Below the pieces are notes generated by a model, which had not been told where the DNA came from, did not search any database, and was given only the letters and a program-made list of their open reading frames with translations. A program made the position numbers and the translations under genes. DNA of 64,000 bases from Clostridia bacterium (GTDB taxonomy: Bacteria > Bacillota > Clostridia > Oscillospirales > CAG-272). The stretch is taken from NCBI GenBank assembly GCA_017937135.1, contig JAGBEE010000011.1:20664-84663 (forward strand), read 5' to 3'. Positions 1 to 64,000 of the stretch are shown in pieces. Every line of letters starts with the position of its first letter. The first letter of the stretch is position 1.

Positions 1-560
1 GGAGAGTTAATAGTATCCAATGTCAGGAATATATAAAGGATATTCTTGATGCAAGCAACGATATGAAAAAAGCTCTTGAGCGCACCAGCGAGCTAAGAGC
101 TTTTGCTGAAAAAATAAAGGATAGTGAGCATTTATACTATATTGGCAGAGGAATAGACTATTCCTTGTGTATGGAGGCATCACTAAAGCTAAAGGAGATA
201 AGCTATATTCATAGTGAGGCTTACCCTGCCGGCGAATTGAAGCACGGAACTATCTCGCTTATTGAAAATAATACTCCGGTTTTTGCTATTTGCACTGACG
301 AAAGGCTGTACGATAAAACCAAGAGTAATATTAAGGAGGTTAAGGCACGAGGCGCTAACACATTTATTTTGTGCTTTTCGGGCGCGAGGGAGCCCCAAAA
401 ATCTGCCGAGCACGTTTTTGTGCTCAACGGAAGGAGCAAAATATCAAGGCTATTAAATGGCGTTCTCACCTGCCAAATTATTGCATACGAGACAGCAAGG
501 CTTCGTGGGTGCGAAATAGACCGTCCACGCAACCTTGCCAAAAGCGTAACGGTTGAATAA
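1..560 (+). CDS. glmS: Glucosamine-fructose-6-phosphate aminotransferase, C-terminal part (5' end outside window)
   Basis: GlmS makes glucosamine-6-phosphate from fructose-6-phosphate and glutamine, the first step toward UDP-GlcNAc for peptidoglycan. The reading frame is open from base 3, so this is the 3' part of a larger gene; the ATG at 63 is internal. The visible part is the second SIS (isomerase) domain: GRG, then the family signature EASLKLKEISYIHSEAYPAG, KHG, and the C-terminal tail RPRNLAKSVTVE with the conserved final residues that close the active site. A hairpin terminator follows the stop directly. The last 32 bases are duplicated at 2495-2526, beyond the Fic gene. Identification is secure from the tail and the SIS motifs. 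Confidence 0.95.
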   Translation, partial: RVNSIQCQEYIKDILDASNDMKKALERTSELRAFAEKIKDSEHLYYIGRGIDYSLCMEASLKLKEISYIHSEAYPAGELKHGTISLIENNTPVFAICTDERLYDKTKSNIKEVKARGANTFILCFSGAREPQKSAEHVFVLNGRSKISRLLNGVLTCQIIAYETARLRGCEIDRPRNLAKSVTVE

Positions 561-565
561 GAAAA

Positions 566-593
566 AAGAAGCTCTATTTAGAGCTTCTTTTTT
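566..593. terminator. glmS terminator (bidirectional)
   Basis: A 10-bp perfect inverted repeat (AAAGAAGCTC and GAGCTTCTTT) with a short loop and T-runs on both sides. It can end glmS on the plus strand and the converging lipoprotein gene on the minus strand. Confidence 0.85.
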
Positions 594-609
594 AAGGATT
601 GCAATTTAA

Positions 610-897
610 TTAAGGCTTGTAGCCTTGATTTATAATATCTTCTCTATCGCCTATAAAGCGAATTTTGTTTTCTTCGTTCATTAAATTAACTGTATAGCAT
701 TCTGGGTGATGGAATTTTTTTGTGTTTTTATTCAAAATATATGAGGGGATATCAAATAAAAAATCGTCTGTCTGTATCTGTGTTTGTGTCTGTATTTGTG
801 AGGATTCTTCATTTTTGCTTTCGCTCGAACTTTTTGCATTGCAGGATACAAATGACATTAAGATGACCAAGGCTAACAGCAAGGAAATTTTCTTCAT
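610..897 (-). CDS. Small lipoprotein with a truncated KFHxPxC-type domain
   Basis: The 95-aa product starts with a lipoprotein signal (KK, a hydrophobic stretch, then lipobox VSC with Cys19), so it should be anchored on the outer face of the membrane. A Ser/Gln/Thr-rich linker leads to a domain with NKNTKKFHHPEC, ENK and GYKP. Similar domains in other Firmicute proteins usually read KFHxPxC and end in GYxPCxxC, likely binding a metal. Here the frame stops straight after GYKP, so the final Cys pair is missing: a small natural variant or a truncated gene. RBS AGGTG lies 8 bases upstream. A structured leader RNA with its own terminator (921-1080) ends about 20 bases before the start codon. Function unknown. 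Confidence 0.7.
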   Translation of the reverse strand: MKKISLLLALVILMSFVSCNAKSSSESKNEESSQIQTQTQIQTDDFLFDIPSYILNKNTKKFHHPECYTVNLMNEENKIRFIGDREDIINQGYKP

Positions 898-920
898 CTA
901 AACACCTCATATTCTCAAAT

Positions 921-1080
921 AAAAAGTGCGCCCCAGAAGGAACGCACCGAAAAAGTACATCCCTCAAAGCTGCTACACTTCTTCACGACACCTAAAGGCA
1001 TTGGAAAAGAGAGATAATACCTTTTACCGATATTATCCATTTAGAGGTTTAAAATATTCGTGATTTGAAATGTAGCAACC
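921..1080 (-). promoter_or_regulatory. Structured leader RNA, copy 1 (riboswitch-like attenuator)
   Basis: On the minus strand this 160-base stretch can form a 10-bp closing stem (1067-1076 with 972-981). Inside are a stem ACCU/AGGU extended by AAA/UUU and a GATAATA hairpin that carries the core GGTAAAAGGTAT and TCTCTC. It ends in a terminator hairpin GTGCG/CGCAC (926-947) followed by five T. The lipoprotein start codon lies just downstream. A second copy (7888-8053) keeps the stems while changing the bases, including an A-U to G-C change in the closing stem. The class is not recognised. Confidence 0.65.
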
Positions 1081-1302
1081 TTATTTAACACATATTAAAT
1101 AAAATTTGTTATAATTTTTGATTTTTTTAAAAATGTGCGTGAAAAATCAAAAATGGACACAAGGTCTGTGTTGGATTTTTCTTAATGACCCCGCTCCCCA
1201 AAATTTGCGCGGAATAAACAATTGAAACCTTAAGCGAATAAAACATAAATTACACCAAAACGATTAAGATTCCCTTATTTTTGTAATAATATTAAGGAAA
1301 TA

Positions 1303-1353
1303 TTCCCTTGAAACATTGACAATTCCATCATAATGTGATATTATTTAAGGGAA
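1303..1353 (+). promoter_or_regulatory. Fic gene promoter flanked by an inverted repeat
   Basis: TTGACA at 1316-1321, a 17-bp spacer and TATTAT at 1339-1344 form a good sigma-A promoter. It sits between TTCCCTT (1303-1309) and its inverse AAGGGAA (1347-1353); another TTCCCTT lies at about 1271. The symmetry suggests an operator, perhaps bound by the winged-helix end of the Fic protein. About 230 bases between this and the leader RNA (1081-1302) are AT-rich with no recognisable gene. Confidence 0.6.
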
Positions 1354-1372
1354 AGAAAGCGAGGTTAAGGCT

Positions 1373-2419
1373 ATGAGAACATTTAACTACTCCAAAATTA
1401 ATGAACAAAAATGGGATTCCGAGTTGCTTGGCTTGATAGCGGCTATATATAAAGAAGCCGGAAAGCAAGAGATGTATCTCAAAAGGCGTCCCGAAGAGCT
1501 TGAAAAGCTCGTAGAAATTGCAAAGGTGCAAAGTACGGAGAGCTCCAATGCCATCGAAGGTATCGTTACCACGAACACGAGAATTAGGCAGATCGTAGAG
1601 GATAAGACTACACCTAAGAATAGAGATGAGCAAGAAATTGCAGGCTACCGTGATGTGTTAAATATTATACACGAGAGCTTTGATGCTATTCCAATTACGC
1701 CCAACTATATTCTGCAGCTCCATAAAATATTGTATAGCCATATGAACAACCCGCACGCAGGCAGAATAAAGACGGTGCAGAATTATATCAGCGCAACCTA
1801 TCCTGACGGCAGTACGAGAACGCTGTTCACTCCGCTTGATCCGTTTGAAACGCCGAACGCACTCGAAAGCATATGTAACGAGTTTAATCGAGTAATCGGT
1901 AACAATGAATTAGAGCCGCTTATAGCGATTTCGATATTCATTCACGATTTTCTATGCATTCACCCGTTCAATGATGGAAATGGTAGAATGAGCCGATTGC
2001 TCACAACTCTGCTCCTTTACAGAAGTGGCTTCTACGTTGGAAAATATATATCGCTCGAAGCGAAGATTGCTAAGAACAAGGATTTGTACTACGATGCACT
2101 TGGCGATGCACAAAACGGATGGCACGAAGGAAATGCGGATGCGGTTCCGTTTATCAAATATCTACTTGGCACGATACTTGCAGCCTACAAGGATTTTGAA
2201 GATAGATTTGCACTTGTAGAGATAAAGCTGCCGGCACTTGAAACTGTTAGCCGTGCAACGATGAATAAAATCGGCAGATTTTCAAAACAGGATATCAGAG
2301 AGCTGTGTCCTTCGCTGAGCATAAGTTCTATTGAAGGTGCACTTCGAAGGTTGGTTGCCGAAGGTGAGATAAAGCGCGAAGGAAATGGAAAAAATATCCG
2401 TTACTTTAGACTTAAATAA
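1373..2419 (+). CDS. Fic-domain protein (AMP transferase) with N-terminal inhibitory motif and C-terminal winged helix
   Basis: Fic enzymes usually transfer AMP from ATP to a hydroxyl group of a target protein. The complete core motif HPFNDGNGRMSR is at residues 197-208, with catalytic His197, so the enzyme should be active. The autoinhibitory motif S/TxxxE(G/N) is present as SNAIEG at residues 58-63, which places it among Fic proteins with the inhibitory helix inside their own N-terminus. The last ~60 residues (FSKQDIRELCPSLSISSIEG, then RREG-like wing residues and IRYFRL) look like a winged-helix DNA-binding domain. The RBS is AGGTTAAGG. The gene stands alone between the glmS end and a 32-bp copy of that end, so it may have arrived with an integrated segment. 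The target is unknown. Confidence 0.9.
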   Translation: MRTFNYSKINEQKWDSELLGLIAAIYKEAGKQEMYLKRRPEELEKLVEIAKVQSTESSNAIEGIVTTNTRIRQIVEDKTTPKNRDEQEIAGYRDVLNIIHESFDAIPITPNYILQLHKILYSHMNNPHAGRIKTVQNYISATYPDGSTRTLFTPLDPFETPNALESICNEFNRVIGNNELEPLIAISIFIHDFLCIHPFNDGNGRMSRLLTTLLLYRSGFYVGKYISLEAKIAKNKDLYYDALGDAQNGWHEGNADAVPFIKYLLGTILAAYKDFEDRFALVEIKLPALETVSRATMNKIGRFSKQDIRELCPSLSISSIEGALRRLVAEGEIKREGNGKNIRYFRLK

Positions 2420-2494
2420 CAATGTGAAAAATTAAACGATTTCAAAAACGCATAATAATTAAATAATTTATGTTGCTATAAATTGCCAAGCTAT

Positions 2495-2526
2495 GCAACC
2501 TTGACAAAAGCGTAACGGTTGAATAA
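2495..2526 (+). repeat. Copy of the glmS 3' end (att-like direct repeat)
   Basis: These 32 bases match the last 32 bases of glmS (529-560) at 31 positions, including the stop codon, and are in the same orientation. The match ends abruptly upstream. It sits 75 bases after the Fic stop and just before a terminator, as expected for the far end of a segment inserted at the glmS 3' end. Confidence 0.8.
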
Positions 2527-2530
2527 TAAA

Positions 2531-2565
2531 AAAACAGAATTTCGTTTTACCGAAATTCTGTTTTT
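2531..2565. terminator. Terminator after the glmS-end copy
   Basis: AAAAACAGAATTTCG pairs with CGAAATTCTGTTTTT around a TTTTAC loop. It has a T-run on the plus strand and would end Fic transcription. Confidence 0.8.
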
Positions 2566-2577
2566 ATGTATTGGAAA

Positions 2578-2667
2578 TTATTTATTTTCTTCCTTGTCTA
2601 CCTCAGTTAACTTATCTTTTTTAAATATGATTGGGTTAACTATGCAAACAATGATGAGGTAAATTAC
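2578..2667 (-). pseudogene. Possible 3' remnant of a membrane transporter
   Basis: An open minus-strand frame reads a hydrophobic stretch (YLIIVCIVNPIIF) followed by a charged tail (KKDKLTEVDKEENK) and a stop, like the last helix and tail of a sugar transporter. A stop codon lies just upstream, so no full gene remains. The neighbour on the same strand is a glycoside hydrolase, which fits a lost transporter. The call rests on composition only. Confidence 0.3.
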
Positions 2668-2742
2668 TTAAAAATTGAATAATTTGGGCAGGCGAGGAGC
2701 AAATCAAATAAAAAATGCCTTCATTTGTGCGATAGTAAAAAA

Positions 2743-3762
2743 TCAAAGAAAATCTGACAAGCGCCAATTTTTTGTGTAGTGCAAGGAAATAGTGTTGTCG
2801 TCATTAAACCTTATGGGCAACCAAACGTAAGAGCTTTTTTCAAAGCAAGCGGTGTTGTGTCGCTCAAGCATCATTATTTGAAGCTCTGTTTCTTCGACAC
2901 AAAATACGTTGGTGCCTTGCGTATTGAACGTTGTGTTGGTATAATCATCGACACAGGGGTCGCCTATGTCCTCCCAGTCTTCAAGCAAGGACTTGGTTCT
3001 AAACGCCTTGGCCTGATTTGTTTCCCAGCCTGTAAGGCCTGAGGTTATTATGTAATAATATCCGTTTTTGTAGGCTATCGCAGGCGCTTCTCGCCAAGGG
3101 GCTGTGTCTATTCTTTTGTATGTATTTGTAAATGATAAATAGTCATCGCTTAGCTTTACTACATATAAGCATCTGTCCCCCTGCAAGCCACCAGTCTTGT
3201 CACCAAGCTTGGGGTCGGGGGTGTGTCTGTCGTATATTACATATGCGTCATTATTAATGTCCTTATAAACCGTCATATCACGAACCCAGCCATAATTATC
3301 AATGGGGCGCGAAAAACCGAGCCACTTGTATTTCCCGTTGATGGTATCGCATACTGCTACACCCAAATCGGCCTCACCTACACCATTTCCGTGATTAGCG
3401 GGATATTTTACATAGTGACACCACAAAACAAATTTTTTTGTTTTGTCGTTATATATTATTTTAGGTCTTTCAAAGCGAAGTGGAGCAAAAAGCTCACTTT
3501 CTGGGTCGTTTGTAACCTCTAAAATAACACCCTCGTATTTCCAGTTAAGTAAGTCCTTAGACTTATACATAACAACGCCCACAGTTGTCATTTGTCCACC
3601 ATAAGGGCCACAATTTACAGGTAGTGGGCGAAGTGCCATACCATACCAATGATACGTCCCCTCCACATATATTATGCCACCGTCACTTGCGTTTATAATA
3701 TTTCCGTCGGTGTCGTGCCACTCAATAAATTCATTTATTTCTCCGTGACAAAAAGCTTTCAT
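2743..3762 (-). CDS. Glycoside hydrolase, GH43-like five-bladed beta-propeller
   Basis: The 339-aa product has the repeated blade pattern of GH43-type enzymes: GGIIYVEGTYHWYG near residues 28-41, RPKIIYNDKTKKFVLW near 99-114, VRDMTVYKD near 168, and APAIAYKNGYYYIITSG near 231-247. The GTYHWYG opening resembles the subgroup that includes exo-beta-1,3-galactanases. No signal peptide is present, so it should act in the cytoplasm on short oligosaccharides. RBS AGAGGG precedes the start. The xylosidase and alpha-galactosidase genes nearby point to use of plant polysaccharides. The exact substrate cannot be read from the sequence. Confidence 0.75.
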   Translation of the reverse strand: MKAFCHGEINEFIEWHDTDGNIINASDGGIIYVEGTYHWYGMALRPLPVNCGPYGGQMTTVGVVMYKSKDLLNWKYEGVILEVTNDPESELFAPLRFERPKIIYNDKTKKFVLWCHYVKYPANHGNGVGEADLGVAVCDTINGKYKWLGFSRPIDNYGWVRDMTVYKDINNDAYVIYDRHTPDPKLGDKTGGLQGDRCLYVVKLSDDYLSFTNTYKRIDTAPWREAPAIAYKNGYYYIITSGLTGWETNQAKAFRTKSLLEDWEDIGDPCVDDYTNTTFNTQGTNVFCVEETELQIMMLERHNTACFEKSSYVWLPIRFNDDNTISLHYTKNWRLSDFL

Positions 3763-3862
3763 TCCTTGCCCTCTCTATAAATTATTATCTATCTTAATTT
3801 TACATCATAAAAGCATTAAAAGCAATAGCCTTTGAATATTTAAGTCAAGCTTGAGGGCAACC

Positions 3863-3890
3863 AAAAAAGGAGCAGGGAAATTCCCTGCTC
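3863..3890 (-). terminator. Terminator of the GNAT gene
   Basis: GAGCAGGGAA pairs with TTCCCTGCTC on the minus strand and is followed by six T. It lies about 20 bases past the acetyltransferase stop codon. Confidence 0.85.
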
Positions 3891-3909
3891 TTTATTGGAA
3901 TTACAAGCT

Positions 3910-4389
3910 TTATAGGTCGATTATGTATCTTACATCGCACGCAAAATGCTCCGTTATGGTTATTTGATCGTATGTACGGACAAAACCGTGCTTTTCATAG
4001 AATTTTTGGGCGCGTGTCATATTTTCAAGGGTTTCAAGATAGCACCTTTTGTAATACTTCCTTGCATAGTCGAGCGCTATTTCAAGCAGTCTATTTGCAA
4101 GCCCTGTGCCTCTTATCTCTGGCAAGCAGTACATTTTTTGAAGCTCGCAAACCGTATCAGTTCCCGAAAGGGCGCCAATACCAACTCCCCCAAGTATTCT
4201 TTTGTCCTCGCCTTCGATTACCCAATACCTGTTCCCCTCGCTATTATATATCTTGGAAAACCTGCAAAGGTCGGGGTCTGCCCAGGCAGTGCCCTCGTGA
4301 TTTGCGCCGAACTCAATTAACGTGGTGCGTATTAGGCTCTCCACTGCCTTGTCATCTCTTGGCTCGATTTCTCTTATGGTGTATTTCAT
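3910..4389 (-). CDS. GNAT-family N-acetyltransferase
   Basis: This 159-aa protein would transfer an acetyl group from acetyl-CoA to an amine. It shows the GNAT fold in order: an N-terminal IREIEPRDDKAVESLIR strand-helix, a central strand ending GGVGIGAL, the acetyl-CoA loop as LPEIRGTGLANRLLE at about residues 92-106 (the R/QxxGxG/A signature), and the late motif YLETLENMTRAQKFYEKHGF. The substrate is unknown. The gene is monocistronic with its own terminator. Confidence 0.85.
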   Translation of the reverse strand: MKYTIREIEPRDDKAVESLIRTTLIEFGANHEGTAWADPDLCRFSKIYNSEGNRYWVIEGEDKRILGGVGIGALSGTDTVCELQKMYCLPEIRGTGLANRLLEIALDYARKYYKRCYLETLENMTRAQKFYEKHGFVRTYDQITITEHFACDVRYIIDL

Positions 4390-4478
4390 AATTTAAAATA
4401 GACATTCTCCATGATTAAAATTATTTTTCAACAACGCTTGTTGCCTTGCAAGCCTTTAAAGAATAGCACAATTTTGCT

Positions 4479-5225
4479 TTATATATCAAGCCTTATAAAA
4501 AGTCCGTAGTGGTCGGAGGGGTATTTGCCATCTATGGTTTCGTCAATTAGCCTTAGGCTTATTGGCTTTATTTCCTCGTTTATAAAGCAATAATCAATAT
4601 GCTCATTATCAACCGTTCCATAGCCGTGATAGGTTGTTCTTCTGTCCCTTGCTGTAGCCTCATTGACATCGGCAAAGTGCTTTACCATCTCATTATAGCC
4701 AAGGCTTGTTGGGCGCATATTAAAATCGCCTGTTATAAATATTGGGTATTTGGAGATTTTTTTACTGTACTCATAAATGAGCCTTGAGCTATCTATCTGC
4801 CCCTTGTCACCAAAGCCATAGTGCGTGTTCATATGGGTAAATACCTTGCCACTCTCAATGTGTCTTAATGTGACATACTGGCACATACGATAGCAATTAT
4901 ATAGTGTATCCCAACCACGTGACTCCACCTCCGGTGTGTCCGAAAGCCAAAAATATCCCTTGTCAAGACACTCAAATTTATCCTTTTTCCAAAGAATAGG
5001 AGCGCCTTCAAGCTCGCTTGTGGAGCGATATTTATTATACATTTCGTACTCGGGGTAAAATTTTGCAATTTCGTTCTCCCAAGGCACAGTAAATTCCTGA
5101 AAGCCGATTATATCAGCATCATATTTGCGTGTTACCTCTAATAAACGAGGCGCACGCTCTTTAATTGAGTTGCCATCCTTGTCGTCACAGCATCTTATGT
5201 TAAAGCTAATAATCTTTAGTTCCAT
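4479..5225 (-). CDS. Endonuclease/exonuclease/phosphatase family hydrolase
   Basis: This 248-aa protein has the metal-dependent phosphodiester/phosphatase fold of the EEP family. The catalytic motifs are in order: SFNIRC (residues 6-11), GFQEF (metal-binding Glu, about 41-45), NTHYG (about 133-137), TGDFNMRP (about 166-173) and the final SDHYGL (about 236-241). Members include DNase I-like nucleases, sphingomyelinases and inositol phosphatases. The short length and lack of a signal peptide suggest a cytoplasmic enzyme, but the substrate cannot be told. It is followed after 21 bases by no gene on its own strand; the TRIC homologue 5247-5927 lies just upstream and may be cotranscribed. Confidence 0.85.
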   Translation of the reverse strand: MELKIISFNIRCCDDKDGNSIKERAPRLLEVTRKYDADIIGFQEFTVPWENEIAKFYPEYEMYNKYRSTSELEGAPILWKKDKFECLDKGYFWLSDTPEVESRGWDTLYNCYRMCQYVTLRHIESGKVFTHMNTHYGFGDKGQIDSSRLIYEYSKKISKYPIFITGDFNMRPTSLGYNEMVKHFADVNEATARDRRTTYHGYGTVDNEHIDYCFINEEIKPISLRLIDETIDGKYPSDHYGLFIRLDI

Positions 5226-5246
5226 AGTTAACCATCCCTATATGTA

Positions 5247-5927
5247 TTAGTTATTTTGAGTCTCGTTTTCCCCTTGCTCCTTGTTCTCTGCCCTTGGAAT
5301 TGGTAAATTCCACTTGAACTTGAATGCGAGCATTCTTATTGAAATTATGATTACGCAAGCTATAATTACAGACAAAATCTCAGGAATTTTATCGTAGGTT
5401 AACGCAAAGAAGGCTGATGCGATAATTACAGGAATTAGATAAATGTGCTTTTTGAATACCGACGGAATTTCTGCCGAGCAAATATCACGCAAAATTCCAC
5501 CACCAACGCCTGTTATACAGCCTGCAAAAACAAGAATTACGAAGCCTGTTTTTCCATATTCAATTGCAATCTCAAGACCACTTACCGTAAAGGAAGCAAG
5601 ACCTAACGAGTCGGTAAATTCAATTAAAAAGCTATGCTGATGTCTGTCGGCAAAGCGAGCAATTTTCTTAAAAAAGCCAAAGTGATAGCAAACAAGACAA
5701 ACACCTATTGATACAAGCGCAAGATAATGTGCATCGCGACTAACCAAAATCTGTGGTGGAAGCTGCCCTAACACTATGTCTCTTATTGCTCCTCCACCGA
5801 AGCAGGTAAGAAGGGAGAAAACAAGTGCGCCTATTATATCTGCGCGCTTGTGAATTGCATAAATAGTTGCCGATATAGTAAAGGAAACTGCACCAACATA
5901 TTGAATTATTGTTAAAAAGATATCCAC
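5247..5927 (-). CDS. TRIC channel / UPF0126-family membrane protein
   Basis: The 226-aa protein has about seven membrane helices made from two related halves. Each half carries a glycine motif followed by an Arg-Asp pair: FGGGAIRDIVLG (about residues 43-54) and GVGGGILRDIC (about 139-149). This tandem GGGxxRD pattern is diagnostic of the bacterial homologues of TRIC trimeric cation channels (YadS/YicG type). The protein should sit in the cytoplasmic membrane. It is 21 bases upstream of the EEP hydrolase on the same strand, so the two may form an operon, although no shared pathway is evident. Confidence 0.9.
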   Translation of the reverse strand: MDIFLTIIQYVGAVSFTISATIYAIHKRADIIGALVFSLLTCFGGGAIRDIVLGQLPPQILVSRDAHYLALVSIGVCLVCYHFGFFKKIARFADRHQHSFLIEFTDSLGLASFTVSGLEIAIEYGKTGFVILVFAGCITGVGGGILRDICSAEIPSVFKKHIYLIPVIIASAFFALTYDKIPEILSVIIACVIIISIRMLAFKFKWNLPIPRAENKEQGENETQNN

Positions 5928-5969
5928 AAACAGTGCCCTCTCTTTAAATGTTTTATATTTCCGCTTGTA

Positions 5970-7469
5970 TTAAAGCTCCTTCACCGTAACGCTTTTTACA
6001 GCGATGTTGCCCTGCTCCGAAAATACGCCTAAGAATGTTCCTGTAAAGGACCTACCGTTTACCTCTGTGGCAAGCAGTGAGGTTGCGCCTCGTCCTAACT
6101 CGACAAATTCCTTGTCTTTCTCGTAGAAGAAGGTGTACCATTCGTCGTTAGCTACGACCTTGAATCGTATAGAGCCATTATAGTCAACCTTATGGGCTGC
6201 AACAATAACATTAATGTCTGCTACCTGCTTAAGTAGACATACTGCGTAGCCGTCTTGCTCCTTGGTTATAAAGATATCGTAGTGATATTCGTTATTATAA
6301 AAGGCGCTAAGACCTGAGCGTTGGCTACACTGTATCTCGCCCTCTAACTGTATGGTAGCCTCAATATCAAATTCCTCTTGGCGCAGTGCTATCATTGTAG
6401 GATGTCCAAGAGGTGTGGAAAGGTCGTCTTTGCCACCCTTTAAAATGATGCGTCCTTTTTCCAAAAGATAATTTTCTCTTCTTGGATTACGAACAAAGCT
6501 CCACTTTAGATTTAGCGTATCCTTATCAAAGCTATCGCTAAAATCGTGGCTAAGAGGCTGTGGAACAGGTCCGGGAAGAGGTCCTTCCATATAGAAATCA
6601 ATGGTGCCATTGTTTCCTACAATAGGCCAACCGTCCTCGTTCCAAATAACAGGAGCTAAAAAGCTTTCTCTGCCTATATGATGAAGCTGCATATTTTTAA
6701 TAGGTCTAATCGCAAGGCATACAAGCCACCAATTTCCGTTTTGGTCTTCTACTATATCTGCGTGTCCCGTCGCTTGAATAGGTCCGGGCGTGTCACGGTG
6801 AGAAAGTATTGGATTATGAGGACATTTTTCGTAAGGTCCGTAAATGTTTTTTGAGCGTTGCATGGTTTCCATATGACCGTATTCAGTGCCACCCTCTGCA
6901 AGCATCAAATAATAGTAGCCGTTTTGCTTGTATATATGAGGAGCTTCCGGATATCTACCACCACAACCGTATGAAATAAGCTTTGTTGGTGTGTGCTTTT
7001 TACCTGTAAACGGGTCGAGCTGACAAAGAAAGATAGCTACTCTTTCGTTTTCATCTAAGCCGTTTGATACAAAGTAGCACTCTCCGTCGTCATCCCAAAA
7101 TAGCGAGGGGTCAATTCCACCTTGGTCAACATAGGCAGGCTCGCTCCATTTTCCGTAAATATCCTTAGTATGTACAATGAAATTTCCACCAGTTGAAACA
7201 TTAGTGGTAGTCATAAAAAAGACACCATCATGGTATCTAATGGTAGGTGCATAAATGCCACCCGATGCGGCTGCATCCTCCAAGGGAAGCTGAGAATCCG
7301 TAGTCAGACAATAGTTAATTAGCTCCCAGTTTACAAGATTCTTACTATGATAAATAGGAACTCCTGGGAAAAATTCAAACGTAGAGGTGACAAGATAAAA
7401 GTCCTCCCCTACACGACATATGCTTGGGTCGGGATTAAACCCCGGAATAATCGGATTTTTGTATTTCAT
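5970..7469 (-). CDS. GH43 beta-xylosidase with C-terminal beta-sandwich domain
   Basis: The protein releases xylose (or arabinose) from xylo-oligosaccharides. The N-terminal propeller opens with NPIIPGFNPDPSICRVGEDF, where the Asp is the predicted general base. SSxF-like blade motifs (GGIDPSLFWDDDG) and PEAPHIYKQNGYYYLMLAEG follow, the latter with the acid Glu region. The last ~190 residues form the C2/concanavalin-like domain typical of intracellular GH43 xylosidases. There is no signal peptide, so imported oligosaccharides are the likely substrate. An ATG at 7469 is preferred because AAGGTGG lies 8 bases before it; the GTG 12 bases upstream overlaps that RBS. The 499-aa length is normal for the family. 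Its promoter is at 7492-7520. Confidence 0.9.
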   Translation of the reverse strand: MKYKNPIIPGFNPDPSICRVGEDFYLVTSTFEFFPGVPIYHSKNLVNWELINYCLTTDSQLPLEDAAASGGIYAPTIRYHDGVFFMTTTNVSTGGNFIVHTKDIYGKWSEPAYVDQGGIDPSLFWDDDGECYFVSNGLDENERVAIFLCQLDPFTGKKHTPTKLISYGCGGRYPEAPHIYKQNGYYYLMLAEGGTEYGHMETMQRSKNIYGPYEKCPHNPILSHRDTPGPIQATGHADIVEDQNGNWWLVCLAIRPIKNMQLHHIGRESFLAPVIWNEDGWPIVGNNGTIDFYMEGPLPGPVPQPLSHDFSDSFDKDTLNLKWSFVRNPRRENYLLEKGRIILKGGKDDLSTPLGHPTMIALRQEEFDIEATIQLEGEIQCSQRSGLSAFYNNEYHYDIFITKEQDGYAVCLLKQVADINVIVAAHKVDYNGSIRFKVVANDEWYTFFYEKDKEFVELGRGATSLLATEVNGRSFTGTFLGVFSEQGNIAVKSVTVKEL

Positions 7470-7491
7470 ATTCAACACCACCTTTTGTTAT

Positions 7492-7520
7492 ATTGTATCA
7501 CATAACAAAGCCCTTTTCAA
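7492..7520 (-). promoter_or_regulatory. Promoter of the GH43 xylosidase gene
   Basis: On the minus strand: TTGAAA (7515-7520), 17 bases, TACAAT (7492-7497). The spacer ends TTATGTGA, as in the promoter at 8726-8754, so the two share ancestry with the adjacent TTCCAT element. Confidence 0.8.
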
Positions 7521-7532
7521 TATGAACAAACA

Positions 7533-7622
7533 TTTCCCATAACCACAAATTCCATATTTGGAGCTTTTTCCAAAATCAACACACGCAAAATTCCATAATA
7601 ATTCCATGTTTTTATGGAAAAA
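7533..7622. repeat. TTCCAT element, copy A
   Basis: A 90-bp element that begins TTTCCCATAA and ends in the inverse TTATGGAAAA. Inside are several direct TTCCAT words and a TTCCAT-GTTTTT-ATGGAA hairpin at the right end. It lies between the terminator of the 59-aa gene and the xylosidase promoter. It is one of six full-length copies plus shorter derivatives, all in the same orientation. Confidence 0.8.
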
Positions 7623-7650
7623 GTGTGAAAAAAGTTGTCATCATGCTTTA

Positions 7651-7681
7651 ACAGAAAAGCCCTGCAATAAAAACAGGACCT
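7651..7681 (-). terminator. Terminator of the small Cys-rich gene
   Basis: On the minus strand GGTCCTG pairs with CAGGGCT (two G-U pairs), followed by TTTTCTGTT. It lies 10 bases past the stop. Confidence 0.6.
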
Positions 7682-7690
7682 TCTATTTAT

Positions 7691-7870
7691 TTAGATTAAC
7701 TTTGTTTTTTTGTTATTTCCTAAACATAAAATTAAGTAATCGCACTCGTCACAGCAACACTCAATAAGGTTTTCTTCTTCGTCTAAGTGCTCACCATTTC
7801 CCAAGCAAGCTGACAGATTGCCAGGCGTTAATTCCACAGCAGTAACATCAATAATCTTTTCATTTTCCAT
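7691..7870 (-). CDS. Small Cys-rich hypothetical protein (59 aa)
   Basis: The product starts MENEKIIDVTAVELTPGN and has a short conserved-looking core LSACLGNGEH, then a cysteine cluster IECCCDECDYLILC. Six Cys in about 35 residues suggest metal binding. I recall similar short proteins in Clostridia but know no function. The ATG at 7870 is chosen because GAGAGG lies just before it; a longer frame would need a TTG at 7885. A structured leader RNA with its own terminator (7888-8053) ends 18 bases before the start, so expression is probably controlled by attenuation. Confidence 0.7.
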   Translation of the reverse strand: MENEKIIDVTAVELTPGNLSACLGNGEHLDEEENLIECCCDECDYLILCLGNNKKTKLI

Positions 7871-7887
7871 AATAAAACCTCTCAAAA

Positions 7888-8053
7888 TAAAAAAGTGCGC
7901 CCCCGAAAGAACGCACCGAAAAAGTACGGCCCCTCGAAGTTGCTACGCTTCTCCTTCAACCACACAGAGTATCAAGAAATGAGAGACGATACCTTTTACC
8001 AAAAGTATCCCCTCTGTGTGATTAAAAATGTATGAAGTTGAAACGTAGCACCT
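7888..8053 (-). promoter_or_regulatory. Structured leader RNA, copy 2 (riboswitch-like attenuator)
   Basis: Same architecture as 921-1080. The closing stem is GCTACGTTTC (8040-8049) with 7942-7951, the internal 9-12 bp stem is CACACAGAG (from 8020 down) with 7961-7969, and the conserved core is GGTAAAAGGTAT and TCTCTC. The terminator GTGCG/CGCAC (7895-7916) is followed by T-rich sequence. A promoter with TATAAT just upstream (about 8055) and a weak TTGTTT -35 fits the start at GGTGCTACG. The rest of 8066-8235 shows nothing recognisable. Confidence 0.65.
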
Positions 8054-8235
8054 TTATTATATCACAAAATATAGAAAAAACAACAGAATTTATAAAAAAG
8101 TTTATTTTAACAAACCAACTCGATGTGGAGTCATACGGGACCCAATATCACACAAAAAGTCGCAAGCACAACACAAATCCATGTTAGAAACGTCGGTGTA
8201 AAAACAATTCGATACACGATATAATTAAATAAAAA

Positions 8236-8325
8236 TTTTCCATAATCACAATTTCCATAATTGGAGCTTTTTACAAAATTCAACCCTCAAAAATTCCATT
8301 AATTTTTCCATGCTTTTATTAAAAA
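8236..8325. repeat. TTCCAT element, copy B
   Basis: The left end TTTTCCATAATCACAA and inner words are intact. The right end has decayed (ATTAAAAA instead of ATGGAAAA), so the terminal inverted repeat is lost. It lies just downstream of the 107-aa gene on the minus strand. Confidence 0.65.
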
Positions 8326-8365
8326 TTAAACTTAATTTGCTTTATTTACAATTGTGTATGAGTGC

Positions 8366-8689
8366 TTATTCTTCAAGAATAAGCTTCCATCTGCTTGCTA
8401 TTTTGGGTGACATCATACTGCCAAGTGTTTCACCATCGCGAATAAGCTCTTTTTTTCCAAAATGGAAGAAAAAGAATTCTCCTGAACCATCATCGTATCC
8501 AAGCTGAAATTCAAGTTCTCCATCAAAATAAGGGAAAATCGGTTTTAATCTTTCGTCAATTGCCCAAACAAAAGTAGAATCATTCTTAGAAATGCAATCA
8601 ATTATCCAATCCTCTTGTTCCTCAAACCATTTCCAAAATGCTTTTGCCGCCGCTTCATTCATGACTTTTTTAGAAAATAAACTAAACAT
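8366..8689 (-). CDS. Hypothetical protein (107 aa)
   Basis: I do not recognise the family. The product is acidic and aromatic-rich: FWKWFEEQEDWIIDC near the N-terminus, FVWAIDERLKPIFPYF in the middle, and FQLGYDDGSGEFFFFHFG then LGSMMSPKIASRWKLILEE at the end. It has no signal peptide or membrane segment, so it is cytoplasmic. The composition and small size resemble the immunity-type proteins found in accessory regions, but this is only a guess and no toxin partner is adjacent. Its promoter (8726-8754) is good and a TTCCAT element lies on each side. Confidence 0.6.
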   Translation of the reverse strand: MFSLFSKKVMNEAAAKAFWKWFEEQEDWIIDCISKNDSTFVWAIDERLKPIFPYFDGELEFQLGYDDGSGEFFFFHFGKKELIRDGETLGSMMSPKIASRWKLILEE

Positions 8690-8725
8690 AATATATTCAC
8701 CTTAATAAATTTTTATTTGTCAACT

Positions 8726-8754
8726 ATTATATCACATAACAAAATTCTTTTCAA
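8726..8754 (-). promoter_or_regulatory. Promoter of the 107-aa gene
   Basis: TTGAAA (8749-8754), a 17-bp spacer ending TTATGTGA, and TATAAT (8726-8731) on the minus strand. It is almost the same sequence as the promoter at 7492-7520. Confidence 0.8.
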
Positions 8755-8766
8755 TATTAACAATCA

Positions 8767-8854
8767 TTTCTCATAACCACAAATTCCATATTTGGAGCTT
8801 TTTCAAAAATTCAAATGCGAAAATTCCATAAATTTTCCATGCTTTTGTGGAAAA
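8767..8854. repeat. TTCCAT element, copy C
   Basis: An 88-bp copy from TTTCTCATAACC to TTGTGGAAAA with the inner words AAATTCCATATTTGGAGC and AATTCCATAAATTTTCCAT. It is placed between a terminator (8862-8890) and the promoter of the 107-aa gene. Confidence 0.8.
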
Positions 8855-8861
8855 GTGCGAC

Positions 8862-8890
8862 AAAAAAGGGAACGAGCAAAGCTCATTCCC
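8862..8890 (-). terminator. Terminator beside element C
   Basis: GGGAATGAGC/GCTCGTTCCC hairpin on the minus strand, followed by TTTTTT. Related hairpins sit at the same position next to elements D, E, G and I. Confidence 0.8.
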
Positions 8891-8914
8891 ACTAAATTTT
8901 CTCCATAAAATTCA

Positions 8915-9059
8915 TAAAAAATAAAAAGCCCGAACGAGGGCTTTTTATTAAGTTCAAACGGATGGGCGGTGTATCCATCATCTCAGGTACTTCTTTCGAA
9001 GTGTGTCGGGAACCATTTCCGACCTCATTCAAACTCACTATTCAGTATACTCTTACTGC
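8915..9059 (-). ncRNA. Candidate orphan small RNA Y (~145 nt)
   Basis: A consensus promoter (TTGACA 9089-9094, 17-bp spacer, TATACT 9066-9071) points into a stretch with no open frame. The stretch ends in a strong terminator (AAAAAGCCC/GGGCTTTTT, 8923-8946, then T-rich). The RNA can form GTCGG/CCGAC, ACTTC-GAAA-GAAGT (a GNRA tetraloop hairpin) and GATGG/CCATC hairpins. It starts about 60 bases after the stop of the nuclease-like gene 9123-9494, on the same strand. I do not recognise an RNA class. Confidence 0.6.
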
Positions 9060-9065
9060 ATATAT

Positions 9066-9094
9066 AGTATACCACATATTTAAACATTTGTCAA
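9066..9094 (-). promoter_or_regulatory. Promoter of small RNA Y
   Basis: TTGACA, 17 bases, TATACT on the minus strand. It is a near-consensus sigma-A promoter with no gene of its own other than RNA Y. Confidence 0.75.
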
Positions 9095-9122
9095 CTATAT
9101 TTGTGTACCTTTGGGAAAATGG

Positions 9123-9494
9123 TTAAAATTTAACAAGTCTTCTACTATGAATTCTTCTTTGTAATTTTTGCTCTTGCAGATTATACATTGTGGAAACATA
9201 TAGAATATTTGACGATAAATCTACCTTGATTCCGATTAAAACATTGTCAGAATATTTTTTCACAAGTTCAACTGAATCTCCCGATTCATTTGGATTCACC
9301 CCAATATAATCGGGATTTTTTATGATTTCTTGGAGTTTGTTTATATATTTCAAACAATCTAAATGATTTCTTTTAATCAAATGAGTTTTTAGTCCATCTG
9401 AAACAAAAATATCTTTTTGACTTATATTTATATTTAAAATTTTGTTAAACTTATCGTTGTACGTTCCAACTTTTGTTAAATTGTCCAAAGCCAT
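9123..9494 (-). CDS. Phage-barnase/EndoU/RelE-like nuclease family protein (PBECR type)
   Basis: The 123-aa product matches my memory of the PBECR3-type domain, a predicted RNase-like fold first noted in phage proteins. The marks are HLIKRNHLDCLKYINKL (about residues 38-54), NPDYIGVNP (about 60-68), NVLIGIKVDLSSNILYVSTM (about 83-102) and the C-terminal RRIHSRRLVKF with basic residues. No partner immunity or antitoxin gene is adjacent. The gene lies between two orphan small RNA candidates on the same strand. AGAGG touches the annotated ATG, so initiation at the in-frame TTG two codons later is possible. Activity is unproven. Confidence 0.55.
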   Translation of the reverse strand: MALDNLTKVGTYNDKFNKILNINISQKDIFVSDGLKTHLIKRNHLDCLKYINKLQEIIKNPDYIGVNPNESGDSVELVKKYSDNVLIGIKVDLSSNILYVSTMYNLQEQKLQRRIHSRRLVKF

Positions 9495-9590
9495 TCCTCT
9501 TTTTATTTGTTATAAACTAATTATATCACATTTTGTAGAAAAGTCAGGGTAGGAATATTTATTTGGATTTTCGTTTTGACATTATAAACA

Positions 9591-9669
9591 TTTTCCATAA
9601 TCACAATTTCCAAAATTTGACCTTTTTCCAAAATCAGCACACCCAAAATTCCATGTTTTTATGGAAAAA
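9591..9669. repeat. TTCCAT element, copy D
   Basis: A 79-bp copy with intact terminal inverted repeats (TTTTCCATAA and TTATGGAAAA) but one inner TTCCATAA unit missing. It lies between small RNA Z's terminator and the promoter of the nuclease-like gene (TATAAT at 9520-9525, weak -35 CCTGAC at 9543-9548). Confidence 0.8.
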
Positions 9670-9676
9670 GAGCAAC

Positions 9677-9787
9677 AAAAAAGGGAACAAGTTAAACTCA
9701 TTCCCTGTGTTTATAAAAGGTGCAGGCAGTCAACCATCACAGCCCCTGCTTCGGACGTTTTCACATCCGGTGGCGGAAATACCCGTC
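9677..9787 (-). ncRNA. Candidate orphan small RNA Z (~110 nt)
   Basis: A perfect sigma-A promoter (TTGACA 9817-9822, 17 bp, TATAAT 9794-9799) drives a non-coding stretch. The stretch ends in the hairpin GGAATGAG/CTTGTTCC (9684-9705) followed by TTTTTT. The RNA can form a perfect 7-bp CGGATGT-GAAA-ACGTCCG hairpin and a GCAGG/CCTGC hairpin. Like RNA Y it has a GAAA tetraloop stem followed by a TGATGG word, so the two may be distant relatives. It has no obvious target. Confidence 0.6.
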
Positions 9788-9793
9788 GTATGT

Positions 9794-9822
9794 ATTATAT
9801 ACTATGATTTTTAATTTGTCAA
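9794..9822 (-). promoter_or_regulatory. Promoter of small RNA Z
   Basis: TTGACA, 17 bases, TATAAT: full consensus in both boxes on the minus strand. Confidence 0.8.
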
Positions 9823-9831
9823 CTCCAATAT

Positions 9832-9858
9832 AAAAGGGCAGATTTCTCTGCCCTTTTT
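9832..9858. terminator. Terminator after the BspA fragment
   Basis: GGGCAG/CTGCCC hairpin with AAAA before and TTTTT after. The same hairpin, almost base for base, occurs at 12361-12385 on the other side of the GH36 gene. Confidence 0.8.
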
Positions 9859-9869
9859 GTTTTAGATTA

Positions 9870-10409
9870 TTACCAAATTAAGATTTCACCATTTGTGCCA
9901 TAATGCCAATAGTTGCCACTTGTGCTTGGCTCAGCTTCGCTGTACCAATATACAGGACGGTTTGAATAGTTCCAACTTGAATCCCAACCGCTTGGTTCGC
10001 TTTGAGCCTCGCAATAAATTGTAAGCGAGGTGCAACCATTGAACGCAGAGTCTCCTATTGAAGTTACGCCACTAGGAATTATAATGCCTGTAAGCAAGGT
10101 GCAATTAGAGAATGCCCTCTCTCCTATTGATGTTACGCTATTTGGAATTATTACACTTGTAAGCGAGTCGCAACTAGAGAACGCAGCGGCTCCTATCTCG
10201 GTTACGCTATTTGGAATTTCTATGCTTGTAAGCGAGTCGCAACTAGAGAACGCGTCTTGATATATAACCTTGGTTTTTTCATTAATGGTGCGAGAGGTGG
10301 TGAAGGTGTCCTTTGCCTTAATTAGCACTACACAAGGGTTTTTATCGTTTCCAAGATAATATGCGTTATCATACTCGTTATATTTATAAAGAGCTTTAAA
10401 AAACGCCAA
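9870..10409 (-). pseudogene. Truncated BspA-type leucine-rich-repeat protein (179 aa)
   Basis: The frame encodes one [15 protein letters not shown] module, three LRR_5 units ([20 protein letters not shown] and relatives) and a short C-terminal tail ending GEILIW. Complete members of this family have a signal peptide and a long surface domain before this point. Here the frame can only start at a TTG, has no RBS and no signal peptide. I therefore read it as the 3' end of a once larger surface-protein gene, related to the intact 35833-42285 gene. It is cut off just before the promoter of the GH36 gene, which points the other way. Confidence 0.7.
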
Positions 10410-10436
10410 AAAAGACCTGTTTATTTTTTCTATTTA

Positions 10437-10465
10437 TTGACATTACTTTAGCAATGTATTAAAAT
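10437..10465 (+). promoter_or_regulatory. Promoter of the GH36 gene
   Basis: TTGACA (10437-10442), a 17-bp spacer and TAAAAT (10460-10465), 31 bases before the start codon. Confidence 0.75.
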
Positions 10466-10495
10466 TGAGATAGTACCAAAAGGAGATATCCCAAA

Positions 10496-12358
10496 ATGAA
10501 TTTTATGTACAACGAAAAAATTACAGATTTATTTACCGTCAATGGCGATTTTGAAAGAGCCATCGGATTTGCTACAAAAAACGGCGACACAATAAGCTAC
10601 AAAAACAATGAAATTGAGCTAAAAAGCGTAATTAACAAGCACTCATCAGGAGTTTTTGAAAGGTGCGATACTATTAAAAACGTATCAAGCAGAGAAATTG
10701 AGATAAGTACCCTGCTTTCCAAGTTTACCCTAAATGGTGGTGAATATCAGGTTTACACGCAGACAAGCAAGCACATAAGAGAGGGTATTGGTGGCTGGCA
10801 GGCTCTTGTAAGTGGCGTTTTTGGAATGAGTGATGAGATTCGTACAAATCAAGATGTAAACCCCTTTGTGGCAATTTTCAATGAGCAAAACAGCAGAGGA
10901 ATTGCCTTTCATATAATGTCTAATTCTGGCTTTGAATATAGAGTTAGCCGTCACGGTGAGTTTTTGGACCATAAGGTTGTGACTGTTGAATTAGGCATAA
11001 AGAGTCAAGATTTTAGGTATATGCTCTCCCCTGGCGAGGAATTAAAGCTACCTACTATTCTCTTTTACACCTTCAAATCCAAGATAGATATGGACGCTTA
11101 CAAGCTACATAGATACTGGAATGAAAAAAAGCCCCACTCCCTGCCTATTGTTTACAATACCTGGATGAGCCATTTTGATTATATTGATTTTGATAACCTT
11201 GTAAGTCAGCTTGAGAGGGCAAAGATGCTTGGCTGTGAATACTTTACAGTTGATGCTGGCTGGTTTGGCAAGACTCAGCTTTGGTGGGATGTTGTCGGAG
11301 ATTGGAAGGAATCAAAGGAAAGCGCCATGAAGGGAAGGCTTTCTGAATTTGCCGACCGAGTACGCGAAAAGGGTCTAAAATTTGGACTTTGGTTTGAGAT
11401 TGAAAGGGCAAATCCAAAATGCGAAAATGTAAAAAGTCACCCAGAATATTATTTGACCGAGGGTGAGCATTGCTTTGTGGATTTTGCAAATAAGGACGCT
11501 TGCGATTTTATTTATGATATTTTAAAATCGAATATTGACAAGTATGGCGTTGAGTTTATTAAGTTTGACTTAAACGGACCCTTATATTACGACAAAGCAA
11601 GGTGTAGCTTTATTAAATACTATGAGGGCTATAACTATTTCCTTTCAAGAATAAAAAAGGACTACCCTAATTTGCATCTTGAATGCTGTGCAAGCGGTGG
11701 TGGCAGAATGTCTCTTTCTAACGCCCCATATTTTGATTCGTTTTGGATGAGTGATAGCCACGGCATTTATACTCAGCTTGAGATTTTTAAAAATGCCCTT
11801 GTGCGCATGCCCTCATCAATGCTTGAAAGATGGGCTACCATTCGCTCAGTTGAGGGCTTTACGCCTACCTACCCTGTGGGAGACGTTCAGGAAAAGATAC
11901 TTCTAAGCTCCACTGCCAACTGGCAAAGAGCCGAGGAAGCAAGTCTTGATTTTATTAAAAATGCACTTGTGGGTGGACCTATTGGAATTAGCTGTGACTT
12001 GACGCAGGTTTCAGATGCGACAATTGGGGATTTAGCAAAATTTATCGACACGTATAAGGGCGAAAGAGAGTTTTGGGCAAATAGTGAGTGCCATATCCTT
12101 TGTAACACGCCTACCCTAACAGTCCTACAATTTAATGATAAGGACTATAACGAAATTAAGATTTATTCATACACCGAGCACCCTATACAGGAATATGCGA
12201 TAATTTATCCTTTTATAGAGGGAAATGGCTGTTATACTCTTGTTAAGGCTGGCTGCGAGGACAGGAGTGTAAGCACAGAGGAGCTAAACGAAAACGGCGT
12301 TTGCGTCCTTGCAAACTACTTACACATTTCAGAGAGCTTCACTCTTAATAAGGTATAA
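10496..12358 (+). CDS. GH36 alpha-galactosidase
   Basis: The 620-aa enzyme would release galactose from raffinose-type sugars or galactomannan fragments. The family marks are WFGKTQLWWDVVGDW (about residues 256-270), FGLWFEIE (about 297-304), the nucleophile in FIKFDLNG (Asp358), CCASGGGRMSLSNAPYFDSF (about 399-418) and the acid/base in WMSDSHG (Asp420). A C-terminal beta domain follows. No signal peptide is seen, so it is cytoplasmic. AGGAGA lies 9 bases before the ATG at 10496; a second ATG at 10505 is possible. It is the only plus-strand unit between 2.4 and 15.6 kb and has its own promoter and terminator. Confidence 0.93.
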   Translation: MNFMYNEKITDLFTVNGDFERAIGFATKNGDTISYKNNEIELKSVINKHSSGVFERCDTIKNVSSREIEISTLLSKFTLNGGEYQVYTQTSKHIREGIGGWQALVSGVFGMSDEIRTNQDVNPFVAIFNEQNSRGIAFHIMSNSGFEYRVSRHGEFLDHKVVTVELGIKSQDFRYMLSPGEELKLPTILFYTFKSKIDMDAYKLHRYWNEKKPHSLPIVYNTWMSHFDYIDFDNLVSQLERAKMLGCEYFTVDAGWFGKTQLWWDVVGDWKESKESAMKGRLSEFADRVREKGLKFGLWFEIERANPKCENVKSHPEYYLTEGEHCFVDFANKDACDFIYDILKSNIDKYGVEFIKFDLNGPLYYDKARCSFIKYYEGYNYFLSRIKKDYPNLHLECCASGGGRMSLSNAPYFDSFWMSDSHGIYTQLEIFKNALVRMPSSMLERWATIRSVEGFTPTYPVGDVQEKILLSSTANWQRAEEASLDFIKNALVGGPIGISCDLTQVSDATIGDLAKFIDTYKGEREFWANSECHILCNTPTLTVLQFNDKDYNEIKIYSYTEHPIQEYAIIYPFIEGNGCYTLVKAGCEDRSVSTEELNENGVCVLANYLHISESFTLNKV

Positions 12359-12360
12359 CA

Positions 12361-12385
12361 AAAAGGGCAGATTTCTCTGCCCCTT
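12361..12385. terminator. Terminator of the GH36 gene
   Basis: GGGCAG/CTGCCC hairpin with flanking A and T runs directly after the GH36 stop; a near-copy of 9832-9858. It can act on both strands. Confidence 0.8.
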
Positions 12386-12387
12386 TA

Positions 12388-12534
12388 TGTATTCAAAGTC
12401 CTTGTGTTATAAGGCTTCATGGCATTATTACGAGCCTTGCGAGTAACAAGGTTCTGCGTAGCAGGTTCTTATTTGAAGTATCTATTCAAAAGTCCCTCAA
12501 ATGCCTTTCCGTGCCTTGCCTTGTCGCGAGCCAT
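12388..12534 (-). pseudogene. Rubrerythrin 3'-end remnant, copy R3
   Basis: Minus-strand bases 12469-12534 encode [19 protein letters not shown] plus a stop, nearly the C-terminus of the intact rubrerythrin at 19879. The downstream sequence (12388-12419) also matches the intact gene's 3' flank (TGTATTCAAAGTCCTT and the AAGGCTT hairpin). Between them is a CCTTG/CAAGG hairpin also found in copies R1 and R2. No upstream rubrerythrin sequence is left. It starts 23 bases past the amidohydrolase stop. Confidence 0.8.
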
Positions 12535-12556
12535 TTTCTATAATAGCGCGCATTTT

Positions 12557-13618
12557 TTATTGTTTCAAATACTTTTGTGAAAGAAGCTCTATTCTTTGCT
12601 TGTCAGTATCCGTCAACGCAAAGGAGTACTTTTCTATATAAGCCTTGAATTTTTCCTTATTTATCACCTTTGGAGATGTGCCGACACGACGTTCAAAGTT
12701 GGCAAAGAAAATGTTGTCAATCCTCTCCCTTGGCAAGCCAAGTCCCTTAAGGATTTTATCATCGAAGCTTTTAACCTCTTTGCTTGTGCCTATGTAGGTT
12801 GTTACAACATTGAATAGCCAATTTGCGTATTTTTCGTCACACATATAAGCACGGTCTGTGCCAAAAATAAGCCTGTCGGAGTATTTATTAAAGAATTCCT
12901 TGTAGTAATCATAATTCTTTTCAAACTCAACATACATCTCTCCACCGGGGGTTAAATCCACACACAGATTGGGGTAAAGGGCGAAAAGCTTTTCTAAAAT
13001 CTCCGGCTCCTTACTACAAAAGAAAAAGTGAGCAAGGGTCAGGCTAAGATTTGGATAGCTTTCAAGAATTTTTATAGTTTGTGCCTGTATTTCTTCATAA
13101 GAAGCATAGGATCCGTCTGTATATGTCCAGCCGTTTTCCACCGCCCAGTCAGGTGCTCTTTTCAGGTCCCAAAACTCGTCGGGATCGTTGACATGCATCA
13201 GAAGGTGTGTGCCATCCTTTTCCATCTGCTCATATAGCTTGTTAAAGGCAGGGTGATTAAGGCTTTTGCCTACTCTTTTATGCTCTGTGGGCTTTCCCTC
13301 CAGCATTTTAATTCCGTCAAAGCCTATTTCCATAAGCTCTCGGTATTGTGTAATGGCATCCATATCCTTGGGCATATTATCCACAGGAACCTTTATATAC
13401 TCAATGCCGCCGTGCAAATAAGTGTTGGGGTTTGCTATTTTGAAAAAGCCCAGCATAATATTGTTGCACACGTTAGACTGACAAAGTGGAATTGAACAAA
13501 TATTAAGGGCGTGAATGCCATACTCCTTTACATAGCTGTCAAAGCAGGAAACGAAGTCCTCCTCCCCCCATTTTGATATGTGTAAGTGGCTGTCTATAAT
13601 TTTTCTATCCTTTTGCAT
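12557..13618 (-). CDS. Amidohydrolase-2 family metal-dependent hydrolase
   Basis: The 353-aa protein has the TIM-barrel amidohydrolase pattern: IDSHLHIS near the N-terminus (the HxH metal ligands), HVND at about residue 141, LTLAHFFF at about 188 (the next His) and FGTDRAYM at about 249 (the final Asp). Members decarboxylate or hydrolyse small ring or carboxylate compounds, as in the ACMSD-like group; the substrate here is unknown. The start at 13618 is chosen for AGGAGAGG 5 bases upstream; a longer frame reaches back across the promoter. A TTGAAA-TAAAAT promoter (13656-13684) and a short TTCCAT element precede it, and a rubrerythrin remnant follows. Confidence 0.8.
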   Translation of the reverse strand: MQKDRKIIDSHLHISKWGEEDFVSCFDSYVKEYGIHALNICSIPLCQSNVCNNIMLGFFKIANPNTYLHGGIEYIKVPVDNMPKDMDAITQYRELMEIGFDGIKMLEGKPTEHKRVGKSLNHPAFNKLYEQMEKDGTHLLMHVNDPDEFWDLKRAPDWAVENGWTYTDGSYASYEEIQAQTIKILESYPNLSLTLAHFFFCSKEPEILEKLFALYPNLCVDLTPGGEMYVEFEKNYDYYKEFFNKYSDRLIFGTDRAYMCDEKYANWLFNVVTTYIGTSKEVKSFDDKILKGLGLPRERIDNIFFANFERRVGTSPKVINKEKFKAYIEKYSFALTDTDKQRIELLSQKYLKQ

Positions 13619-13655
13619 GATACCTCTCCTTTGCAAATTCATATTTATCAATTGA

Positions 13656-13684
13656 ATTTTACCACACAATAGGATGTTTTTCAA
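13656..13684 (-). promoter_or_regulatory. Promoter of the amidohydrolase gene
   Basis: TTGAAA (13679-13684), 17 bp, TAAAAT (13656-13661) on the minus strand, 12 bases from element E. Confidence 0.75.
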
Positions 13685-13695
13685 GATATTAGTAA

Positions 13696-13733
13696 TTTTA
13701 CATAATCACAAATTCCATGTTTTTATGGAAAAA
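13696..13733. repeat. TTCCAT element, copy E (short, internally deleted)
   Basis: Only 38 bp: the left end TTTTACATAATCACAAATT is joined directly to the right-end hairpin TTCCATGTTTTTATGGAA. The middle appears lost by recombination between TTCCAT words. Confidence 0.75.
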
Positions 13734-13740
13734 GTGCAAC

Positions 13741-13771
13741 AAAAAAAGGGAATCGGTTTCCCGAATTCCCT
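13741..13771 (-). terminator. Terminator beside element E
   Basis: GGGAATTCGGG/CCGATTCCC hairpin followed by TTTTTTT on the minus strand. Confidence 0.75.
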
Positions 13772-13772
13772 T

Positions 13773-14072
13773 TATTACGAGCCTTGCGAGTAACAAGGTT
13801 CTGACACGCAGAAATGCTATATGATTTCTGCATTTCGCATAGCGGCTATTCGTAAGAATAGAGTGTCAGGTTCTTACTTCTTGAAATATCTGTTTAATAA
13901 ACCCTCAAATGCCTTGCCGTGTCTTGCCTCGTCGCGTACAATCTTAGTGTGTCGTGGAAAGTCTCGTGGTAGCCCTAAGTCTTGTATTACTTAGCTTTGT
14001 TGAACTTTTTTAATGAGATTTTTTAATAGCTTTGCACTTGCATAAAATAAGCAATTCCATTAATTTTTCCAT
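13773..14072 (-). pseudogene. Rubrerythrin 3'-end remnant, copy R2
   Basis: Minus-strand 13874-13944 reads [20 protein letters not shown] then KK and a stop. The sequence before it (LGLPRDFPRHTK) no longer matches the intact protein and soon meets a stop. Downstream are a nested palindrome (13803-13868) and a CCTTG/CAAGG hairpin. The whole 300 bases are almost the same as 15294-15592. The right end carries half a TTCCAT element (14053-14090). Confidence 0.8.
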
Positions 14073-14170
14073 GTTTTGTGTGGAAAATTAAAATTGATTT
14101 GCCATATAAATTGGAATTGAGCAATCACCAATATTGATGAATGGTCTTATGACGATATTTTCTTTATGTA

Positions 14171-14983
14171 TTATAACTCAAGTAACTCTTTCCTTTTTTT
14201 ATCATATTCCTCTTGGGTTATAATTCCACTATCCAATAAGTCCTTATACTTTTTTACTTGTTCAAACTTGTCAAGAACTACACCACAGTCCTTGCTTTCA
14301 TTACGCTTAAGAAATACATTTATCGTTGATGCGATTTTTCTCAAGTTTTCCAAGTAATATGTGTACGTCATATTATCTGTTGACATTACCAACCCTTTTG
14401 TAAACATACTAAGGGTAACCAACGGAGTCGCTGTGTCGTTCATTTCGATGTCGATTCTCAATTCGGTAACTTTCTTGTTCTCTTTTTTCTCACCTGTTAT
14501 TGCACCAACAACAGCACCAACCTCACCGAACAAAATTCCTCCAACAAAAGCTCTTCCCAAGCCACCTTTTGAAATGGTTATACCGTCTTCAATAACTTTA
14601 TAACCTATAACATTGCTTATCTTATATACTCTTACATCGACAACTTCTTTTTTGCCATTAAACAGACCACCAACAAACTGTTGCTCTGGAATTGCAAACA
14701 AATCATCTTTTTCTGAAAACCAAAAGAAATCATCTATTTTTGTTGGATTTTTTCGGAGGAATTGCTGAATTCTATTCTGTGCTAAATCTATCGCTATCCT
14801 TTCACTATTGATTTGTGGCATTATTTTTGCTTTTAAATCATCCGTCGAAAGACGGCGACGCTCAAAGAAACCTACTTTTTTGCTATCAAGCAAATGGCTA
14901 CATTTCGGACATATCCATCTTCCTTTTCCTATTGAATAGCGGTTAATACCAATTTCGGCACCGCAAATATCACAATATGACAT
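14171..14983 (-). CDS. Zinc-ribbon / SHOCT-domain protein
   Basis: The 270-aa protein opens with a zinc ribbon (CDICGAEIG ... WICPKC, four Cys in the first 30 residues). A helical and beta middle part follows, with DLFAIPEQQFVGGLFNGKKE resembling a membrane-lipid-binding PH-like domain and a glycine-rich patch GGILFGEVGAVVGAITG. It ends in a SHOCT motif: YKDLLDSGIITQEEYDKKR at about 245-263. Such proteins are usually cytoplasmic, of unknown role and often near mobile DNA. The start at 14983 has AGGAGG 9 bases before it; the longer frame lacks one. Its promoter and a TTCCAT element (copy G) lie upstream. Confidence 0.75.
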   Translation of the reverse strand: MSYCDICGAEIGINRYSIGKGRWICPKCSHLLDSKKVGFFERRRLSTDDLKAKIMPQINSERIAIDLAQNRIQQFLRKNPTKIDDFFWFSEKDDLFAIPEQQFVGGLFNGKKEVVDVRVYKISNVIGYKVIEDGITISKGGLGRAFVGGILFGEVGAVVGAITGEKKENKKVTELRIDIEMNDTATPLVTLSMFTKGLVMSTDNMTYTYYLENLRKIASTINVFLKRNESKDCGVVLDKFEQVKKYKDLLDSGIITQEEYDKKRKELLEL

Positions 14984-15087
14984 ATTGTGCTCCTCCTTAT
15001 ATTGATTGGTTATTCTTTTCTTAATATTACCGATCAAAGTTTATGTGATTTATCCGATTAAATAAATTCTTATTTATCGGTAAGTTT

Positions 15088-15116
15088 ATTATATCACTTA
15101 GCAAAATATATTTCAA
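15088..15116 (-). promoter_or_regulatory. Promoter of the SHOCT gene
   Basis: TTGAAA (15111-15116), 17 bp ending AAGTGA, TATAAT (15088-15093) on the minus strand. It is related to the promoters beside elements A and C. Confidence 0.8.
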
Positions 15117-15122
15117 TTAAAA

Positions 15123-15212
15123 TTTTCCATAATCACAAATTCCATAATTTTACCCTTTTCCAAAAAATCAACCCCCAAAATTCCATAAAAATTCCATGTT
15201 TTTATGGAAAAA
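15123..15212. repeat. TTCCAT element, copy G
   Basis: A 90-bp full copy with terminal inverted repeats TTTTCCATAA and TTATGGAAAA and inner words TTCCATAATTTT and AATTCCATAAAAATTCC. Confidence 0.85.
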
Positions 15213-15230
15213 TGAACAATTTGAGCAAAC

Positions 15231-15258
15231 AAAAAAGGAACGAGTTTTTTCGTTCCCT
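15231..15258 (-). terminator. Terminator beside element G
   Basis: GGAACGA/TCGTTCC hairpin with a TTTTTT run on the minus strand, followed further along by rubrerythrin remnant R1. Confidence 0.75.
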
Positions 15259-15293
15259 ATGTATTCAAAGTCCTTATATTACAAGGCTTTATA

Positions 15294-15592
15294 TTATTAC
15301 GAGCCTGCGAGTAACAAGGTTCTGACACGCAGAAATGCTATATGATTTCTGCATTTCGCATAGCGGCTATTCGTAAGAATAGAGTGTCAGGTTCTTACTT
15401 CTTGAAATATCTATTCAAAAGTCCTTCGAAAGCCTTGCCGTGTCTTGCCTCGTCGCTATCAATCTTAGTATGTCGTGGAAAGCCCTGGGTTAGCCCCGTG
15501 TATTGCACTGCTTGGCTTTGTTGAACTTTTTTAATGAGATTTTTTAATAGCTTTGCACTTGCAGAAAATAAGAAATTCCATTAATTTTTCCA
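15294..15592 (-). pseudogene. Rubrerythrin 3'-end remnant, copy R1
   Basis: Minus-strand 15395-15465 reads [20 protein letters not shown] then KK and a stop. It is nearly the same as R2 over 300 bases, and its left flank (15259-15293) matches the flank of the intact gene. The right end holds half a TTCCAT element (15573-15606). With R2 and R3 it forms a series of rubrerythrin tails 1.4-1.5 kb apart. Confidence 0.8.
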
Positions 15593-15619
15593 TTAATTAT
15601 TCCATTTTAGGAGGACAAA

Positions 15620-15811
15620 ATGACAAAATCAGAACCAAAAGGAACAACACATACAACTAAGAAAAGCATTGAGTGTAAGAAAATCATTTCAAAACACTCA
15701 AAAGACTTTGTTGGAACACTAACCGACCTTGATGTAATTAAACTTTGTGTCTGCTCAAGACGGAGCTGTTATAAATACAAAGCAGAAATAAAAAGAGCCG
15801 ACTCTATTTAA
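15620..15811 (+). CDS. Small helix-turn-helix protein (63 aa)
   Basis: The product ends in LTDLDVIKLCVCSRRSCYKYKAEI, which matches the helix-turn-helix of small proteins I associate with Clostridial conjugative or phage elements (usually SRNTYYKYK). A strong AGGAGG lies 8 bases before the ATG. The first 25 residues are polar and basic. It is alone on the plus strand, with a hairpin just after the stop. It may be a remnant of a mobile element, and two Cys replace the usual residues in the recognition helix, so it may no longer work. Confidence 0.6.
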   Translation: MTKSEPKGTTHTTKKSIECKKIISKHSKDFVGTLTDLDVIKLCVCSRRSCYKYKAEIKRADSI

Positions 15812-15822
15812 AGAGCCGGTCT
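15788..15822. terminator. Hairpin after the small HTH gene
   Basis: GCCGACTCT pairs with AGAGCCGGT (one mismatch), with A/T runs on both sides. It overlaps the stop codon region of 15620-15811. Confidence 0.5.
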
Positions 15823-15867
15823 TTCTATTATTATTTATCATAAACAGGCATACGCCATAGTGCTATT

Positions 15868-16371
15868 TTAAGAAATTTTCTTTCTTATTACTGCAAATAA
15901 TACTATACCACTAATGAGCAAAAATTCAGCAATTGATAAAAAAACAATTCCTGTAACCAACTGTTTAGATTGTTCTTCGTTATAATCAGCCATTGTGTAA
16001 TAAACTTGTGAAGAATCGTAAACTTCTACTATCCTAAGATTTTCCCCGTATATTGAATACATTTCACGATATGCAATAGTTATCTCTTTGTTTAATAGCG
16101 AGTCTGCCAAATTTCTTGAATTATAACCTTTTAATTGAGAAATTTTAATTTCCCACTCATAACGATTACTATTAGAATAAACATAAAACTTACTATATCT
16201 TCCTGCTTGACCAATGTAATCTGTATTTTCAACCAATATCGTTTCTGTGTTTGTGTTGTGCTTATCAACACTTTGCCTTTGATAGCAGGTTAATAAAAGT
16301 AAAGCTATAATTATAAATTGGATAGCACAGAGAATAACTATCGCTTTAATGCTAATTTTTCCTTTTCTCAT
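15868..16371 (-). CDS. Two-helix membrane protein of unknown function (167 aa)
   Basis: A basic N-terminus (MRKGKISIK) leads into a membrane helix (about residues 8-29). An extracytoplasmic domain of about 100 residues follows, with RYSKFYVYSNSNRYEWEIKI and EITIAYREMYSIYGENLRIV. A second helix (about 137-161) ends in IRKKIS. The domain order resembles small DUF3592-like proteins, but I cannot assign a family. It lies downstream of the HTH/beta-helix gene on the same strand, separated from it by a terminator. Confidence 0.6.
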   Translation of the reverse strand: MRKGKISIKAIVILCAIQFIIIALLLLTCYQRQSVDKHNTNTETILVENTDYIGQAGRYSKFYVYSNSNRYEWEIKISQLKGYNSRNLADSLLNKEITIAYREMYSIYGENLRIVEVYDSSQVYYTMADYNEEQSKQLVTGIVFLSIAEFLLISGIVLFAVIRKKIS

Positions 16372-16464
16372 TTCAACCTCAAATTGTTATAGTTATAATT
16401 ATTATACTACACCATATAAAGCAATTCAATAACGCAATAGTTGATTTTAAATATAAACCACTCA

Positions 16465-16497
16465 AACGAGTGCTGATTTTTTTCAGCACTCGTTTTT
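16465..16497. terminator. Terminator overlapping the end of the HTH/beta-helix gene
   Basis: ACGAGTGCTGA pairs perfectly with TCAGCACTCGT, with T-runs on both sides. The stem contains the gene's last codons (GAG TGC TGA). Confidence 0.85.
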
Positions 16498-17217
16498 GTT
16501 AACCGTTACATTTCCTTCTATTCTTTCACATTCTAATTCTGTGCATATAACATCGCCTGTTATTCTATCCACTTCCGCCTTACCCTCTATTTTGATTTTT
16601 CCATCACTCTCAATAGTGCCGGCGGATACATTTCCTTTTACCACAACATCCTTGTTAGTGTGAATTTCGCCTGTTAAGTTTCCTCCAACGATTACTTCAC
16701 CATTAGCATTTACTCCTCCTGAAATATGGAAACCTGCCGTTACATCACCACAACAATTTACGCCACCGCTTAAGTTTCCACAGACGGTAATCTCCCCATT
16801 GGAAGTTGCTCCTCCTGACACCGAACCACTAACCGATAAATTACATTGACATTCTATGCTTTTTACGTCGCCTTCGATTTCAAAAGTAATCTTTTTTAGC
16901 TCCTGATAATCTGTTGGAACTGATGCTTTTAGAATTCTTTTTCCTTCAAACACAACGCACCTAATGGTGTCATCATCTTCCCAATCGATTATATTTTTAC
17001 AATTTGTTGTTTTTGAAAATAAATCGTCTATACTACATTCAAAAACATCTGATAGTTTAGGCAGTACCGTAATATCGGGCAAACATTTTTCGGTTTCCCA
17101 TTTTGAAACAGCTTGATATGAAACGCCTATTAACTCAGCAAGCATTTCCTGTGTAAGTGATTTTTGCTTTCTAAATATAGATATATTTTTTGCTAAAACA
17201 GAATTTATTGTACTCAT
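16483..17217 (-). CDS. XRE-type transcription regulator fused to a bactofilin-like beta-helix
   Basis: Residues 1-65 of this 244-aa protein are a Cro/CI-type helix-turn-helix: IFRKQKSLTQEMLAELIGVS, YQAVSKWETEKCLPDITVLP, ECSIDDLF. After a linker, residues 120-240 are a run of short glycine-rich rungs such as SGSVSGGATSNGEITVCGNL, SGGVNANGEVIVGGNL and KGNVSAGTIESDGKIKIEG. This pattern is expected for a right-handed beta-helix of the polymer-forming kind. The start at 17217 has AGGTGG 11 bases upstream. The regulator probably acts on its own promoter, and the helix may make it oligomerise, but the signal is unknown. Confidence 0.75.
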   Translation of the reverse strand: MSTINSVLAKNISIFRKQKSLTQEMLAELIGVSYQAVSKWETEKCLPDITVLPKLSDVFECSIDDLFSKTTNCKNIIDWEDDDTIRCVVFEGKRILKASVPTDYQELKKITFEIEGDVKSIECQCNLSVSGSVSGGATSNGEITVCGNLSGGVNCCGDVTAGFHISGGVNANGEVIVGGNLTGEIHTNKDVVVKGNVSAGTIESDGKIKIEGKAEVDRITGDVICTELECERIEGNVTVNKNEC

Positions 17218-17423
17218 AATTTTCGCCCACCTTTCTATCAACATTATAACATAGATTGGTTTGGCATACAACATATCGAGGGTTGATTTTTCTCAACCAC
17301 AGGTTGAATAGATAAATTTTATTAAAAACAAAAACGCAAACCATAGTGTTTGATTTAAATTTCACTGTGCGAAGGAGTATAACTTCTCACACGTCACAAG
17401 TTAAACAGAAAATTGAGTTGCAA

Positions 17424-17456
17424 GAAAAAAGAGCATCGGAAAATCGACGCTCTCTT
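17424..17456 (-). terminator. Terminator of the rloAB pair
   Basis: AGAGC-GTCG/CGAT-GCTCT hairpin followed by TTTTTT on the minus strand, 5 bases after the RloB stop. Confidence 0.8.
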
Positions 17457-17460
17457 AAGT

Positions 17461-18249
17461 TTAGTGCTTTTTACTTTCAAAAAATTTAATCACTTCATCG
17501 CTATTATTAATTTGTTTTGTGAGTCCCATTATGTACGCAATACAAACATATAATGTGGTTGTAAAATACCTATACACCACAGGCAATTCATCGTTGCTAA
17601 CAAATGTGCGATCATTAAATTTGTTTATTTGTTTCAAAATAAAATCTGGATGATCCATAATGTTATTACTCTTAGATTCTTCACAATTCTTTTTGATGAA
17701 TTTCAAAACCAAATCCTCAAAATTTTCTATAATGTAGTTTTCAATAGATTTACTATAATTAAAACTCGCCCATTCGCGCCTTTCTTTTTTGTATGAAGAC
17801 AAGTGCGGAGTTTCTATTTTCTCAACCCTCTCAGGCTCTGATAAAATTTCGATGCACGGAGAACTTAACAATAATAGTCCCGATGTTTCATCGTTATATT
17901 TGTTGTACATTTCTTCCAAGTCTTCTTTTAGCGTATGGTCTACATCATAAACAAGAAATATACCAGCAAAATTCTTTTTAAGTTTTACAAAATATCGGTC
18001 AATATCCTCTTCTTGTTTGTTCACCAACAGAAGAAAATCGCGAATTCTGTTTTTTGGTCCTTGAGCAATAATTATATTGTCGCTTTGTTTGGAAAGCTCT
18101 GATACATCCAGTTCAAAAGAATCCTTTTCATCACTTATTTTGATTGGTTCGTGATCTATAACATTAAATTTATATTTTTCGAAAATAGCCTTCAAAATAG
18201 TCGGTTCTGTTTTAGTACCTTCTGTAATTATCAAAAAGTTTTTAGCCAT
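17461..18249 (-). CDS. RloB-like protein (AbiLii-type defence partner)
   Basis: The 262-aa product starts with the family hallmark FLIITEGTKTEPTIL, and FLVYDVDHTLKEDLEEM at about residue 95 places a second acidic motif (DVDH), as in TOPRIM-like RloB nucleases. Later are LLLSSPCIEI and a helical C-terminus. RloB proteins occur next to RloA ATPases in phage-defence loci, including lactococcal AbiL. The start overlaps the end of the ATPase gene by 8 bases, so the two are translated together. Presumably the ATPase senses infection and RloB damages nucleic acid; this is inferred from the family, not seen here. Confidence 0.8.
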   Translation of the reverse strand: MAKNFLIITEGTKTEPTILKAIFEKYKFNVIDHEPIKISDEKDSFELDVSELSKQSDNIIIAQGPKNRIRDFLLLVNKQEEDIDRYFVKLKKNFAGIFLVYDVDHTLKEDLEEMYNKYNDETSGLLLLSSPCIEILSEPERVEKIETPHLSSYKKERREWASFNYSKSIENYIIENFEDLVLKFIKKNCEESKSNNIMDHPDFILKQINKFNDRTFVSNDELPVVYRYFTTTLYVCIAYIMGLTKQINNSDEVIKFFESKKH

Positions 18250-19405
18250 TTTTTATATCCTCATCAAAGAGATTTGCCAAATACATTTTTTCTATGTTAT
18301 TGATTTCTCTAATGTTTGGATAAATATCAGATAATTTTTTGTACGTGGAATAACCATTATTCCAGTTTGCAAAGAAAATTTGATCAGGTCTTAAATGCTG
18401 AAGAATGAAAGTGTTATGAGATGAAAAAATAAGTTGAATATTCTTTTTCCGTGCAGCTTTTATAAAGTCTAATACTGTTAACGGATGAAGAGCATCTTCG
18501 ATTTCATCAATAAATAGCACACCATTTTCTGGCAAAGAAACCAAAACAGAAAGCAACAAACTTTGATTCATCATACCACTAGAAATAAAACTAAATGGTA
18601 GTTGTAATTCTCTTTCCCCTGCTTCTATAACTGCATGATAACTTTTAGTGCCATCTTTTGTAATTTCTGAATAAACATTGTATAGAGGAAATTCTTTATA
18701 TTCTTTAAGTATTTCATTAACTTCTTTCGATTTTTCTACAATTATATCAAGAGAGTCTTTTTCAATAATATCTTTAAAAAGAAAATTCTTTTTAGAAGCA
18801 TCAATAAACGACATGTTGCTTAAAAAGTCAAAACTTTTTATAATATTTGCATCGTCTTGATTTTCTGTAGCTAATTTTCTGATTGTTGGGAAGAGTGTTT
18901 TGTTAATTTTCACTGCATTGTTTTTATAATTGTAATATTCGACTGATCTTTCAAAAATCACATTGCCATCCACCGACAAAGTCTCATTGTTAATCCAACC
19001 AGAAACACATGTTTCTATAAAATATTCATATTGTTTTTGATTAATTTCAAAAAATATTTTTATCGAAGAAACTAATTCGGCAAAATTGTCTTGTGGTGTT
19101 TTCTTCGCTTTTTCTTTATTCTTTTTACTTTCTCTGTTTTTTCTATCGATATAATCTTCTGCGTTTAAATGATTTGGAATAAAGCACGAAAAAGATTTTG
19201 AATCTTCAGTTAATAATATCACAAGACTTGAAACAGCTTCCAAGAAGGAAGATTTACCACTACCATTTGTACCATAAAAGGCAACGGGGTTTACCAACTT
19301 ATCGTTGTAAATCATTTCTTCTAGATATTTGTATTTGTTTTTTTGAAAATCAATGTCACAACTGTCAATAGCATTTATGTTTTTAATTTGAATTCTAGTA
19401 ATCAT
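18242..19405 (-). CDS. RloA-like AAA ATPase (AbiLi-type defence)
   Basis: This 387-aa ATP-binding protein of the SMC/OLD type has an N-terminal strand ITRIQIKNINAIDS, a Walker A FYGTNGSGKSSFLEA (about residues 44-58) and an ABC-like signature FSFISSGMMNQSLLLSVL (about 272-289). The Walker B is GVLFIDEIEDALHPLTVLDF (about 300-319), followed by the H-loop region IFSSHNTFIL. It pairs with RloB in the next gene. The ATG at 19405 has GGAGGG before it; a longer frame would start inside the promoter at 19448-19476. An abortive or nucleolytic anti-phage role is the most likely function. Confidence 0.85.
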   Translation of the reverse strand: MITRIQIKNINAIDSCDIDFQKNKYKYLEEMIYNDKLVNPVAFYGTNGSGKSSFLEAVSSLVILLTEDSKSFSCFIPNHLNAEDYIDRKNRESKKNKEKAKKTPQDNFAELVSSIKIFFEINQKQYEYFIETCVSGWINNETLSVDGNVIFERSVEYYNYKNNAVKINKTLFPTIRKLATENQDDANIIKSFDFLSNMSFIDASKKNFLFKDIIEKDSLDIIVEKSKEVNEILKEYKEFPLYNVYSEITKDGTKSYHAVIEAGERELQLPFSFISSGMMNQSLLLSVLVSLPENGVLFIDEIEDALHPLTVLDFIKAARKKNIQLIFSSHNTFILQHLRPDQIFFANWNNGYSTYKKLSDIYPNIREINNIEKMYLANLFDEDIKNG

Positions 19406-19447
19406 ACTTAACCCTCCATAAAAGCCAACTGTATTTTTTATACACTT

Positions 19448-19476
19448 AGTATACATTATTTTTGCCGGCATTTCAA
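19448..19476 (-). promoter_or_regulatory. Promoter of the rloAB pair
   Basis: TTGAAA (19471-19476), 17 bp, TATACT (19448-19453) on the minus strand, placing transcription start about 35 bases before the chosen ATG. Confidence 0.75.
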
Positions 19477-19572
19477 TAGTTTATTAAAATTTTTATAAAT
19501 TTCTTGTTTTATTATATGTGATTGCAATTACAATATTTATTTTTCACCACAATAAATATCTTGTTTAATCTA

Positions 19573-19602
19573 ATTTTTGCATAAAAAACCGGTACGAGAC
19601 GT
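19573..19602. repeat. CCGGTAC repeat, left copy
   Basis: ATTTTTGCATAAAAAA followed by CCGGTACGAGACG. A near-copy is at 31667-31697, differing by three bases and one A. It lies about 100 bases upstream of the rloAB promoter. Confidence 0.5.
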
Positions 19603-19713
19603 CGTTGTTTTAAAAAATTATTAATCTATTAGTACCACACAGGAAAGCCACAATAAACACACAAAAATTCTGTCAGTTATGTCAGCTCAAAAGTTTTTGT
19701 TTTCATGTTATAA

Positions 19714-19804
19714 TTTTTCCATAATCACAATTTCCATATTTTGACCATTTTAAAAAAACCAAAATGCAAAAATTCCATCAAAATTCCATATTTTTATGGA
19801 AAAA
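19714..19804. repeat. TTCCAT element, copy I
   Basis: A 91-bp full copy with terminal inverted repeats TTTTTCCATAA and TTATGGAAAAA. It lies directly downstream of the rubrerythrin terminator; unlike copies A, C, E and G it has no TTGAAA promoter beside it. The rest of 19477-19713 is AT-rich and holds only the CCGGTAC repeat. Confidence 0.85.
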
Positions 19805-19810
19805 CAAATG

Positions 19811-19839
19811 AAAAAAGGGAGTAGAGAAAATCTACCCCC
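19811..19839 (-). terminator. Rubrerythrin terminator
   Basis: GGGGGTAGA/TCTACTCCC hairpin followed by TTTTTT on the minus strand. Confidence 0.85.
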
Positions 19840-19878
19840 TATGTATTCAAAGTCCTTATATTACAAGGCTTTACAAGA

Positions 19879-20424
19879 TTATTTGAAGTATCTCTTAAGA
19901 AGTCCCTCGAAAGCCTTGCCGTGTCTTGCCTCGTCGCGTGCCATTTCGTGAACGGTGTCGTGGATTGCGTCGAGGTTTTGCTTCTTTGCCATTGTAGCAA
20001 GTGCAACCTTGCCTGCTGTTGCGCCGTTTTCTGCCTCAACTCTTAGCTCAAGGTTTTTCTTTGTAGAATCAGTTACAACCTCGCCAAGAAGCTCTGCAAA
20101 CTTTGCTGCGTGCTCTGCTTCCTCCCAAGCTGCCTTTTCGTAGTACATACCAACCTCGGGATAGCCTTCTCTGTGAGCTACTCTTGCCATAGCAAGATAC
20201 ATACCAACCTCTGTGCACTCGCCCATAAAGTTAGCGCGAAGTCCCTCAATGATTTCTGGGTCAACACCCTTAGCAACGCCGATTACGTGCTCAGCAGCCC
20301 AAGTGTAATTGTTTTCTGTTACCTCATTGAATTTTGCGCCTGGAACGCCACATTGTGGGCACTTTTCTGGTGCGCTGTCTCCCTCGTGAACATAACCGCA
20401 AACTGGACATACAAATTTTTTCAT
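19879..20424 (-). CDS. Rubrerythrin (N-terminal rubredoxin type)
   Basis: Rubrerythrins reduce hydrogen peroxide in anaerobes. This 181-aa protein has the rubredoxin domain first (CPVCGY at Cys6/Cys9 and CPQCG at Cys22/Cys25, an iron-sulfur-free Fe(Cys)4 site). The ferritin-like diiron domain follows, with [36 protein letters not shown] and the final [20 protein letters not shown]. This order is the reverse of classical rubrerythrin. The ATG at 20424 has AAGGAGAA upstream; the longer frame overlaps the regulator gene. It is 22 bases downstream of the PerR-like gene and clearly in one operon. Its 3' end is the source of remnants R1-R3. Confidence 0.95.
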
Positions 20425-20446
20425 TTTCTTATTCTCCTTAAATAAA

Positions 20447-20815
20447 TTATTTTTTGTTACAATTAGCACATTTACCGTAATAAACGACTCTTTCGTTCTC
20501 TACCAAGAAGCCCATATCGTCAATTTCCTTGTGCGCATCGAGCGTAAGAGGAAAATCAAAGATATTCTTACATTCGCTACAAACAAAGTGTGCGTGCGAT
20601 GAGGTAAAGCCATCGTAATATACGCATTTGTCGCTTGTTTCGACTGAAATTATTTCCCCTTTTTCTAAAAGATTGCCAAGGTTTCTGTAAACTGTGCCCA
20701 AGCTTATGTTTGGAATTTTTACTCGGACAGCATCATAGACCTCGGAAGCGCTACAATGCTGACGCTTAGAACGCAAAAACTCCAAAATAGCAGTTCTTTG
20801 CTTTGTTTCTCTCAT
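20447..20815 (-). CDS. Fur-family peroxide regulator (PerR-like)
   Basis: The 122-aa repressor has the Fur winged helix ([40 protein letters not shown]). The metal region [19 protein letters not shown] and the second Cys pair KCANCNKK give the two CxxC structural zinc motifs of PerR. With rubrerythrin directly behind it, it most likely senses peroxide and controls this operon. The start at 20815 has AAGGAGAG upstream, while the longer frame runs through the promoter. A perfect inverted repeat TAATAG-N3-CTATTA overlaps the transcription start, a likely operator for its own repression. Confidence 0.9.
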
Positions 20816-20832
20816 GGTGCTCTCCTTATCAG

Positions 20833-20878
20833 TAATAGTTCCTATTATTATTATACACATAAGTCCCAAACTTGTCAA
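20833..20878 (-). promoter_or_regulatory. perR-rbr promoter and operator
   Basis: TTGACA (20873-20878), 17 bp and TATAAT (20850-20855) on the minus strand, followed at once by the perfect palindrome TAATAGTTCCTATTA (20833-20847 on the plus strand). Its place over the start site fits repression by the Fur-family protein. Confidence 0.8.
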
Positions 20879-20915
20879 TATCTTTTTTAAAATTTTTTTT
20901 AAAAAATTCCAAAGC

Positions 20916-20944
20916 AAAAGCCTCGCCAAACAGCGAGGCTTTTT
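20916..20944. terminator. Terminator after the parAB operon
   Basis: AAAAGCCTCGC/GCGAGGCTTTT perfect hairpin with a 6-base loop, just past the stop of 20948-21430. The symmetric A/T flanks could end transcription from both sides. Confidence 0.85.
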
Positions 20945-20947
20945 ACA

Positions 20948-21430
20948 TTAAACATTTAAGTGTGTAACATCTAAGAACCAAGGCATTATGAGCGACATTA
21001 AATATGCAGCAACAATGGAAATAACTATAAAAATTGGTAATAAATACCACTTTGTTTCTGCTCCATAAGCGTTCTTAGCTTTTAAGAGGTTAGCTTCCTT
21101 TATATAAAAGCGCGCGTTTTCAAAGTCTAAAACGAGCTTTTCGCCATCAACCCTGGTTGGAATGGTGTCACCGACAACTGAAACGATATTTCTTAAGGTA
21201 GAGCCGTCTTTCAAAATCGACCTTGTAAACCAGTTGGCTTTTGAGCCAAGCTCGGACAGGGCTTTTGCATTTGAGATGCCTACTGCGTTAGATATCATAC
21301 TGCGAACAAGCTTTCCTGTTACGTTTCTTGAAAAGAAGCTTGCTATAAAAGCAATGTTTGCGCCGATACATATAGACCACACTATAACGCTTGGCGAAAC
21401 AAGCTCAATATTTGACTGAATAAGGAACAT
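20948..21430 (-). CDS. Membrane protein of unknown function after parB
   Basis: The 160-aa product has a membrane helix at the N-terminus (about residues 13-33) and another near the C-terminus (about 127-149). Between them is a soluble, charged domain with GKLVRSMISNAVGISNAKAL, LGSKANWFTRSILKDGSTLR, DTIPTRVDGEKLVLDFENAR. I do not recognise the family. It starts 11 bases after the parB stop, so it belongs to the parA-parB operon and may help anchor or regulate segregation, but nothing in the sequence proves that. Confidence 0.65.
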   Translation of the reverse strand: MFLIQSNIELVSPSVIVWSICIGANIAFIASFFSRNVTGKLVRSMISNAVGISNAKALSELGSKANWFTRSILKDGSTLRNIVSVVGDTIPTRVDGEKLVLDFENARFYIKEANLLKAKNAYGAETKWYLLPIFIVISIVAAYLMSLIMPWFLDVTHLNV

Positions 21431-21441
21431 TTATCTTCTCC

Positions 21442-22338
21442 TTAATCAATAATCTTTTTTCCGCATAGCTTGATAAGGATTTCTTCAAGGTCCTCGTTGT
21501 CAAAGTATTCAATTTGTAGAGTCTTAACCTTGCTATTTGCACTGATTTTTACACGCTTACCTGTCAAGGTCATAGCCTTTCTTTCAAGCTCCTTGACGTA
21601 ATCTACCTCAAGCTTGTCGTCATTCTTGGGTTGATTTGGCTCGGTTGTTGCTTTTTCAAAAAGCTTATTAAGCTTTTTTACTAACATTTCTGTATCACGT
21701 ACAGAGAGAGAACGAACAAGGATATCCTTTGCTACCTCTACAACTGCTTCCTCGTCCTTGTTTTTAAGACCCAGAAGTGCACGTGCGTGGCCTGCGGAGA
21801 TGTCGCCCGTTTTGAGCATGTCAATTACTTCCTCTGGAAGCTCAAGCAAACGCATAGTATTTGCGACAGCGCTCCTTGATTTGCCAACCTTTTCGGCAAC
21901 CTCCTCTTGAGTTAGCTCATATTGCTCCATAAGTGAACGATATGCTGTTGCTTCCTCGTATGGGTTCAAGTCCTCACGTTGAATATTTTCAATAATTGCT
22001 ATTTCTGCTGCCTTTAAAGCATCGGCTTGCATTATAATTACAGGAACCTCTGTGAGTCCTGCGAGCTTTGATGCTCTCCATCTACGCTCACCTGCGATTA
22101 TTTGATAGAACCCACCTGCGCTCTCGCGAACAATAATTGGCTGTAACAAACCGTGCTGCTTTATTGATTCGGCGAGCTGCTCGAGCGCTTCTTGGTCAAA
22201 ATATTTTCTTGGCTGGTCTGCTTTTGGCTCAATTTCTGATACTCTGAGTGTTTGAGCGCCCTCTTGTGATGAAGCAGTAGCCTCTATGTAGTTGTCTGCA
22301 AATATGGAATCAAGTCCCTTTCCAAGTCCTTTTTTCAT
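21442..22338 (-). CDS. parB: Chromosome-partitioning protein ParB (Spo0J)
   Basis: ParB binds parS, spreads as a CTP-dependent clamp and loads condensin near the origin. The 298-aa protein has the N-terminal conserved boxes EPKADQPRKYFDQEALEQLA, SIKQHGLLQPIIVRE and GERRWRASKLAGL (the CTP-binding GERRxRA motif). Next comes the helix-turn-helix region TQEEVAEKVGKSRSAVANTM and ISAGHARALLGL, then a C-terminal dimerisation domain. It follows parA after 26 bases. Four perfect or near-perfect parS sites lie upstream of the operon, which supports the identity. Confidence 0.95.
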   Translation of the reverse strand: MKKGLGKGLDSIFADNYIEATASSQEGAQTLRVSEIEPKADQPRKYFDQEALEQLAESIKQHGLLQPIIVRESAGGFYQIIAGERRWRASKLAGLTEVPVIIMQADALKAAEIAIIENIQREDLNPYEEATAYRSLMEQYELTQEEVAEKVGKSRSAVANTMRLLELPEEVIDMLKTGDISAGHARALLGLKNKDEEAVVEVAKDILVRSLSVRDTEMLVKKLNKLFEKATTEPNQPKNDDKLEVDYVKELERKAMTLTGKRVKISANSKVKTLQIEYFDNEDLEEILIKLCGKKIID

Positions 22339-22364
22339 TACTTTTCTCCTTTTCCTTTTCTATT

Positions 22365-23141
22365 TTATAAAATTCCTTCTGTTCTTAAAATGATTTCCTT
22401 GGCTACGCTTTGGTATTCAAGGCTACCCTTTGAGTATTTTGAATAGTAAAATATCGGCTCTCCAAAGCTTGGTGCTTCGCCAAGTGCGACTGCACGCGAT
22501 ATTTTTTGGTCAAATACTAATGTGCTGTAGTATTTTTCAAGCTCGCTTAATACCTGTGACGATAGCCTTTGTCTTGCATTAAACATCGTAACAAGTATCC
22601 CTGTAATGATAAGATTGGGGTTATAACGAGCCTTTATTGCCTTGATTGTCATCATTAACTGTGTTAAGCCCTCAAGCGCAAAGTATTCACATTGTATGGG
22701 GATAACCAAACCACTACTTGCTACTAATGCGTTTATAGTTATCATTCCGAGTGATGGAGGGCAGTCAATAATAACGTAATCATAAATAAATTCATATCTT
22801 AATTCATTTAATATATCCCTTAAGTAGCTTTCCCTTTTATCCTGAAATGCAATTTCAAGCTCTGCGCCTGCAAGAGACATTGTGGCAGGTAAAACCGATA
22901 AATTTTTAAAGGTTGTTTGAATAATTGCTTCCTTAATGTTACATTTTCCCACAATAACATCGTATGAGGAGTATTTGATTGCCTTTTTTTGTATGCCTAC
23001 ACCACTTGTTGCACTACCCTGTGGGTCTAAGTCAATAAGCAAAACGCTTTTGCCAAGTGTGCCAAGAATGGATGCAATGTTAACAGCTGACGTTGTTTTT
23101 CCCACACCACCCTTTTGATTGGCGAATGAAATAATGTGCAC
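22365..23141 (-). CDS. parA: Chromosome-partitioning ATPase ParA (Soj)
   Basis: This deviant Walker-type ATPase works with ParB in origin segregation and, in Bacillus, controls DnaA. The 258-aa protein starts with a GTG; AGGGAG lies about 10 bases upstream. Motifs: KGGVGKTT at residues 10-17 (deviant Walker A), LLIDLDPQGSATSG at about 35-48, DYVIIDCPPSLGM at about 122-134. The promoter is at 23174-23202, and a parS site sits 36 bases upstream of its -35 box, so ParB spreading may affect expression. Confidence 0.95.
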   Translation of the reverse strand: MHIISFANQKGGVGKTTSAVNIASILGTLGKSVLLIDLDPQGSATSGVGIQKKAIKYSSYDVIVGKCNIKEAIIQTTFKNLSVLPATMSLAGAELEIAFQDKRESYLRDILNELRYEFIYDYVIIDCPPSLGMITINALVASSGLVIPIQCEYFALEGLTQLMMTIKAIKARYNPNLIITGILVTMFNARQRLSSQVLSELEKYYSTLVFDQKISRAVALGEAPSFGEPIFYYSKYSKGSLEYQSVAKEIILRTEGIL

Positions 23142-23173
23142 CGTGAAATACTCCCTTCGTGATTTCTATTAAA

Positions 23174-23202
23174 AGTATAACACGCAAAACTGAGAAAATC
23201 AA
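23174..23202 (-). promoter_or_regulatory. parAB promoter
   Basis: TTGATT (23197-23202), 17 bp, TATACT (23174-23179) on the minus strand. Confidence 0.75.
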
Positions 23203-23237
23203 TACTAAAACGACTAATTTTGTAAAAAACTATACAA

Positions 23238-23253
23238 TGTTTCACGTGAAACA
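23238..23253. promoter_or_regulatory. parS site 1
   Basis: TGTTTCACGTGAAACA, a perfect match to the ParB-binding palindrome. Confidence 0.95.
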
Positions 23254-23444
23254 GAGATAGGGAAATGTAAATTAAAATACTGTTTTATAAAGCAAATTAT
23301 AGTAAGATGAGCATAAATGCAATTTCTCGTTATGAATAATCGATGGTCTATATATACACGCCCTGCAAATATATCAATATGCTTTACCGTTTTAACCTAT
23401 GCGATTTTTGCTTAGTTACTGATCTGATAGAACATATATATCTG

Positions 23445-23460
23445 CGTTTCACGTGAAACA
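23445..23460. promoter_or_regulatory. parS site 2
   Basis: CGTTTCACGTGAAACA, one base off the palindrome at the first position. Confidence 0.93.
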
Positions 23461-23613
23461 CTACCTATACTATTTTAAGTGAAGCACAACCTTGCCTACC
23501 TTTGACTTAGAACTGTGCGTTTAGTGCAGCCATAGATGTATTTTATATCTAACTAATTGCTCTACTTTTTCTGAGAGGCATTGACTCTCTTGCTATTAAC
23601 TAACAAAATTTGT

Positions 23614-23629
23614 TGTTTCACGTGAAACA
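23614..23629. promoter_or_regulatory. parS site 3
   Basis: TGTTTCACGTGAAACA, perfect. Confidence 0.95.
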
Positions 23630-23773
23630 AAATTTCAAACCGTTTCCTCACACAAAACCCGACAATCCACTTTTTTATTTTTGGAATAGTGCAAGGGGCT
23701 TGAGTGCGATTTTAAAACGCAAAACAAGATAAAAAAAGAAAAGCAAAGGGGTATATTAAATAACGAGTATTCG

Positions 23774-23789
23774 TGTTTCACGTGAAACA
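23774..23789. promoter_or_regulatory. parS site 4
   Basis: TGTTTCACGTGAAACA, perfect. The four sites are spaced 207, 169 and 160 bp apart. The rest of the 970-base gap 23142-24111 has no gene and no clear TTATCCACA box. Confidence 0.95.
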
Positions 23790-24064
23790 ATTGTCGTATT
23801 ATGGCGAATTATGATATGCTCTGCACTATAAAGCTCTGCATTAACCATATATTACATTTTATTTGTAAAATATATCAATTTTGTGGTTTTTTCAACGATA
23901 TGTTGACAAATACGTTGAAAAGCGTGTAAAATTCATTGAAAAATGGTAATTTTCATCTGCTTATGTCGAAAATATGGCAAAATATGGAAATGGAAAAATA
24001 TGTAAATGCGTACGTACAACCAAAACTGCCTGTATATATACGTTGTGCACCTGTCTTTTGCATT

Positions 24065-24106
24065 AAAAAAGCCACTATTTAGCTTTTGGCTACATAGTGG
24101 CTTTTT
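24065..24106. terminator. noc terminator
   Basis: AAAAAAGCCACTAT pairs with ATAGTGGCTTTTT around a 15-base loop, directly after the noc stop codon on the minus strand. Confidence 0.85.
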
Positions 24107-24111
24107 ATAGT

Positions 24112-24981
24112 TTAACTTAGTACAAATTCGCTTTCTCGGCTTATGCTTTCGTCCTCTTGCGAGCAAATGATGTCATTGGCTGCACCCTTTGGAATCAGTA
24201 TTGTAAATTCAGTGTAGTTTTCGTTTTCTATTTTTCTGCTTTTTACTTTTATTCCGCTGTTGCTAATTGCATCAATGGCTCTGTTTATTGCTGTGTAGAA
24301 CGAGCCAATATCCTTATAAGTGGCAGCCTTTTTTACCTTTTGAGGGTTTAGCTTGGAGACTATTCTGTCAATTTCCTCCTCGCTTTTTGATACGTTCATG
24401 CCCTCGTTTATTATCTTATTTAATACTTTTTCTCTTATATCCGGGTCGTAAATTCTTAAAAGCGCTCTTGCGTGGCGCTCGCTTAGCTTGTTTTCGAGAA
24501 TTTTGTCTCGTTCGCCCTGACTTAGCCTTAAAAGCCTTAGCTTATTTGCAACAAATGACTGACTATTTGAAAGCTTGGTGGCGATTTGCTCTTGTGTTAA
24601 GCCGTATGTATCAATTAGGGTCTGAATTGCGCTTGCTTGCTCAAAGATATTTAAATCCTCTCTTATTAAGTTTTCAATAATGGAAATCTCGGCGCTTTTT
24701 TCCTCGCTGATGTCGCAAATAACGCAAGGCACGAACTCCATTCCGAGCTCCTTGGCGGCTCTTAAGCGCCTTTCTCCTGCAACGAGCTCATACTCCTCGC
24801 CAAGCGCTCGCACAGAGAGTGGCTGAATGATTCCGAACTGTCTTATACTGTCAGCGAGCTTAATTATTGCTTCCTCTGAAAAAATTTTTCTTGGCTGGTT
24901 TGGGTTTGGGCAAATTTTGCTTATTGGTAGCGAGTAAATTTGCTCTGCATCATTTGTTTTTTGGTTCTCTTGCTTTTGCAT
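24112..24981 (-). CDS. noc: ParB-family protein, probably nucleoid occlusion factor Noc
   Basis: A second 289-aa ParB-like protein has ICPNPNQPRKIFSEEAIIKL, SIRQFGIIQPLSVR, GERRLRAAKELGM (CTP box), TQEQIATKLSNSQSFVANKL and LSERHARALLRI. In Bacillus, noc lies directly upstream of soj-spo0J (parA-parB), and the same order noc-parA-parB is seen here, which is the main reason for the name. Noc binds its own sites across the chromosome and keeps the division septum off the DNA. The 289-aa length fits. A paralogous chromosomal ParB without occlusion activity is the alternative; the parS sites lie between the two ParB-family genes. Confidence 0.75.
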   Translation of the reverse strand: MQKQENQKTNDAEQIYSLPISKICPNPNQPRKIFSEEAIIKLADSIRQFGIIQPLSVRALGEEYELVAGERRLRAAKELGMEFVPCVICDISEEKSAEISIIENLIREDLNIFEQASAIQTLIDTYGLTQEQIATKLSNSQSFVANKLRLLRLSQGERDKILENKLSERHARALLRIYDPDIREKVLNKIINEGMNVSKSEEEIDRIVSKLNPQKVKKAATYKDIGSFYTAINRAIDAISNSGIKVKSRKIENENYTEFTILIPKGAANDIICSQEDESISRESEFVLS

Positions 24982-26136
24982 TCCTTTTTTCTCCTTGCTT
25001 CATTATTTTATTGTATTGCTGTAAATATAATAACATTTCCCGACTGCGTAATTTATCATATTTCGCGCTCGAAAAATAATATATAAGGTAAAATGCGCTC
25101 AAAAGAGAGAGCAGTGCCTTGTAAGAGGGCAAAATAGGGCGAAAATGCGCGATGAAAAGTAATATAAGTAAAAATATAATCAAAACACGAAAACGCCCTT
25201 TGAAACGGCTTAAAGGACTCTAAAGCACATAAAGGTGCTCGTAGAGAAAAACATTTGTAAAAATAACTAAAGCTCAGCTAAAATAAGTGAAATAAGCCCC
25301 GGTTGCCTGATTTTGGGCGCTAAAACGTGATTTTTCAACCAATGAGTGAGCTTTGACTTATAATGATAAAAAATGCCACAAAATACCCTATGCCGCTTGG
25401 GCTGAGCCGGTTTTATTGTAAAAATGCCTTGTAAAAGCAAAAACGTTGAAAAACAATTAAAATTTCTCTCAAATGTACATTTTAAAAGTATTTTTTAACG
25501 GAAATAACGCTTATTAAGCAAAGAGTGTGGGGAACTATTAAAATAATTGCTGCTGACTTAAATTTGAGCATATTTGACTTAAAATTGGAATTGAATAATT
25601 GTTAACAAAGTGTAACGTATAAATACAGGGTAGTGCATAAAATCAAAAATTATGAATAAATATGTTTGTTGCTCTTACAATTTATCTATTGCTTACAATG
25701 ACTTAAATTGCATTTTGTGGCGATGTATTACCGTTTTGATTCTTGAAAAAATAGCACCACAGCTACATTTGCGGTGCTATTTTGTTTTTTATGTCGCAGC
25801 TATCTTGGGCTTGCATCATTTTGCAGCGAGTAAGCTGATATATCTAATTAGATTGCGCGCTCGCGTGTGCGTAAGAGACGATTTAAGGCTGTTTTAGGCG
25901 CGTTTGGAGCTTTTGCTTAGAAGTTCCCATAAAAACGCCTTTGACATTAAAATGGGGCGTTAAAGCCTGTTAAAACGTTTTGGCTGCTGGCTGCTTGAAT
26001 GGATGAAAGCGTGTTTAAATCGTTTTAGCTTACTAACCACTTGAATAGGTGCAAGCTTAGTCAAATAGCCTTAGCCCTTGTGATATTTGAAAGGGCGCGA
26101 GTTTGATTACGCCTGTATGGACTCTTATAGAGTTGA
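24982..26136. other. Long stretch without a recognisable gene
   Basis: Over 1.1 kb between noc and the phage capsid gene. The short open frames here (for example 24950-25183 minus and 25652-25897 plus) lack an RBS and protein-like composition. An orphan terminator stands at 25750-25790. No DnaA-box cluster, tRNA or repeat unit was seen; words such as GCTTGAATGG and ACTTGAATAGGTGCAAGC recur loosely near 26 kb. It may be decayed phage or island sequence. Confidence 0.5.
25750..25790 (+). terminator. Orphan terminator
   Basis: ATAGCACC/GGTGCTAT hairpin with A-run before and TTTTGTTTTTT after, on the plus strand. No gene upstream of it is evident, so it may end an unrecognised small RNA. Confidence 0.7.
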
Positions 26137-26979
26137 TTAAGCGTACTTAACGTTAATGTTGATAATTTCCTTAGGACGTACTACCTTGCCGTCGAAAAGG
26201 ATATATCCCTTCACTGCATCGGCAAATGACTTCTCGGGACGATATGCCTCTGTGTGAGTGAGAGGATTTACAAAGGCGATAGCGCGCTTTGTTCTAATCA
26301 TAATGTTATCAATTGCGCCGTCCTCGCTCTTTAAAACGTTGTTTGAGAGCTTAACGGTAACGTTGCCGTACATAGCCACCTTGCCGTTTTTGAGCATCTC
26401 GGAGTTGTTTGTATCCTTGCCAACATAAGCCTGCTTAAAGAGCTTATAAAAGCGTGGGGACACAGTAACTGTAATGCCTGATGCCATGTTTACATCGTTT
26501 TCCTGAAGGGCTTGAATTGCATCATCAAGCACGTCAAGCACGTTATCCTTCGTTACAACGGTCGCGTTAGCGCTTAGTGTCGGAACCTGTGCATCCGTCG
26601 CCATATTTGCAATGTACTTGTCCATTTCGTTGGCCAAGCCCTCTGAGGTTTCAAGCGAAAGCGCGTCCATAAGGCCACCAACAGCTTGAGCCTTGTCAAT
26701 ATCGCCAACCTTGTAGTTAAAGTATCTAATTTGATTGATGTTCAAAATTACCGAGGTGTCCTCAATTTCCTCTGCCTCGTCAATTTCTCCGTTAGCGTTT
26801 TCACGCTCAATTGTTTTAATTGAGGGCTTTCCAACGCCAAGAATATGTACGCTGTCGCCCTTGCTCGCTACAAGTCCCTCATATTGTCTGTTGCAGTCCT
26901 CAACAAAGACGCACGCTCTTTCAAGCTCTCTTTCAATGGTTTCTGCCCAAACAGAGGGGATAAAATTTGAATATGCCAT
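26137..26979 (-). CDS. Phage major capsid protein (P22 coat-like)
   Basis: The 280-aa product would be the main shell subunit of a phage head. The pattern is that of P22-type coat proteins: FIPSVWAETIERELERACVF at the start, GDSVHILGVGKPSIKTIE (about residues 42-59), and INQIRYFNYKVGDIDKAQA with LANEMDKYIANMATDAQVP. Later come VSPRFYKLFKQAY and the final strand GYILFDGKVVRPKEIININV. AAGGAG precedes the ATG. It is the last gene of the head module; no head-tail connector, tail or lysis gene follows. The frame is intact, so the protein can still be made. Confidence 0.85.
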   Translation of the reverse strand: MAYSNFIPSVWAETIERELERACVFVEDCNRQYEGLVASKGDSVHILGVGKPSIKTIERENANGEIDEAEEIEDTSVILNINQIRYFNYKVGDIDKAQAVGGLMDALSLETSEGLANEMDKYIANMATDAQVPTLSANATVVTKDNVLDVLDDAIQALQENDVNMASGITVTVSPRFYKLFKQAYVGKDTNNSEMLKNGKVAMYGNVTVKLSNNVLKSEDGAIDNIMIRTKRAIAFVNPLTHTEAYRPEKSFADAVKGYILFDGKVVRPKEIININVKYA

Positions 26980-27297
26980 AATAAATTCTCCTTAAAGTAA
27001 ATTTGCGGAAATACTTGGAGCAAAATTATGGGAATATATGGAAAATAATACTACTTGCTCTTGTAAATGTGCCACTCAATGGCAAATGGAAGCGCAAAAT
27101 AAGCTGTGCGCTTGCTTTCGCGCTTGTCAAATGAGTGTGCACACGCTGTATTAGTTAAGGCTTGCGGAAATACTTAGCTAATAAAGCAATATATTCACGT
27201 CTATTTGTCAAGGTGATGATAAATAGACTTATGAATAGCTGTTTTTGTTGATTTGTCAATCTTTTTTACTTGCTCAAGGCGTTTGGAAGGCTTGCAA
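26980..27297. other. Gap between capsid and scaffold genes
   Basis: 318 bases with no gene. A short direct repeat, TTGCGGAAATACTT, occurs at about 27002 and about 27163. Phage head genes are usually packed tightly, so a small gene may have been lost here. Confidence 0.4.
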
Positions 27298-27939
27298 TCA
27301 CCATTTTGCTTGACTTTGTCTGATTTTATCGTAATTTTTGCTGATTTGCTCCCTTGACATCCTTAAAACCTGCTCCTTCGTAAAAAAGTCGCTTGATAAC
27401 GGCTCGCTGGAGCTAAGTGAGCCAACGGAGGCTTGCTTGCTCGCTAAGCGCGCAGTCTCTTTTTTTATTGCATCCTCCTCGATTTTTGACTTTAAAGCCA
27501 CATATTCGCTATAAAGAAGCGCAAGAGGGACTCCGTTGCGTCTTGAATTCATAAATAGCTTGAAATTTCTGTCATTTTCAGCCTTTTCCCTTGTCATTCC
27601 GGGAAAAAGAGAAGAAAAGAGTGCATCATCATCACTTTTTGATAAAACGGCAGTATTTTGCGTGGAATTATCAACAAAATTCTCCCTGTTTTGTTGAATT
27701 ACAGACACAGGGTCGCCTGTTTTTAAATTTTCAGTGATATTATTTGATAGATTTTCAACTGAGTCCTGCACAAAATTAGCGCTATTTTCAGCTGCAAAAG
27801 TGGCGATTTCTGTTGAAGCACCTTGATTCATAGGTGAAATATCGCCGTTTGGTGAGCTATTTGGCTGATTTTGACTTAAAACCGTGCCATTAGACTCTGA
27901 AAAGCTGAGATTTTGTAAATTTTCTTGATTATTTATCAT
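27298..27939 (-). CDS. Probable phage scaffold protein
   Basis: The 213-aa product is polar, rich in Asn, Gln, Ser and Glu, with no signal peptide. The C-terminal part is helical and charged (SLFPGMTREKAENDRNFKLF, YVALKSKIEEDAIKKETARL, then a basic REQISKNYDKIRQ end). Scaffold proteins that guide capsid assembly have this composition and lie between portal and capsid genes, as here. The ATG at 27939 has AAAGGA upstream. The identification rests on position and composition, not on a sequence motif. Confidence 0.6.
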   Translation of the reverse strand: MINNQENLQNLSFSESNGTVLSQNQPNSSPNGDISPMNQGASTEIATFAAENSANFVQDSVENLSNNITENLKTGDPVSVIQQNRENFVDNSTQNTAVLSKSDDDALFSSLFPGMTREKAENDRNFKLFMNSRRNGVPLALLYSEYVALKSKIEEDAIKKETARLASKQASVGSLSSSEPLSSDFFTKEQVLRMSREQISKNYDKIRQSQAKW

Positions 27940-27956
27940 AAAATTCCTTTCAAAAA

Positions 27957-29651
27957 TCATTGATTATCGACACAGGGTCGGCTATTTTGACTGTTTTTGT
28001 AAAATTCAAGCTCCTTTTTCAGCTTTTGAATTTCACTATTTTTCTCGGCTTGGATTTGCTTTAAAATTTCACTTTTATTTGTTAGCGCACTCTCTGGATA
28101 AGCCTTAATGTATGTTTCAAGAGATATATTTCCGTTCTTTAAGCACGTGTCAAGAAGATTTATATCAGACGCAAGCGTTGCCTTGCTTCCACCAACAGCC
28201 TCGACTACTACCTCAAAGAGTGAATTTTCATAATCATATGATGAAAAGGTGTCCATAGTGCTTTTTTCGTTGCCATCAATATCCTTATTACTTATTATAA
28301 AGTCTTTTTTGTAAAAGTAATATTTTAAAAACTGTGCAATAACAAGCCCCTGCTTGCGCTTTGCGCTTATAAATGCGTTTCTTAAATCCTCAATTGGCAT
28401 TTGTGCCTGTGCTTGAAGGTAAGCAATTGCAGCGCCTGAAAGATTATTTGAGTAAGCCTCGCCACTCATTACCTCTGATGCACCGGTAACACTTCGAGTA
28501 AGCTCGGTTATTGTGTTAGTGAGGCTCATTGGAACCTCCGAAAGAGCGCTTTCGCTTAATTTTTTGATTCCTTCACCCGTTCCGGAGTAGTCAATAAGTA
28601 TTTGTCCCGGTGTATTTGATATTTTTTGTCCCTTTAACGCATTTGGAAGCGCTAAGTATTTCCCCCAAGCACATTCTTGAGCATTTAACAGGCTCATTGC
28701 AATATTGAAGTTTATTGCCTTTTGATTTGGTATAATTCCCTCAATTTCTGAAAGACCGTAAATTGAGCCCTCGCGCTTTTCATAATACCCTGCCACGATA
28801 GGATAAAGTAGAGTTCTTTTTTGATTTTGTCGGGGGGAGTGTCGATAATTCGCAAATTCACTCTCACCATCCCCTTCTGAAAGGGTATCAATTGAAGAGA
28901 AGCTCGGGACGATTTTGAAGGGCTTATTTATTATGCAATTTTTGGTAGCTCTCTCGCAATAAATCTCACCATTTTCCTTAAAGTATCTTGTTAAAAGAGT
29001 TACCTTTTGCTTGTTTTGCTCGTTTTGCGAGCTGTATTCACTCTCGCCCTCGTCTGATTTTAACTCGCTAAGGTTAATATCGCTATCGGCAATAGCGATA
29101 ACGTCGGTTAATGATTTGCGCGCTGAAATAATTATCCACTTTTGCTTTTGCTCGTCAAGCTCGGCGGGGTTTTCAAAGAAAATATTAAGTGGGTCAATAA
29201 GCTCGCACCTGACTCCACCATCTACCCTGCCATCAATTCCACATGCCTCGCTATCCCAGTAATAGTGATAGAAGTACGAGCCCTTTTTAATTCCGTCGTC
29301 AACAGCGCGTCTGTCGATTTCATTTTGACCAAGCTCCTTTAATACACACTCAGAAAAGGCATTAAACCTCTCTATATTTGTCAAAGGAGAGTAGCTTTTA
29401 TATAAAATCTTAACGGGTGTTGATAAAATAGTAGATTTTTTGTTTCGACAAATCATTTTTACTATGTTTACAACGGGTCTTGGTAGATTTTTAGTGTTTG
29501 GTGTCGGGCTTGGCCACTGTCTGCCCTCATAAAAATCAATAAATGTAGGTATTTTTTCTCTTAAGCCACAATTTACCTGATATTCAACCCCCTCTTGATA
29601 CATATTGTACAGGTGGGTATTTTCTATGCTTTGGCTTTGCCATTGAACCAC
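27957..29651 (-). CDS. Phage portal protein (P22-like)
   Basis: The portal is a ring at one head vertex through which DNA is packaged. The 564-aa product has features of P22-type portals: FIDFYEGRQWPSP and LPRPVVNIVKMICRNKKSTI near the N-terminus, GSYFYHYYWD, CELIDPLNIFFENPAE, then PIVAGYYEKREGSIYGLSEI. In the stem region come PNQKAINFNIAMSLLNAQEC and LNNTITELTRSV-like sequence followed by MSGEAYSNNLSGAAIAYLQA. The C-terminus is a coiled coil (KQIQAEKNSEIQKLKKELEF). It begins inside the preceding 53-aa gene (28-base overlap). The frame is intact and of normal length. Confidence 0.85.
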   Translation of the reverse strand: MVQWQSQSIENTHLYNMYQEGVEYQVNCGLREKIPTFIDFYEGRQWPSPTPNTKNLPRPVVNIVKMICRNKKSTILSTPVKILYKSYSPLTNIERFNAFSECVLKELGQNEIDRRAVDDGIKKGSYFYHYYWDSEACGIDGRVDGGVRCELIDPLNIFFENPAELDEQKQKWIIISARKSLTDVIAIADSDINLSELKSDEGESEYSSQNEQNKQKVTLLTRYFKENGEIYCERATKNCIINKPFKIVPSFSSIDTLSEGDGESEFANYRHSPRQNQKRTLLYPIVAGYYEKREGSIYGLSEIEGIIPNQKAINFNIAMSLLNAQECAWGKYLALPNALKGQKISNTPGQILIDYSGTGEGIKKLSESALSEVPMSLTNTITELTRSVTGASEVMSGEAYSNNLSGAAIAYLQAQAQMPIEDLRNAFISAKRKQGLVIAQFLKYYFYKKDFIISNKDIDGNEKSTMDTFSSYDYENSLFEVVVEAVGGSKATLASDINLLDTCLKNGNISLETYIKAYPESALTNKSEILKQIQAEKNSEIQKLKKELEFYKNSQNSRPCVDNQ

Positions 29652-29785
29652 TCGTCAATCACCTCCTTATATGAAGCCTCGTTTTCGTTACCCGTGTCAT
29701 TCGACACGCTCTTTTCCTTAATTTTGTCCTCTAAGACGCTGATTCTTGCCTCTATTTCGAGGAGTCTTTTTTTAGTAATAAACAT
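29624..29785 (-). CDS. Small coiled-coil protein between terminase and portal (53 aa)
   Basis: The product reads MFITKKRLLEIEARISVLED, then KIKEKSVSNDTGNENE and a C-terminal KEVIDEWFNGKAKA. The first 25 residues have a heptad pattern (I/L/V spacing), so a coiled coil is likely. The ATG lies 2 bases after the terminase stop, with GGAG inside the last terminase codons, so translation is coupled. Its end overlaps the portal start by 28 bases. The tight packing argues that it is a real gene. Function unknown; in other phages small genes at this spot encode head accessory proteins. Confidence 0.65.
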   Translation of the reverse strand: MFITKKRLLEIEARISVLEDKIKEKSVSNDTGNENEASYKEVIDEWFNGKAKA

Positions 29786-29787
29786 TT

Positions 29788-31611
29788 TTACCACTCCATA
29801 AATATTTCTTCCTGCAAGGGAAAATTTGTAAAGTTTTTATCTAAAAAGGAGCATCCTGTGTCGATAATTTCAATTTTATGAGAATAATCAATACCGATAA
29901 AGCGCGCAATTGCACTCGCCATAACTAAGTCGTCATGCGAGCCATTTGCTGCGGCAATTTTGCCATCGGGATGGCGAATAAAGGTGCTCATTTCTAAAAG
30001 CGTTTGCCTGTCGGTTTCAAGCTCTATGCATTCTCTCATTGTCGAAATTAGGTTTGAAATAATAATGGGCCTTGTGATAGACGAGGTAACAAAGCCATAG
30101 AAGCCCTCGGTTTTTTCCTTGAATGAGGAGAGATTTTTGGAAACGTACAGATTTTCATATCCAAGCTCCCTTAAAACGCGCACAGGATGTCGCGAATAGT
30201 TGGTTTCAACGCCGATTAAGGCGTTATTATAGTACCTTCCAAGACAATACAGCTGCTTTGCAAATAGGTCCTCGTCAATTTTTTGCTTATGTAGTGTAGC
30301 TACACAGCGTCCGTTTGTGTTATCAATAACCTTAGCGCAAAAGTAGTCATCGCCAAGTCCTGCAGTATCTGCGCCAATTACGTAGGGCTTTGCTTTTGTC
30401 AGGGAGCCTTCAGCTATTAAATAAGGCTTTTCGACTATTGATATATAGCCACATTCATCCTTTACAAGCTCAATATCGCAGATTTCCTTTTTAAAGGCAA
30501 TAATGCTACCGTTTTCAGCATATTGTGGTACTAATTTCTCATTATATTTGAAATATCCAAGCTCGCTTTTGATATCAAATGTGCTTAAATAGTTAGAAAT
30601 TGCATCCTTATCAAAAACGCAATCGCCACTTGTTACAAATGCCTCCTCGGGTGAACAGGGGTATTCCTGTCTTATAGACGTCTTGTCTATATACGAGAGG
30701 TACTTCTTTGCATACCAAGCAAGCTGCTCCTTGTCAAGACCACGCTTTTTAAGGGCGCAAAGCCTGTTTTTTAACCACGTGTCAGCGTTTTTTAAGTATT
30801 CGAGCTCGTTTGAGCGATATTCGTCGCTTCTATACCATTCATAAAAAAGATTGTGACAAGCACCACTGTCCCAAAGTGTTTTTGCTTCGTTAAAGCCATT
30901 GGCTGTTGTTTCATAAATGCAAAGAGCATCCTTTGTTGCCGCCTCCTGTATAGACTTTTGCAAATCAGCAAGTGAGCATTTAAAAAATGCAACCTCGGAG
31001 TAATGGATAAAGGAAAGAGTTCGGCTTCTTCCTATATTTCCGCTTGCCGAGGCTATACGCCAAGAGGAGTTGAGCTTATCAAAAAACAACTCGTTTACAG
31101 AGTTAAATTTCTCCGTTGGCTTTAATCTCTCTGGCAAGGCATTATACATTACCTTTGCCTTGTCAATAAAAATTGCCTTTGTGTTATCATCTCTGTCAGC
31201 TAAGGTAAAGCCTGAAAAGTTTTTCCTTACTATTGCAAAGCTGAGCTGAATGGCTGTGATAAGGGTGGTAAAGCCCTGCTGTCTTCCCTTGAGCACAAAA
31301 AACGGTTTTTGCCGACCCAGTGTCTCGATTTTAGCAATAAAGTCACGCTGAACAGTGTTGAAAAAGAAGGGAATATTCTTCTTTTCCTTATCTACAATTG
31401 AAAAGCAGCATTCAATTAAAAGATATGGCCTTTGAATAATTTCGTTCCTTAAATTATCGGTATCGAGAATTTTGTCGGCTATTGCTGATGTGATTTGGGC
31501 ATCAAGCTCTAAATCGTGACTTTTTTGCCATAGCTCCCTTCGCTTTCTTATTAAATCGCTAATTGAAATATTTGCATCCCTTGCTTTTACAGAGCACTTT
31601 AAAGTCTTCAT
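29788..31611 (-). CDS. terL: Phage terminase large subunit
   Basis: TerL is the motor and nuclease that packages phage DNA. The 607-aa product has the adenine-binding region NTVQRDFIAK, Walker A VLKGRQQGFTTLITA at about residues 106-120, and the Walker B/catalytic Glu in SFIHYSEVAFF at about 200-210. The ATPase coupling motif is CIYETTANGF at about 231-240. The RNase H-like nuclease has VIGADTAGLGDD (Asp415), IGVETN (Glu469) and SHDDLVMASAIA near residue 565. All catalytic residues are there. The ATG at 31611 is preferred; an upstream TTG at 31662 would add 17 residues and leave AGGAGG inside the gene, so the true start is uncertain. No small terminase subunit was found. Confidence 0.9.
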   Translation of the reverse strand: MKTLKCSVKARDANISISDLIRKRRELWQKSHDLELDAQITSAIADKILDTDNLRNEIIQRPYLLIECCFSIVDKEKKNIPFFFNTVQRDFIAKIETLGRQKPFFVLKGRQQGFTTLITAIQLSFAIVRKNFSGFTLADRDDNTKAIFIDKAKVMYNALPERLKPTEKFNSVNELFFDKLNSSWRIASASGNIGRSRTLSFIHYSEVAFFKCSLADLQKSIQEAATKDALCIYETTANGFNEAKTLWDSGACHNLFYEWYRSDEYRSNELEYLKNADTWLKNRLCALKKRGLDKEQLAWYAKKYLSYIDKTSIRQEYPCSPEEAFVTSGDCVFDKDAISNYLSTFDIKSELGYFKYNEKLVPQYAENGSIIAFKKEICDIELVKDECGYISIVEKPYLIAEGSLTKAKPYVIGADTAGLGDDYFCAKVIDNTNGRCVATLHKQKIDEDLFAKQLYCLGRYYNNALIGVETNYSRHPVRVLRELGYENLYVSKNLSSFKEKTEGFYGFVTSSITRPIIISNLISTMRECIELETDRQTLLEMSTFIRHPDGKIAAANGSHDDLVMASAIARFIGIDYSHKIEIIDTGCSFLDKNFTNFPLQEEIFMEW

Positions 31612-31666
31612 TTTCGCGACTTTGTTTTCCTCCTTTCTTAAATTTGGGTTTTCCCCTTGCAAGTAT

Positions 31667-31697
31667 ATTTTTGCACAAAAAAACCGGTACTGGACGG
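31667..31697. repeat. CCGGTAC repeat, right copy
   Basis: ATTTTTGCACAAAAAAA followed by CCGGTACTGGACG, the near-copy of 19573-19602 in the same orientation. It sits just upstream of the terminase gene. Confidence 0.5.
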
Positions 31698-31744
31698 TAA
31701 AGATTAATAGAATTTACAAATTTTTAAATCGGGGTAATTTTGCC

Positions 31745-31773
31745 TTGACATATTTTAATATAAATGCTATACT
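31745..31773 (+). promoter_or_regulatory. Promoter of the ACT/UPF0210 operon
   Basis: TTGACA (31745-31750), 17 bp, TATACT (31768-31773), about 40 bases before the ATG. Confidence 0.8.
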
Positions 31774-31813
31774 TTATTATATATTTTATTATACACATAA
31801 GGAGAACAAAAAA

Positions 31814-32083
31814 ATGAAGGCTGTTGTTACTGTTATTGGAAAAGACTCTGTAGGAATTATTGCAGACGTAAGCAATGAGTGCGCTAAGCACAATGCAAAT
31901 ATTGTTGATATCACTCAAAGCGTGCTTAAGGAATATTTTGCAATGATTATGCTTGTTGAAATAGAAAAAATTCAAACTGACTTCTCAAGCTTCCAGGGCG
32001 CTCTTAGCAGACTTGGAGAGGAAAAGGGACTTGATATTCGCGTAATGCACGAGGATATCTTTAATTCAATGCATCGCATTTAA
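31814..32083 (+). CDS. ACT-domain protein (UPF0237)
   Basis: The 89-aa product is a single ACT domain: MKAVVTVIGKDSVGIIADVS, then NANIVDITQSVLKEYFAMIM and LDIRVMHEDIFNSMHRI. It is a ligand-binding regulator that probably senses an amino acid or related small molecule. It lies 13 bases before the UPF0210 gene, the usual partner of this family in Firmicutes, so the two probably work together. The ATG at 31814 has AAGGAGAA upstream; the longer frame covers the promoter and is not real. Confidence 0.9.
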   Translation: MKAVVTVIGKDSVGIIADVSNECAKHNANIVDITQSVLKEYFAMIMLVEIEKIQTDFSSFQGALSRLGEEKGLDIRVMHEDIFNSMHRI

Positions 32084-32096
32084 TAAGAGGTAAATT

Positions 32097-33455
32097 ATGC
32101 TAAATATAAACGACATACTTGAAACGGTTAATATGATTAAGCAGGAGAATTTGGATATTCGTACCATTACTATGGGCATTTCCTTATTCGACTGTATAAG
32201 TGACGACCAAAAAAGACTTGAGAACAAGATTTACGATAAAATAACCAAAAGTGCAGAAAAGCTCGTTTCTACTGCAAACGACCTTGAAGCAACCTATGGC
32301 ATTCCGATTATAAATAAAAGAGTATCTGTAACCCCCATTTCATTAGTTGGCGCATGCGCTGACAGAGATGGCTACGTGCGCTTGGCACAGGTGCTTGAAA
32401 GAGCAGCAAATGAGGTTGGTATAAACTTTATCGGTGGCTTTGGAGCGCTTGTACAAAAGGGAATGACTAAGGGCGCTAAAAATCTAATAGATGCAATTCC
32501 CGAGGCGCTTAGCACAACTACAAAGGTTTGCTCCAGCGTTAACGTTGCCTCAACAAAGGCGGGCATCAATATGGATGCAGTTGCGCGTATGGGTCAAATA
32601 ATGAAGGAAGCTGCGTTTTTAACTAAGGATAATGATTCTATCGGATGCGCTAAGCTCGTTGTATTTGCAAATATGCCGGAGGATAATCCCTTTATGGCAG
32701 GAGCTGTGCACGGAATGGGTGAGAGCGATACTGTTATAAATGTTGGCGTTTCGGGCCCTGGAGTTGTAGCATCTGCAATTAAGCGCGAGGGCTTTTGTGA
32801 TTTTTCACACCTCGCTGATGTAATTAAGAAAACAGCATTTAAGATAACAAGAGTAGGTCAGCTTATCGCGTATGAGGCTTCAAAAAGACTTAATACACCT
32901 TACGGTATAATTGACCTTTCATTAGCACCTACACCAGCAGTTGGTGACTCCGTTGCTCATATTCTTGAGAATATGGGACTTGAAAGATGTGGAACACACG
33001 GCACAACCGCGGCACTTGCTATGCTTAATGACGCAGTTAAGAAGGGTGGCGTTATGGCATCCTCCCACGTTGGTGGACTTAGCGGCGCATTTATTCCTGT
33101 TTCTGAGGATGCAGGTATGATAGAGGCAGCAGAATGTGGCGCGCTTTCAATTGAAAAGCTTGAGGCTATGACAGCTGTTTGCTCAGTTGGTCTTGATATG
33201 ATAGCTGTTCCCGGGGACACAAGCGCAGCTACACTTAGTGGAATTATAGCTGACGAGATAGCAATTGGCGTAATAAACAACAAGACAACAGCTGTGCGCT
33301 TGATTCCTGTTTATGGTAAGGGCGTGGGAGAAAGCGTTGAGTTCGGTGGACTTTTAGGACACGCACCTATTATGAAGCTAAGCGACTATTCCTCTGAGGA
33401 ATTTATTAAAAGAGGCGGCAGAATACCTGCACCTATCCATAGCTTAAGAAACTAA
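32097..33455 (+). CDS. UPF0210 (PFL/DUF711) family protein
   Basis: This 452-aa cytoplasmic protein belongs to a family structurally related to pyruvate formate-lyase/glycyl-radical folds, of unsettled function. Diagnostic stretches are [86 protein letters not shown] and [15 protein letters not shown]. It follows the ACT protein and precedes methionine genes on the same strand at 28-bp spacing, so the four may share a transcript. A link to sulfur or one-carbon metabolism is only an inference from that. Confidence 0.9.
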
Positions 33456-33482
33456 TTTAGTGTTAACTAAAGGAGAAATTAT

Positions 33483-34751
33483 ATGAAAAAATTAGATACA
33501 ATTTGCGTACAGGGTGGCTACAAGCCGAAAAGTGGCGAGCCAAGAGTTGTGCCAATAGTGCAAAGCACAACCTATTATTATGAGAAGGCAAGTGAGCTTG
33601 CAGACCTCTTTGATTTAAAGGCAGATGGTTATTTCTATACACGCTTGGCAAATCCAACGGTTGATGCGTTTGAAAGAAAGCTAACAGAGCTTGACGGTGG
33701 TGTTATGGCAATAGCGACAGCATCGGGAATGAGCGCTACCTTGCTTGCTATTTTAAATATTGCAGGCGCAGGTGATAATATAGTTGCATCAAAGGCAATT
33801 TATGGTGGCAGCTACAACCTGTTTTCCGTTACATTGCCAAAATACGGCATAGAGTGTCGCTTTTTTGACCCTGATGACACAGAAGAGAACATAGAAAAAT
33901 TGGTTGATGATAAAACGAGGGCTATTTTTGCAGAAACAATTGCAAACCCAACAATAGTTGTTTTGGACTTTGAAAAGCTTGCTAACATAGCAAAGAAGCA
34001 CAAGGTGCTTTTTATGGTTGATAACACACTTGTTACTCCTGTTTTGTGCCGTCCTCTTGATTTTGGAGCTAACATCGTAATTTATTCATCATCAAAATAT
34101 CTTGATGGTCACGCAGTAGCGCTTGGTGGCGTTATTGTTGACGGTGGTAACTTTGATTTTAGCGCAACAAATCGCTATGAGGAGTTTTTGAAGCCTGATG
34201 AAAGCTATCACGGCTTGGTGTATGCATCACTTGGCAAAACTGCATTTGGAGTTAAGTGCAGAGTTCAAATGATGAGAGACCTCGGCGCAATAATGAGCCC
34301 CGAAAATGCTTTCCTCACCAACTTAGGAATGGAAACCTTGGCTCTTCGTATGGAGCGCCACTGTGAAAATGCGAAAAAGGTTGCCGAATTTTTGAATAAT
34401 CATCCAAAGGTAGAGTGGGTAAAGCACCCATCACTTAAGGACAATAAATATAATGCGCTCGCAAATAAATATTTGCCAAACGGACAGGGCGGAATGATGA
34501 GCTTTGGCGTTAAGGGTGGCTCGGAAAAGGCTGCTGAATTTATGGAAAAGCTTAATATGATTGCTATCGTTACACACGTAGCTGACAGCCGTAGCTGTGT
34601 ATTGCACCCTGCATCGACAACTCACCGTCAGCTCTCAAGCGCTGACCTTATCGCTATTGGAATTAGTGATAACTTAGTTCGCTTGTCTGTCGGAATTGAA
34701 AATGCACAGGACATAATAGACGATATAAGTCAAGCGCTTGATAACATATAA
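33483..34751 (+). CDS. metY: O-acetylhomoserine sulfhydrylase (aminocarboxypropyltransferase)
   Basis: This PLP enzyme makes homocysteine from O-acetylhomoserine and sulfide. The 422-aa product has the Cys/Met metabolism fold: DTICVQGGYKPKSGEPRVVP at the start, GGVMAIATASGMSATLLAIL, YGGSYNLF, the cofactor Asp in FMVDNTLVTPVLCRPLDFGA, and the Schiff-base lysine in YSSSKYLDGHAVALGG (Lys205). A homoserine O-acyltransferase gene follows, which supports the acetylhomoserine route over cystathionine gamma-synthase. AAAGGAGAA precedes the ATG. Confidence 0.9.
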   Translation: MKKLDTICVQGGYKPKSGEPRVVPIVQSTTYYYEKASELADLFDLKADGYFYTRLANPTVDAFERKLTELDGGVMAIATASGMSATLLAILNIAGAGDNIVASKAIYGGSYNLFSVTLPKYGIECRFFDPDDTEENIEKLVDDKTRAIFAETIANPTIVVLDFEKLANIAKKHKVLFMVDNTLVTPVLCRPLDFGANIVIYSSSKYLDGHAVALGGVIVDGGNFDFSATNRYEEFLKPDESYHGLVYASLGKTAFGVKCRVQMMRDLGAIMSPENAFLTNLGMETLALRMERHCENAKKVAEFLNNHPKVEWVKHPSLKDNKYNALANKYLPNGQGGMMSFGVKGGSEKAAEFMEKLNMIAIVTHVADSRSCVLHPASTTHRQLSSADLIAIGISDNLVRLSVGIENAQDIIDDISQALDNI

Positions 34752-34812
34752 AAATACGATTTTTGCGTGGGGAGTGTCGATAATTTGACACATTCACCAG
34801 AAAGGAGAGAAA

Positions 34813-35739
34813 ATGCCAATTATAATTCCAAAGGACATTCCTGCCTATTCAACGCTTCTTTCAGAAAATATATTCGTTATGAATCACGAAAGAGCTATGA
34901 CACAGGATATTCGTCCAATTGAGATAGCTATTCTTAACCTTATGCCGACAAAAATTGAAACGGAAACTCAGCTTATAAGGCTTCTTTCTAACTCTCCCTT
35001 GCAGATTAAGGTGACCTTAATCGGCACGGAAACATATGTAGGAAAGAATACCTCGCTCGGACACCTACAGCGCTTTTATAAAACCTTTTCCGAAATTAAG
35101 GACACTCATTTTGACGGTATGATTATTACAGGCGCGCCTGTTGAAATGATGGACTTTTCTGAGGTTAAATATTGGAAGGAGCTAACTGAAATTCTTGACT
35201 ATGCGTCAAAGAATGTTCAAAGCACTATATTTATCTGCTGGGGAGCACAGGCTGCGCTTCATTATTATTATGGGCTTAATAAGCACGTGCTTGACAAAAA
35301 GCTGTTTGGTATATTCAAGCATCAAAAGTACGTTCAATTTGACCCACTTTTAAAGGGCACGGATGAGGAATTTTATATGCCACACTCTCGTCATACAACG
35401 GTGCACGCTGATGACATAAGAGGAGTGGAGGACTTACTTCTTTTAGCCGGCTCGGACGAGGTTGGAGCGTCAATTGCTCGCTCAAGAGACGGAAGACGTA
35501 TATTTTTGATGGGGCATATGGAATACGACAGAGATACTTTAAAAAGAGAGTACCTAAGAGATATAGAAAAGGGGCTCGACATAGAGGAGCCGAAAAATTA
35601 TTTTCGCGACAAGGAAAAAACTAAAATTGTACCTAATTGGTATAGCGTTGCTAACCTTATCTATTCTAACTGGCTCAACTATTACGTATACCAAATGACA
35701 CCCTACGATATTAAGGGTATTACACAAAGAGAAAACTGA
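34813..35739 (+). CDS. metA: Homoserine O-acetyltransferase (MetA family)
   Basis: The enzyme activates homoserine for methionine synthesis. The 308-aa product has the MetA fold with the nucleophile in FICWGAQAALHYYYG (Cys142), the His in MPHSRHT and the Glu in MGHMEYDRDTL. Residue 111 is Glu (GAPVEMMDF); in characterised members Glu111 goes with acetyl-CoA and Gly111 with succinyl-CoA, so this is probably an acetyltransferase. That fits the O-acetylhomoserine sulfhydrylase upstream. AAGGAG precedes the ATG. The 61-base gap before it holds a GTGTC/GACAC inverted repeat. Confidence 0.92.
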   Translation: MPIIIPKDIPAYSTLLSENIFVMNHERAMTQDIRPIEIAILNLMPTKIETETQLIRLLSNSPLQIKVTLIGTETYVGKNTSLGHLQRFYKTFSEIKDTHFDGMIITGAPVEMMDFSEVKYWKELTEILDYASKNVQSTIFICWGAQAALHYYYGLNKHVLDKKLFGIFKHQKYVQFDPLLKGTDEEFYMPHSRHTTVHADDIRGVEDLLLLAGSDEVGASIARSRDGRRIFLMGHMEYDRDTLKREYLRDIEKGLDIEEPKNYFRDKEKTKIVPNWYSVANLIYSNWLNYYVYQMTPYDIKGITQREN

Positions 35740-35743
35740 AAGA

Positions 35744-35766
35744 GGGCGCATTAAAAGCGCCCCTTT
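35744..35766 (+). terminator. metA terminator
   Basis: GGGCGC/GCGCCC hairpin with a short T tract, 4 bases after the metA stop. Confidence 0.65.
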
Positions 35767-35832
35767 AAAGCTTAGTACAGCTTAGCTAAGTTTTTATTTT
35801 GCATTATTGTATTATTTGAAGGAGAGAATAAA

Positions 35833-38800
35833 ATGACAAAAAAATTATTAACATTATTATTCGTACTTATGTTGTCAATAATGCTTGTATTTGCATTTGC
35901 GTCATGTGGTGGAAGCGAAAATCCAAGCGACACAAGCACCGATACAGGCTCACAGGGCACAACGCCAAGCCCTGATGGCGATAAGGGAACAGACGACGGA
36001 AGCGGTGGAAGCGGTGGCACTCCCGACGACGGAGGTCACACTCACTCATATGGTGAATGGGTAACCACTAAGGAAGCTACCTGTACCGAGGCAGGCGAGA
36101 AAAAGCAGACCTGCTCTTGTGGAGATATAAAAACCGAGACTATTGCTGCAAAGGGACATAGCTACGGAGCGTGGGAAAGCATAAAGGATGCAACCTGCAA
36201 CGAATCTGGCGAGAGGAAGAAGAGCTGCCCATGTGGAGATGTTAAGGTAGAAACTGTAAACGCAACAGATATTCATAACTATGTGGATAGAGTGTGTACA
36301 GAGTGTGGCAAAAAGAAGCCAAGCGAGGGCCTTGAATTTGGATTAGTATATGAAACAAACACTTACGAATTACTTGGCTTGGGTACATGCAAGGATACAG
36401 AAATTGTAGTTCCATCAAAGTATGAAAATTTACCTGTAACATCAATAGGCAATTCAGCCTTTTGGAATGCCACGGAGATTACTAGCATAATTATTCCAGA
36501 CAGTATAACCTCATTGGGCGATTGCGTGTTTGAAGGATGCACCTCGTTGATATATAATGAATTGGACAATGGATGCTATTTGGGTAGCGAAACAAATCCT
36601 TATATGGTATTGGTTAAAGCTAAGGATGCTACAATAACCTCATGTACTGTTAGTGATACTGCAAAATTTGTATGTGACTCTGCCTTTAATGGCTGTACAT
36701 TACTTGAAAGCGTAGCTATATCGAGCAGTGTGACGAAGATAGGAAATGCAGCCTTTTTTAACTGTGCAAAGCTAACAAGCATAACGATGCCTGAGGGCGT
36801 AACAGAAATAGGATATAATGCTTTTTATGGATGTACACAGCTGGCAAGCATGACAATACCTAATAGTGTAACAATGATAGGGCAAAGCGCATTTAATAAT
36901 TGTTCTTCATTAAAAACACTTGTAATAGGCAACGGAGTAAAAACAATACCAGGCGCAATTTTAAAAGGCTGTTCAAGCCTTGAGAGCTTAACTATTCCAT
37001 TTGTGGGTGGTAGCGCGAGCGCAACAAATGCTTCAAATAGCACTTTTTTGGGATATATATTTGGAACATCAAGCTATGAAGGCTCTGTAGGTATATATCA
37101 AGAAAATAACGGATATCCATATTCATATTACCATATTCCAAAAACACTTAAGAATGTTGTGGTAACAGGTGGAAGCATTCTTAAAGGAGCCTTTAGTGGC
37201 TGTAAAACACTTGAGAAAATTACCGTGCCTAATGATTTAACTGTATTGGAAGATAAGGTGTTTTATAATTGTGAATCACTTAATACAGTTATAGGACTTG
37301 ATAATTTGACTAAAATAAGTAATTACGCATTTTCTAATTGTCATTTGCTAAGGACCTTTACGATTCCAAAGAGCGTAACAACAATTGGAGAATATGCATT
37401 TAGTGACTGTAAGTCACTCCAAGGCATAACATTACCAGATGGTGTAACAGCAATTGAATCAAACGCATTCTCTAATTGTTCTTCTCTTCAAGAGATAACA
37501 ATACCCAATGGTGTAACAGCAATTGGTTCATATGCGTTCTCTGGTTGTTCGCTGCTTTCAAGGGTAACTATTTCTGATGGAGTAACAAAGATAAATTCAG
37601 GAGCCTTCTCAAATTGCCCTTCTATTACAAGTATAGTAATACCCAAGAGCATTACAACAATTGAAAGCGAGGCGTTTTATAACTGCTACAAGCTTATAGA
37701 GGTATATAACCTATCAAATCTTGACATACAGCTTGGCTCAACGTCAAATGGATATGTAGGATACTATGCTAAGGTAAAGCATACCTCACTTGACGAAGCG
37801 AGCATATTAGATTTTGTTGATGGTTATGTATTTATAACACTTGATCAAGAGGCTTATTTGTTTGGAACTACCTTGATAGACAAGGTCTTATCATTGCCTG
37901 AGTCATATAAGGGCTTAGAATACAAGATTTATCAATATGCATTTTACAATAATGGAAATGTTTCTAAGATAGTTATACCAGCAGGAGTGAAGTCTGTAGG
38001 AAATTATGCATTTGCAGGCCTTGCTAATTTAAGAGAAATCGAATTCAATGCAGTAGCAATGAATGATTTAAGTAGCGGAAACTATGTATTTTATAAGGCT
38101 GGACGAGGAAGTGAGGGAATAACGGTTACGTTTGGAAAGGATGTAACAAGAGTTCCTGCGTATTTGTTCCGTCCATCATCTGCTTCTTATCCTTCCACTG
38201 GAGACACTCCAAATATTATAAATGTAATCTTTGAGGAGGGAAGCGCTTGTGAGGTTATAGCAAGAGATGCATTCCAGGATTGTTATAGCCTTTTGAACGT
38301 ACAAATTCCTAATAGCCTAAAAAAGATAGAAAGCTATGCCTTTTATAACTGTAATTCTATAGAAAAGGTTGATTTTAGTGGAAGCGCAGCTGATTGGTGT
38401 AAGATAACATTTGAATCAAACCCACTAAATCAAGGCGCAGACCTTTATTTTAAGGGCGAGCTTGTAACTGAAATTGTAATACCAGCAGGGGTTGAAAAAA
38501 TACCAGATAACGCATTTTCAGGCTGCACCTCAGTTAAAAAGGTAGTGATATCAAGCGGTGTAAGACAAATAGGGGAAGGTGCGTTTAGTAGCTGTACAGC
38601 GCTTGAGGATGTAACTATATCTGATGATTTATTAATACTTGGTAAATATGCATTTGTTAATTGTCCTTCTTTGAAATACAATGAATATGAAAACGGATAT
38701 TATTTAGGAAACGAAGCAAAATCATATTTGGTATTTATTAAGGCAATTAATACTGACATTACTACCTGTACAATACACGAAACAACGAAGATTGTAGATT

Positions 38801-41800
38801 CAGTGGCGTTTAATAATTGCACTGCTCTTGCCGAGCTGAAAGTCAATGCAGCTGCCATTGTGGATTTACCCAGCGAATACAATGTATTTTATAATGCAGG
38901 AGCAAATGGTATAAAGGTTACGATAGGTAAAAATGTTACCAGAGTACCTAACAACTTCTTCTATAGATCAAATATAATAAGCGTAGAATTTGAAGATGGA
39001 AGCATGTGCAAAAGCATAGGAATAAGTGCCTTCTATAATTGCGAATCACTAAAAGAGGTACATATAAGCGATATAGCAAGCTGGTGTAATATATCATTTG
39101 GTAACTATTATTCAAATCCATTATATTATGCAAAGAATCTATACATAAATAATGAGCTTGTTACTAATCTTGTAATACCAAACACAGTAACAAAGATAAA
39201 AGCTTATGCCTTCTATAATTGCCAATCACTTGCAAGCATAACAATATCCGATAGTGTAGCATCAATAGGAGATGACGCCTTCTGTGGTTGCGCCTCACTT
39301 ACTGAGATAAACTTCAATGCTAAGGCTATGAGTGATTTTAGTAGTTGTGTATTTTCTGGCGCGGGACAAAATGGAAACGGAATAAAGGTAATAATTGGAA
39401 AGAATGTAACAAAAATACCTAAGAATTTATTCTATAGTGATCCTCATGCTTCTTCACATGCACTTAAAATAACAAGCGTAGAATTTGAGGATGGAAGCGT
39501 ATGTAAAAGTATAGGAGAATATGCATTCTATAATTGCCAAACACTTGCAAGCATAACAATGCCTAATAGTGTAGCATCAATAGGAGAATATGCATTCTAT
39601 AGGTGCTTATCGCTAACAAGTATAACAATACCTGATAGTGTAACATCAATAGGAGACTATGCATTTTCAGGTTGCACCTCGCTTGCTGAAATCAACTTCA
39701 ATGCAACAGCAATGGGTGATTTGAGCCGAGATAACAATGTATTTTTTATTGCAGGACAAAGCGCAGGTGGAACAAAGGTAACTATTGGCAAGAATGTAAC
39801 CAAGATTCCTACTTATTTATTTGAAGAAGTAGACTATATAACAAGCGTAGAAGTTGAAGATGGAAGCGTATTAGAAAGTATAGGAAAATATGCGTTCTAT
39901 AGTTGCAAATCGCTAACAAGTATAACAATACCTGATAGCGTAACCTCAATAGGAATATATGCATTCTATGGCTGCAACTCGCTTGTTGAAATCAATTTCA
40001 ATGCAATAGCAATGGATGACTTAAGCTCAGGTAACTATGTATTCTATAATGCAGGAAACGGAATAAAGGTAACAATTGGAAAGAATGTAACAAAAATACC
40101 TGCTTACTTATTCGACCCTTATACCGGTTCTTCGTATTCACCTAATATAACAAGCGTAGTGTTTGAAGAAGGAAACATATGCGAAAGCATAGGAAGAAAT
40201 GCATTTAGCGATTGCCAATATCTCGAGAGTATAACTGGTAATTTAGATAGTGTTGTCTCAATCGGTTATGAAGCTTTTTATAATTGCCCTATTAAAACAA
40301 TACCAGTTGGAGAAAATTTCCTATATTATACAGACAAATTAGGCACAACATATAATAAATATGATTCTGGCAACTATTACGGAACAGAAAGCAATCCATA
40401 TATGATATTGGTAAGCGTTGATTACACAGCGACCACCTGTAAGGTTCACCCCGATACAGTAATTATAAACGACTTGGCATTCCATAGCAAAGCTAATTTG
40501 ACAAGCGTTGTCTTGCCAAATGGACTAAAGGTGTTTAATAGCTCGTTCTACAATGCTACCTCGTTAAGATATAATCAATACGACAATGCATATTATGTTG
40601 GAAGTGAATCAAACCCATATATGGTATTGGTTAAGGCAAAAAATGAAAATATAACCTCTTGCGCAATTCACAAGGATACTAAATTTATAGCTAGATATGC
40701 ATTTGAATGGTGCACGTCGCTTTCAAGCGTGACAATGCCAGAGGGATTAGTGCAAATAGGACAAAGCGCATTCGATAGATGTAGCTCTCTAACAAGTATA
40801 ACTATACCTAGTAGTGTAAAGATAATAGAAATTTTTGCATTCTCTGAATGCGTATCGTTAAAGGAGATTTATTATAATGCCACAGAGCTGATAAGTAGCG
40901 ATAATGATGGCGGTATTTTTTCTCACTATAATTATGAAGATACAAACGAGATTTCGCTTTATATAGGTAAGAATGTAAAGCATATACCTGAGAATTTATT
41001 ATATGATAGTTTGCAAGACTTTGTATCACGATGTTGTGTAGTATCTGTAATATTCGAAGAAGGAAGCGTTTGTGAAAGCATCGGAGCTCATGCATTCCAT
41101 GGATGTGTAGGATTTGAAAGTATTAATCTTCCAAATAGCATTACACATATAGGTGAATATGCGTTTTATGGCTGTTCTACACTTAAAGAGCTAACTCTTC
41201 CAAGTAAATTGACCGAAATAAATGATTATGCATTTTATGGTTGCTCCGCACTTGAAAGCGTAACTATACATAATGGCATAACATCAATAGGAGAAGGGGC
41301 GTTTTCTAATTGCACAGCTCTAAAGAGTGTGGTAATACCGAACAGTGTGACAACCGTAGGAAATTCATTTAGCGGATGTACTTCTCTCCAAAGCTTAACA
41401 ATAGGAGAGGGCGTTGTTTCAATAGGCTCTAATGCATTTTCTAAGTGTACCTCATTGGTTGAAATAAGATACAATGCAATATCTATGAAAGGATTTGATG
41501 AGTATAGCGGATTATTCGCATACTGTGGAATGGATAAAGAGGGAATAAGAGTAATAATAGGAAAGAATGTAAAAATTATACCAGAACGCTTATTCTTTAA
41601 CTATATATATAGTGGCGAATACGATTACTACGGCTCTCCGATACGATCTGTTGACCCGTATATAGTAAGTGTTGAATTTGAGGAAGGCTCTGCTTGCGAG
41701 ACGATAGGTGCATATGCATTCTATTCGTGCGATATGTTAAATGGCTTTGTAATTCCTGACAGCGTAAAAGTAATTAAAGAAAATGCGTTTGCTACCTGTA

Positions 41801-42285
41801 GTGGGCTTACAAGCATTACAATAGGCGCAGGAGTAAAAACAATTGAGGGTATGGCGTTTTATAAATGCGACGCACTTGCTGAAATAAGATACAATGCAGT
41901 TAACATGGACGATTTAAGAGCAGGAAACAATGCATTCTTAATAGGAGCAAAGGCGGAGGAAACAAAGCTAATTGTTGGCAAAAATGTAACAAGAATACCA
42001 GCAAATTTATTTGACTCATATAGCTATGATGGACAAGGAGGCTACGAATGGTGTGAAATCACCATTGTTGAGTTTGAGGAAGGAAGCTTGTGCACTAGCA
42101 TAGGAGAACGTGCATTTGTATATTGTAAAAAACTTGAAAAAGTGGTATTTACAAGTGATATGAAGTGGACGGTGATGGTAAGCATTGAATATGCTTCATA
42201 CGAGATGATAGTAGCTGGAACAGACATTTCTGAGAATGCAAAGCTCCTAAATATTTACACAGGCGAATGGTATCGCGCTGAGTAA
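35833..42285 (+). CDS. Giant BspA-type leucine-rich-repeat lipoprotein (2,150 aa)
   Basis: The protein starts with a lipoprotein signal (lipobox FASC, Cys25), so it should be tethered outside the cell. A Gly/Ser/Asp-rich linker leads to two Cys-rich modules (ATCTEAGEKKQTCSCGD and ATCNESGERKKSCPCGD) and a CTECGKKK end. The rest is LRR_5 repeats of the BspA kind, such as YAFYNCQSLASITISDSVAS. These are interrupted by eight GKNVT/K-IP modules (about 38100-42000), each usually preceded by an EINFNA-type strand, and four YNxYxxxYYxG modules. Family members bind host or plant polymers. AAGGAGAG precedes the ATG. No cell-wall sorting signal is seen at the C-terminus. Confidence 0.88.
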   Translation: MTKKLLTLLFVLMLSIMLVFAFASCGGSENPSDTSTDTGSQGTTPSPDGDKGTDDGSGGSGGTPDDGGHTHSYGEWVTTKEATCTEAGEKKQTCSCGDIKTETIAAKGHSYGAWESIKDATCNESGERKKSCPCGDVKVETVNATDIHNYVDRVCTECGKKKPSEGLEFGLVYETNTYELLGLGTCKDTEIVVPSKYENLPVTSIGNSAFWNATEITSIIIPDSITSLGDCVFEGCTSLIYNELDNGCYLGSETNPYMVLVKAKDATITSCTVSDTAKFVCDSAFNGCTLLESVAISSSVTKIGNAAFFNCAKLTSITMPEGVTEIGYNAFYGCTQLASMTIPNSVTMIGQSAFNNCSSLKTLVIGNGVKTIPGAILKGCSSLESLTIPFVGGSASATNASNSTFLGYIFGTSSYEGSVGIYQENNGYPYSYYHIPKTLKNVVVTGGSILKGAFSGCKTLEKITVPNDLTVLEDKVFYNCESLNTVIGLDNLTKISNYAFSNCHLLRTFTIPKSVTTIGEYAFSDCKSLQGITLPDGVTAIESNAFSNCSSLQEITIPNGVTAIGSYAFSGCSLLSRVTISDGVTKINSGAFSNCPSITSIVIPKSITTIESEAFYNCYKLIEVYNLSNLDIQLGSTSNGYVGYYAKVKHTSLDEASILDFVDGYVFITLDQEAYLFGTTLIDKVLSLPESYKGLEYKIYQYAFYNNGNVSKIVIPAGVKSVGNYAFAGLANLREIEFNAVAMNDLSSGNYVFYKAGRGSEGITVTFGKDVTRVPAYLFRPSSASYPSTGDTPNIINVIFEEGSACEVIARDAFQDCYSLLNVQIPNSLKKIESYAFYNCNSIEKVDFSGSAADWCKITFESNPLNQGADLYFKGELVTEIVIPAGVEKIPDNAFSGCTSVKKVVISSGVRQIGEGAFSSCTALEDVTISDDLLILGKYAFVNCPSLKYNEYENGYYLGNEAKSYLVFIKAINTDITTCTIHETTKIVDSVAFNNCTALAELKVNAAAIVDLPSEYNVFYNAGANGIKVTIGKNVTRVPNNFFYRSNIISVEFEDGSMCKSIGISAFYNCESLKEVHISDIASWCNISFGNYYSNPLYYAKNLYINNELVTNLVIPNTVTKIKAYAFYNCQSLASITISDSVASIGDDAFCGCASLTEINFNAKAMSDFSSCVFSGAGQNGNGIKVIIGKNVTKIPKNLFYSDPHASSHALKITSVEFEDGSVCKSIGEYAFYNCQTLASITMPNSVASIGEYAFYRCLSLTSITIPDSVTSIGDYAFSGCTSLAEINFNATAMGDLSRDNNVFFIAGQSAGGTKVTIGKNVTKIPTYLFEEVDYITSVEVEDGSVLESIGKYAFYSCKSLTSITIPDSVTSIGIYAFYGCNSLVEINFNAIAMDDLSSGNYVFYNAGNGIKVTIGKNVTKIPAYLFDPYTGSSYSPNITSVVFEEGNICESIGRNAFSDCQYLESITGNLDSVVSIGYEAFYNCPIKTIPVGENFLYYTDKLGTTYNKYDSGNYYGTESNPYMILVSVDYTATTCKVHPDTVIINDLAFHSKANLTSVVLPNGLKVFNSSFYNATSLRYNQYDNAYYVGSESNPYMVLVKAKNENITSCAIHKDTKFIARYAFEWCTSLSSVTMPEGLVQIGQSAFDRCSSLTSITIPSSVKIIEIFAFSECVSLKEIYYNATELISSDNDGGIFSHYNYEDTNEISLYIGKNVKHIPENLLYDSLQDFVSRCCVVSVIFEEGSVCESIGAHAFHGCVGFESINLPNSITHIGEYAFYGCSTLKELTLPSKLTEINDYAFYGCSALESVTIHNGITSIGEGAFSNCTALKSVVIPNSVTTVGNSFSGCTSLQSLTIGEGVVSIGSNAFSKCTSLVEIRYNAISMKGFDEYSGLFAYCGMDKEGIRVIIGKNVKIIPERLFFNYIYSGEYDYYGSPIRSVDPYIVSVEFEEGSACETIGAYAFYSCDMLNGFVIPDSVKVIKENAFATCSGLTSITIGAGVKTIEGMAFYKCDALAEIRYNAVNMDDLRAGNNAFLIGAKAEETKLIVGKNVTRIPANLFDSYSYDGQGGYEWCEITIVEFEEGSLCTSIGERAFVYCKKLEKVVFTSDMKWTVMVSIEYASYEMIVAGTDISENAKLLNIYTGEWYRAE

Positions 42286-42313
42286 TTAGGATAGCTTGAT
42301 TTCTAAACTAACG

Positions 42314-42354
42314 AAAAAAGCCTGACATGGAGTAAAATCCGTGTCAGGCTTTTT
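42314..42354. terminator. Terminator of the BspA-like gene
   Basis: AAAAAGCCTGACA/TGTCAGGCTTTTT perfect hairpin with a T-run on the plus strand. Confidence 0.9.
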
Positions 42355-42395
42355 GTGCTTGCTTGGGTGCTGTTTGTGCTTGCAAAAGAGCAGTA

Positions 42396-42434
42396 AAAAA
42401 CACCGACACGCCCTTTGTCGTTTCGGTGTTTTTT
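42396..42434. terminator. Terminator of the minus-strand pth-mfd operon
   Basis: AAAAACACCGA/TCGGTGTTTTT hairpin, 37 bases past the stop of the SurA-like gene. Confidence 0.85.
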
Positions 42435-42470
42435 GGTTTTTATGGTGAATTTTGATTAAAATCCCGCTTT

Positions 42471-43742
42471 TTATTCTTCGCTTGTTCCGTAGAAGTAATA
42501 GTAGTCAAATTCGTTTGCCAAGACGTTTGTAAAGGTGTATTCCTTTGATTTATCGGACACTAATATCTCGAACATTGCGTTTTCTTGATATTCGGAAAGA
42601 AGCGTTGAAAAGTCGAAGGAGGCAGCGCCTGAATTGAAGGTTGACTCGGGGAAAAAGTCCTTATTTTCCTCCATCTTATATGCGTCGTCCTCTAAGGGAA
42701 GTCTTTTTACAATGGCAGAGCCATATTCAATGTAGTCACCCTTTTTAACCTCGGTTTTTCCGTCTGATGTTGTAATTTCGCCATCACCGTCGAAATATCT
42801 TTTCGCTGTAACTACTTGACATTCTCCGTCCTTTAAAACAGTAGCGGCGGCAAGCGTATTTGATGCTTCCATCTGCGCAAGGGTTGGATGCTGCATATAG
42901 TAGCCGCCTGGGTAGAGGGTGTCGTCGGAATACTTTTCAAAAAGCTCCTCATAGCTTGCGTTTTTGTCAATGAAAATATAGTTAAAGTCCATATTTTTCT
43001 TAACCAAAAGCTCCTCAAGCTCCGTTGCTATTCTTAATTGGTTTTCTCTTTCATTCTTGGTAAGATTTACGTATTCTCCGTCAAGCTCCTTATAAAGAGT
43101 GTTAACTATAATTACTTGAAAATGCATATAGCTGTTTTCAAAATATCTGTCCTTTTGCTTTTCGGTTAGCTTTTCCCAATTTTCACCGTATAGATGCTTT
43201 GCCAGCTTGCGCTCCTTGGCCTGCTTTTCATATACTGAATACAGAGTGTCAGCGCTAAAGCCAAAGTCCTCGGCAAGCTCGTTAAACTTCATTTCTGAGA
43301 AGTTACCATAGGATGCAATTACAGCGGCGGCAGTTGTGCGCGCATCACTTTTTTCGTCCTCGGTAAGAGTAAGACCGTATTCGTCAAATAAAGCAAGAGA
43401 GTAGAGCAAGGAAACGACGCTTGCATCAAAGCTTTCTCGGTGCATCATTTCAAGATACTCGCCAAGAGTGATGCCATTATCTATCTCCAGACCGATTTGT
43501 GCCTCGGTTGTGCCCATTGATGCCATTATTTTTTTCTTATACATACCAAGCAGGTATTGGTATTCATCAGCTTTTATTGAATGCTCACCTAAAACGTACA
43601 CATCGTCACTCGTCCCACACGAAGCAAGCATAGATACAAGCATTATTGCGACAATGAGCACACATAGCGCTCTTAAAATAACATTTTTCAATTTGAAGCT
43701 CCTTATTTTTGCCCTTAATTTTATTCTTAAATAGTTTAGCAT
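42471..43742 (-). CDS. SurA/PrsA-like foldase lipoprotein
   Basis: The 423-aa product has a basic N-terminus, a hydrophobic segment and the lipobox LASC (Cys42), so it is an exported lipoprotein. A helical region like the SurA N-terminal chaperone domain follows (LGEHSIKADEYQYLLGMYKK, DEYGLTLTEDEKSDARTTAA). Next is a parvulin-type part (YEELFEKYSDDTLYPGGYYM, VLKDGECQVVTAKRYF); the usual catalytic residues cannot be confirmed. Similar genes follow mfd in Firmicutes (prsA type). It lies 16 bases after mfd on the same strand, and its role is probably folding of exported proteins. Confidence 0.75.
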   Translation of the reverse strand: MLNYLRIKLRAKIRSFKLKNVILRALCVLIVAIMLVSMLASCGTSDDVYVLGEHSIKADEYQYLLGMYKKKIMASMGTTEAQIGLEIDNGITLGEYLEMMHRESFDASVVSLLYSLALFDEYGLTLTEDEKSDARTTAAAVIASYGNFSEMKFNELAEDFGFSADTLYSVYEKQAKERKLAKHLYGENWEKLTEKQKDRYFENSYMHFQVIIVNTLYKELDGEYVNLTKNERENQLRIATELEELLVKKNMDFNYIFIDKNASYEELFEKYSDDTLYPGGYYMQHPTLAQMEASNTLAAATVLKDGECQVVTAKRYFDGDGEITTSDGKTEVKKGDYIEYGSAIVKRLPLEDDAYKMEENKDFFPESTFNSGAASFDFSTLLSEYQENAMFEILVSDKSKEYTFTNVLANEFDYYYFYGTSEE

Positions 43743-43758
43743 ATATTTATTTATAAAT

Positions 43759-46700
43759 CTATACTAATTCGTTACTTTTTTGTATATAAAATTTAATAAC
43801 CTCAACGGTTTTTTTGTAAAAGCTCGACCCTGTGTCTGTTTTTATGGAAATATACGGAATTTTTCCAACGCCCGAAACGGTGACATTTTTCCTGTCAAGC
43901 CTTGATATTTCAACCAAAACAGGTAAATTTACCTCCTCTGGAAAAAGCCTAATTTCATTTTTTAGCTGTTCAACCCTTTTAAAGCGCGCCAATGAGGCAT
44001 ACGCCTTTACTATTGCAACGCTTACAAGCATTTTTACAGGCTCGGGAATAGCGCCAAAGCGGTCGCTCAATTCCTCGCATATGTCCTTTAAATCGTCCTC
44101 GTTTTCAATGTGGGCGATTTTTTTGTACATTTCCATTCTTTGCGCCGATGACCTTATATAGCTCTCGGGAATAAACGCATCAGATGAAACGATGATTTTT
44201 GTTTCATAATGCTCCCTCACGCTTTGTCCCTTTTCCTCTAAAACAGCCTCGTTTAAAAGTCTTATATATAAATCGTAGCCGACTGCGTCAAGGTGCCCGT
44301 GCTGCTCAGCTCCTAAAAGGTTGCCAGCGCCTCTTATTTCAAGGTCGCGCATTGCTATTTTAAAGCCTGCGCCAAACTCTGCAAAGTCACGTATTGCATT
44401 TAAGCGCTTTGCAGCTATTTCGGAAATTTCCTTGCCCTTACGATAGGTAAAGAAGGCGTAAGCGCGCCTGTGGCTTCTGCCTACACGACCTCTTATTTGG
44501 TGTAGCTGAGAAAGTCCCATTTTGTCAGCATTTTCTATAATTAAGGTGTTAGCATTTGGTATATCTATGCCTGTTTCAATAATAGTGGTGCTGACTAAAA
44601 TATCGACCTCGCCCCTTACAAGGCTCTGCCATATGGACTCTAAGCTGTCCTTGTCCATTTGTCCGTGCCCAACTGCCACAACGCTATCGGGGAATGATTT
44701 TTGGAGCTTATCTGCCACGTGGTAAATTCTATCCACATTATTTATAAGATAAAATACCTGTCCGCCACGGTGTAGCTCTCTTGAAATTGCATCATTTATT
44801 ATATTATCGTCGTATTCAAGCACATAGGACTGAACTCCTACACGACCCTCGGGCGCTTCCTCCAAAATAGAGAGGTCGCGTATTCCACCCATAGCCATGC
44901 TTAGCGTTCTTGGAATAGGGGTAGCCGAAAGAGTCAAAACGTCAACGCCTGGCACAGCCTGCTTGATTTTTTCCTTTTGAGAAACACCAAAGCGCTGTTC
45001 CTCGTCAACTATTAAAAGACCCAGGTCCTTAAATTCGATATTTTTGTTTAGTAGCTTGTGCGTGCCTATTATTATATCAAGGTCACCACGCCTCAGCTGT
45101 CTTAGAGTTGCATTTTGCTCCTTGACGGTTTTAAAGCGAGAAATCATATCAATATTTACGCCCGTTCCTGCAAAGCGCGAAAGAGCTGTTTGATAGTGCT
45201 GCATTGCCAAAATAGTCGTTGGAACTAAAATTGCAACCTGCTTGTTGTTGGCAACTGCCTTCATAGCGGCACGGAAGGCAACCTCGGTTTTACCATAGCC
45301 AACGTCACCGCAAAGGACTCTATCCATAGGGTAGGGCTTTTCCATATCAGCCTTTATCTCACTTATGGCTGTGATTTGTCCCTCTGTTTCCTCATATTCA
45401 AACGAGGAGTCAAACTCGTTTTCCATAATTCCGTCAGGCATAAAGGCAAAGCCGTCAATGCGTGTACGCCTTGCGTACAAATCAATAAGCTCCTTTGCCA
45501 TATCCTTAGCAGCCTTTTTTGCTCTTTGAGTAGATTTTTTCCACTCAGCGCCACCCATCTTAGATAGCCTTACCTCACCGTCAAGTGAGCCTGCGCCAAT
45601 ATATTTTGCCACCATATCTAGCTGGTCAACAGGCAAAAACAGCTTATCTGTGCCTGCGTACTGAATTGCGATATAATCACGATACGCGCCCATTATACAT
45701 AGATTTTGTATTCCCAAATATCTGCCTATGCCATAATTTACGTGCACGACATAGTCGCCGATATTAAGGTCATTATAGGAGCGAATTTTTTCGCCCGCTT
45801 CCTTTTCAAATTTCTTATTTTTGAAGCCTCTTTTTATTTCCTTGCGTTTTTTAGAGGAGAGCACCACAACGGCTAATTTTGCCTCGGGAATTTCAAATCC
45901 ATCGGGGAACGTGTCTGTTATTAAGCCAACAGCGCCCTCTAAAAGCTCGTCAAATGAGCCATTTTTTATTTTAAATGCGGGGATTTTCAGCTCGTTTAGC
46001 GTCTTTAGGCTTGATTTTAGCTCTGTGTCGTTTTGACAAACGAGAACTGTTTTGTATTTATTCTCGGAAAAGTAGGTTATCTCCTCGGTAACTGCGCTAA
46101 TTGAGTGGTTAGCAAAGGAAACGCCCTTTGTGCTGAAATGATAAATACCGCCCTGTCTGTCAAAGCGTGACATAATATAGGTGTCAATATTTACACATAC
46201 TCTTTCCTTTAGGAATTTGTCAATTCTTTTTATCGGTGCGCTAAACTCTGCATATCTTGAGGGAACAAGTCCCTTTTCAATTAGTGAGGTGACAACTAAA
46301 TTTTGTGCCTCCTGCGCCTCACTTGCTTTGTTTTTAACAGAGTTGGTATCACAAACAATAGGAATACATTCGTTTTCAAAGTAGTCTAAAAGACATTCCT
46401 TCTCGGGATAAATAAGCGAAACAAATTTATCAAAGAAGGGAAGGGAGTTAGAGCCGGAGGCGATAGAGGCAAGCTCTCTTTTTAATTCCATAAGTGAGCC
46501 TTCATCCCTTGTTAATTCGATTAAGCCCTCAATTTCCACCTTGATTTTTTCAATTGCTTCCTCGCTTGCGATAATTTCCTTTGAAGGAGTAATAATAAAG
46601 GAATCGATTTTCTCGCTCATTCGCTGAGTCAGTGGGTCAAAAATTGCAATACGCTCTATCTCGTCGCCAAAAAGCTCAATTCTAATTGGCACCTGCTCCT

Positions 46701-47316
46701 TGAACACCTTGCCACCCTTGGTGTATTCGCACCTTGTTGGGAAAATGTCTATAATTCCACCACGGGAAGAAAATTGTCCTGCGCTTTCAGTAGTGTCAGA
46801 GTTAGTGTAGCCCATAGCTATTAGCCGAGCGCAAAGGTCGGAAATATCAAGGGACGTGTCTGAATTTATAGCCAATGTGCGCTCGGTAGCGAGCTTTTTC
46901 GGCATTGTGTATTGAAGGAGCGCATCAGGAGTCGAGATAACCACGTCAAGTGATGAAAGAGCAACTCCAAGAAGCACCCTTAGCCTCTCATGCTCTTGGT
47001 CATGGGAGGCTGTCATATCATAAAAATTAAAATCTCTAAGCCCGTAATGCTCGCTTTTTAAATTGCATCGCTTAAAAAACTCATTTAGCTTATTTGCGCG
47101 CCTTTCCTCACCGACAATAACTAATACCGTCTTGCCGAAATCTCTTTTAATATCCTTAATAAGAGAATAGGTAAGGGAGTAAAGTGCGCCATCGGACACA
47201 CCGTCAATTAACAGAGGCAGGGGGTTTTTTCTTTTCTTCAGCTCTGTTAAGCGAGAATAAAGCGCCTCGTAGCACCTTGTGTGCCTTATAATATCGGTTA
47301 AAATGCTCTCGTTCAT
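43759..47316 (-). CDS. mfd: Transcription-repair coupling factor Mfd
   Basis: Mfd removes stalled RNA polymerase at DNA lesions and recruits UvrA. The 1,185-aa protein has the full order: UvrB-like N-terminus (SRGGIIDIFP), the RNA-polymerase-binding domain (GDYVVHVNYGIGRYLGIQNL), helicase motif I (CGDVGYGKTEVAFRAAMKA), DEEQ box (LLIVDEEQRFGVSQ), TLSATPIPRTLSMA, then motif VI and the translocation motif (HQIRGRVGRSHRRAYAFF), and the C-terminal TRCF domain (RFGAIPEPVKMLV). The length is typical. Order pth-mfd-foldase is conserved in Firmicutes. Confidence 0.97.
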   Translation of the reverse strand: MNESILTDIIRHTRCYEALYSRLTELKKRKNPLPLLIDGVSDGALYSLTYSLIKDIKRDFGKTVLVIVGEERRANKLNEFFKRCNLKSEHYGLRDFNFYDMTASHDQEHERLRVLLGVALSSLDVVISTPDALLQYTMPKKLATERTLAINSDTSLDISDLCARLIAMGYTNSDTTESAGQFSSRGGIIDIFPTRCEYTKGGKVFKEQVPIRIELFGDEIERIAIFDPLTQRMSEKIDSFIITPSKEIIASEEAIEKIKVEIEGLIELTRDEGSLMELKRELASIASGSNSLPFFDKFVSLIYPEKECLLDYFENECIPIVCDTNSVKNKASEAQEAQNLVVTSLIEKGLVPSRYAEFSAPIKRIDKFLKERVCVNIDTYIMSRFDRQGGIYHFSTKGVSFANHSISAVTEEITYFSENKYKTVLVCQNDTELKSSLKTLNELKIPAFKIKNGSFDELLEGAVGLITDTFPDGFEIPEAKLAVVVLSSKKRKEIKRGFKNKKFEKEAGEKIRSYNDLNIGDYVVHVNYGIGRYLGIQNLCIMGAYRDYIAIQYAGTDKLFLPVDQLDMVAKYIGAGSLDGEVRLSKMGGAEWKKSTQRAKKAAKDMAKELIDLYARRTRIDGFAFMPDGIMENEFDSSFEYEETEGQITAISEIKADMEKPYPMDRVLCGDVGYGKTEVAFRAAMKAVANNKQVAILVPTTILAMQHYQTALSRFAGTGVNIDMISRFKTVKEQNATLRQLRRGDLDIIIGTHKLLNKNIEFKDLGLLIVDEEQRFGVSQKEKIKQAVPGVDVLTLSATPIPRTLSMAMGGIRDLSILEEAPEGRVGVQSYVLEYDDNIINDAISRELHRGGQVFYLINNVDRIYHVADKLQKSFPDSVVAVGHGQMDKDSLESIWQSLVRGEVDILVSTTIIETGIDIPNANTLIIENADKMGLSQLHQIRGRVGRSHRRAYAFFTYRKGKEISEIAAKRLNAIRDFAEFGAGFKIAMRDLEIRGAGNLLGAEQHGHLDAVGYDLYIRLLNEAVLEEKGQSVREHYETKIIVSSDAFIPESYIRSSAQRMEMYKKIAHIENEDDLKDICEELSDRFGAIPEPVKMLVSVAIVKAYASLARFKRVEQLKNEIRLFPEEVNLPVLVEISRLDRKNVTVSGVGKIPYISIKTDTGSSFYKKTVEVIKFYIQKSNELV

Positions 47317-47332
47317 ATTTTCCTTTTATAAA

Positions 47333-47965
47333 TTATTTTGAAATACCGTTAAAATCGCACATTGCCTTTTCAATATTGCCACTAAGAATAAGCTTTAATA
47401 TATCTGGCACACATTCAATTGCGCCAAGTAGATTTTTTTCCTTGTCCTTTGGAATGTCACTAAGCACCCAGTCTGCAATATCATAATCGGGATGTGGCTT
47501 TTGCCCAACACCTAAGCGAATACGGGGGAAGGTGTCTGTATTTAGGTTAAGAATTATATTCTTCAAGCCATTGTGTCCGCCTGCGCTTCCACCCTTTCTT
47601 ATTCTTAATTTACCAACATCAAACGACGTATCATCAGAAATTACGATTACGTTTTCGGGTGGAATTTTATAAAAGCTACACGCCTCGTAAATTGCTTCGC
47701 CCGATAAGTTCATAAACGTCTGTGGCTTCATTAAAAGCGCGCGCACCCCCTCAATTTTAATTTCTGTGCAGAGCGCCTTGAATTTTAGCTTGTTACATTT
47801 AATGTTGTTTTTCAGACAAATATAGTCTATTGCCATAAAGCCTGCATTATGACGGGTATTAACATATTTATCCCCGGGATTACCCAAGCCAACAATTAAG
47901 TGCGTAATTGGAGTAGGGTCCTCCTTTTTTTCAATTTTTTTGAATAAATCAAATATATTTGACAT
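47333..47965 (-). CDS. pth: Peptidyl-tRNA hydrolase
   Basis: Pth frees tRNA from peptides released early by ribosomes. The family motifs are present: HLIVGLGNPGDKYVNTRHNA (catalytic His in the last four residues, about residue 41), LLMKPQTFMNLSG, VISDDTSFDVGKLRIRKGGS, AGGHNGLKNI and FPRIRLGVGQ. The ATG at 47965 overlaps the upstream stop by one base (TAATG) and has AGAAGGAAA before it; the longer frame starts at a GTG inside the upstream gene. An N-terminal extension of about 22 residues precedes the usual start. 210 aa is near the usual length. Confidence 0.95.
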   Translation of the reverse strand: MSNIFDLFKKIEKKEDPTPITHLIVGLGNPGDKYVNTRHNAGFMAIDYICLKNNIKCNKLKFKALCTEIKIEGVRALLMKPQTFMNLSGEAIYEACSFYKIPPENVIVISDDTSFDVGKLRIRKGGSAGGHNGLKNIILNLNTDTFPRIRLGVGQKPHPDYDIADWVLSDIPKDKEKNLLGAIECVPDILKLILSGNIEKAMCDFNGISK

Positions 47966-49125
47966 TACATTTTCCTTCTTTTTGCCCACCCTGTGTGGTT
48001 AGATTGATATTCACGAGCAATTGCAAGAGCGCCGGCTGGCACGTCGTCGGTTATAACCGAGCCTGCTGCTGTAAATGCGCCTCTGCCAATTTTTATAGGA
48101 GAAATAAGACTTGTGTTATTTCCTATTATTGCGCCATCGCCAATAGAGCAACGGTTATTTCTTTTCTTGTCCTCAAAGTTAACTGTAATTACGCCACTGC
48201 CAATAAGCGCCTTTGTGCCAATATCACATTCGTTAAGGCGTGCGTGAGAGGAAATTATTACGTTGTTTCCAATAACGGAGCCGCTTATATCACAGTGCGA
48301 GCCGATTTTTGTATCCGATAAAACCCTTGTGCTGTCATAAATGCTTGTATAAGGACCTATCTCGACATCGGACTCTATGGTTGAATTTGAAATATTGCTG
48401 TAATTAACGACACTCCCCTCGCCAATTTCACAGCGATCAACAGTGCTACACGGACCTATAATTGCGTTTTCTCTTATTAAGGAATAACCACTAATAGTAG
48501 TATTTTGGAGTATTTTTGCTCCACGTCTTATTTCACAGGTAGGAGAAATAATTATTCCGTCTCTTAATTCTATTTCAACGCCACTCATAATGAGATAGTC
48601 AAGCATTTCGTTCCTGTATTCCTCAGCCCTTTGCAAAAATGCGAGCTTAGTAAGCGGCACGCTCTTTTCGCCATCTGCAAAGTGAGCAGGGGAGCAGTTT
48701 GTACCATTTGTACCCATAGTTGAAACGAAGTGTGCAGGGGAGGCTATATCACAGCCAACGAGCATCTTGCCCATACCCACAGCCATATAAAGGCTTCTTA
48801 AATTTCCAACGGTTGCATATCCGACGTCGCTTTTTACAACATAGTCAATTGCGCCCTCAATATCCTTGCTTCTTGCTAAAAAAGCAAGTGGAGAGGCAAA
48901 AATAACTAAGTCCTCAAACGAGGCGTTGATTTTATCCTTAGTCCCCGGCAAATCACAGTTTGATGCGCGTAAAAACTCAACCTCCAAGCCAAGCTTGTTA
49001 GATGCGTCCTTTATTTTTCTGAATGTATGCTCATATATTGGCGAGCCATAGAGAAGCGTGTCAACACCGTCTGGTAAATAGGGTATTGGCTCAAGTGAGC
49101 AGATAGTAATAAATAGCTTTCTCAT
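47965..49125 (-). CDS. GlmU-like protein with a degenerate uridyltransferase half
   Basis: The C-terminal ~200 residues are a left-handed beta-helix acyltransferase with GlmU features: GSGVITVNFEDKKRNNRCSI, IIGNNTSLISPIKIGRGAFT, AAGSVITDDVPAGALAIARE and YQSNHTGW. The N-terminal half is short and lacks the nucleotidyltransferase signature (LAAGxGTRM), so UTP use is doubtful. In Bacillus, glmU lies a few genes upstream of pth, and this gene is joined directly to pth. It may still acetylate glucosamine-1-phosphate, with uridylylation done by another enzyme. A diverged maltose-acetyltransferase-like protein is the alternative. Confidence 0.7.
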   Translation of the reverse strand: MRKLFITICSLEPIPYLPDGVDTLLYGSPIYEHTFRKIKDASNKLGLEVEFLRASNCDLPGTKDKINASFEDLVIFASPLAFLARSKDIEGAIDYVVKSDVGYATVGNLRSLYMAVGMGKMLVGCDIASPAHFVSTMGTNGTNCSPAHFADGEKSVPLTKLAFLQRAEEYRNEMLDYLIMSGVEIELRDGIIISPTCEIRRGAKILQNTTISGYSLIRENAIIGPCSTVDRCEIGEGSVVNYSNISNSTIESDVEIGPYTSIYDSTRVLSDTKIGSHCDISGSVIGNNVIISSHARLNECDIGTKALIGSGVITVNFEDKKRNNRCSIGDGAIIGNNTSLISPIKIGRGAFTAAGSVITDDVPAGALAIAREYQSNHTGWAKRRKM

Positions 49126-49221
49126 AAATACCTTCCTTGGGTTTTGAATTTAGAACATATTTTCGTATTATACAGTATATCACAAAAAATGCGTGCTTGC
49201 AAGCCAAATAAATAAAACTAC

Positions 49222-49250
49222 TTTACAAAATAAAAAAATAATGTTATAAT
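49222..49250 (+). promoter_or_regulatory. Promoter of the gdpP-rplI-dnaB operon
   Basis: TTTACA (49222-49227), 17 bp, TATAAT (49245-49250), 38 bases before the gdpP start. Confidence 0.8.
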
Positions 49251-49287
49251 GAGAAATAATTATAATTTTAATTAAGGAGGTATCCTT

Positions 49288-51294
49288 ATGAACAATAATA
49301 AGAAATTCACCTTTAAGGAATTGGTATTTACTGTTATTTGTCCTGTATTTGCAGTTGGAATAATAGCGCTTATTACGTATCTAATCTACAAAAATCCAAG
49401 TGATGCAATTTTGCTTGGCATCTCTGGAGGCGCGCTTTTTGTATCTGTAACTATAATACTTGCAATTATAGCATCAGTGTCACAGGGCAAAAAGAGCAAG
49501 GGCACAAAAAAAGGACCTGTGCTTGGAAATATTATGTACGACAGGATAAATACCTTAAATGAGCCTGCGCTTATTTGCGATGCTTCATATAAGATTTTGT
49601 GGTGCAATCGCTTTACGAGTGAGGTTTTTGGCAACAAAAGGGTGCTTGCCTCAAATCTTAATTCATTTTTCCCATATCAGCTAAGTGATGAAAAGCTTTC
49701 CAAAAAGCCACAGGAAATAAGAGTTACTATTGCAGGGCAGACCTATGTCGTTGACGAAACGAGAATAGACACTCCAAGTGAAACCTATTATCTTTTGATA
49801 TTGAGAAATATAACAGCGCTTTCTGATTTAGAGCAATTTGTAAGAGATAACGAGAAAATCGTTGCTTACGTTATAGTTGATAACTTAGAGGAGCTTTTGC
49901 AATTTGAGCAGGAAAAATACCGTGAGGTTGCAGCAAGGGTTGAGAGCCTTATTCGTGAATGGTGCGACTCTGTAAACGGTATTATCAAGGAGTATGAAAA
50001 GGATAAGTATATCTTTATTTTCAATATGCAGGACCTTGATAAATTTATTTCTGACTCCTTTGATATTCTTGACAAGGTAAGGGATATACGTGTTGGCAGC
50101 AGCAGCTTGCCCGTTACTCTCTCAATAGGCGTTGCTAAGCTTAAAAACGGAACGCTTGCTGAAAAGGAAACTATGGCGCACGTTGCGCTTGATATGGCGC
50201 TTCAGCGTGGTGGTGACCAGGCTGTTGTTAAGCTTGATGACGAGATATTCTTCTATGGAGGAAGAACAAACGCAGTTCAAAAAAGAACTAAGGTAAGAGC
50301 GCGTGTTGTTGCAAATCAGTTAGCAAGCCGAATGGCAAGGGCAAGCAACGTTTTAGTTATGGGACACGCATTTCCGGACTATGATGCAATAGGCGCAGGG
50401 GTAGGTATAGCAAGGCTTGCTATGTTCTGTGGAGTTAAGGTTAATATTATAACAAACTTCAAGGAAATCAACGTAAAGAAGTGCTTGAAGCACTTTGAGG
50501 GCGACGACGATTACAAAAACGTGTTTGTTGACAAGTCAAAGGGACTTGACCTTGTTCGCCCCGATACGCTCCTTGTTATAGTTGACGTAAACAATATAAA
50601 TATGTTCGAGTCTAAGGACGTGGCAAGAATGGTAAATGACGTTATCATTATCGACCACCACAGAAAGACTGCTGAATTTGAAAGAGAGCCAATCGTTTCA
50701 TATATTGAAACCTCGGCATCAAGCGCGAGTGAGATAGTGGCTGACATACTTGAGCAGGCGCTCCCACCCAAGTACTTAAATCAAAACGAGGCAGATATGC
50801 TTTATGCAGGTATCGTGCTTGATACAAGACAGTTTACAAAGGGCACAGGTACAAAGACTCACTCAGCTGCCATGTACTTAAAGGACAATGGCGCAACCTA
50901 TGAAAATATTCAAGACCTATTCAAGACCAATATTAACGATTACCGAAAGGAATCGTCATTTGGTGAAAAGATAGAAATTTACCGTAACTGTATGGCAATT
51001 GCGCTTAATTTACACGGTACAGATTCCTCGGACAGAATTTTAGCGGCGAAGGTTGCTGATAACCTTCTTACCTTGGAGGACGTTTCGGCATCGTTTGCGC
51101 TTGTAAAGATAGGCAACACCGTACATATCTCGGCGCGCTCCAACGGTACAATAAACGTACAGCTTATTCTTGAGGAGCTAAACGGCGGCGGTAGATACGA
51201 TGCAGCTGGCGCGCAGGTTAAGGACGCAACGGTTGCAGAAACACTTATGAAGCTAAAACAGGCAATAGACGGCTACATTAATCCGGAGGTATAA
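49288..51294 (+). CDS. gdpP: Cyclic-di-AMP phosphodiesterase GdpP
   Basis: The enzyme degrades c-di-AMP, which controls potassium and cell-wall balance. The 668-aa protein has two membrane helices (about residues 13-35 and 42-65), a PAS-like domain (YKILWCNRFTSEVFGN) and a degenerate GGDEF domain (DKYIFIFNMQDLDKF ... ITLSIGVAKL-like). The DHH/DHHA1 phosphoesterase follows: GHAFPDYDAIGAGVGIARLA, VDVNN, IIDHHRKTAEF (the DHH motif), LYAGIVLDTRQFTKGTGTKT, and the final GGGGRYDAAGAQ-type loop. AAGGAGG precedes the ATG. The order gdpP-rplI-dnaB is the same as in Bacillus. Confidence 0.95.
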   Translation: MNNNKKFTFKELVFTVICPVFAVGIIALITYLIYKNPSDAILLGISGGALFVSVTIILAIIASVSQGKKSKGTKKGPVLGNIMYDRINTLNEPALICDASYKILWCNRFTSEVFGNKRVLASNLNSFFPYQLSDEKLSKKPQEIRVTIAGQTYVVDETRIDTPSETYYLLILRNITALSDLEQFVRDNEKIVAYVIVDNLEELLQFEQEKYREVAARVESLIREWCDSVNGIIKEYEKDKYIFIFNMQDLDKFISDSFDILDKVRDIRVGSSSLPVTLSIGVAKLKNGTLAEKETMAHVALDMALQRGGDQAVVKLDDEIFFYGGRTNAVQKRTKVRARVVANQLASRMARASNVLVMGHAFPDYDAIGAGVGIARLAMFCGVKVNIITNFKEINVKKCLKHFEGDDDYKNVFVDKSKGLDLVRPDTLLVIVDVNNINMFESKDVARMVNDVIIIDHHRKTAEFEREPIVSYIETSASSASEIVADILEQALPPKYLNQNEADMLYAGIVLDTRQFTKGTGTKTHSAAMYLKDNGATYENIQDLFKTNINDYRKESSFGEKIEIYRNCMAIALNLHGTDSSDRILAAKVADNLLTLEDVSASFALVKIGNTVHISARSNGTINVQLILEELNGGGRYDAAGAQVKDATVAETLMKLKQAIDGYINPEV

Positions 51295-51741
51295 ATGAAG
51301 GTAGTATTATTACAGGACGTTAAGGCGCAGGGCAAGAAAAATCAGATAGTTGAGGTTTCCGAGGGCTATGCAAGGAATTTCCTTTTCCCAAAGAAGCTCG
51401 CAGTAATTGCCGACGCTAAGGCTATAAATGACGTAAAAAATAAAGAGGATTCAAAAAATCACAAATTAGCGCTTGAAAGGGCAGATGCTAAGGCGCTTAG
51501 CGAGAAAATCTCTGCCTGCAACGTAAAAATTACAGCTGATGCCGGAAATGACGGTAGATTTTATGGCGCAGTAACAGCAAAGGATATTAGCGAGGCGCTT
51601 AAAAGCCAATTCGGCATTGACGTTGATAAGAGAAAAATAGTGCTTGATGCTCCGATTAAGGCATTTGGCACATACAAATTAGACGTAAAGGTTTACACAG
51701 AAATAAGCGCAAAGCTAACAGTAATGGTGACGGAGAAATAA
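51295..51741 (+). CDS. rplI: Ribosomal protein L9
   Basis: The 148-aa protein has the L9 N-terminal signature VVLLQDVKAQGKKNQIVEVS, EGYARNFLFPKKLA, the connecting helix (NDVKNKEDSKNHKLALERAD) and the C-terminal domain FYGAVTAKDISEALKSQFGI, RKIVLDAPIKAFGTYKLDVK. It binds 23S rRNA at the base of the L1 stalk. The start codon immediately follows the gdpP stop, so translation is coupled. 148 aa is the normal length. Confidence 0.97.
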   Translation: MKVVLLQDVKAQGKKNQIVEVSEGYARNFLFPKKLAVIADAKAINDVKNKEDSKNHKLALERADAKALSEKISACNVKITADAGNDGRFYGAVTAKDISEALKSQFGIDVDKRKIVLDAPIKAFGTYKLDVKVYTEISAKLTVMVTEK

Positions 51742-51742
51742 T

Positions 51743-53074
51743 ATGGACTCACTACAAAAGCAATTGCCATACTCCATAGATGCAGAGCAAAGCGTGCTTG
51801 GCTCAATAATTATTGACCCCGAGTGCTTTGATGAGGTTGGACAGATAGTTAAGGGCGACGACTTTTATCTTGAGGTTCACAGAGAAATCTATGGCGTTAT
51901 GCAGGACTTTAAATATCATAACAGGCCAATAGACTTAGTTACGCTTGTAAATGCGCTTGTAAGCGGGGGCATTTATGAGGACGAGGCAGCAGCGCGCTCC
52001 TATATTAAGCTTTTGGTTGACGTAATTCCTACAAGCGCAAACGCTAAGGACTACGCAAAAATAGTATATGACAAAAGCGTTTTAAGACGCTTAATCGAGG
52101 CATCTGAGCAAATACAAAGAGATGCGTTTTCACAAGCTGACACTGTTGAAAACATCGTTGACGTGGCTGAGCAGAGAATTTTCGAGATAGCATCAAAGAA
52201 TGAAAAGCGTGATTTTGTTCATATTAAGGACGTAATAGTTCAAACATATAATAGACTAAGCGAGCTTCAAAAGAATCAGGGCGAGGAGGCAACAGGTATA
52301 AAGACAGGCTTTTCCGACCTTGACAAGTGCGTTGTTGGCTTCGGCAAGGGCGACCTTATAATTGTCGGCGCACGTCCTGGTGTTGGTAAAACCTCGTTTT
52401 GTCTTAACCTTGCAACAAATATTGCAAAGAGGTCTAAAAAGGCTGTTTGTATCTTCTCACTTGAGATGTCAAGCGAGCAGCTTGTTTCAAGAATTATTTC
52501 ATCTGAGGCAATGGTTGACTCTCAAAAGCTCCGTACAGGTCAGCTTGACCAAAACGACTGGGAGAAAATTGCCAACGCAGCCTCTATTCTTTCCGAAACG
52601 AATATTTACATAGACGATACAACTGACGTTTCCCTAACTGCTATGAAGGCAAAGCTCCGTAGAATTAAAAATCTCGGTCTTGTTTTGGTTGACTACCTTC
52701 AGCTTATGGAGTCAGATAAGGGACGTAAGGATGCAAGCCGTGTAAACGAAATTGGTGATATTTCAAGAGGACTTAAAATCTTGGCTAAGGAGCTTAACGT
52801 TCCCGTTATTACCTGTTCACAGCTATCACGTGGAACGGAAAAGGAAAAGAAAAAGCCTGTTCTTTCCGACCTTCGTGACTCTGGCTCTATTGAGCAGGAC
52901 GCTGATATGGTTATGTTCTTATCACGTGACTATTATGGCGAGGACCCTGAAAAGTCAAACTTAGTTGAGGTTATCGTTGCCAAGAACCGTCACGGTGGTC
53001 TTGGAAATATTCAAATGAGCTGGCTTGGTCAATACACCAAGTTCTCAACGCTTGATACACAAATGAGTGAATAA
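51743..53074 (+). CDS. dnaB: Replicative DNA helicase
   Basis: This hexameric helicase (DnaC in Bacillus) unwinds DNA at the fork. The 443-aa protein has the N-terminal domain LPYSIDAEQSVLGSIIIDPE, Walker A IIVGARPGVGKTSFCLNLA (about residues 210-228), motif H2 FSLEMSSEQLVSRI, Walker B LGLVLVDYLQLMES, and CSQLSRGTEKEKKKPVLSDL, RDSGSIEQDADMVMFLSRDY. The final motif is VIVAKNRHGGLGNI. It begins one base after the rplI stop. Full length, so active. Confidence 0.97.
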   Translation: MDSLQKQLPYSIDAEQSVLGSIIIDPECFDEVGQIVKGDDFYLEVHREIYGVMQDFKYHNRPIDLVTLVNALVSGGIYEDEAAARSYIKLLVDVIPTSANAKDYAKIVYDKSVLRRLIEASEQIQRDAFSQADTVENIVDVAEQRIFEIASKNEKRDFVHIKDVIVQTYNRLSELQKNQGEEATGIKTGFSDLDKCVVGFGKGDLIIVGARPGVGKTSFCLNLATNIAKRSKKAVCIFSLEMSSEQLVSRIISSEAMVDSQKLRTGQLDQNDWEKIANAASILSETNIYIDDTTDVSLTAMKAKLRRIKNLGLVLVDYLQLMESDKGRKDASRVNEIGDISRGLKILAKELNVPVITCSQLSRGTEKEKKKPVLSDLRDSGSIEQDADMVMFLSRDYYGEDPEKSNLVEVIVAKNRHGGLGNIQMSWLGQYTKFSTLDTQMSE

Positions 53075-53094
53075 TAGGCAAAAGGAAAATAGAT

Positions 53095-53382
53095 ATGAAA
53101 TACGATAAAATGGTAGATAAGCTTTTTGACGAAAGCAATACAGAAAATATCAAAATAGCAGACGAGCAGGGCGTGGAGTATGAATTTGAGCAGGTTGCGC
53201 TTATTCCATTGGCTGACGGATGCTATGCAATTTTGAAAAACGTAACTCCTATGGAGGGAGTAGAGGACGACGAGGCGTTCGTTTTCTACATCAACGAGGA
53301 CGACGACGAGCTTGAATACGTTGACGATGAGGACATTGTAAACGAGGTTTTTGCCGAGTACGACAAGCTTTTTGAGGAATAA
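53095..53382 (+). CDS. DUF1292-family protein
   Basis: A 95-aa, very acidic protein. It has DEQGVEYEFEQVALIPLADG, YAILKNVTPMEGVEDDEAFV, then FYINEDDDELEYVDDEDIVN and EVFAEYDKLFEE, the usual layout of DUF1292 proteins (YrzB type). These have no known enzymatic role. It sits 20 bases after dnaB with its own RBS (AAAGGAAA). A hairpin follows, ending the gdpP-rplI-dnaB transcript. Confidence 0.85.
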   Translation: MKYDKMVDKLFDESNTENIKIADEQGVEYEFEQVALIPLADGCYAILKNVTPMEGVEDDEAFVFYINEDDDELEYVDDEDIVNEVFAEYDKLFEE

Positions 53383-53386
53383 ATAA

Positions 53387-53415
53387 AAAAAGCGCTTGAT
53401 TTTTCAGGCGCTTTA
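53387..53415 (+). terminator. Terminator after DUF1292
   Basis: AAAGCGC/GCGCTTT hairpin with a 12-base loop and a weak T tract. Confidence 0.6.
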
Positions 53416-53464
53416 AACAAATATAGGCGATTCTTATATTATAAGTAAACGAAAGGATAGTAAA

Positions 53465-55459
53465 ATGAAGGGAAAGGCTTTTTTGCCGATAACAAGACAG
53501 GAGTGCGATAGCTTGGGCTGGGGTGCGCCGGACTTTGTCTATGTAAGTGGAGATGCGTATATAGACCATCCGTCCTTTGGCACAGCTATAATTACAAGAG
53601 TGCTTGAAAATGCAGGCTTTAGAGTTGCGGTTTTGGCTCAGCCTGATTATAAATCGTGCGATGATTTTAAGCGCTTTGGCAAGCCACGCCTTGGCTTTCT
53701 AGTCAGCGCAGGCAACATAGACTCTATGGTAGCGCACTATACTGCATCAAAGAAAAAGCGCTCCTATGATTACTATTCACCGGGTGGAAAAATAGGAAAG
53801 CGCCCGGACAGAGCCGTAATAGTTTATTCAAACAGAATAAGAGAGGCATATGGAGATGTGCCGATAATTATCGGTGGACTTGAGGCATCACTGCGTCGCT
53901 TTTCTCACTATGACTATTGGGACAATAAAATAAGAAGAAGTATTCTTGTTGACTCGCGCGCTGACATACTAACCTATGGTATGGGTGAGAGCATTATTTT
54001 AAGGCTCGCTAAGCTACTCGACAAGGGCGTGCCGATAAAGAAAATAAGAGGTGAGCGCGGTTGCGTTTATCTTTGTAAACGAGAGGACGAGGTGTCGTTT
54101 CCAATTGGTGCTGAATTTGATTTTAATAAAATCAAGGAGGACAAGGTGGAATACGCACGCGCCTTTGGAATACAATACAAAAATCAAGATGCGATAAATG
54201 GCAAGGCGATAGTTGAATATTACGACAACAAAAAGCTTGTTCAAAACCCACCTGCCTTCCCACTTGAGAGGGAGGAGCTTGACAAGGTTTATAGCCTTCC
54301 ATATATGAGAATGTACCACCCTGTGTATGAAAAAGAGGGTGGAGTGCCTGCAATTGCTGAGGTAAAATTCTCACTCACACATAATCGTGGCTGCTTTGGT
54401 GGCTGTAACTTCTGCGCCCTTGCCTTTCATCAGGGCAGAGCTGTGCGCTCGCGCAGTATAGAGAGCGTAGTTGAGGAGGCTAAGCTCATTACTGAAATGC
54501 CGGATTTTAAGGGCTATATTCACGACGTTGGAGGCCCAACAGCCAATTTTAGATACCCGGCGTGCAAAAAGCAATTAAAGGACGGAGTTTGCTCAACAAG
54601 AAAATGCTTAGTGCCTAAGCCCTGTCCTAATTTAGAGGTTGACCATACAGAATACATAGAGCTTCTTAATAAAATACAGTCACTCCCCAAGGTGAAAAAG
54701 GTATTTATACGCTCAGGCATTCGCTTTGACTATATGATTTACGACAAGAATGATGCGTTCTTTAGAAAATTAGTTAAGGAGCACGTAAGTGGACAGCTAA
54801 AGGTTGCGCCGGAGCATTGCTCGTCAAGCGTGCTTAAATATATGGGCAAGCCCGATATATCTGTTTACGATAAGTTCAGAGAAAAGTACTTTAAGCTCAC
54901 AAACGAGTGTGGCTTGGAGCAATATTTAGTGCCATATCTTATGTCCTCACACCCGGGTAGCACAATACAGGACGCAATAGAGCTATCTCTTTATTTAAAG
55001 GAGCTCGGCTTGAATCCCGAGCAGGTGCAGGACTTCTATCCAACACCGGGCACAGCATCAACTGTAATGTACTATACAGGTATAAATCCACTTGATGAAA
55101 AAAGCGTATATGCACCCGATGATTACAGGGAAAAGCTAATGCAAAGAGCGCTTTTGCAATACAAGCGCCCAGAGAATAGAAACCTTGTAAGAGAGGCGCT
55201 GATTAAGGCAGGCAGAGAGGACCTGATTGGCTTTGATAACGGTTGCTTAGTTAAGCCGGATATGCGTGTTGGAAGCGAATATTATGAGAAGAATTTAAAA
55301 CAAAAAGGTACAAAAAATACTTCAAATGATAGGAAAAAAGCTAAAAAATCTTTCCAACCTAATAAAAAAATAGATAAAAGAGTGAATGATAAAAAGAGCA
55401 CAAAGGGTGCCAAAAACAGCCACTCCCCCAAGAAAAATTCAAAAAAGCGAAAAGGATAA
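53465..55459 (+). CDS. YgiQ-family radical SAM protein
   Basis: The 664-aa protein has the YgiQ N-terminal domain ([40 protein letters not shown]). The radical SAM cluster motif [16 protein letters not shown] (Cx3Cx2C at about residues 311-318) follows, then [50 protein letters not shown], and a Lys-rich C-terminal tail. The reaction of this family is not known to me. AAAGGA precedes the ATG. The tail (about residues 610-664) is highly basic and low in complexity, and may bind nucleic acid. Confidence 0.9.
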
Positions 55460-55503
55460 ATAGCTAAAAACGGGTAAAATACGACATTTGTAGAAAAAAA
55501 TAC

Positions 55504-55532
55504 TTGACAAAACCATAACTCGTGTGTATAAT
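55504..55532 (+). promoter_or_regulatory. rpmH promoter
   Basis: TTGACA (55504-55509), 17 bp, TATAAT (55527-55532): full consensus, 86 bases before the rpmH ATG. Confidence 0.9.
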
Positions 55533-55617
55533 ATTATTTGTCTTAAAATCTATCGAGATAAATTTTCAAGTTGCGTATGTAAATACGGCTTCCAATTTGA
55601 AATAAGGAGGTGCTAAT

Positions 55618-55752
55618 ATGTTAAGAACTTACCAACCTAAGAAACGTCAGAGAAAAAAAGAGCACGGCTTCAGAAAGAGAATGAGAACCGCTGACGGTAG
55701 AAAAGTTTTGAAAAGAAGACGCGCTAAGGGCAGAGCAAGACTTACTTACTAA
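55618..55752 (+). CDS. rpmH: Ribosomal protein L34
   Basis: A complete 44-aa L34: starts [20 protein letters not shown], then [20 protein letters not shown] and LTY. AAGGAGG lies 7 bases before the ATG. It begins the conserved rpmH-rnpA-yidD-yidC-jag block. In many Firmicutes dnaA is divergent upstream of rpmH; here a radical SAM gene on the same strand takes that place. Confidence 0.97.
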
Positions 55753-55769
55753 TTTGCGCATGCTTAATT

Positions 55770-55802
55770 CGGGACTGCATCTTACGGTGCGTCCCGATTT
55801 TT
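55770..55802 (+). terminator. Attenuator hairpin between rpmH and rnpA
   Basis: CGGGAC...GTCCCG with a short inner GCA/TGC pairing, followed by ATTTTT. It can lower rnpA expression relative to rpmH. Confidence 0.7.
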
Positions 55803-55890
55803 CGTTTAACCCCCTATGGGCAGGGGTAATGCCCACAGTAATCGTGATGGAAAAAAGTACAGTAAAGGGACTGTAAGGAAGGAAGCGGTT

Positions 55891-56268
55891 ATGAAGCATA
55901 TAGCAATTAAAGAAAATCATTTATACTCGAAGACCTACCAAAGGGGCAAAAAATTCGTTGGCAGAAATGTCATAGTTTACGTTTTGCGTGACTTGAAGGC
56001 AAAGGCGCTAATGAATAGCCACCCTGACAAAATCTATATTAACAGAATTGGACTTACTGTGTCTAAGAAAGTTGGCAAGGCAACGGTAAGAAACAGGGTA
56101 AAAAGAATTTTGCGTGAGGGATTAAGACAGGCTGAAAAGGCCAATGATATTAAAAAGGGATATTTAATAGTCCTTGTCGCAAGGCCAATGGCGATTAGCG
56201 CCAAGAGCACTCATATTGCGACTGACATTCAAAGAGCATTTAAGGCTCTTGATATGATTAACCTATGA
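55891..56268 (+). CDS. rnpA: Ribonuclease P protein component
   Basis: The protein helps the catalytic RNA of RNase P to trim tRNA 5' ends. The 125-aa product shows the family signature [20 protein letters not shown] (about residues 53-72) and [11 protein letters not shown]. The ATG at 55891 with AAGGAAG upstream is preferred over a longer frame from 55816 that would add 25 unrelated residues. The end overlaps yidD by 4 bases. Normal length. Confidence 0.95.
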
Positions 56269-56534
56269 AAAAAATTCTAATCTTTTTTATAAAGGTCTAT
56301 AAAAAATTTATTTCACCACTATTTCCACCGTGCTGTCGATTTTTTCCGACGTGCTCGGAGTATGCAATGGAGGCAATTTCAAAATTCGGAGTAATTAAGG
56401 GCTCGATTTTAGCAATTTACAGAATTTTGAGGTGCAACCCCTTTTGCCGTGGTGGATACGACCCTGTGCCCGATAAATTTACGTTTAAAAGGCAAGAAAG
56501 CCCTCGAATAGAGAGCGAAAATGATTCTATTTAA
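56265..56534 (+). CDS. yidD: Membrane protein insertion efficiency factor YidD
   Basis: The 89-aa protein has the conserved core [40 protein letters not shown] and [19 protein letters not shown] with its typical cysteines. It assists YidC-dependent insertion at the membrane and overlaps rnpA by 4 bases (ATGA), a usual arrangement. Confidence 0.95.
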
Positions 56535-56560
56535 ATAGGATTAAAAAATAGGAGAAACAA

Positions 56561-57511
56561 ATGAACGATATTTTTGGATTTGTGTTGGAGTTCTGCTATA
56601 AAATAGCTGACAACTACGTAGTATCCTTGCTTTTGTTTGCCCTTCTTATGCAAATTGTTATCATGCTCCCCTTGGGAATATGGCAACACAGAAATATGAT
56701 TAAGCAAGCAAAAATGCGCCCGAAGGAGTACGCTCTGCGCCAAAAGTACGCAGGCAGAAACGACCAGGTTACTATGCGTAAGTATCAGCAGGAGCTTCAA
56801 GAGATGTACACAAGAGAGGGCTATAGTCCACTTGCTGGATGCCTTCCTATGATTATTCAAATCATACTTATCTTCCCGATTTATCAGGTTGTAATAAGAC
56901 CTCTTGAATTTATAGCTGGTCTTTCAAGCGAGGTTTGCGCTAAGCTTGGCGAGCTTCTTACCGTAAACGGTAGCGCGCCACAGATTGAAATTGCAAGTCA
57001 GCTTCGCGATAACTGGGGCAATTTAAGCGCAATAATTGACCCAAAGGCAACTGTGAAAATTGGAGAGGAAACAGTTAACCTCTTAGCAAAGGTACAGGAG
57101 GCAAAGGTTATTCCTGACGCAACTCTTTTCGGAACTGACCTTAGCTATACACCATTTTCTGCATTTGGACAGAGCTATTGGTGGCTCATATTTATACCGA
57201 TTTTGAACCTTGCATTTATGTATTTGTCACAATACTTATCAAGAAAGCTCACTTACCAGCCTAACCAAGAGGCGCAGGCGCAAATGGGTGGGTCTATGAA
57301 GATAATGATGTGGACAATGCCACTTATGACAATGTTCTTTACATTTGGATTTGCTTCAGCTATCGGTATTTACTGGATATTCAGAACAGTTTTGGCAATG
57401 CTTCAGCAGTTTATTTTGGCAAAGTCAATGCCATACCCAAGATATACTGAGGAGCAGCTGAAGGAAATGACAAAAACAAGCAAAAAAAGCAAAACCACTC
57501 AGCAAGAGTAG
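56561..57511 (+). CDS. yidC: Membrane protein insertase YidC/Oxa1
   Basis: YidC inserts and folds membrane proteins. The 316-aa product has a first helix (DNYVVSLLLFALLMQIVIML), a basic hairpin loop (KQAKMRPKEYALRQKYAGRN), the region GYSPLAGCLPMIIQIILIFP, and later helices including FMYLSQYLSRKLTYQPN and FTFGFASAIGIYWIFRTVLA. An insert of about 80 residues after the second helix (LGELLTVNGS to QSYWWL) is longer than in Bacillus SpoIIIJ but common in Clostridia. A lipoprotein signal is not evident. AGGAGAAA precedes the ATG. Confidence 0.93.
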   Translation: MNDIFGFVLEFCYKIADNYVVSLLLFALLMQIVIMLPLGIWQHRNMIKQAKMRPKEYALRQKYAGRNDQVTMRKYQQELQEMYTREGYSPLAGCLPMIIQIILIFPIYQVVIRPLEFIAGLSSEVCAKLGELLTVNGSAPQIEIASQLRDNWGNLSAIIDPKATVKIGEETVNLLAKVQEAKVIPDATLFGTDLSYTPFSAFGQSYWWLIFIPILNLAFMYLSQYLSRKLTYQPNQEAQAQMGGSMKIMMWTMPLMTMFFTFGFASAIGIYWIFRTVLAMLQQFILAKSMPYPRYTEEQLKEMTKTSKKSKTTQQE

Positions 57512-57560
57512 TTTAAATTGATAGTAATTTTAAAAAGACATTACAAAGGAATATTATATA

Positions 57561-58499
57561 ATGAAAACCGAATTTACTGTAAAGGCAAAAACGCTTGAGG
57601 AGGCTTACGCTAAGGCACACGATATATATTCTTCCTTAGGTGACCTTAAAATTGAGATAATTACTCAAGGTAAAAAAGGCTTTTTGGGCTTCGGCAGAGT
57701 AGATGCTGAAATCAAGGTTATAGTTGATGACGGCAAGGAGGAAAAACGCTCCGAGCAACCCAAAAATCAACCACAGGGTAAGGCGAAAAACCAAGATAAG
57801 CATAAAAACAGCAATCAACCCAAAAAGGAAGCTAACGAGCAAAAAAGCGCTCCTAAAAAGGAGCAGGCTCCAAAAAATAAGGCTAACGAGGGCAAGACTA
57901 ACGAGCCTAAGACGACTGAGATTAAACCAAAGGAGATTAAGTCGGACGAGGTCAAGGAAAGCGAAAAGGCTGATACCGAGGCTAAGGAGGAGAACATCAA
58001 TATCACTCCCGAGGAAAAGACACTCGCTATGAACTTCTTAAAGAGCTTTATTAGCGACATCGGCTTTAACTGTGAGGTTAAGGGCGATATGACCGTTAAC
58101 GAAAACGGATATGTGTCAAGACTTATCACAATACAGGGCGAGGATGCGCCATCACTTATAGGTCACAGAGGAGATATGCTTGATGCAATTCAGTATCTTT
58201 CCAACCTTTGCTTAGCAAGAAAGAGCGAGGGTGACCACAAGGAATACGTAAGAGTAATTATCGACATCGAAAATTACAGAGAAAAGCGTGAGCAAACGCT
58301 TCGTGCCCTTGCAAGAAGAATGGCTGACAAGGCGCTCAAGTATCAAAGAAACGTGCTCCTTGAGCCAATGAACCCATACGAAAGAATGATAATTCACTCC
58401 GAGGTTCAAGCAATCGAGGGCGTTTCGACCCACTCCGTAGGCTACGACGACAACCGTAAAATCGTTATCACCTGCGACAAAAAGAAGAATCACAAATAA
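57561..58499 (+). CDS. jag: RNA-binding protein KhpB (Jag)
   Basis: The 312-aa protein has a Jag N-terminal domain (FTVKAKTLEEAYAKAHDIYS, ITQGKKGFLGFGRVDAEIKV) and a long Lys/Glu/Asn-rich linker (about residues 55-150). A KH domain (GEDAPSLIGHRGDMLDAIQY) and an R3H domain (RRMADKALKYQRNVLLEPMN, then PYERMIIHSEVQAIEGVSTH) follow. With KhpA it binds many RNAs and affects cell-wall growth. It follows yidC as in Bacillus. The linker is longer than usual and very charged. Confidence 0.95.
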   Translation: MKTEFTVKAKTLEEAYAKAHDIYSSLGDLKIEIITQGKKGFLGFGRVDAEIKVIVDDGKEEKRSEQPKNQPQGKAKNQDKHKNSNQPKKEANEQKSAPKKEQAPKNKANEGKTNEPKTTEIKPKEIKSDEVKESEKADTEAKEENINITPEEKTLAMNFLKSFISDIGFNCEVKGDMTVNENGYVSRLITIQGEDAPSLIGHRGDMLDAIQYLSNLCLARKSEGDHKEYVRVIIDIENYREKREQTLRALARRMADKALKYQRNVLLEPMNPYERMIIHSEVQAIEGVSTHSVGYDDNRKIVITCDKKKNHK

Positions 58500-58597
58500 A
58501 ACAAAGGGGGGGTGCTGCAATAAGCTCAGACCCAAATAAGGACACATTCCCTCTTGAAATTAAGTATAAACAATTATTTTAGTAAAATTTTAAGGTT

Positions 58598-58634
58598 GAG
58601 AGCTTGCGTTTTTGTTGCAAGCTCTCTTCTTTTA
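58598..58634 (+). terminator. Terminator after jag
   Basis: GAGAGCTTGC/GCAAGCTCTC perfect hairpin with a TTCTTTT tail. Confidence 0.85.
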
Positions 58635-58834
58635 ATGTCTGTTTTTTAGACGCGACCTCGCACTCTACCGTACGAAGTACGCCTACGTGTACGAATCTTG
58701 CCTTGGGCACATATTTCACTATCCATAAAAAAGCTGTTTTAGTAAGAATTTTTGTTTTAAAAGTGCTTTGGAAAAAATTTTAATACCCTTTTATAATTAT
58801 TTTATTAAAATATATGTAATATTATGTCGAAATA

Positions 58835-58843
58835 TGCTATAAT
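58835..58843 (+). promoter_or_regulatory. fakA promoter, extended -10
   Basis: TGCTATAAT: an extended -10 with no clear -35, about 75 bases before the fakA start. Confidence 0.5.
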
Positions 58844-58915
58844 GGATATGGCTCATAGCAAATTATGCCTTGAGCTTGTGCATTATTAAATTAGATTAAA
58901 GGACCAATTTAAGAC

Positions 58916-60550
58916 ATGAATACAGGAAAAATTGACGGAAAGCAGTATGCAAAAATGCTACTTGGTGGAGCGACCTTGCTTTCGGAGCATATTGAGCAAA
59001 TCAATGATTTGAACGTATTTCCCGTGCCCGACGGTGATACGGGTACCAATATGGCAAAGACCCTTGAGGGTGGTATTTCCGAAATTGCAAACGAAGAAAC
59101 AAATAGCATAGGACACCTGGCAAAAAGCTTTGCACACGGTGTGCTACTTGGCGCAAGAGGAAATTCGGGTGTAATTCTTTCGCAAATTTTTGCAGGAATA
59201 GGCGCTGAGCTTGCAAAGCACGACGAGGTTAACGCCAGCACTCTTGCTATGGCATATAACAAGGGTATTGAAAAATCGTACTCGGCAGTACAAAACCCCA
59301 CAGAGGGAACTATATTGACAGTATTCAGAGAGGCAACGGAGTATGCCTCGAAAAAAATAGATGAGAGCTCAAGCATTGAGGACTTTTTCAAGCTCCATAT
59401 AGAAAAGGCTCAGGAATCGCTTCTAAAAACGAAGGAGCTTTTACCGGCACTTGCCGAGGCTGACGTTGTTGACTCAGGCGCTGCCGGCTATCTTTATATA
59501 GCCCTTGGAATGTATCAGGCGCTAACGGGCAAGCTTGAGGGTGAGTTTAAAAATATTACAAGCACTAAAACGGTTGACATTGGCAAATTTACAAGAGGCT
59601 CCAAGCTTGAATTTGGCTATTGTACAGAGTTTTTATTAAGGCTGACCGAGGACAAGACGAGCCTTGAGTCCTTTGATATAAATGATATTTTATCAATTTT
59701 GAATAATCTTGGGGGAGAGAGCATAGTTGCATATCAAACGGATGATATAGTAAAGGTGCACGTGCATACCTTCACTCCCGGAATAATTCTTACCGAGGCG
59801 CAAAAATTCGGTGAGTTTTTAACTGTAAAAATTGAAAATATGTCTCTGACTCACAATGAAGAGATAAAGCCGCCAAAAAAGAAAAGCAAGCTATTTTCCG
59901 TTTTGACTGTGGCAACGGGAGAGGGACTTTGCGCGCTATTTAAGGATATGGGTGCTGACGGAATTGTCGCAGGTGGACAATGCGCTAACCCCTCAACCGA
60001 GGAGTTCATTAAGGCCTTTGAAAAATGCGATAGTGAAAACATAATAGTTTTGCCAAACAACAAAAACGTATTTATGGCATCAAAGCAGGCAGCAAGGATG
60101 TATGAGGGCGCTAAGGTGCATATTGTGCCAACGTGCAATATTATGCAGGGCTATGGCGCACTATCAGTTATCGACCCCGGCATTACTGATATTGATATGC
60201 TTGTCGCAAGCGCGAAAAGAGCAGCCGAGGAGGTAATCGGCGCTGAAATAACAAGGGCTGTAAGAGACGTTACTATAAATGGTAAGAGAATTAAACAGGG
60301 CGAGTACATAGCTATTAAGGACTCCGAAATCGTTTCAAACGAAAAAAGCGCAGACGAGGCGATAAAGCAAATGCTAAGTGGCGTTGATATGGACGAGCAC
60401 GAAATAATAACTCTCTTTGTTGGCAAGGGCGTTTCCGAAAATAGTCGCTGTCTGCTAACAGAGGAATTAGAGGAGCTTTACCCCGAATGCGAGATAATTG
60501 CTTACGAGGGTGGGCAGGACGTTTACGATTATTACATAGCGATAGAATAG
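58916..60550 (+). CDS. fakA: Fatty acid kinase, catalytic subunit (DhaL/DegV type)
   Basis: FakA phosphorylates fatty acids held by FakB, feeding exogenous acids into phospholipids through PlsX. The 544-aa protein has the DhaL domain: LNVFPVPDGDTGTNMAKTLE (metal-binding Asp cluster at about residues 38-42), LLGARGNSGVILSQIFAG, and ADVVDSGAAGYLYIALG. A middle region and a C-terminal DAK1-like domain (ADGIVAGGQCANPSTEEFIK) follow. A FakB/DegV gene lies two genes downstream and plsX directly after it, which supports the name. Full length for the family. Confidence 0.93.
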   Translation: MNTGKIDGKQYAKMLLGGATLLSEHIEQINDLNVFPVPDGDTGTNMAKTLEGGISEIANEETNSIGHLAKSFAHGVLLGARGNSGVILSQIFAGIGAELAKHDEVNASTLAMAYNKGIEKSYSAVQNPTEGTILTVFREATEYASKKIDESSSIEDFFKLHIEKAQESLLKTKELLPALAEADVVDSGAAGYLYIALGMYQALTGKLEGEFKNITSTKTVDIGKFTRGSKLEFGYCTEFLLRLTEDKTSLESFDINDILSILNNLGGESIVAYQTDDIVKVHVHTFTPGIILTEAQKFGEFLTVKIENMSLTHNEEIKPPKKKSKLFSVLTVATGEGLCALFKDMGADGIVAGGQCANPSTEEFIKAFEKCDSENIIVLPNNKNVFMASKQAARMYEGAKVHIVPTCNIMQGYGALSVIDPGITDIDMLVASAKRAAEEVIGAEITRAVRDVTINGKRIKQGEYIAIKDSEIVSNEKSADEAIKQMLSGVDMDEHEIITLFVGKGVSENSRCLLTEELEELYPECEIIAYEGGQDVYDYYIAIE

Positions 60551-60560
60551 GATGTGTGAT

Positions 60561-61547
60561 ATGCAAAGATATAAAATAGCAATTGATACAAAGGGCTCTG
60601 ACAAGGGCGCGAGGACTATAATAAAGGGCGCATCAATAGCGCTCAGCCAAAATGAGGACTTGGAGCTTTTGCTCGTTGGCGATAAGGACGAGATAGAAAA
60701 CGAGGCAAGGGAATTAAATATGCCACTTGACCGTTTAGAGATTCTTGATGCCAAGGACGTTATAACAAATTACGATAGCCCCTCTTTTGCAATATTTGAA
60801 AAGCAGGACTCCTCGCTTGTCAAGGCGCTTGAGGCTACCTCTGTAAGAGATGACATAAAGGGTCTTTTGTGCGCAGGAAGCACCGGAGCTTTAATGGCTG
60901 GCTCAATGCGCTATCTATCAGGCAAGAACAGAGTGCGCCCATCGCTTGCAGCAGTATTGCCAAGTGAGAACGGAGAGCTTACCTGTCTTTTAGACACAGG
61001 TGCAACAATAGACTGTGGTGCAAGCACTCTTTTGCACTTTGCAAAAATAGGAACAGCCTTTATGAAAAGAATGTATGGCATTGAAAGCCCTCGCGTTGGA
61101 CTATTGTCAAACGGAGCTGAAAGAACTAAGGGCAACAAGATTGTTAAGGAAGCACACGAGCTTTTAGAGGCAGAGAAGGAGCTAAACTTTATAGGCAACG
61201 TAGAGGGTAGTAATGCGCTAAGCGGAATATGCGATGTGCTTGTTTGCGACGGCTTTGCAGGAAATCAGGTATTAAAGGTAACTGAGGGCACAGCAACAAG
61301 AATAATTAAGGATATAGTAAGGTACGCAAAGCGCACGGGCAGTAAGGAAATTATGGAGCTTGTAGGGCATCTTATGTCCGTTTACGACATTTCCTCTCTT
61401 GGCGGTGGTATTGTGCTCGGAATTGAAAAGCCTGTAATAAAGGCGCACGGCTGCTGCGATGAAAAGGCTATTGTTAACACTACAAAAATGCTTCTTAATA
61501 TGGCGAAAAATATAGCTGTTTATGATAAAAGGAATAACAAAATATAA
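60561..61547 (+). CDS. plsX: Phosphate acyltransferase PlsX
   Basis: PlsX exchanges acyl groups between acyl-ACP and acyl-phosphate, the entry to phospholipid synthesis. Motifs: KIAIDTKGSDKGARTIIKGA at the start (usually DAMGGD), GLLCAGSTGALMAGSMRYL, VLPSENGELTCLLDTGATID (ligand region), VGLLSNGAERTKGNKIVKEA, FIGNVEGSNALSGICDVLVC, DGFAGNQVLKVTEGTA and LGGGIVLGIEKPVIKAHG. The ATG at 60561 has AGGATG upstream and gives the usual N-terminus; a longer frame from 60552 adds three residues. It starts 10 bases after fakA, so one operon. Confidence 0.92.
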   Translation: MQRYKIAIDTKGSDKGARTIIKGASIALSQNEDLELLLVGDKDEIENEARELNMPLDRLEILDAKDVITNYDSPSFAIFEKQDSSLVKALEATSVRDDIKGLLCAGSTGALMAGSMRYLSGKNRVRPSLAAVLPSENGELTCLLDTGATIDCGASTLLHFAKIGTAFMKRMYGIESPRVGLLSNGAERTKGNKIVKEAHELLEAEKELNFIGNVEGSNALSGICDVLVCDGFAGNQVLKVTEGTATRIIKDIVRYAKRTGSKEIMELVGHLMSVYDISSLGGGIVLGIEKPVIKAHGCCDEKAIVNTTKMLLNMAKNIAVYDKRNNKI

Positions 61548-61572
61548 TTGGCTAAGATAAAAGGAGAAAATT

Positions 61573-62469
61573 ATGTCTAAGATTAAAATTGTTTGTACAT
61601 CAACAGGCGCAATTGAGTATGGTCCAGAGCGCTATCGTGAGCTTGGGATAGATATTTTAAGAATACATATGATTTTCAAGGGAGTGGAATATCTTGAGGG
61701 ACCTGATTTTGACCCTGTTAAGTTTTATAGTGAGCTTGAAACGCTTGATGACCCCAAAAACAATCTTCCAAAAACCTCGCTTCCCTCACCTGCCGAGATT
61801 TATGCTTGCTTTGACAAGGCGATTAGCGAGGGCTATGATGAAATGATAATTTTTTCAATTTCCACGGGACTTGGTGGTACATACAATGCCATTTCTACTC
61901 TTAGCAAGGATTATGTGGACAAAATCAAAATTCACGTTGTTGACACGAAAATCTGCGCCTTTTCAGAGGGCTATCACGCAATTCGCGCGCAGGAAATGGT
62001 TAATAGGGGAATGAGTGCTGAGGAAATTTTAAAGGAAACCGAGTGGGCAATTAAAAATCAAGAGTTTGTCGGCGTTGACGGAAGGCTTGACTACCTTATT
62101 TACAATGGTAGATTGAAGGGCGCTAAGGCATTTATGGGACGACTCCTTAATATTTGCCCTGTTCTGACTTTTAATAATGAGGGAGAGGTTGTCCCGCTTG
62201 AAAGCGTAAGAACTCCTAAAAAGGCGCTTGCACGCGCGTGCGAGATAATGAAGGAGCTTATAGGCGACAGGGACCCCAAGGACTATTTACTTTATCATAT
62301 ATATACAGGTCCATCACTCCTTAACGAGCTTGTTAAGATAGAGGAAAAATACGGAATAAAAACAAATCACGAGGACGTAATTATGACGCCTGTAAGTGGC
62401 TGTCACAACGGACCCTGGCTTGCAGGCTATGGGCTTTACAGAATACGCAGAGAGGACGAGATGCTATAA
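61573..62469 (+). CDS. fakB: DegV-family fatty-acid-binding protein (FakB)
   Basis: The 298-aa DegV protein binds a fatty acid and presents its carboxylate to FakA. Signature parts are ITCTSTGAIEYGP-like start (KIVCTSTGAIEYGPERYREL), PKTSLPSPAEIYACFDKAIS, IIFSISTGLGGTYNAISTLS, IHVVDTKICAFSEGYHAI, VGVDGRLDYLIYNGRLKGAK and ICPVLTFNNEGEVVP. AAAGGAGAA precedes the ATG. The stop overlaps the next gene's ATG by one base. Its place beside fakA and plsX makes the fatty-acid role more likely than another DegV function. Confidence 0.88.
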   Translation: MSKIKIVCTSTGAIEYGPERYRELGIDILRIHMIFKGVEYLEGPDFDPVKFYSELETLDDPKNNLPKTSLPSPAEIYACFDKAISEGYDEMIIFSISTGLGGTYNAISTLSKDYVDKIKIHVVDTKICAFSEGYHAIRAQEMVNRGMSAEEILKETEWAIKNQEFVGVDGRLDYLIYNGRLKGAKAFMGRLLNICPVLTFNNEGEVVPLESVRTPKKALARACEIMKELIGDRDPKDYLLYHIYTGPSLLNELVKIEEKYGIKTNHEDVIMTPVSGCHNGPWLAGYGLYRIRREDEML

Positions 62470-63608
62470 TGGTTGAAATTATAGAGGTAAAAACGAAAAA
62501 GGACATTAAGGACTTTATCGAGCTTCCCTTGAAAATGTACAAGGACTGTCCATACTTCGTTCCAATGCTCTATGGTGATGAAAAAAAGCTGCTTAAATCG
62601 GGTGGCAAGGCTGACGTTGCCGACTCCGTTTTCTTCCTCGCTAAGCGTGAGGGAAGGGTAGTTGGACGTATTCAGGGCATTTTACATAAGCAATACAACG
62701 AATTGAAGAATGAAAAGCGCGTGCGCTTTACAAGATTTGATTCAATAGATGACACCGAGGTTTCTCGCGCACTGTTTTCAGCAGTTGAAGAGTGGGCTAA
62801 GGAGAGGGGAATGACACAAATTTGCGGACCTCTCGGCTATAGCGACCTTGACAGAGAGGGGCTTTTGATAGAGGGCTTTAACGAGGACAACACCTACGAG
62901 GAGCAGTATAACTATGAGTATTATGCAAGGCTTGTTGAGGACTCCGGCTACTCAAAGGAGGTTGACTGGCTCGAATTTGAATTAAAGGCACCAAAGAAGA
63001 AGAACGAAATGCTCGAAAGAGTGGCAAAGCGCGTTTTGGAGCTTAACAAGCTACACATCGCGAGCACCAATATGTCAAAAAAGAGGTTTATAAAAAAATA
63101 CGCAGATAGCTTCTTTGACTGTCTTGATGAGGCATACAGCAGGCTTTACGCAACGATGCCCATTACTCCTCAGCAAAGACAAGAGATATTAGACCAATTT
63201 ATGATAGTTATTAACATAAAATATTTAGTATTTATCTGCGACGAAAGCGAAAGGGTGGTTGCCTTTGGCATATGCTTCCCGAGCTTTGGCAACGCGATAA
63301 AGAAAAGTGGTGGAAGGCTAACTATTCCAACGCTTATAAGGCTACTAAGAGCCATAAAAAAGCCAAAAGCAATAGATTTAGGACTTGTAGCGGTAAGGCC
63401 AGAATATCAAAACGCAGGCGTTAACGCAGTAATTGTAAACGGTCTTGTTGATATGCTGATAAACGACGTTGAAAAATGCGAAACAAATCTGAACCTTGAA
63501 ACTAATACACAGGTTATGGCGCAATGGAAATACGTTAGCGCAAGACAGCACAAGCGCAGACGCGCATATATAAAGAATATCGAAACGGAGAACGAAAATG
63601 CTAACTAA
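62469..63608 (+). CDS. GNAT-fold protein of the YghO type
   Basis: The 379-aa protein has an N-terminal region KDFIELPLKMYKDCPYFVPM and a GNAT-like part ADSVFFLAKREGRVVGRIQG. The middle contains GMTQICGPLGYSDLDREGLL and EYYARLVEDSGYSKEVDWLE; later AIDLGLVAVRPEYQNAGVNA gives the second acetyl-CoA-like motif. The end is very basic (RQHKRRRAYIKNIE). I recall such proteins in lipid or acyl-carrier contexts, and here an acyl carrier protein gene overlaps its end. It may use acyl-ACP as donor. The start overlaps the fakB stop. Confidence 0.7.
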   Translation: MVEIIEVKTKKDIKDFIELPLKMYKDCPYFVPMLYGDEKKLLKSGGKADVADSVFFLAKREGRVVGRIQGILHKQYNELKNEKRVRFTRFDSIDDTEVSRALFSAVEEWAKERGMTQICGPLGYSDLDREGLLIEGFNEDNTYEEQYNYEYYARLVEDSGYSKEVDWLEFELKAPKKKNEMLERVAKRVLELNKLHIASTNMSKKRFIKKYADSFFDCLDEAYSRLYATMPITPQQRQEILDQFMIVINIKYLVFICDESERVVAFGICFPSFGNAIKKSGGRLTIPTLIRLLRAIKKPKAIDLGLVAVRPEYQNAGVNAVIVNGLVDMLINDVEKCETNLNLETNTQVMAQWKYVSARQHKRRRAYIKNIETENENAN

Positions 63609-63825
63609 GCTTAAGGAAATATTATCAAAGGTATTGCCTGATACAAATATGGACGAGGTAACAGAGGATACAAGGCTCTTTGAAGACCTCGGCTTTGACT
63701 CACTTGCAATAATGATGATGTCAATGGAAATTGAGGATGCCTTTGGCTTCAGATTTACCGAATTTGTAAAATTTGAAACCGTTGGCGACGTCTGCAAATA
63801 CCTTGAAAATAAAATTCAAAAATAA
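63598..63825 (+). CDS. acpP: Acyl carrier protein
   Basis: The 75-aa protein carries fatty acyl chains on a phosphopantetheine arm. The attachment serine is in LGFDSLA (Ser35), preceded by the usual acidic helix (VTEDTRLFEDLG). The rest (MMMSMEIEDAFGFRFTEFVK, TVGDVCKYLENKIQ) fits the ACP fold. It starts inside the last codons of the preceding gene (11-base overlap), so translation is coupled. It may be a specialised ACP of this lipid operon rather than the main one. Confidence 0.9.
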   Translation: MLTKLKEILSKVLPDTNMDEVTEDTRLFEDLGFDSLAIMMMSMEIEDAFGFRFTEFVKFETVGDVCKYLENKIQK

Positions 63826-63899
63826 ACAATTTGCCAATAAAAACGAAAAACAGCCACTGTGAAGTGAACCCCATTTAGTTCACAAAAAACAAAAAACGA

Positions 63900-63935
63900 A
63901 AACCTCTTATGGTATAATGAAACCATAGGAGGTTT
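63900..63935 (+). promoter_or_regulatory. Inverted repeat over the transposase RBS
   Basis: AACCTC-TATGGT pairs with ACCATA-GAGGTT around ATAATGAA. The right arm contains the AGGAGG that starts the transposase gene. RNA read through from outside would hide the RBS in the stem, whereas the internal TATAAT lies in the loop, so a transcript from it lacks the left arm. Confidence 0.6.
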
Positions 63936-63941
63936 TTAATT

Positions 63942-64000
63942 ATGGCTAAAAAGGGACAAAAATTTAAAAAGTATACATTTGAAGAAAAAATGATTATCAT
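63942..64000 (+). CDS. Transposase OrfA, N-terminal fragment
   Basis: Only the first 20 codons are in the window: a basic start MAKKGQKFKKYTFEEKMIII, which is typical of the helix-turn-helix N-terminus of IS3-family OrfA. AGGAGG lies 8 bases before the ATG. The rest of the gene is outside the window, so its completeness cannot be judged. Confidence 0.55.
   Translation, partial: MAKKGQKFKKYTFEEKMII

What the first reader, a model, noticed from the sequence alone, without database searches (positions are those of the whole stretch)
26137..31611. Phage head module without tail, lysis or integrase, next to noc-parAB
Large terminase, a coupled 53-aa gene, portal, scaffold-like and P22-type capsid genes are all intact and in phage order, but nothing else of a phage is present on either side. 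All catalytic residues of the terminase are kept. Possible readings: a decayed prophage, a satellite that makes its own heads and borrows tails (as known for capsid-forming phage-inducible islands), or a domesticated capsid used for DNA or cargo transfer. Intact frames without tail genes are unusual for simple decay.
Basis: partly seen in the sequence, partly recalled or inferred. Interest (0 to 1): 0.75.

Follow-up and report, generated by a model that had tools for sequence, protein, structure and literature searches.

The report
Split gene transfer agent, head locus
The phage head genes next to noc look like half of a particle-making system that these gut bacteria have kept: the tail genes and likely control genes lie elsewhere in the same genome, which fits a gene transfer agent that packs and may share the cell's own DNA.

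Summary
The five head genes are real, and no tail or integrase gene was recognised beside them. At genome level they are not tail-less. Profiles of related phages' tail genes find an unlinked operon (TerS-like, adaptor, tail hub, fibres, membrane-type proteins) in all 16 genomes with this locus, plus one lacking its noc region (29 genus genomes searched). Its order is the phage order with the head block removed. Both operons begin with the same 41-bp element, probably the phage late promoter; its operator differs between species but matches within a genome (mean Hamming 4.9 versus 13.9; 0 of 100,000 shuffles as low, not corrected for relatedness). A phage late-activator homologue lies elsewhere in 21 of 23 genomes with such clusters and 0 of 6 others; in 11 it adjoins a CI-like repressor, 9 with an apparent self-cleavage site. 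Capsid dN/dS is 0.012 in the one close pair. Integrase prophages of the same family exist at other loci. Best reading: a vertically inherited, short-tailed gene transfer agent dispersed over three loci, comparable to FpGTA of Faecalibacterium (2026). Particles, packaged DNA, lysis and transfer were not tested; some tree and distance tests were weak or negative.

The parts
31666..31706 (-). 41-bp promoter element of the head operon: direct repeat TACCGTCCAGTACCG where a -35 would be, then an extended -10-like stretch
   Evidence: Score 45.2 bits (it is among the training sequences; best of 20 shuffled 64-kb sequences 12.8); same element before locus 2
29788..31611 (-). terminase large subunit (607 aa; start uncertain)
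   Evidence: phrog_2 2.6e-21; homologues in 24 of 57 relatives
29624..29794 (-). small phage-family gene overlapping the TerL end (56 aa from GTG, 53 from ATG)
   Evidence: Aligns with copies in other noc loci and in full clusters, shared C-terminal pattern; no firm family hit
27957..29651 (-). P22-type portal protein (564 aa)
   Evidence: PF16510 4e-8, phrog_156 8e-31
27298..27960 (-). scaffold-like protein (220 aa), named by position
   Evidence: No family hit; homologous ORF at the same place in other loci
26137..26979 (-). major capsid protein (280 aa)
   Evidence: phrog_267 4e-38; 22 of 29 genus genomes have a homologue

Best explanation
The window holds the head operon of a domesticated short-tailed phage that works as a gene transfer agent (GTA) with its genes dispersed over at least three loci. 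In this genome locus 2 (contig C22) has a TerS-like protein without the HTH-like N-terminus of prophage TerS, an adaptor, a tail hub, fibre-type proteins and three membrane-type proteins. Locus 3 (contig C4) has a phage late-activator homologue next to a CI-like repressor that looks self-cleaving. Proposed course: stress makes the repressor cleave itself; the activator is made and switches on the same late promoter at both structural operons; heads, terminase and tails assemble; without a sequence-specific TerS, host DNA is packaged by headful; lysis releases particles that deliver DNA to kin. Shown by sequence: both structural operons and their joint presence, the shared promoter element, the activator homologue, conservation and purifying selection of head genes. 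Inferred: that the activator binds this promoter, SOS control, packaging of host DNA, lysis, delivery.
For: Same locus in 16 of 29 genus genomes, 15 with at least one conserved flank on the contig. Portal full length in 17 of 17 and capsid in 15 of 15 copies not cut by contig ends; dN/dS 0.012-0.27 in the one close pair. Unlinked adaptor+hub operon in 16 of 16, before a transketolase-like gene pair in 12 of 13 loci that run that far; Fisher p 2.5e-7 for co-occurrence. Shared, within-genome matching promoter element. Late-activator homologue in 21 of 23 cluster genomes and 0 of 6 others (Fisher p 6e-5). Portal, TerL and hub distances follow those of a flanking host gene (rho 0.63, 0.66, 0.54).
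Against: No particle, packaged DNA or transfer data. No lysis gene recognised. The TerL tree does not give one noc-locus clade. Capsid distances do not follow the flanking gene (rho 0.18, 163 of 1000 permutations as high) or hub (0.16, 116 of 1000), and activator distances do not follow portal (0.02). TerL is broken in G014 and lacks a usual start codon at the expected place in some species. G026 and G017 show no clear activator. The promoter shuffle ignores relatedness. All genomes are draft MAGs.
Confidence: 0.75

Rival explanations
1. A domesticated PBSX-like particle: heads with host DNA and short tails are made, but they kill related cells and inject no DNA. Toxin-like genes behind the same promoter in some species would add to the killing.
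For: RHS-repeat proteins (G019, G003) and a barnase-like/barstar pair (G010, apparent homologues in G025) lie behind the promoter element. PMC12946183 leaves this same option open for FpGTA (section 10).
Against: TerL, portal and packaging genes are kept under purifying selection, though PBSX too packages DNA (section 10). The toxin-like genes were seen in few genomes.
Confidence: 0.13
2. A decayed prophage whose pieces were scattered by rearrangement.
For: TerL of G014 is broken; TerL starts are non-canonical or uncertain in some species.
Against: Portal and capsid open in every copy not cut by contig ends while pS among noc-locus copies is near saturation and capsid identity stays at 0.84; matching promoters at two loci.
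Confidence: 0.03
3. A capsid-forming satellite (cf-PICI-like) or a phage still mobile in pieces, using helper tails.
For: Related integrase prophages live in some of the same genomes (G001, G005, G019).
Against: No integrase at the locus, fixed place in the genus, own tail operon at a second fixed place.
Confidence: 0.04
4. Domesticated head proteins that block infecting relatives of the same phage family (interference), not DNA transfer.
For: Relatives of the parent phage infect the genus.
Against: Interference would not need a whole conserved head set, a tail operon and shared late control.
Confidence: 0.05

Closest known systems
FpGTA of Faecalibacterium (Borodovich et al. 2026, PMC12946183; abstract, passages and sections 9, 10, 26 read)
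   Same: Gram-positive anaerobic gut Clostridia; short-tailed-phage type genes; TerS without obvious DNA-binding domain; TerL, portal, scaffold, capsid; genes in two separate operons; no replication or integrase genes.
   Different: FpGTA I holds TerS together with the head genes and FpGTA II holds baseplate, fibre, holin and endolysin; here TerS-like goes with the tail genes and I recognised no lysis gene. Control by a shared promoter and activator is not described in the sections read. Sequence homology could not be tested (sequences not held).
CcGTA/RcGTA of Alphaproteobacteria (PMC11150451, abstract and outline only; rest recalled)
   Same: Structural cluster plus accessory genes elsewhere, switched on by dedicated activators of phage-like origin.
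   Different: Different phage ancestor (long-tailed, recalled) and activators; the structural genes are mainly one 14-kb cluster in Caulobacter.
Temperate phages of the same family (G005:C8 prophage; IMG/VR L111 and others)
   Same: Same gene order TerS-TerL-small gene-portal-scaffold-capsid-adaptor-hub-fibres-membrane proteins; capsid 83-84% identical to the window's; some phages carry a like promoter just behind a late-activator gene.
   Different: G005:C8 has integrase, replisome organiser, an IrrE-like gene and further virion genes; it lacks the promoter element before TerS.
PBSX of Bacillus subtilis (from section 10 of PMC12946183 and recall)
   Same: Chromosomal phage-derived particle with host DNA.
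   Different: Does not inject DNA; not shown to be split in this way.

Membership tests
Gene transfer agent | Derived from a tailed phage: terminase, portal, capsid and tail genes | tested here: met
   Locus 1 and locus 2 genes homologous to one phage family, same order
Gene transfer agent | No integrase or autonomous replication genes at the structural loci; fixed in the host lineage | tested here: met
   Host genes flank locus 1 and, in 12 of 13 loci, follow locus 2; none recognised inside. ORF maps, not every ORF family-searched
Gene transfer agent | Genes dispersed over the genome, selection for function | tested here: met
   Three contigs in G000; dN/dS below 0.3 for four head genes in one pair
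Gene transfer agent | Particles package mostly random host DNA | not testable with these tools
   Needs particle DNA sequencing
Gene transfer agent | DNA delivered to recipient cells | not testable with these tools
   Needs a transfer test in an isolate
FpGTA-type GTA | Sequence homology of capsid and portal to FpGTA | not testable with these tools
FpGTA-type GTA | TerS lacking a DNA-binding domain | tested here: inconclusive
   TerS-like protein lacks the HTH-like N-terminus of prophage TerS; that it is TerS rests on place and a C-terminal motif; its PHROG is of unknown function
FpGTA-type GTA | Lysis genes in the second operon | tested here: inconclusive
   No holin or endolysin hit; membrane-type proteins without clear family
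Prophage | Integrase and early genes next to the structural genes | tested here: not met
   None recognised around locus 1 in 16 genomes; present in G005:C8, another locus
Capsid-forming PICI | Mobile island with integrase; tails taken from a helper | tested here: not met
   No integrase, fixed place, own tail operon

The most novel reading that the evidence does not exclude
An SOS-switched GTA regulon in which one phage late activator drives, from species-specific operators scattered over the chromosome, the head operon, the tail operon, a phage-type replication initiator that may amplify host DNA before packaging, and in some species toxin-immunity genes, so that one response both shares DNA with kin and kills non-kin.
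Probability: 0.25. Interest if true: 0.92.

Novelty: new variant of a known kind. Interest (0 to 1): 0.8.

Why it matters
Few GTAs are known outside Alphaproteobacteria, and PMC12946183 presents FpGTA as the first podovirus-like one. Here a genus of uncultured ruminant-gut Clostridia seems to carry such a system in up to 23 of 29 species, in split and unsplit forms and beside related integrase prophages, so the steps from phage to GTA can be compared: loss of integrase and early genes, removal of the head block from between TerS and adaptor, and one copy of the late promoter at each operon. The shared operator gives a sequence signature for finding dispersed GTA genes that searches for single clusters miss. 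It also shows why apparently tail-less head modules should be checked genome-wide before they are called remnants or satellites.

Tried and rejected
Considered and set aside: head-only domestication (a tail operon was found elsewhere); cf-PICI-like satellite; simple decay. The carbon-content difference reported for alphaproteobacterial GTAs against viruses (idea from the abstract start of PMC7360931 in the listing) was not consistent here: capsid 4.84 against 4.90 and TerL 5.16 against 5.20 carbons per residue (split clusters against phages), portal 5.03 against 4.94, adaptor and hub about equal. An empty insertion site could not be defined: in genomes without the locus both flanks have other neighbours. 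The TerL tree needs two changes for the noc-locus rows; the portal tree (quick search) needs one; the capsid tree did not finish. One domestication or several is unresolved: the activator stands near a YbaK-like gene (name recalled) in 13 loci and near other genes in the L054-L057 type genomes. A class-wide capsid search hit 17 of 391 genomes, G000 included, in 13 of 223 genera; I mapped 15 of those loci (not G000 again, not G320) and could not tell prophages from GTAs there.

Limits of the counts: my ORF caller is mechanical and misses or mis-starts genes; the small gene was not called in L043, L044, L046, L058 and L060. The clusters L054-L057 run into contig ends beyond the hub, so an integrase there is not excluded; they are counted as GTA-type because of the promoter. 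G028's contig ends before the membrane genes. The promoter model of 28 sequences left out the L059 row (no site in the stretch taken), the low-scoring G014 locus-1 site, the G017 and G026 pairs, two L054-type copies and duplicates. The pairing test used 14 genomes: G005 had no locus-2 row, G006 no locus-1 site in the stretch taken (a site further up is listed), and the G008-like contig of G017 (L044) was dropped. Short partial matches to the promoter model also occur in cluster-free genomes (best G009, E 1.6e-4).
Full report
OBSERVATION. The five ORFs stand on the minus strand at 26137-31611 in phage order. Portal, capsid and TerL have significant family matches; the scaffold-like and small ORFs do not. 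Downstream lie noc, parA and parB (Pfam ParB/ParA domains); upstream, divergently, genes that I read as ACT and UPF0210 (names recalled). The genome is a 1.85-Mb assembly in 42 contigs, and the module occurs once.

SAME LOCUS IN THE GENUS. A TerL search hit 24 of 57 relatives, own genome included, and a capsid search 22 of 29 genus genomes. Gene maps show two settings. One is the noc locus: noc-capsid-scaffold-portal-small gene-TerL-ACT-UPF0210 without tail genes, in 16 genomes (G000-G006, G008, G010, G012-G014, G017, G019, G025, G026); 15 have at least one of the two flanks on the same contig, and G002's contigs end. The other is full clusters with TerS before TerL and adaptor and hub after the capsid. 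Named records of such MAGs come mostly from deer, goat and sheep gut and are titled Clostridia or Oscillospiraceae bacterium. Genomes without the locus have noc and UPF0210 in other neighbourhoods; G023 has no noc hit. G017 holds two noc loci; contig C31 looks like a G008-like contaminant.

SELECTION. Among noc-locus copies the median amino-acid identity is 0.84 for capsid (a metX-like flanking gene: 0.84), 0.64 TerL, 0.59 portal and 0.30 scaffold-like, with pS 0.68-0.78, near saturation. In the only close pair (G008 and the G008-like contig of G017) dN/dS is 0.012 for capsid, 0.076 portal, 0.226 TerL and 0.271 scaffold-like. Of copies not cut by contig ends, portal is full length in 17 of 17 and capsid in 15 of 15. 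TerL is open in 14 of 15; the exception is G014, on a contig whose record title gives coverage 1.86. Two of the 14 (G019, G002) have no ATG, GTG or TTG at the expected start. Five TerL motif patterns are found in 15, 17, 16, 17 and 13 of 19 noc-locus pieces; four pieces are cut by contig ends, the rest are substitutions. In the portal tree the 17 noc-locus rows are one side of a branch (SH-aLRT 93, quick tree); in the TerL tree they are not, since L054-L057 nest within them.

THE TAIL IS ELSEWHERE. Profiles of the adaptor and hub of the full clusters find an unlinked pair in every genome with the noc locus and in G023: 17 of 29 genomes; the G014 hub match has one stop inside, and in four genomes the hub matched in pieces or in part. 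In G000 the pair lies at C22:1210-4454. The operon there runs TerS-like, adaptor, hub, c15, fibre, a 91-aa gene and three membrane-type proteins, to 9432 (roles by homology to the phage order and by eye). A split transketolase-like pair (name recalled) follows in 12 of the 13 loci that run past the last membrane gene; G006 is the exception. This is the phage order with TerL-to-capsid taken out. G015 holds the same set unsplit, from a TerS-like gene of the same kind (c40) to the last membrane gene, with a BspA-type and a DHHA1-domain gene beyond; G028 agrees as far as its contig runs. The TerS-like protein lacks the HTH-like N-terminus of prophage TerS but shares the C-terminal KFEDF/L; its PHROG has no known function. 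A profile of prophage-type TerS hits 8 of 29 genomes: seven in full clusters, and one short weak hit in G003. G007 has a weak hub hit in another setting.

CONTROL PROPHAGE. The cluster of G005:C8 continues into a 2345-aa protein, a replisome organiser, an IrrE-like gene and a phage integrase. IMG/VR contigs with the same order exist; one, L110, matches the G014 noc locus.

SHARED PROMOTER ELEMENT. Upstream of TerL at locus 1 and of the TerS-like gene at locus 2 lies a 41-bp element: a direct repeat (consensus TACCG...TACCG) where a -35 would be, then TGCAATAAT, an extended -10-like stretch (promoter reading by eye). The repeat differs between species and is shared within a genome: mean Hamming distance 4.86 within against 13.88 between 14 genomes; 0 of 100,000 shuffles as low; own partner nearest in 10 of 14. 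The shuffle does not correct for relatedness. In G000 the operator TACCGTCCAGTACCG stands at three places, each with 0 mismatches, in a search that allowed two; the reversed control pattern hit once. The third place is before a nagA-like gene, with metG-, tatD- and cwlD-like genes behind (names recalled). The element also stands before the unsplit clusters of G015 and G028 (50.7 bits) and L054-L057 (35-45), not before L033, L034, L035 and L045 (below 0), and weakly before L052 and L053 (11-15). In six phage or prophage loci of other genomes (L213, L115, L119, L215, L219, L220; 15-36 bits) it begins 16-19 bases after the end of a regulator-like gene. So it is most likely the ancestral late promoter. 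Counting promoter-bearing clusters, 23 of 29 genomes carry one: 17 split (G023 by locus 2 only), G015 and G028, and four with L054-L057, whose far ends are not assembled.

REGULATOR. Ten phage genes of 130-169 aa align; nine lie shortly upstream of TerS or TerL, the one of G005:C8 does not. The G000 homologue and two phage copies match phrog_36 and phrog_248, transcription regulators. The profile finds a full-length unlinked homologue at E below 1e-20 in 21 of the 23 cluster genomes and in 0 of the other 6, where short hits of 4e-6 or weaker occur (Fisher p 6e-5). G017 (53% complete) has none; the weak hit of G026 stands among genes shared with prophage loci. In 11 genomes the gene stands beside a CI-like repressor; in G000 it has S24-peptidase and HTH domains. 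An ACG cleavage-like site, serine and lysine are kept in 9 of the 11, not in G015 and G028 (residue roles recalled). In the other genomes with the activator no such repressor was found within the 1.5 kb fetched on each side. That the activator binds the element, and that SOS controls it, is inference.

DO THE PARTS SHARE A HISTORY? Rank correlations of protein distances (1000 permutations each): portal, TerL and hub against the flanking OAHS gene 0.63, 0.66, 0.54 (0, 1 and 2 as high); TerL against UPF0210 0.69 (1); portal and TerL against hub 0.36 (1) and 0.30 (24); activator against hub 0.58 (0) and OAHS 0.51 (30). Not supported: capsid against OAHS 0.18 (163), capsid against hub 0.16 (116), activator against portal 0.02 (459). 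Hub and adaptor diverge fast (median identity 0.27 and 0.29).

FURTHER GENES BEHIND THE ELEMENT. The promoter model was run on 29 genomes, and I fetched 39 loci at further sites. In 19 of the 39, from 13 genomes, a gene of one loosely linked group lies there; all four members run against PHROGs match phage replication-initiation, primosomal or replisome-organiser families. RHS-repeat-group proteins (two in G019, one of them run against Pfam; one in G003) and a barnase-like/barstar pair (G010 by Pfam; apparent homologues in G025) also lie there. These links rest on position alone.

COMPARISON. FpGTA of Faecalibacterium (PMC12946183; abstract, passages, sections 9, 10, 26 read) is the nearest described system: podovirus-like, two operons, TerS without obvious DNA-binding domain, particles of about 40 nm, DNA of about 9 kb. 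It differs in how the genes are split and in its lysis genes; homology could not be tested. Activation of a GTA cluster by dedicated activators is described for CcGTA (PMC11150451, abstract). Searches for 'gene transfer agent' with Clostridia, with Bacillota, with rumen, with run-off replication, with podovirus, and of 'gene transfer agents' with Firmicutes and domesticated prophage (listings only apart from the two papers named) showed no report of this system; several listings were cut, and the library lacks most subscription journals and preprints.

VERDICT. The head module is best read as one of three loci of a domesticated short-tailed GTA. Domestication, the second structural locus and the shared promoter element are well supported by sequence; control by the activator and repressor is likely; particle production, packaging of host DNA and transfer are inferred.

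Noticed in passing
window 19571-19611 (-), before 18242-19471 and 17461-18249: A weaker promoter-like element (20.9 bits) precedes an AAA_21 ATPase gene and a RloB-like gene, a defence-type pair; the same place in G019 scores 17.5, and in G023 a homologous pair stands behind a strong site (44 bits).
   Followed up: partly
G000:C31:109396-109414 (L293): Third exact operator copy in this genome, before nagA-, metG-, tatD- and cwlD-like genes (names recalled); the cwlD-like amidase might matter for lysis.
   Followed up: partly
L308:4915-5873 (G010), L301:233-1113 (G025), L276, L277 (G019), L285 (G003): Barnase-like/barstar pair and RHS-repeat proteins directly or closely behind the promoter element.
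   Followed up: partly
L278, L287, L290-L292, L295, L298-L300, L304-L306, L311 and others: A variable phage-type replication-initiation gene behind the element in 19 of 39 fetched loci, with up to three such loci per genome.
   Followed up: partly
L032, L038, L043, L047 TerL starts: TerL in several noc loci has no ATG, GTG or TTG at the usual distance from the ribosome-binding site; ATA or ATC stands there.
   Followed up: partly
L033:7600-7968: Prophage gene between scaffold and capsid with an Acb2/Tad1 hairpin domain, an anti-defence type; not found in the noc loci.
   Followed up: no
window 35833-42285 (+): A 2150-aa secreted-looking protein with repeats that read like BspA-type leucine-rich repeats (by eye); homologues lie near the locus in other genomes.
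   Followed up: no
G017 contigs C31, C13, C60: The MAG mixes two organisms: C31 is near-identical to G008, while C13 and C60 share their own promoter variant.
   Followed up: partly
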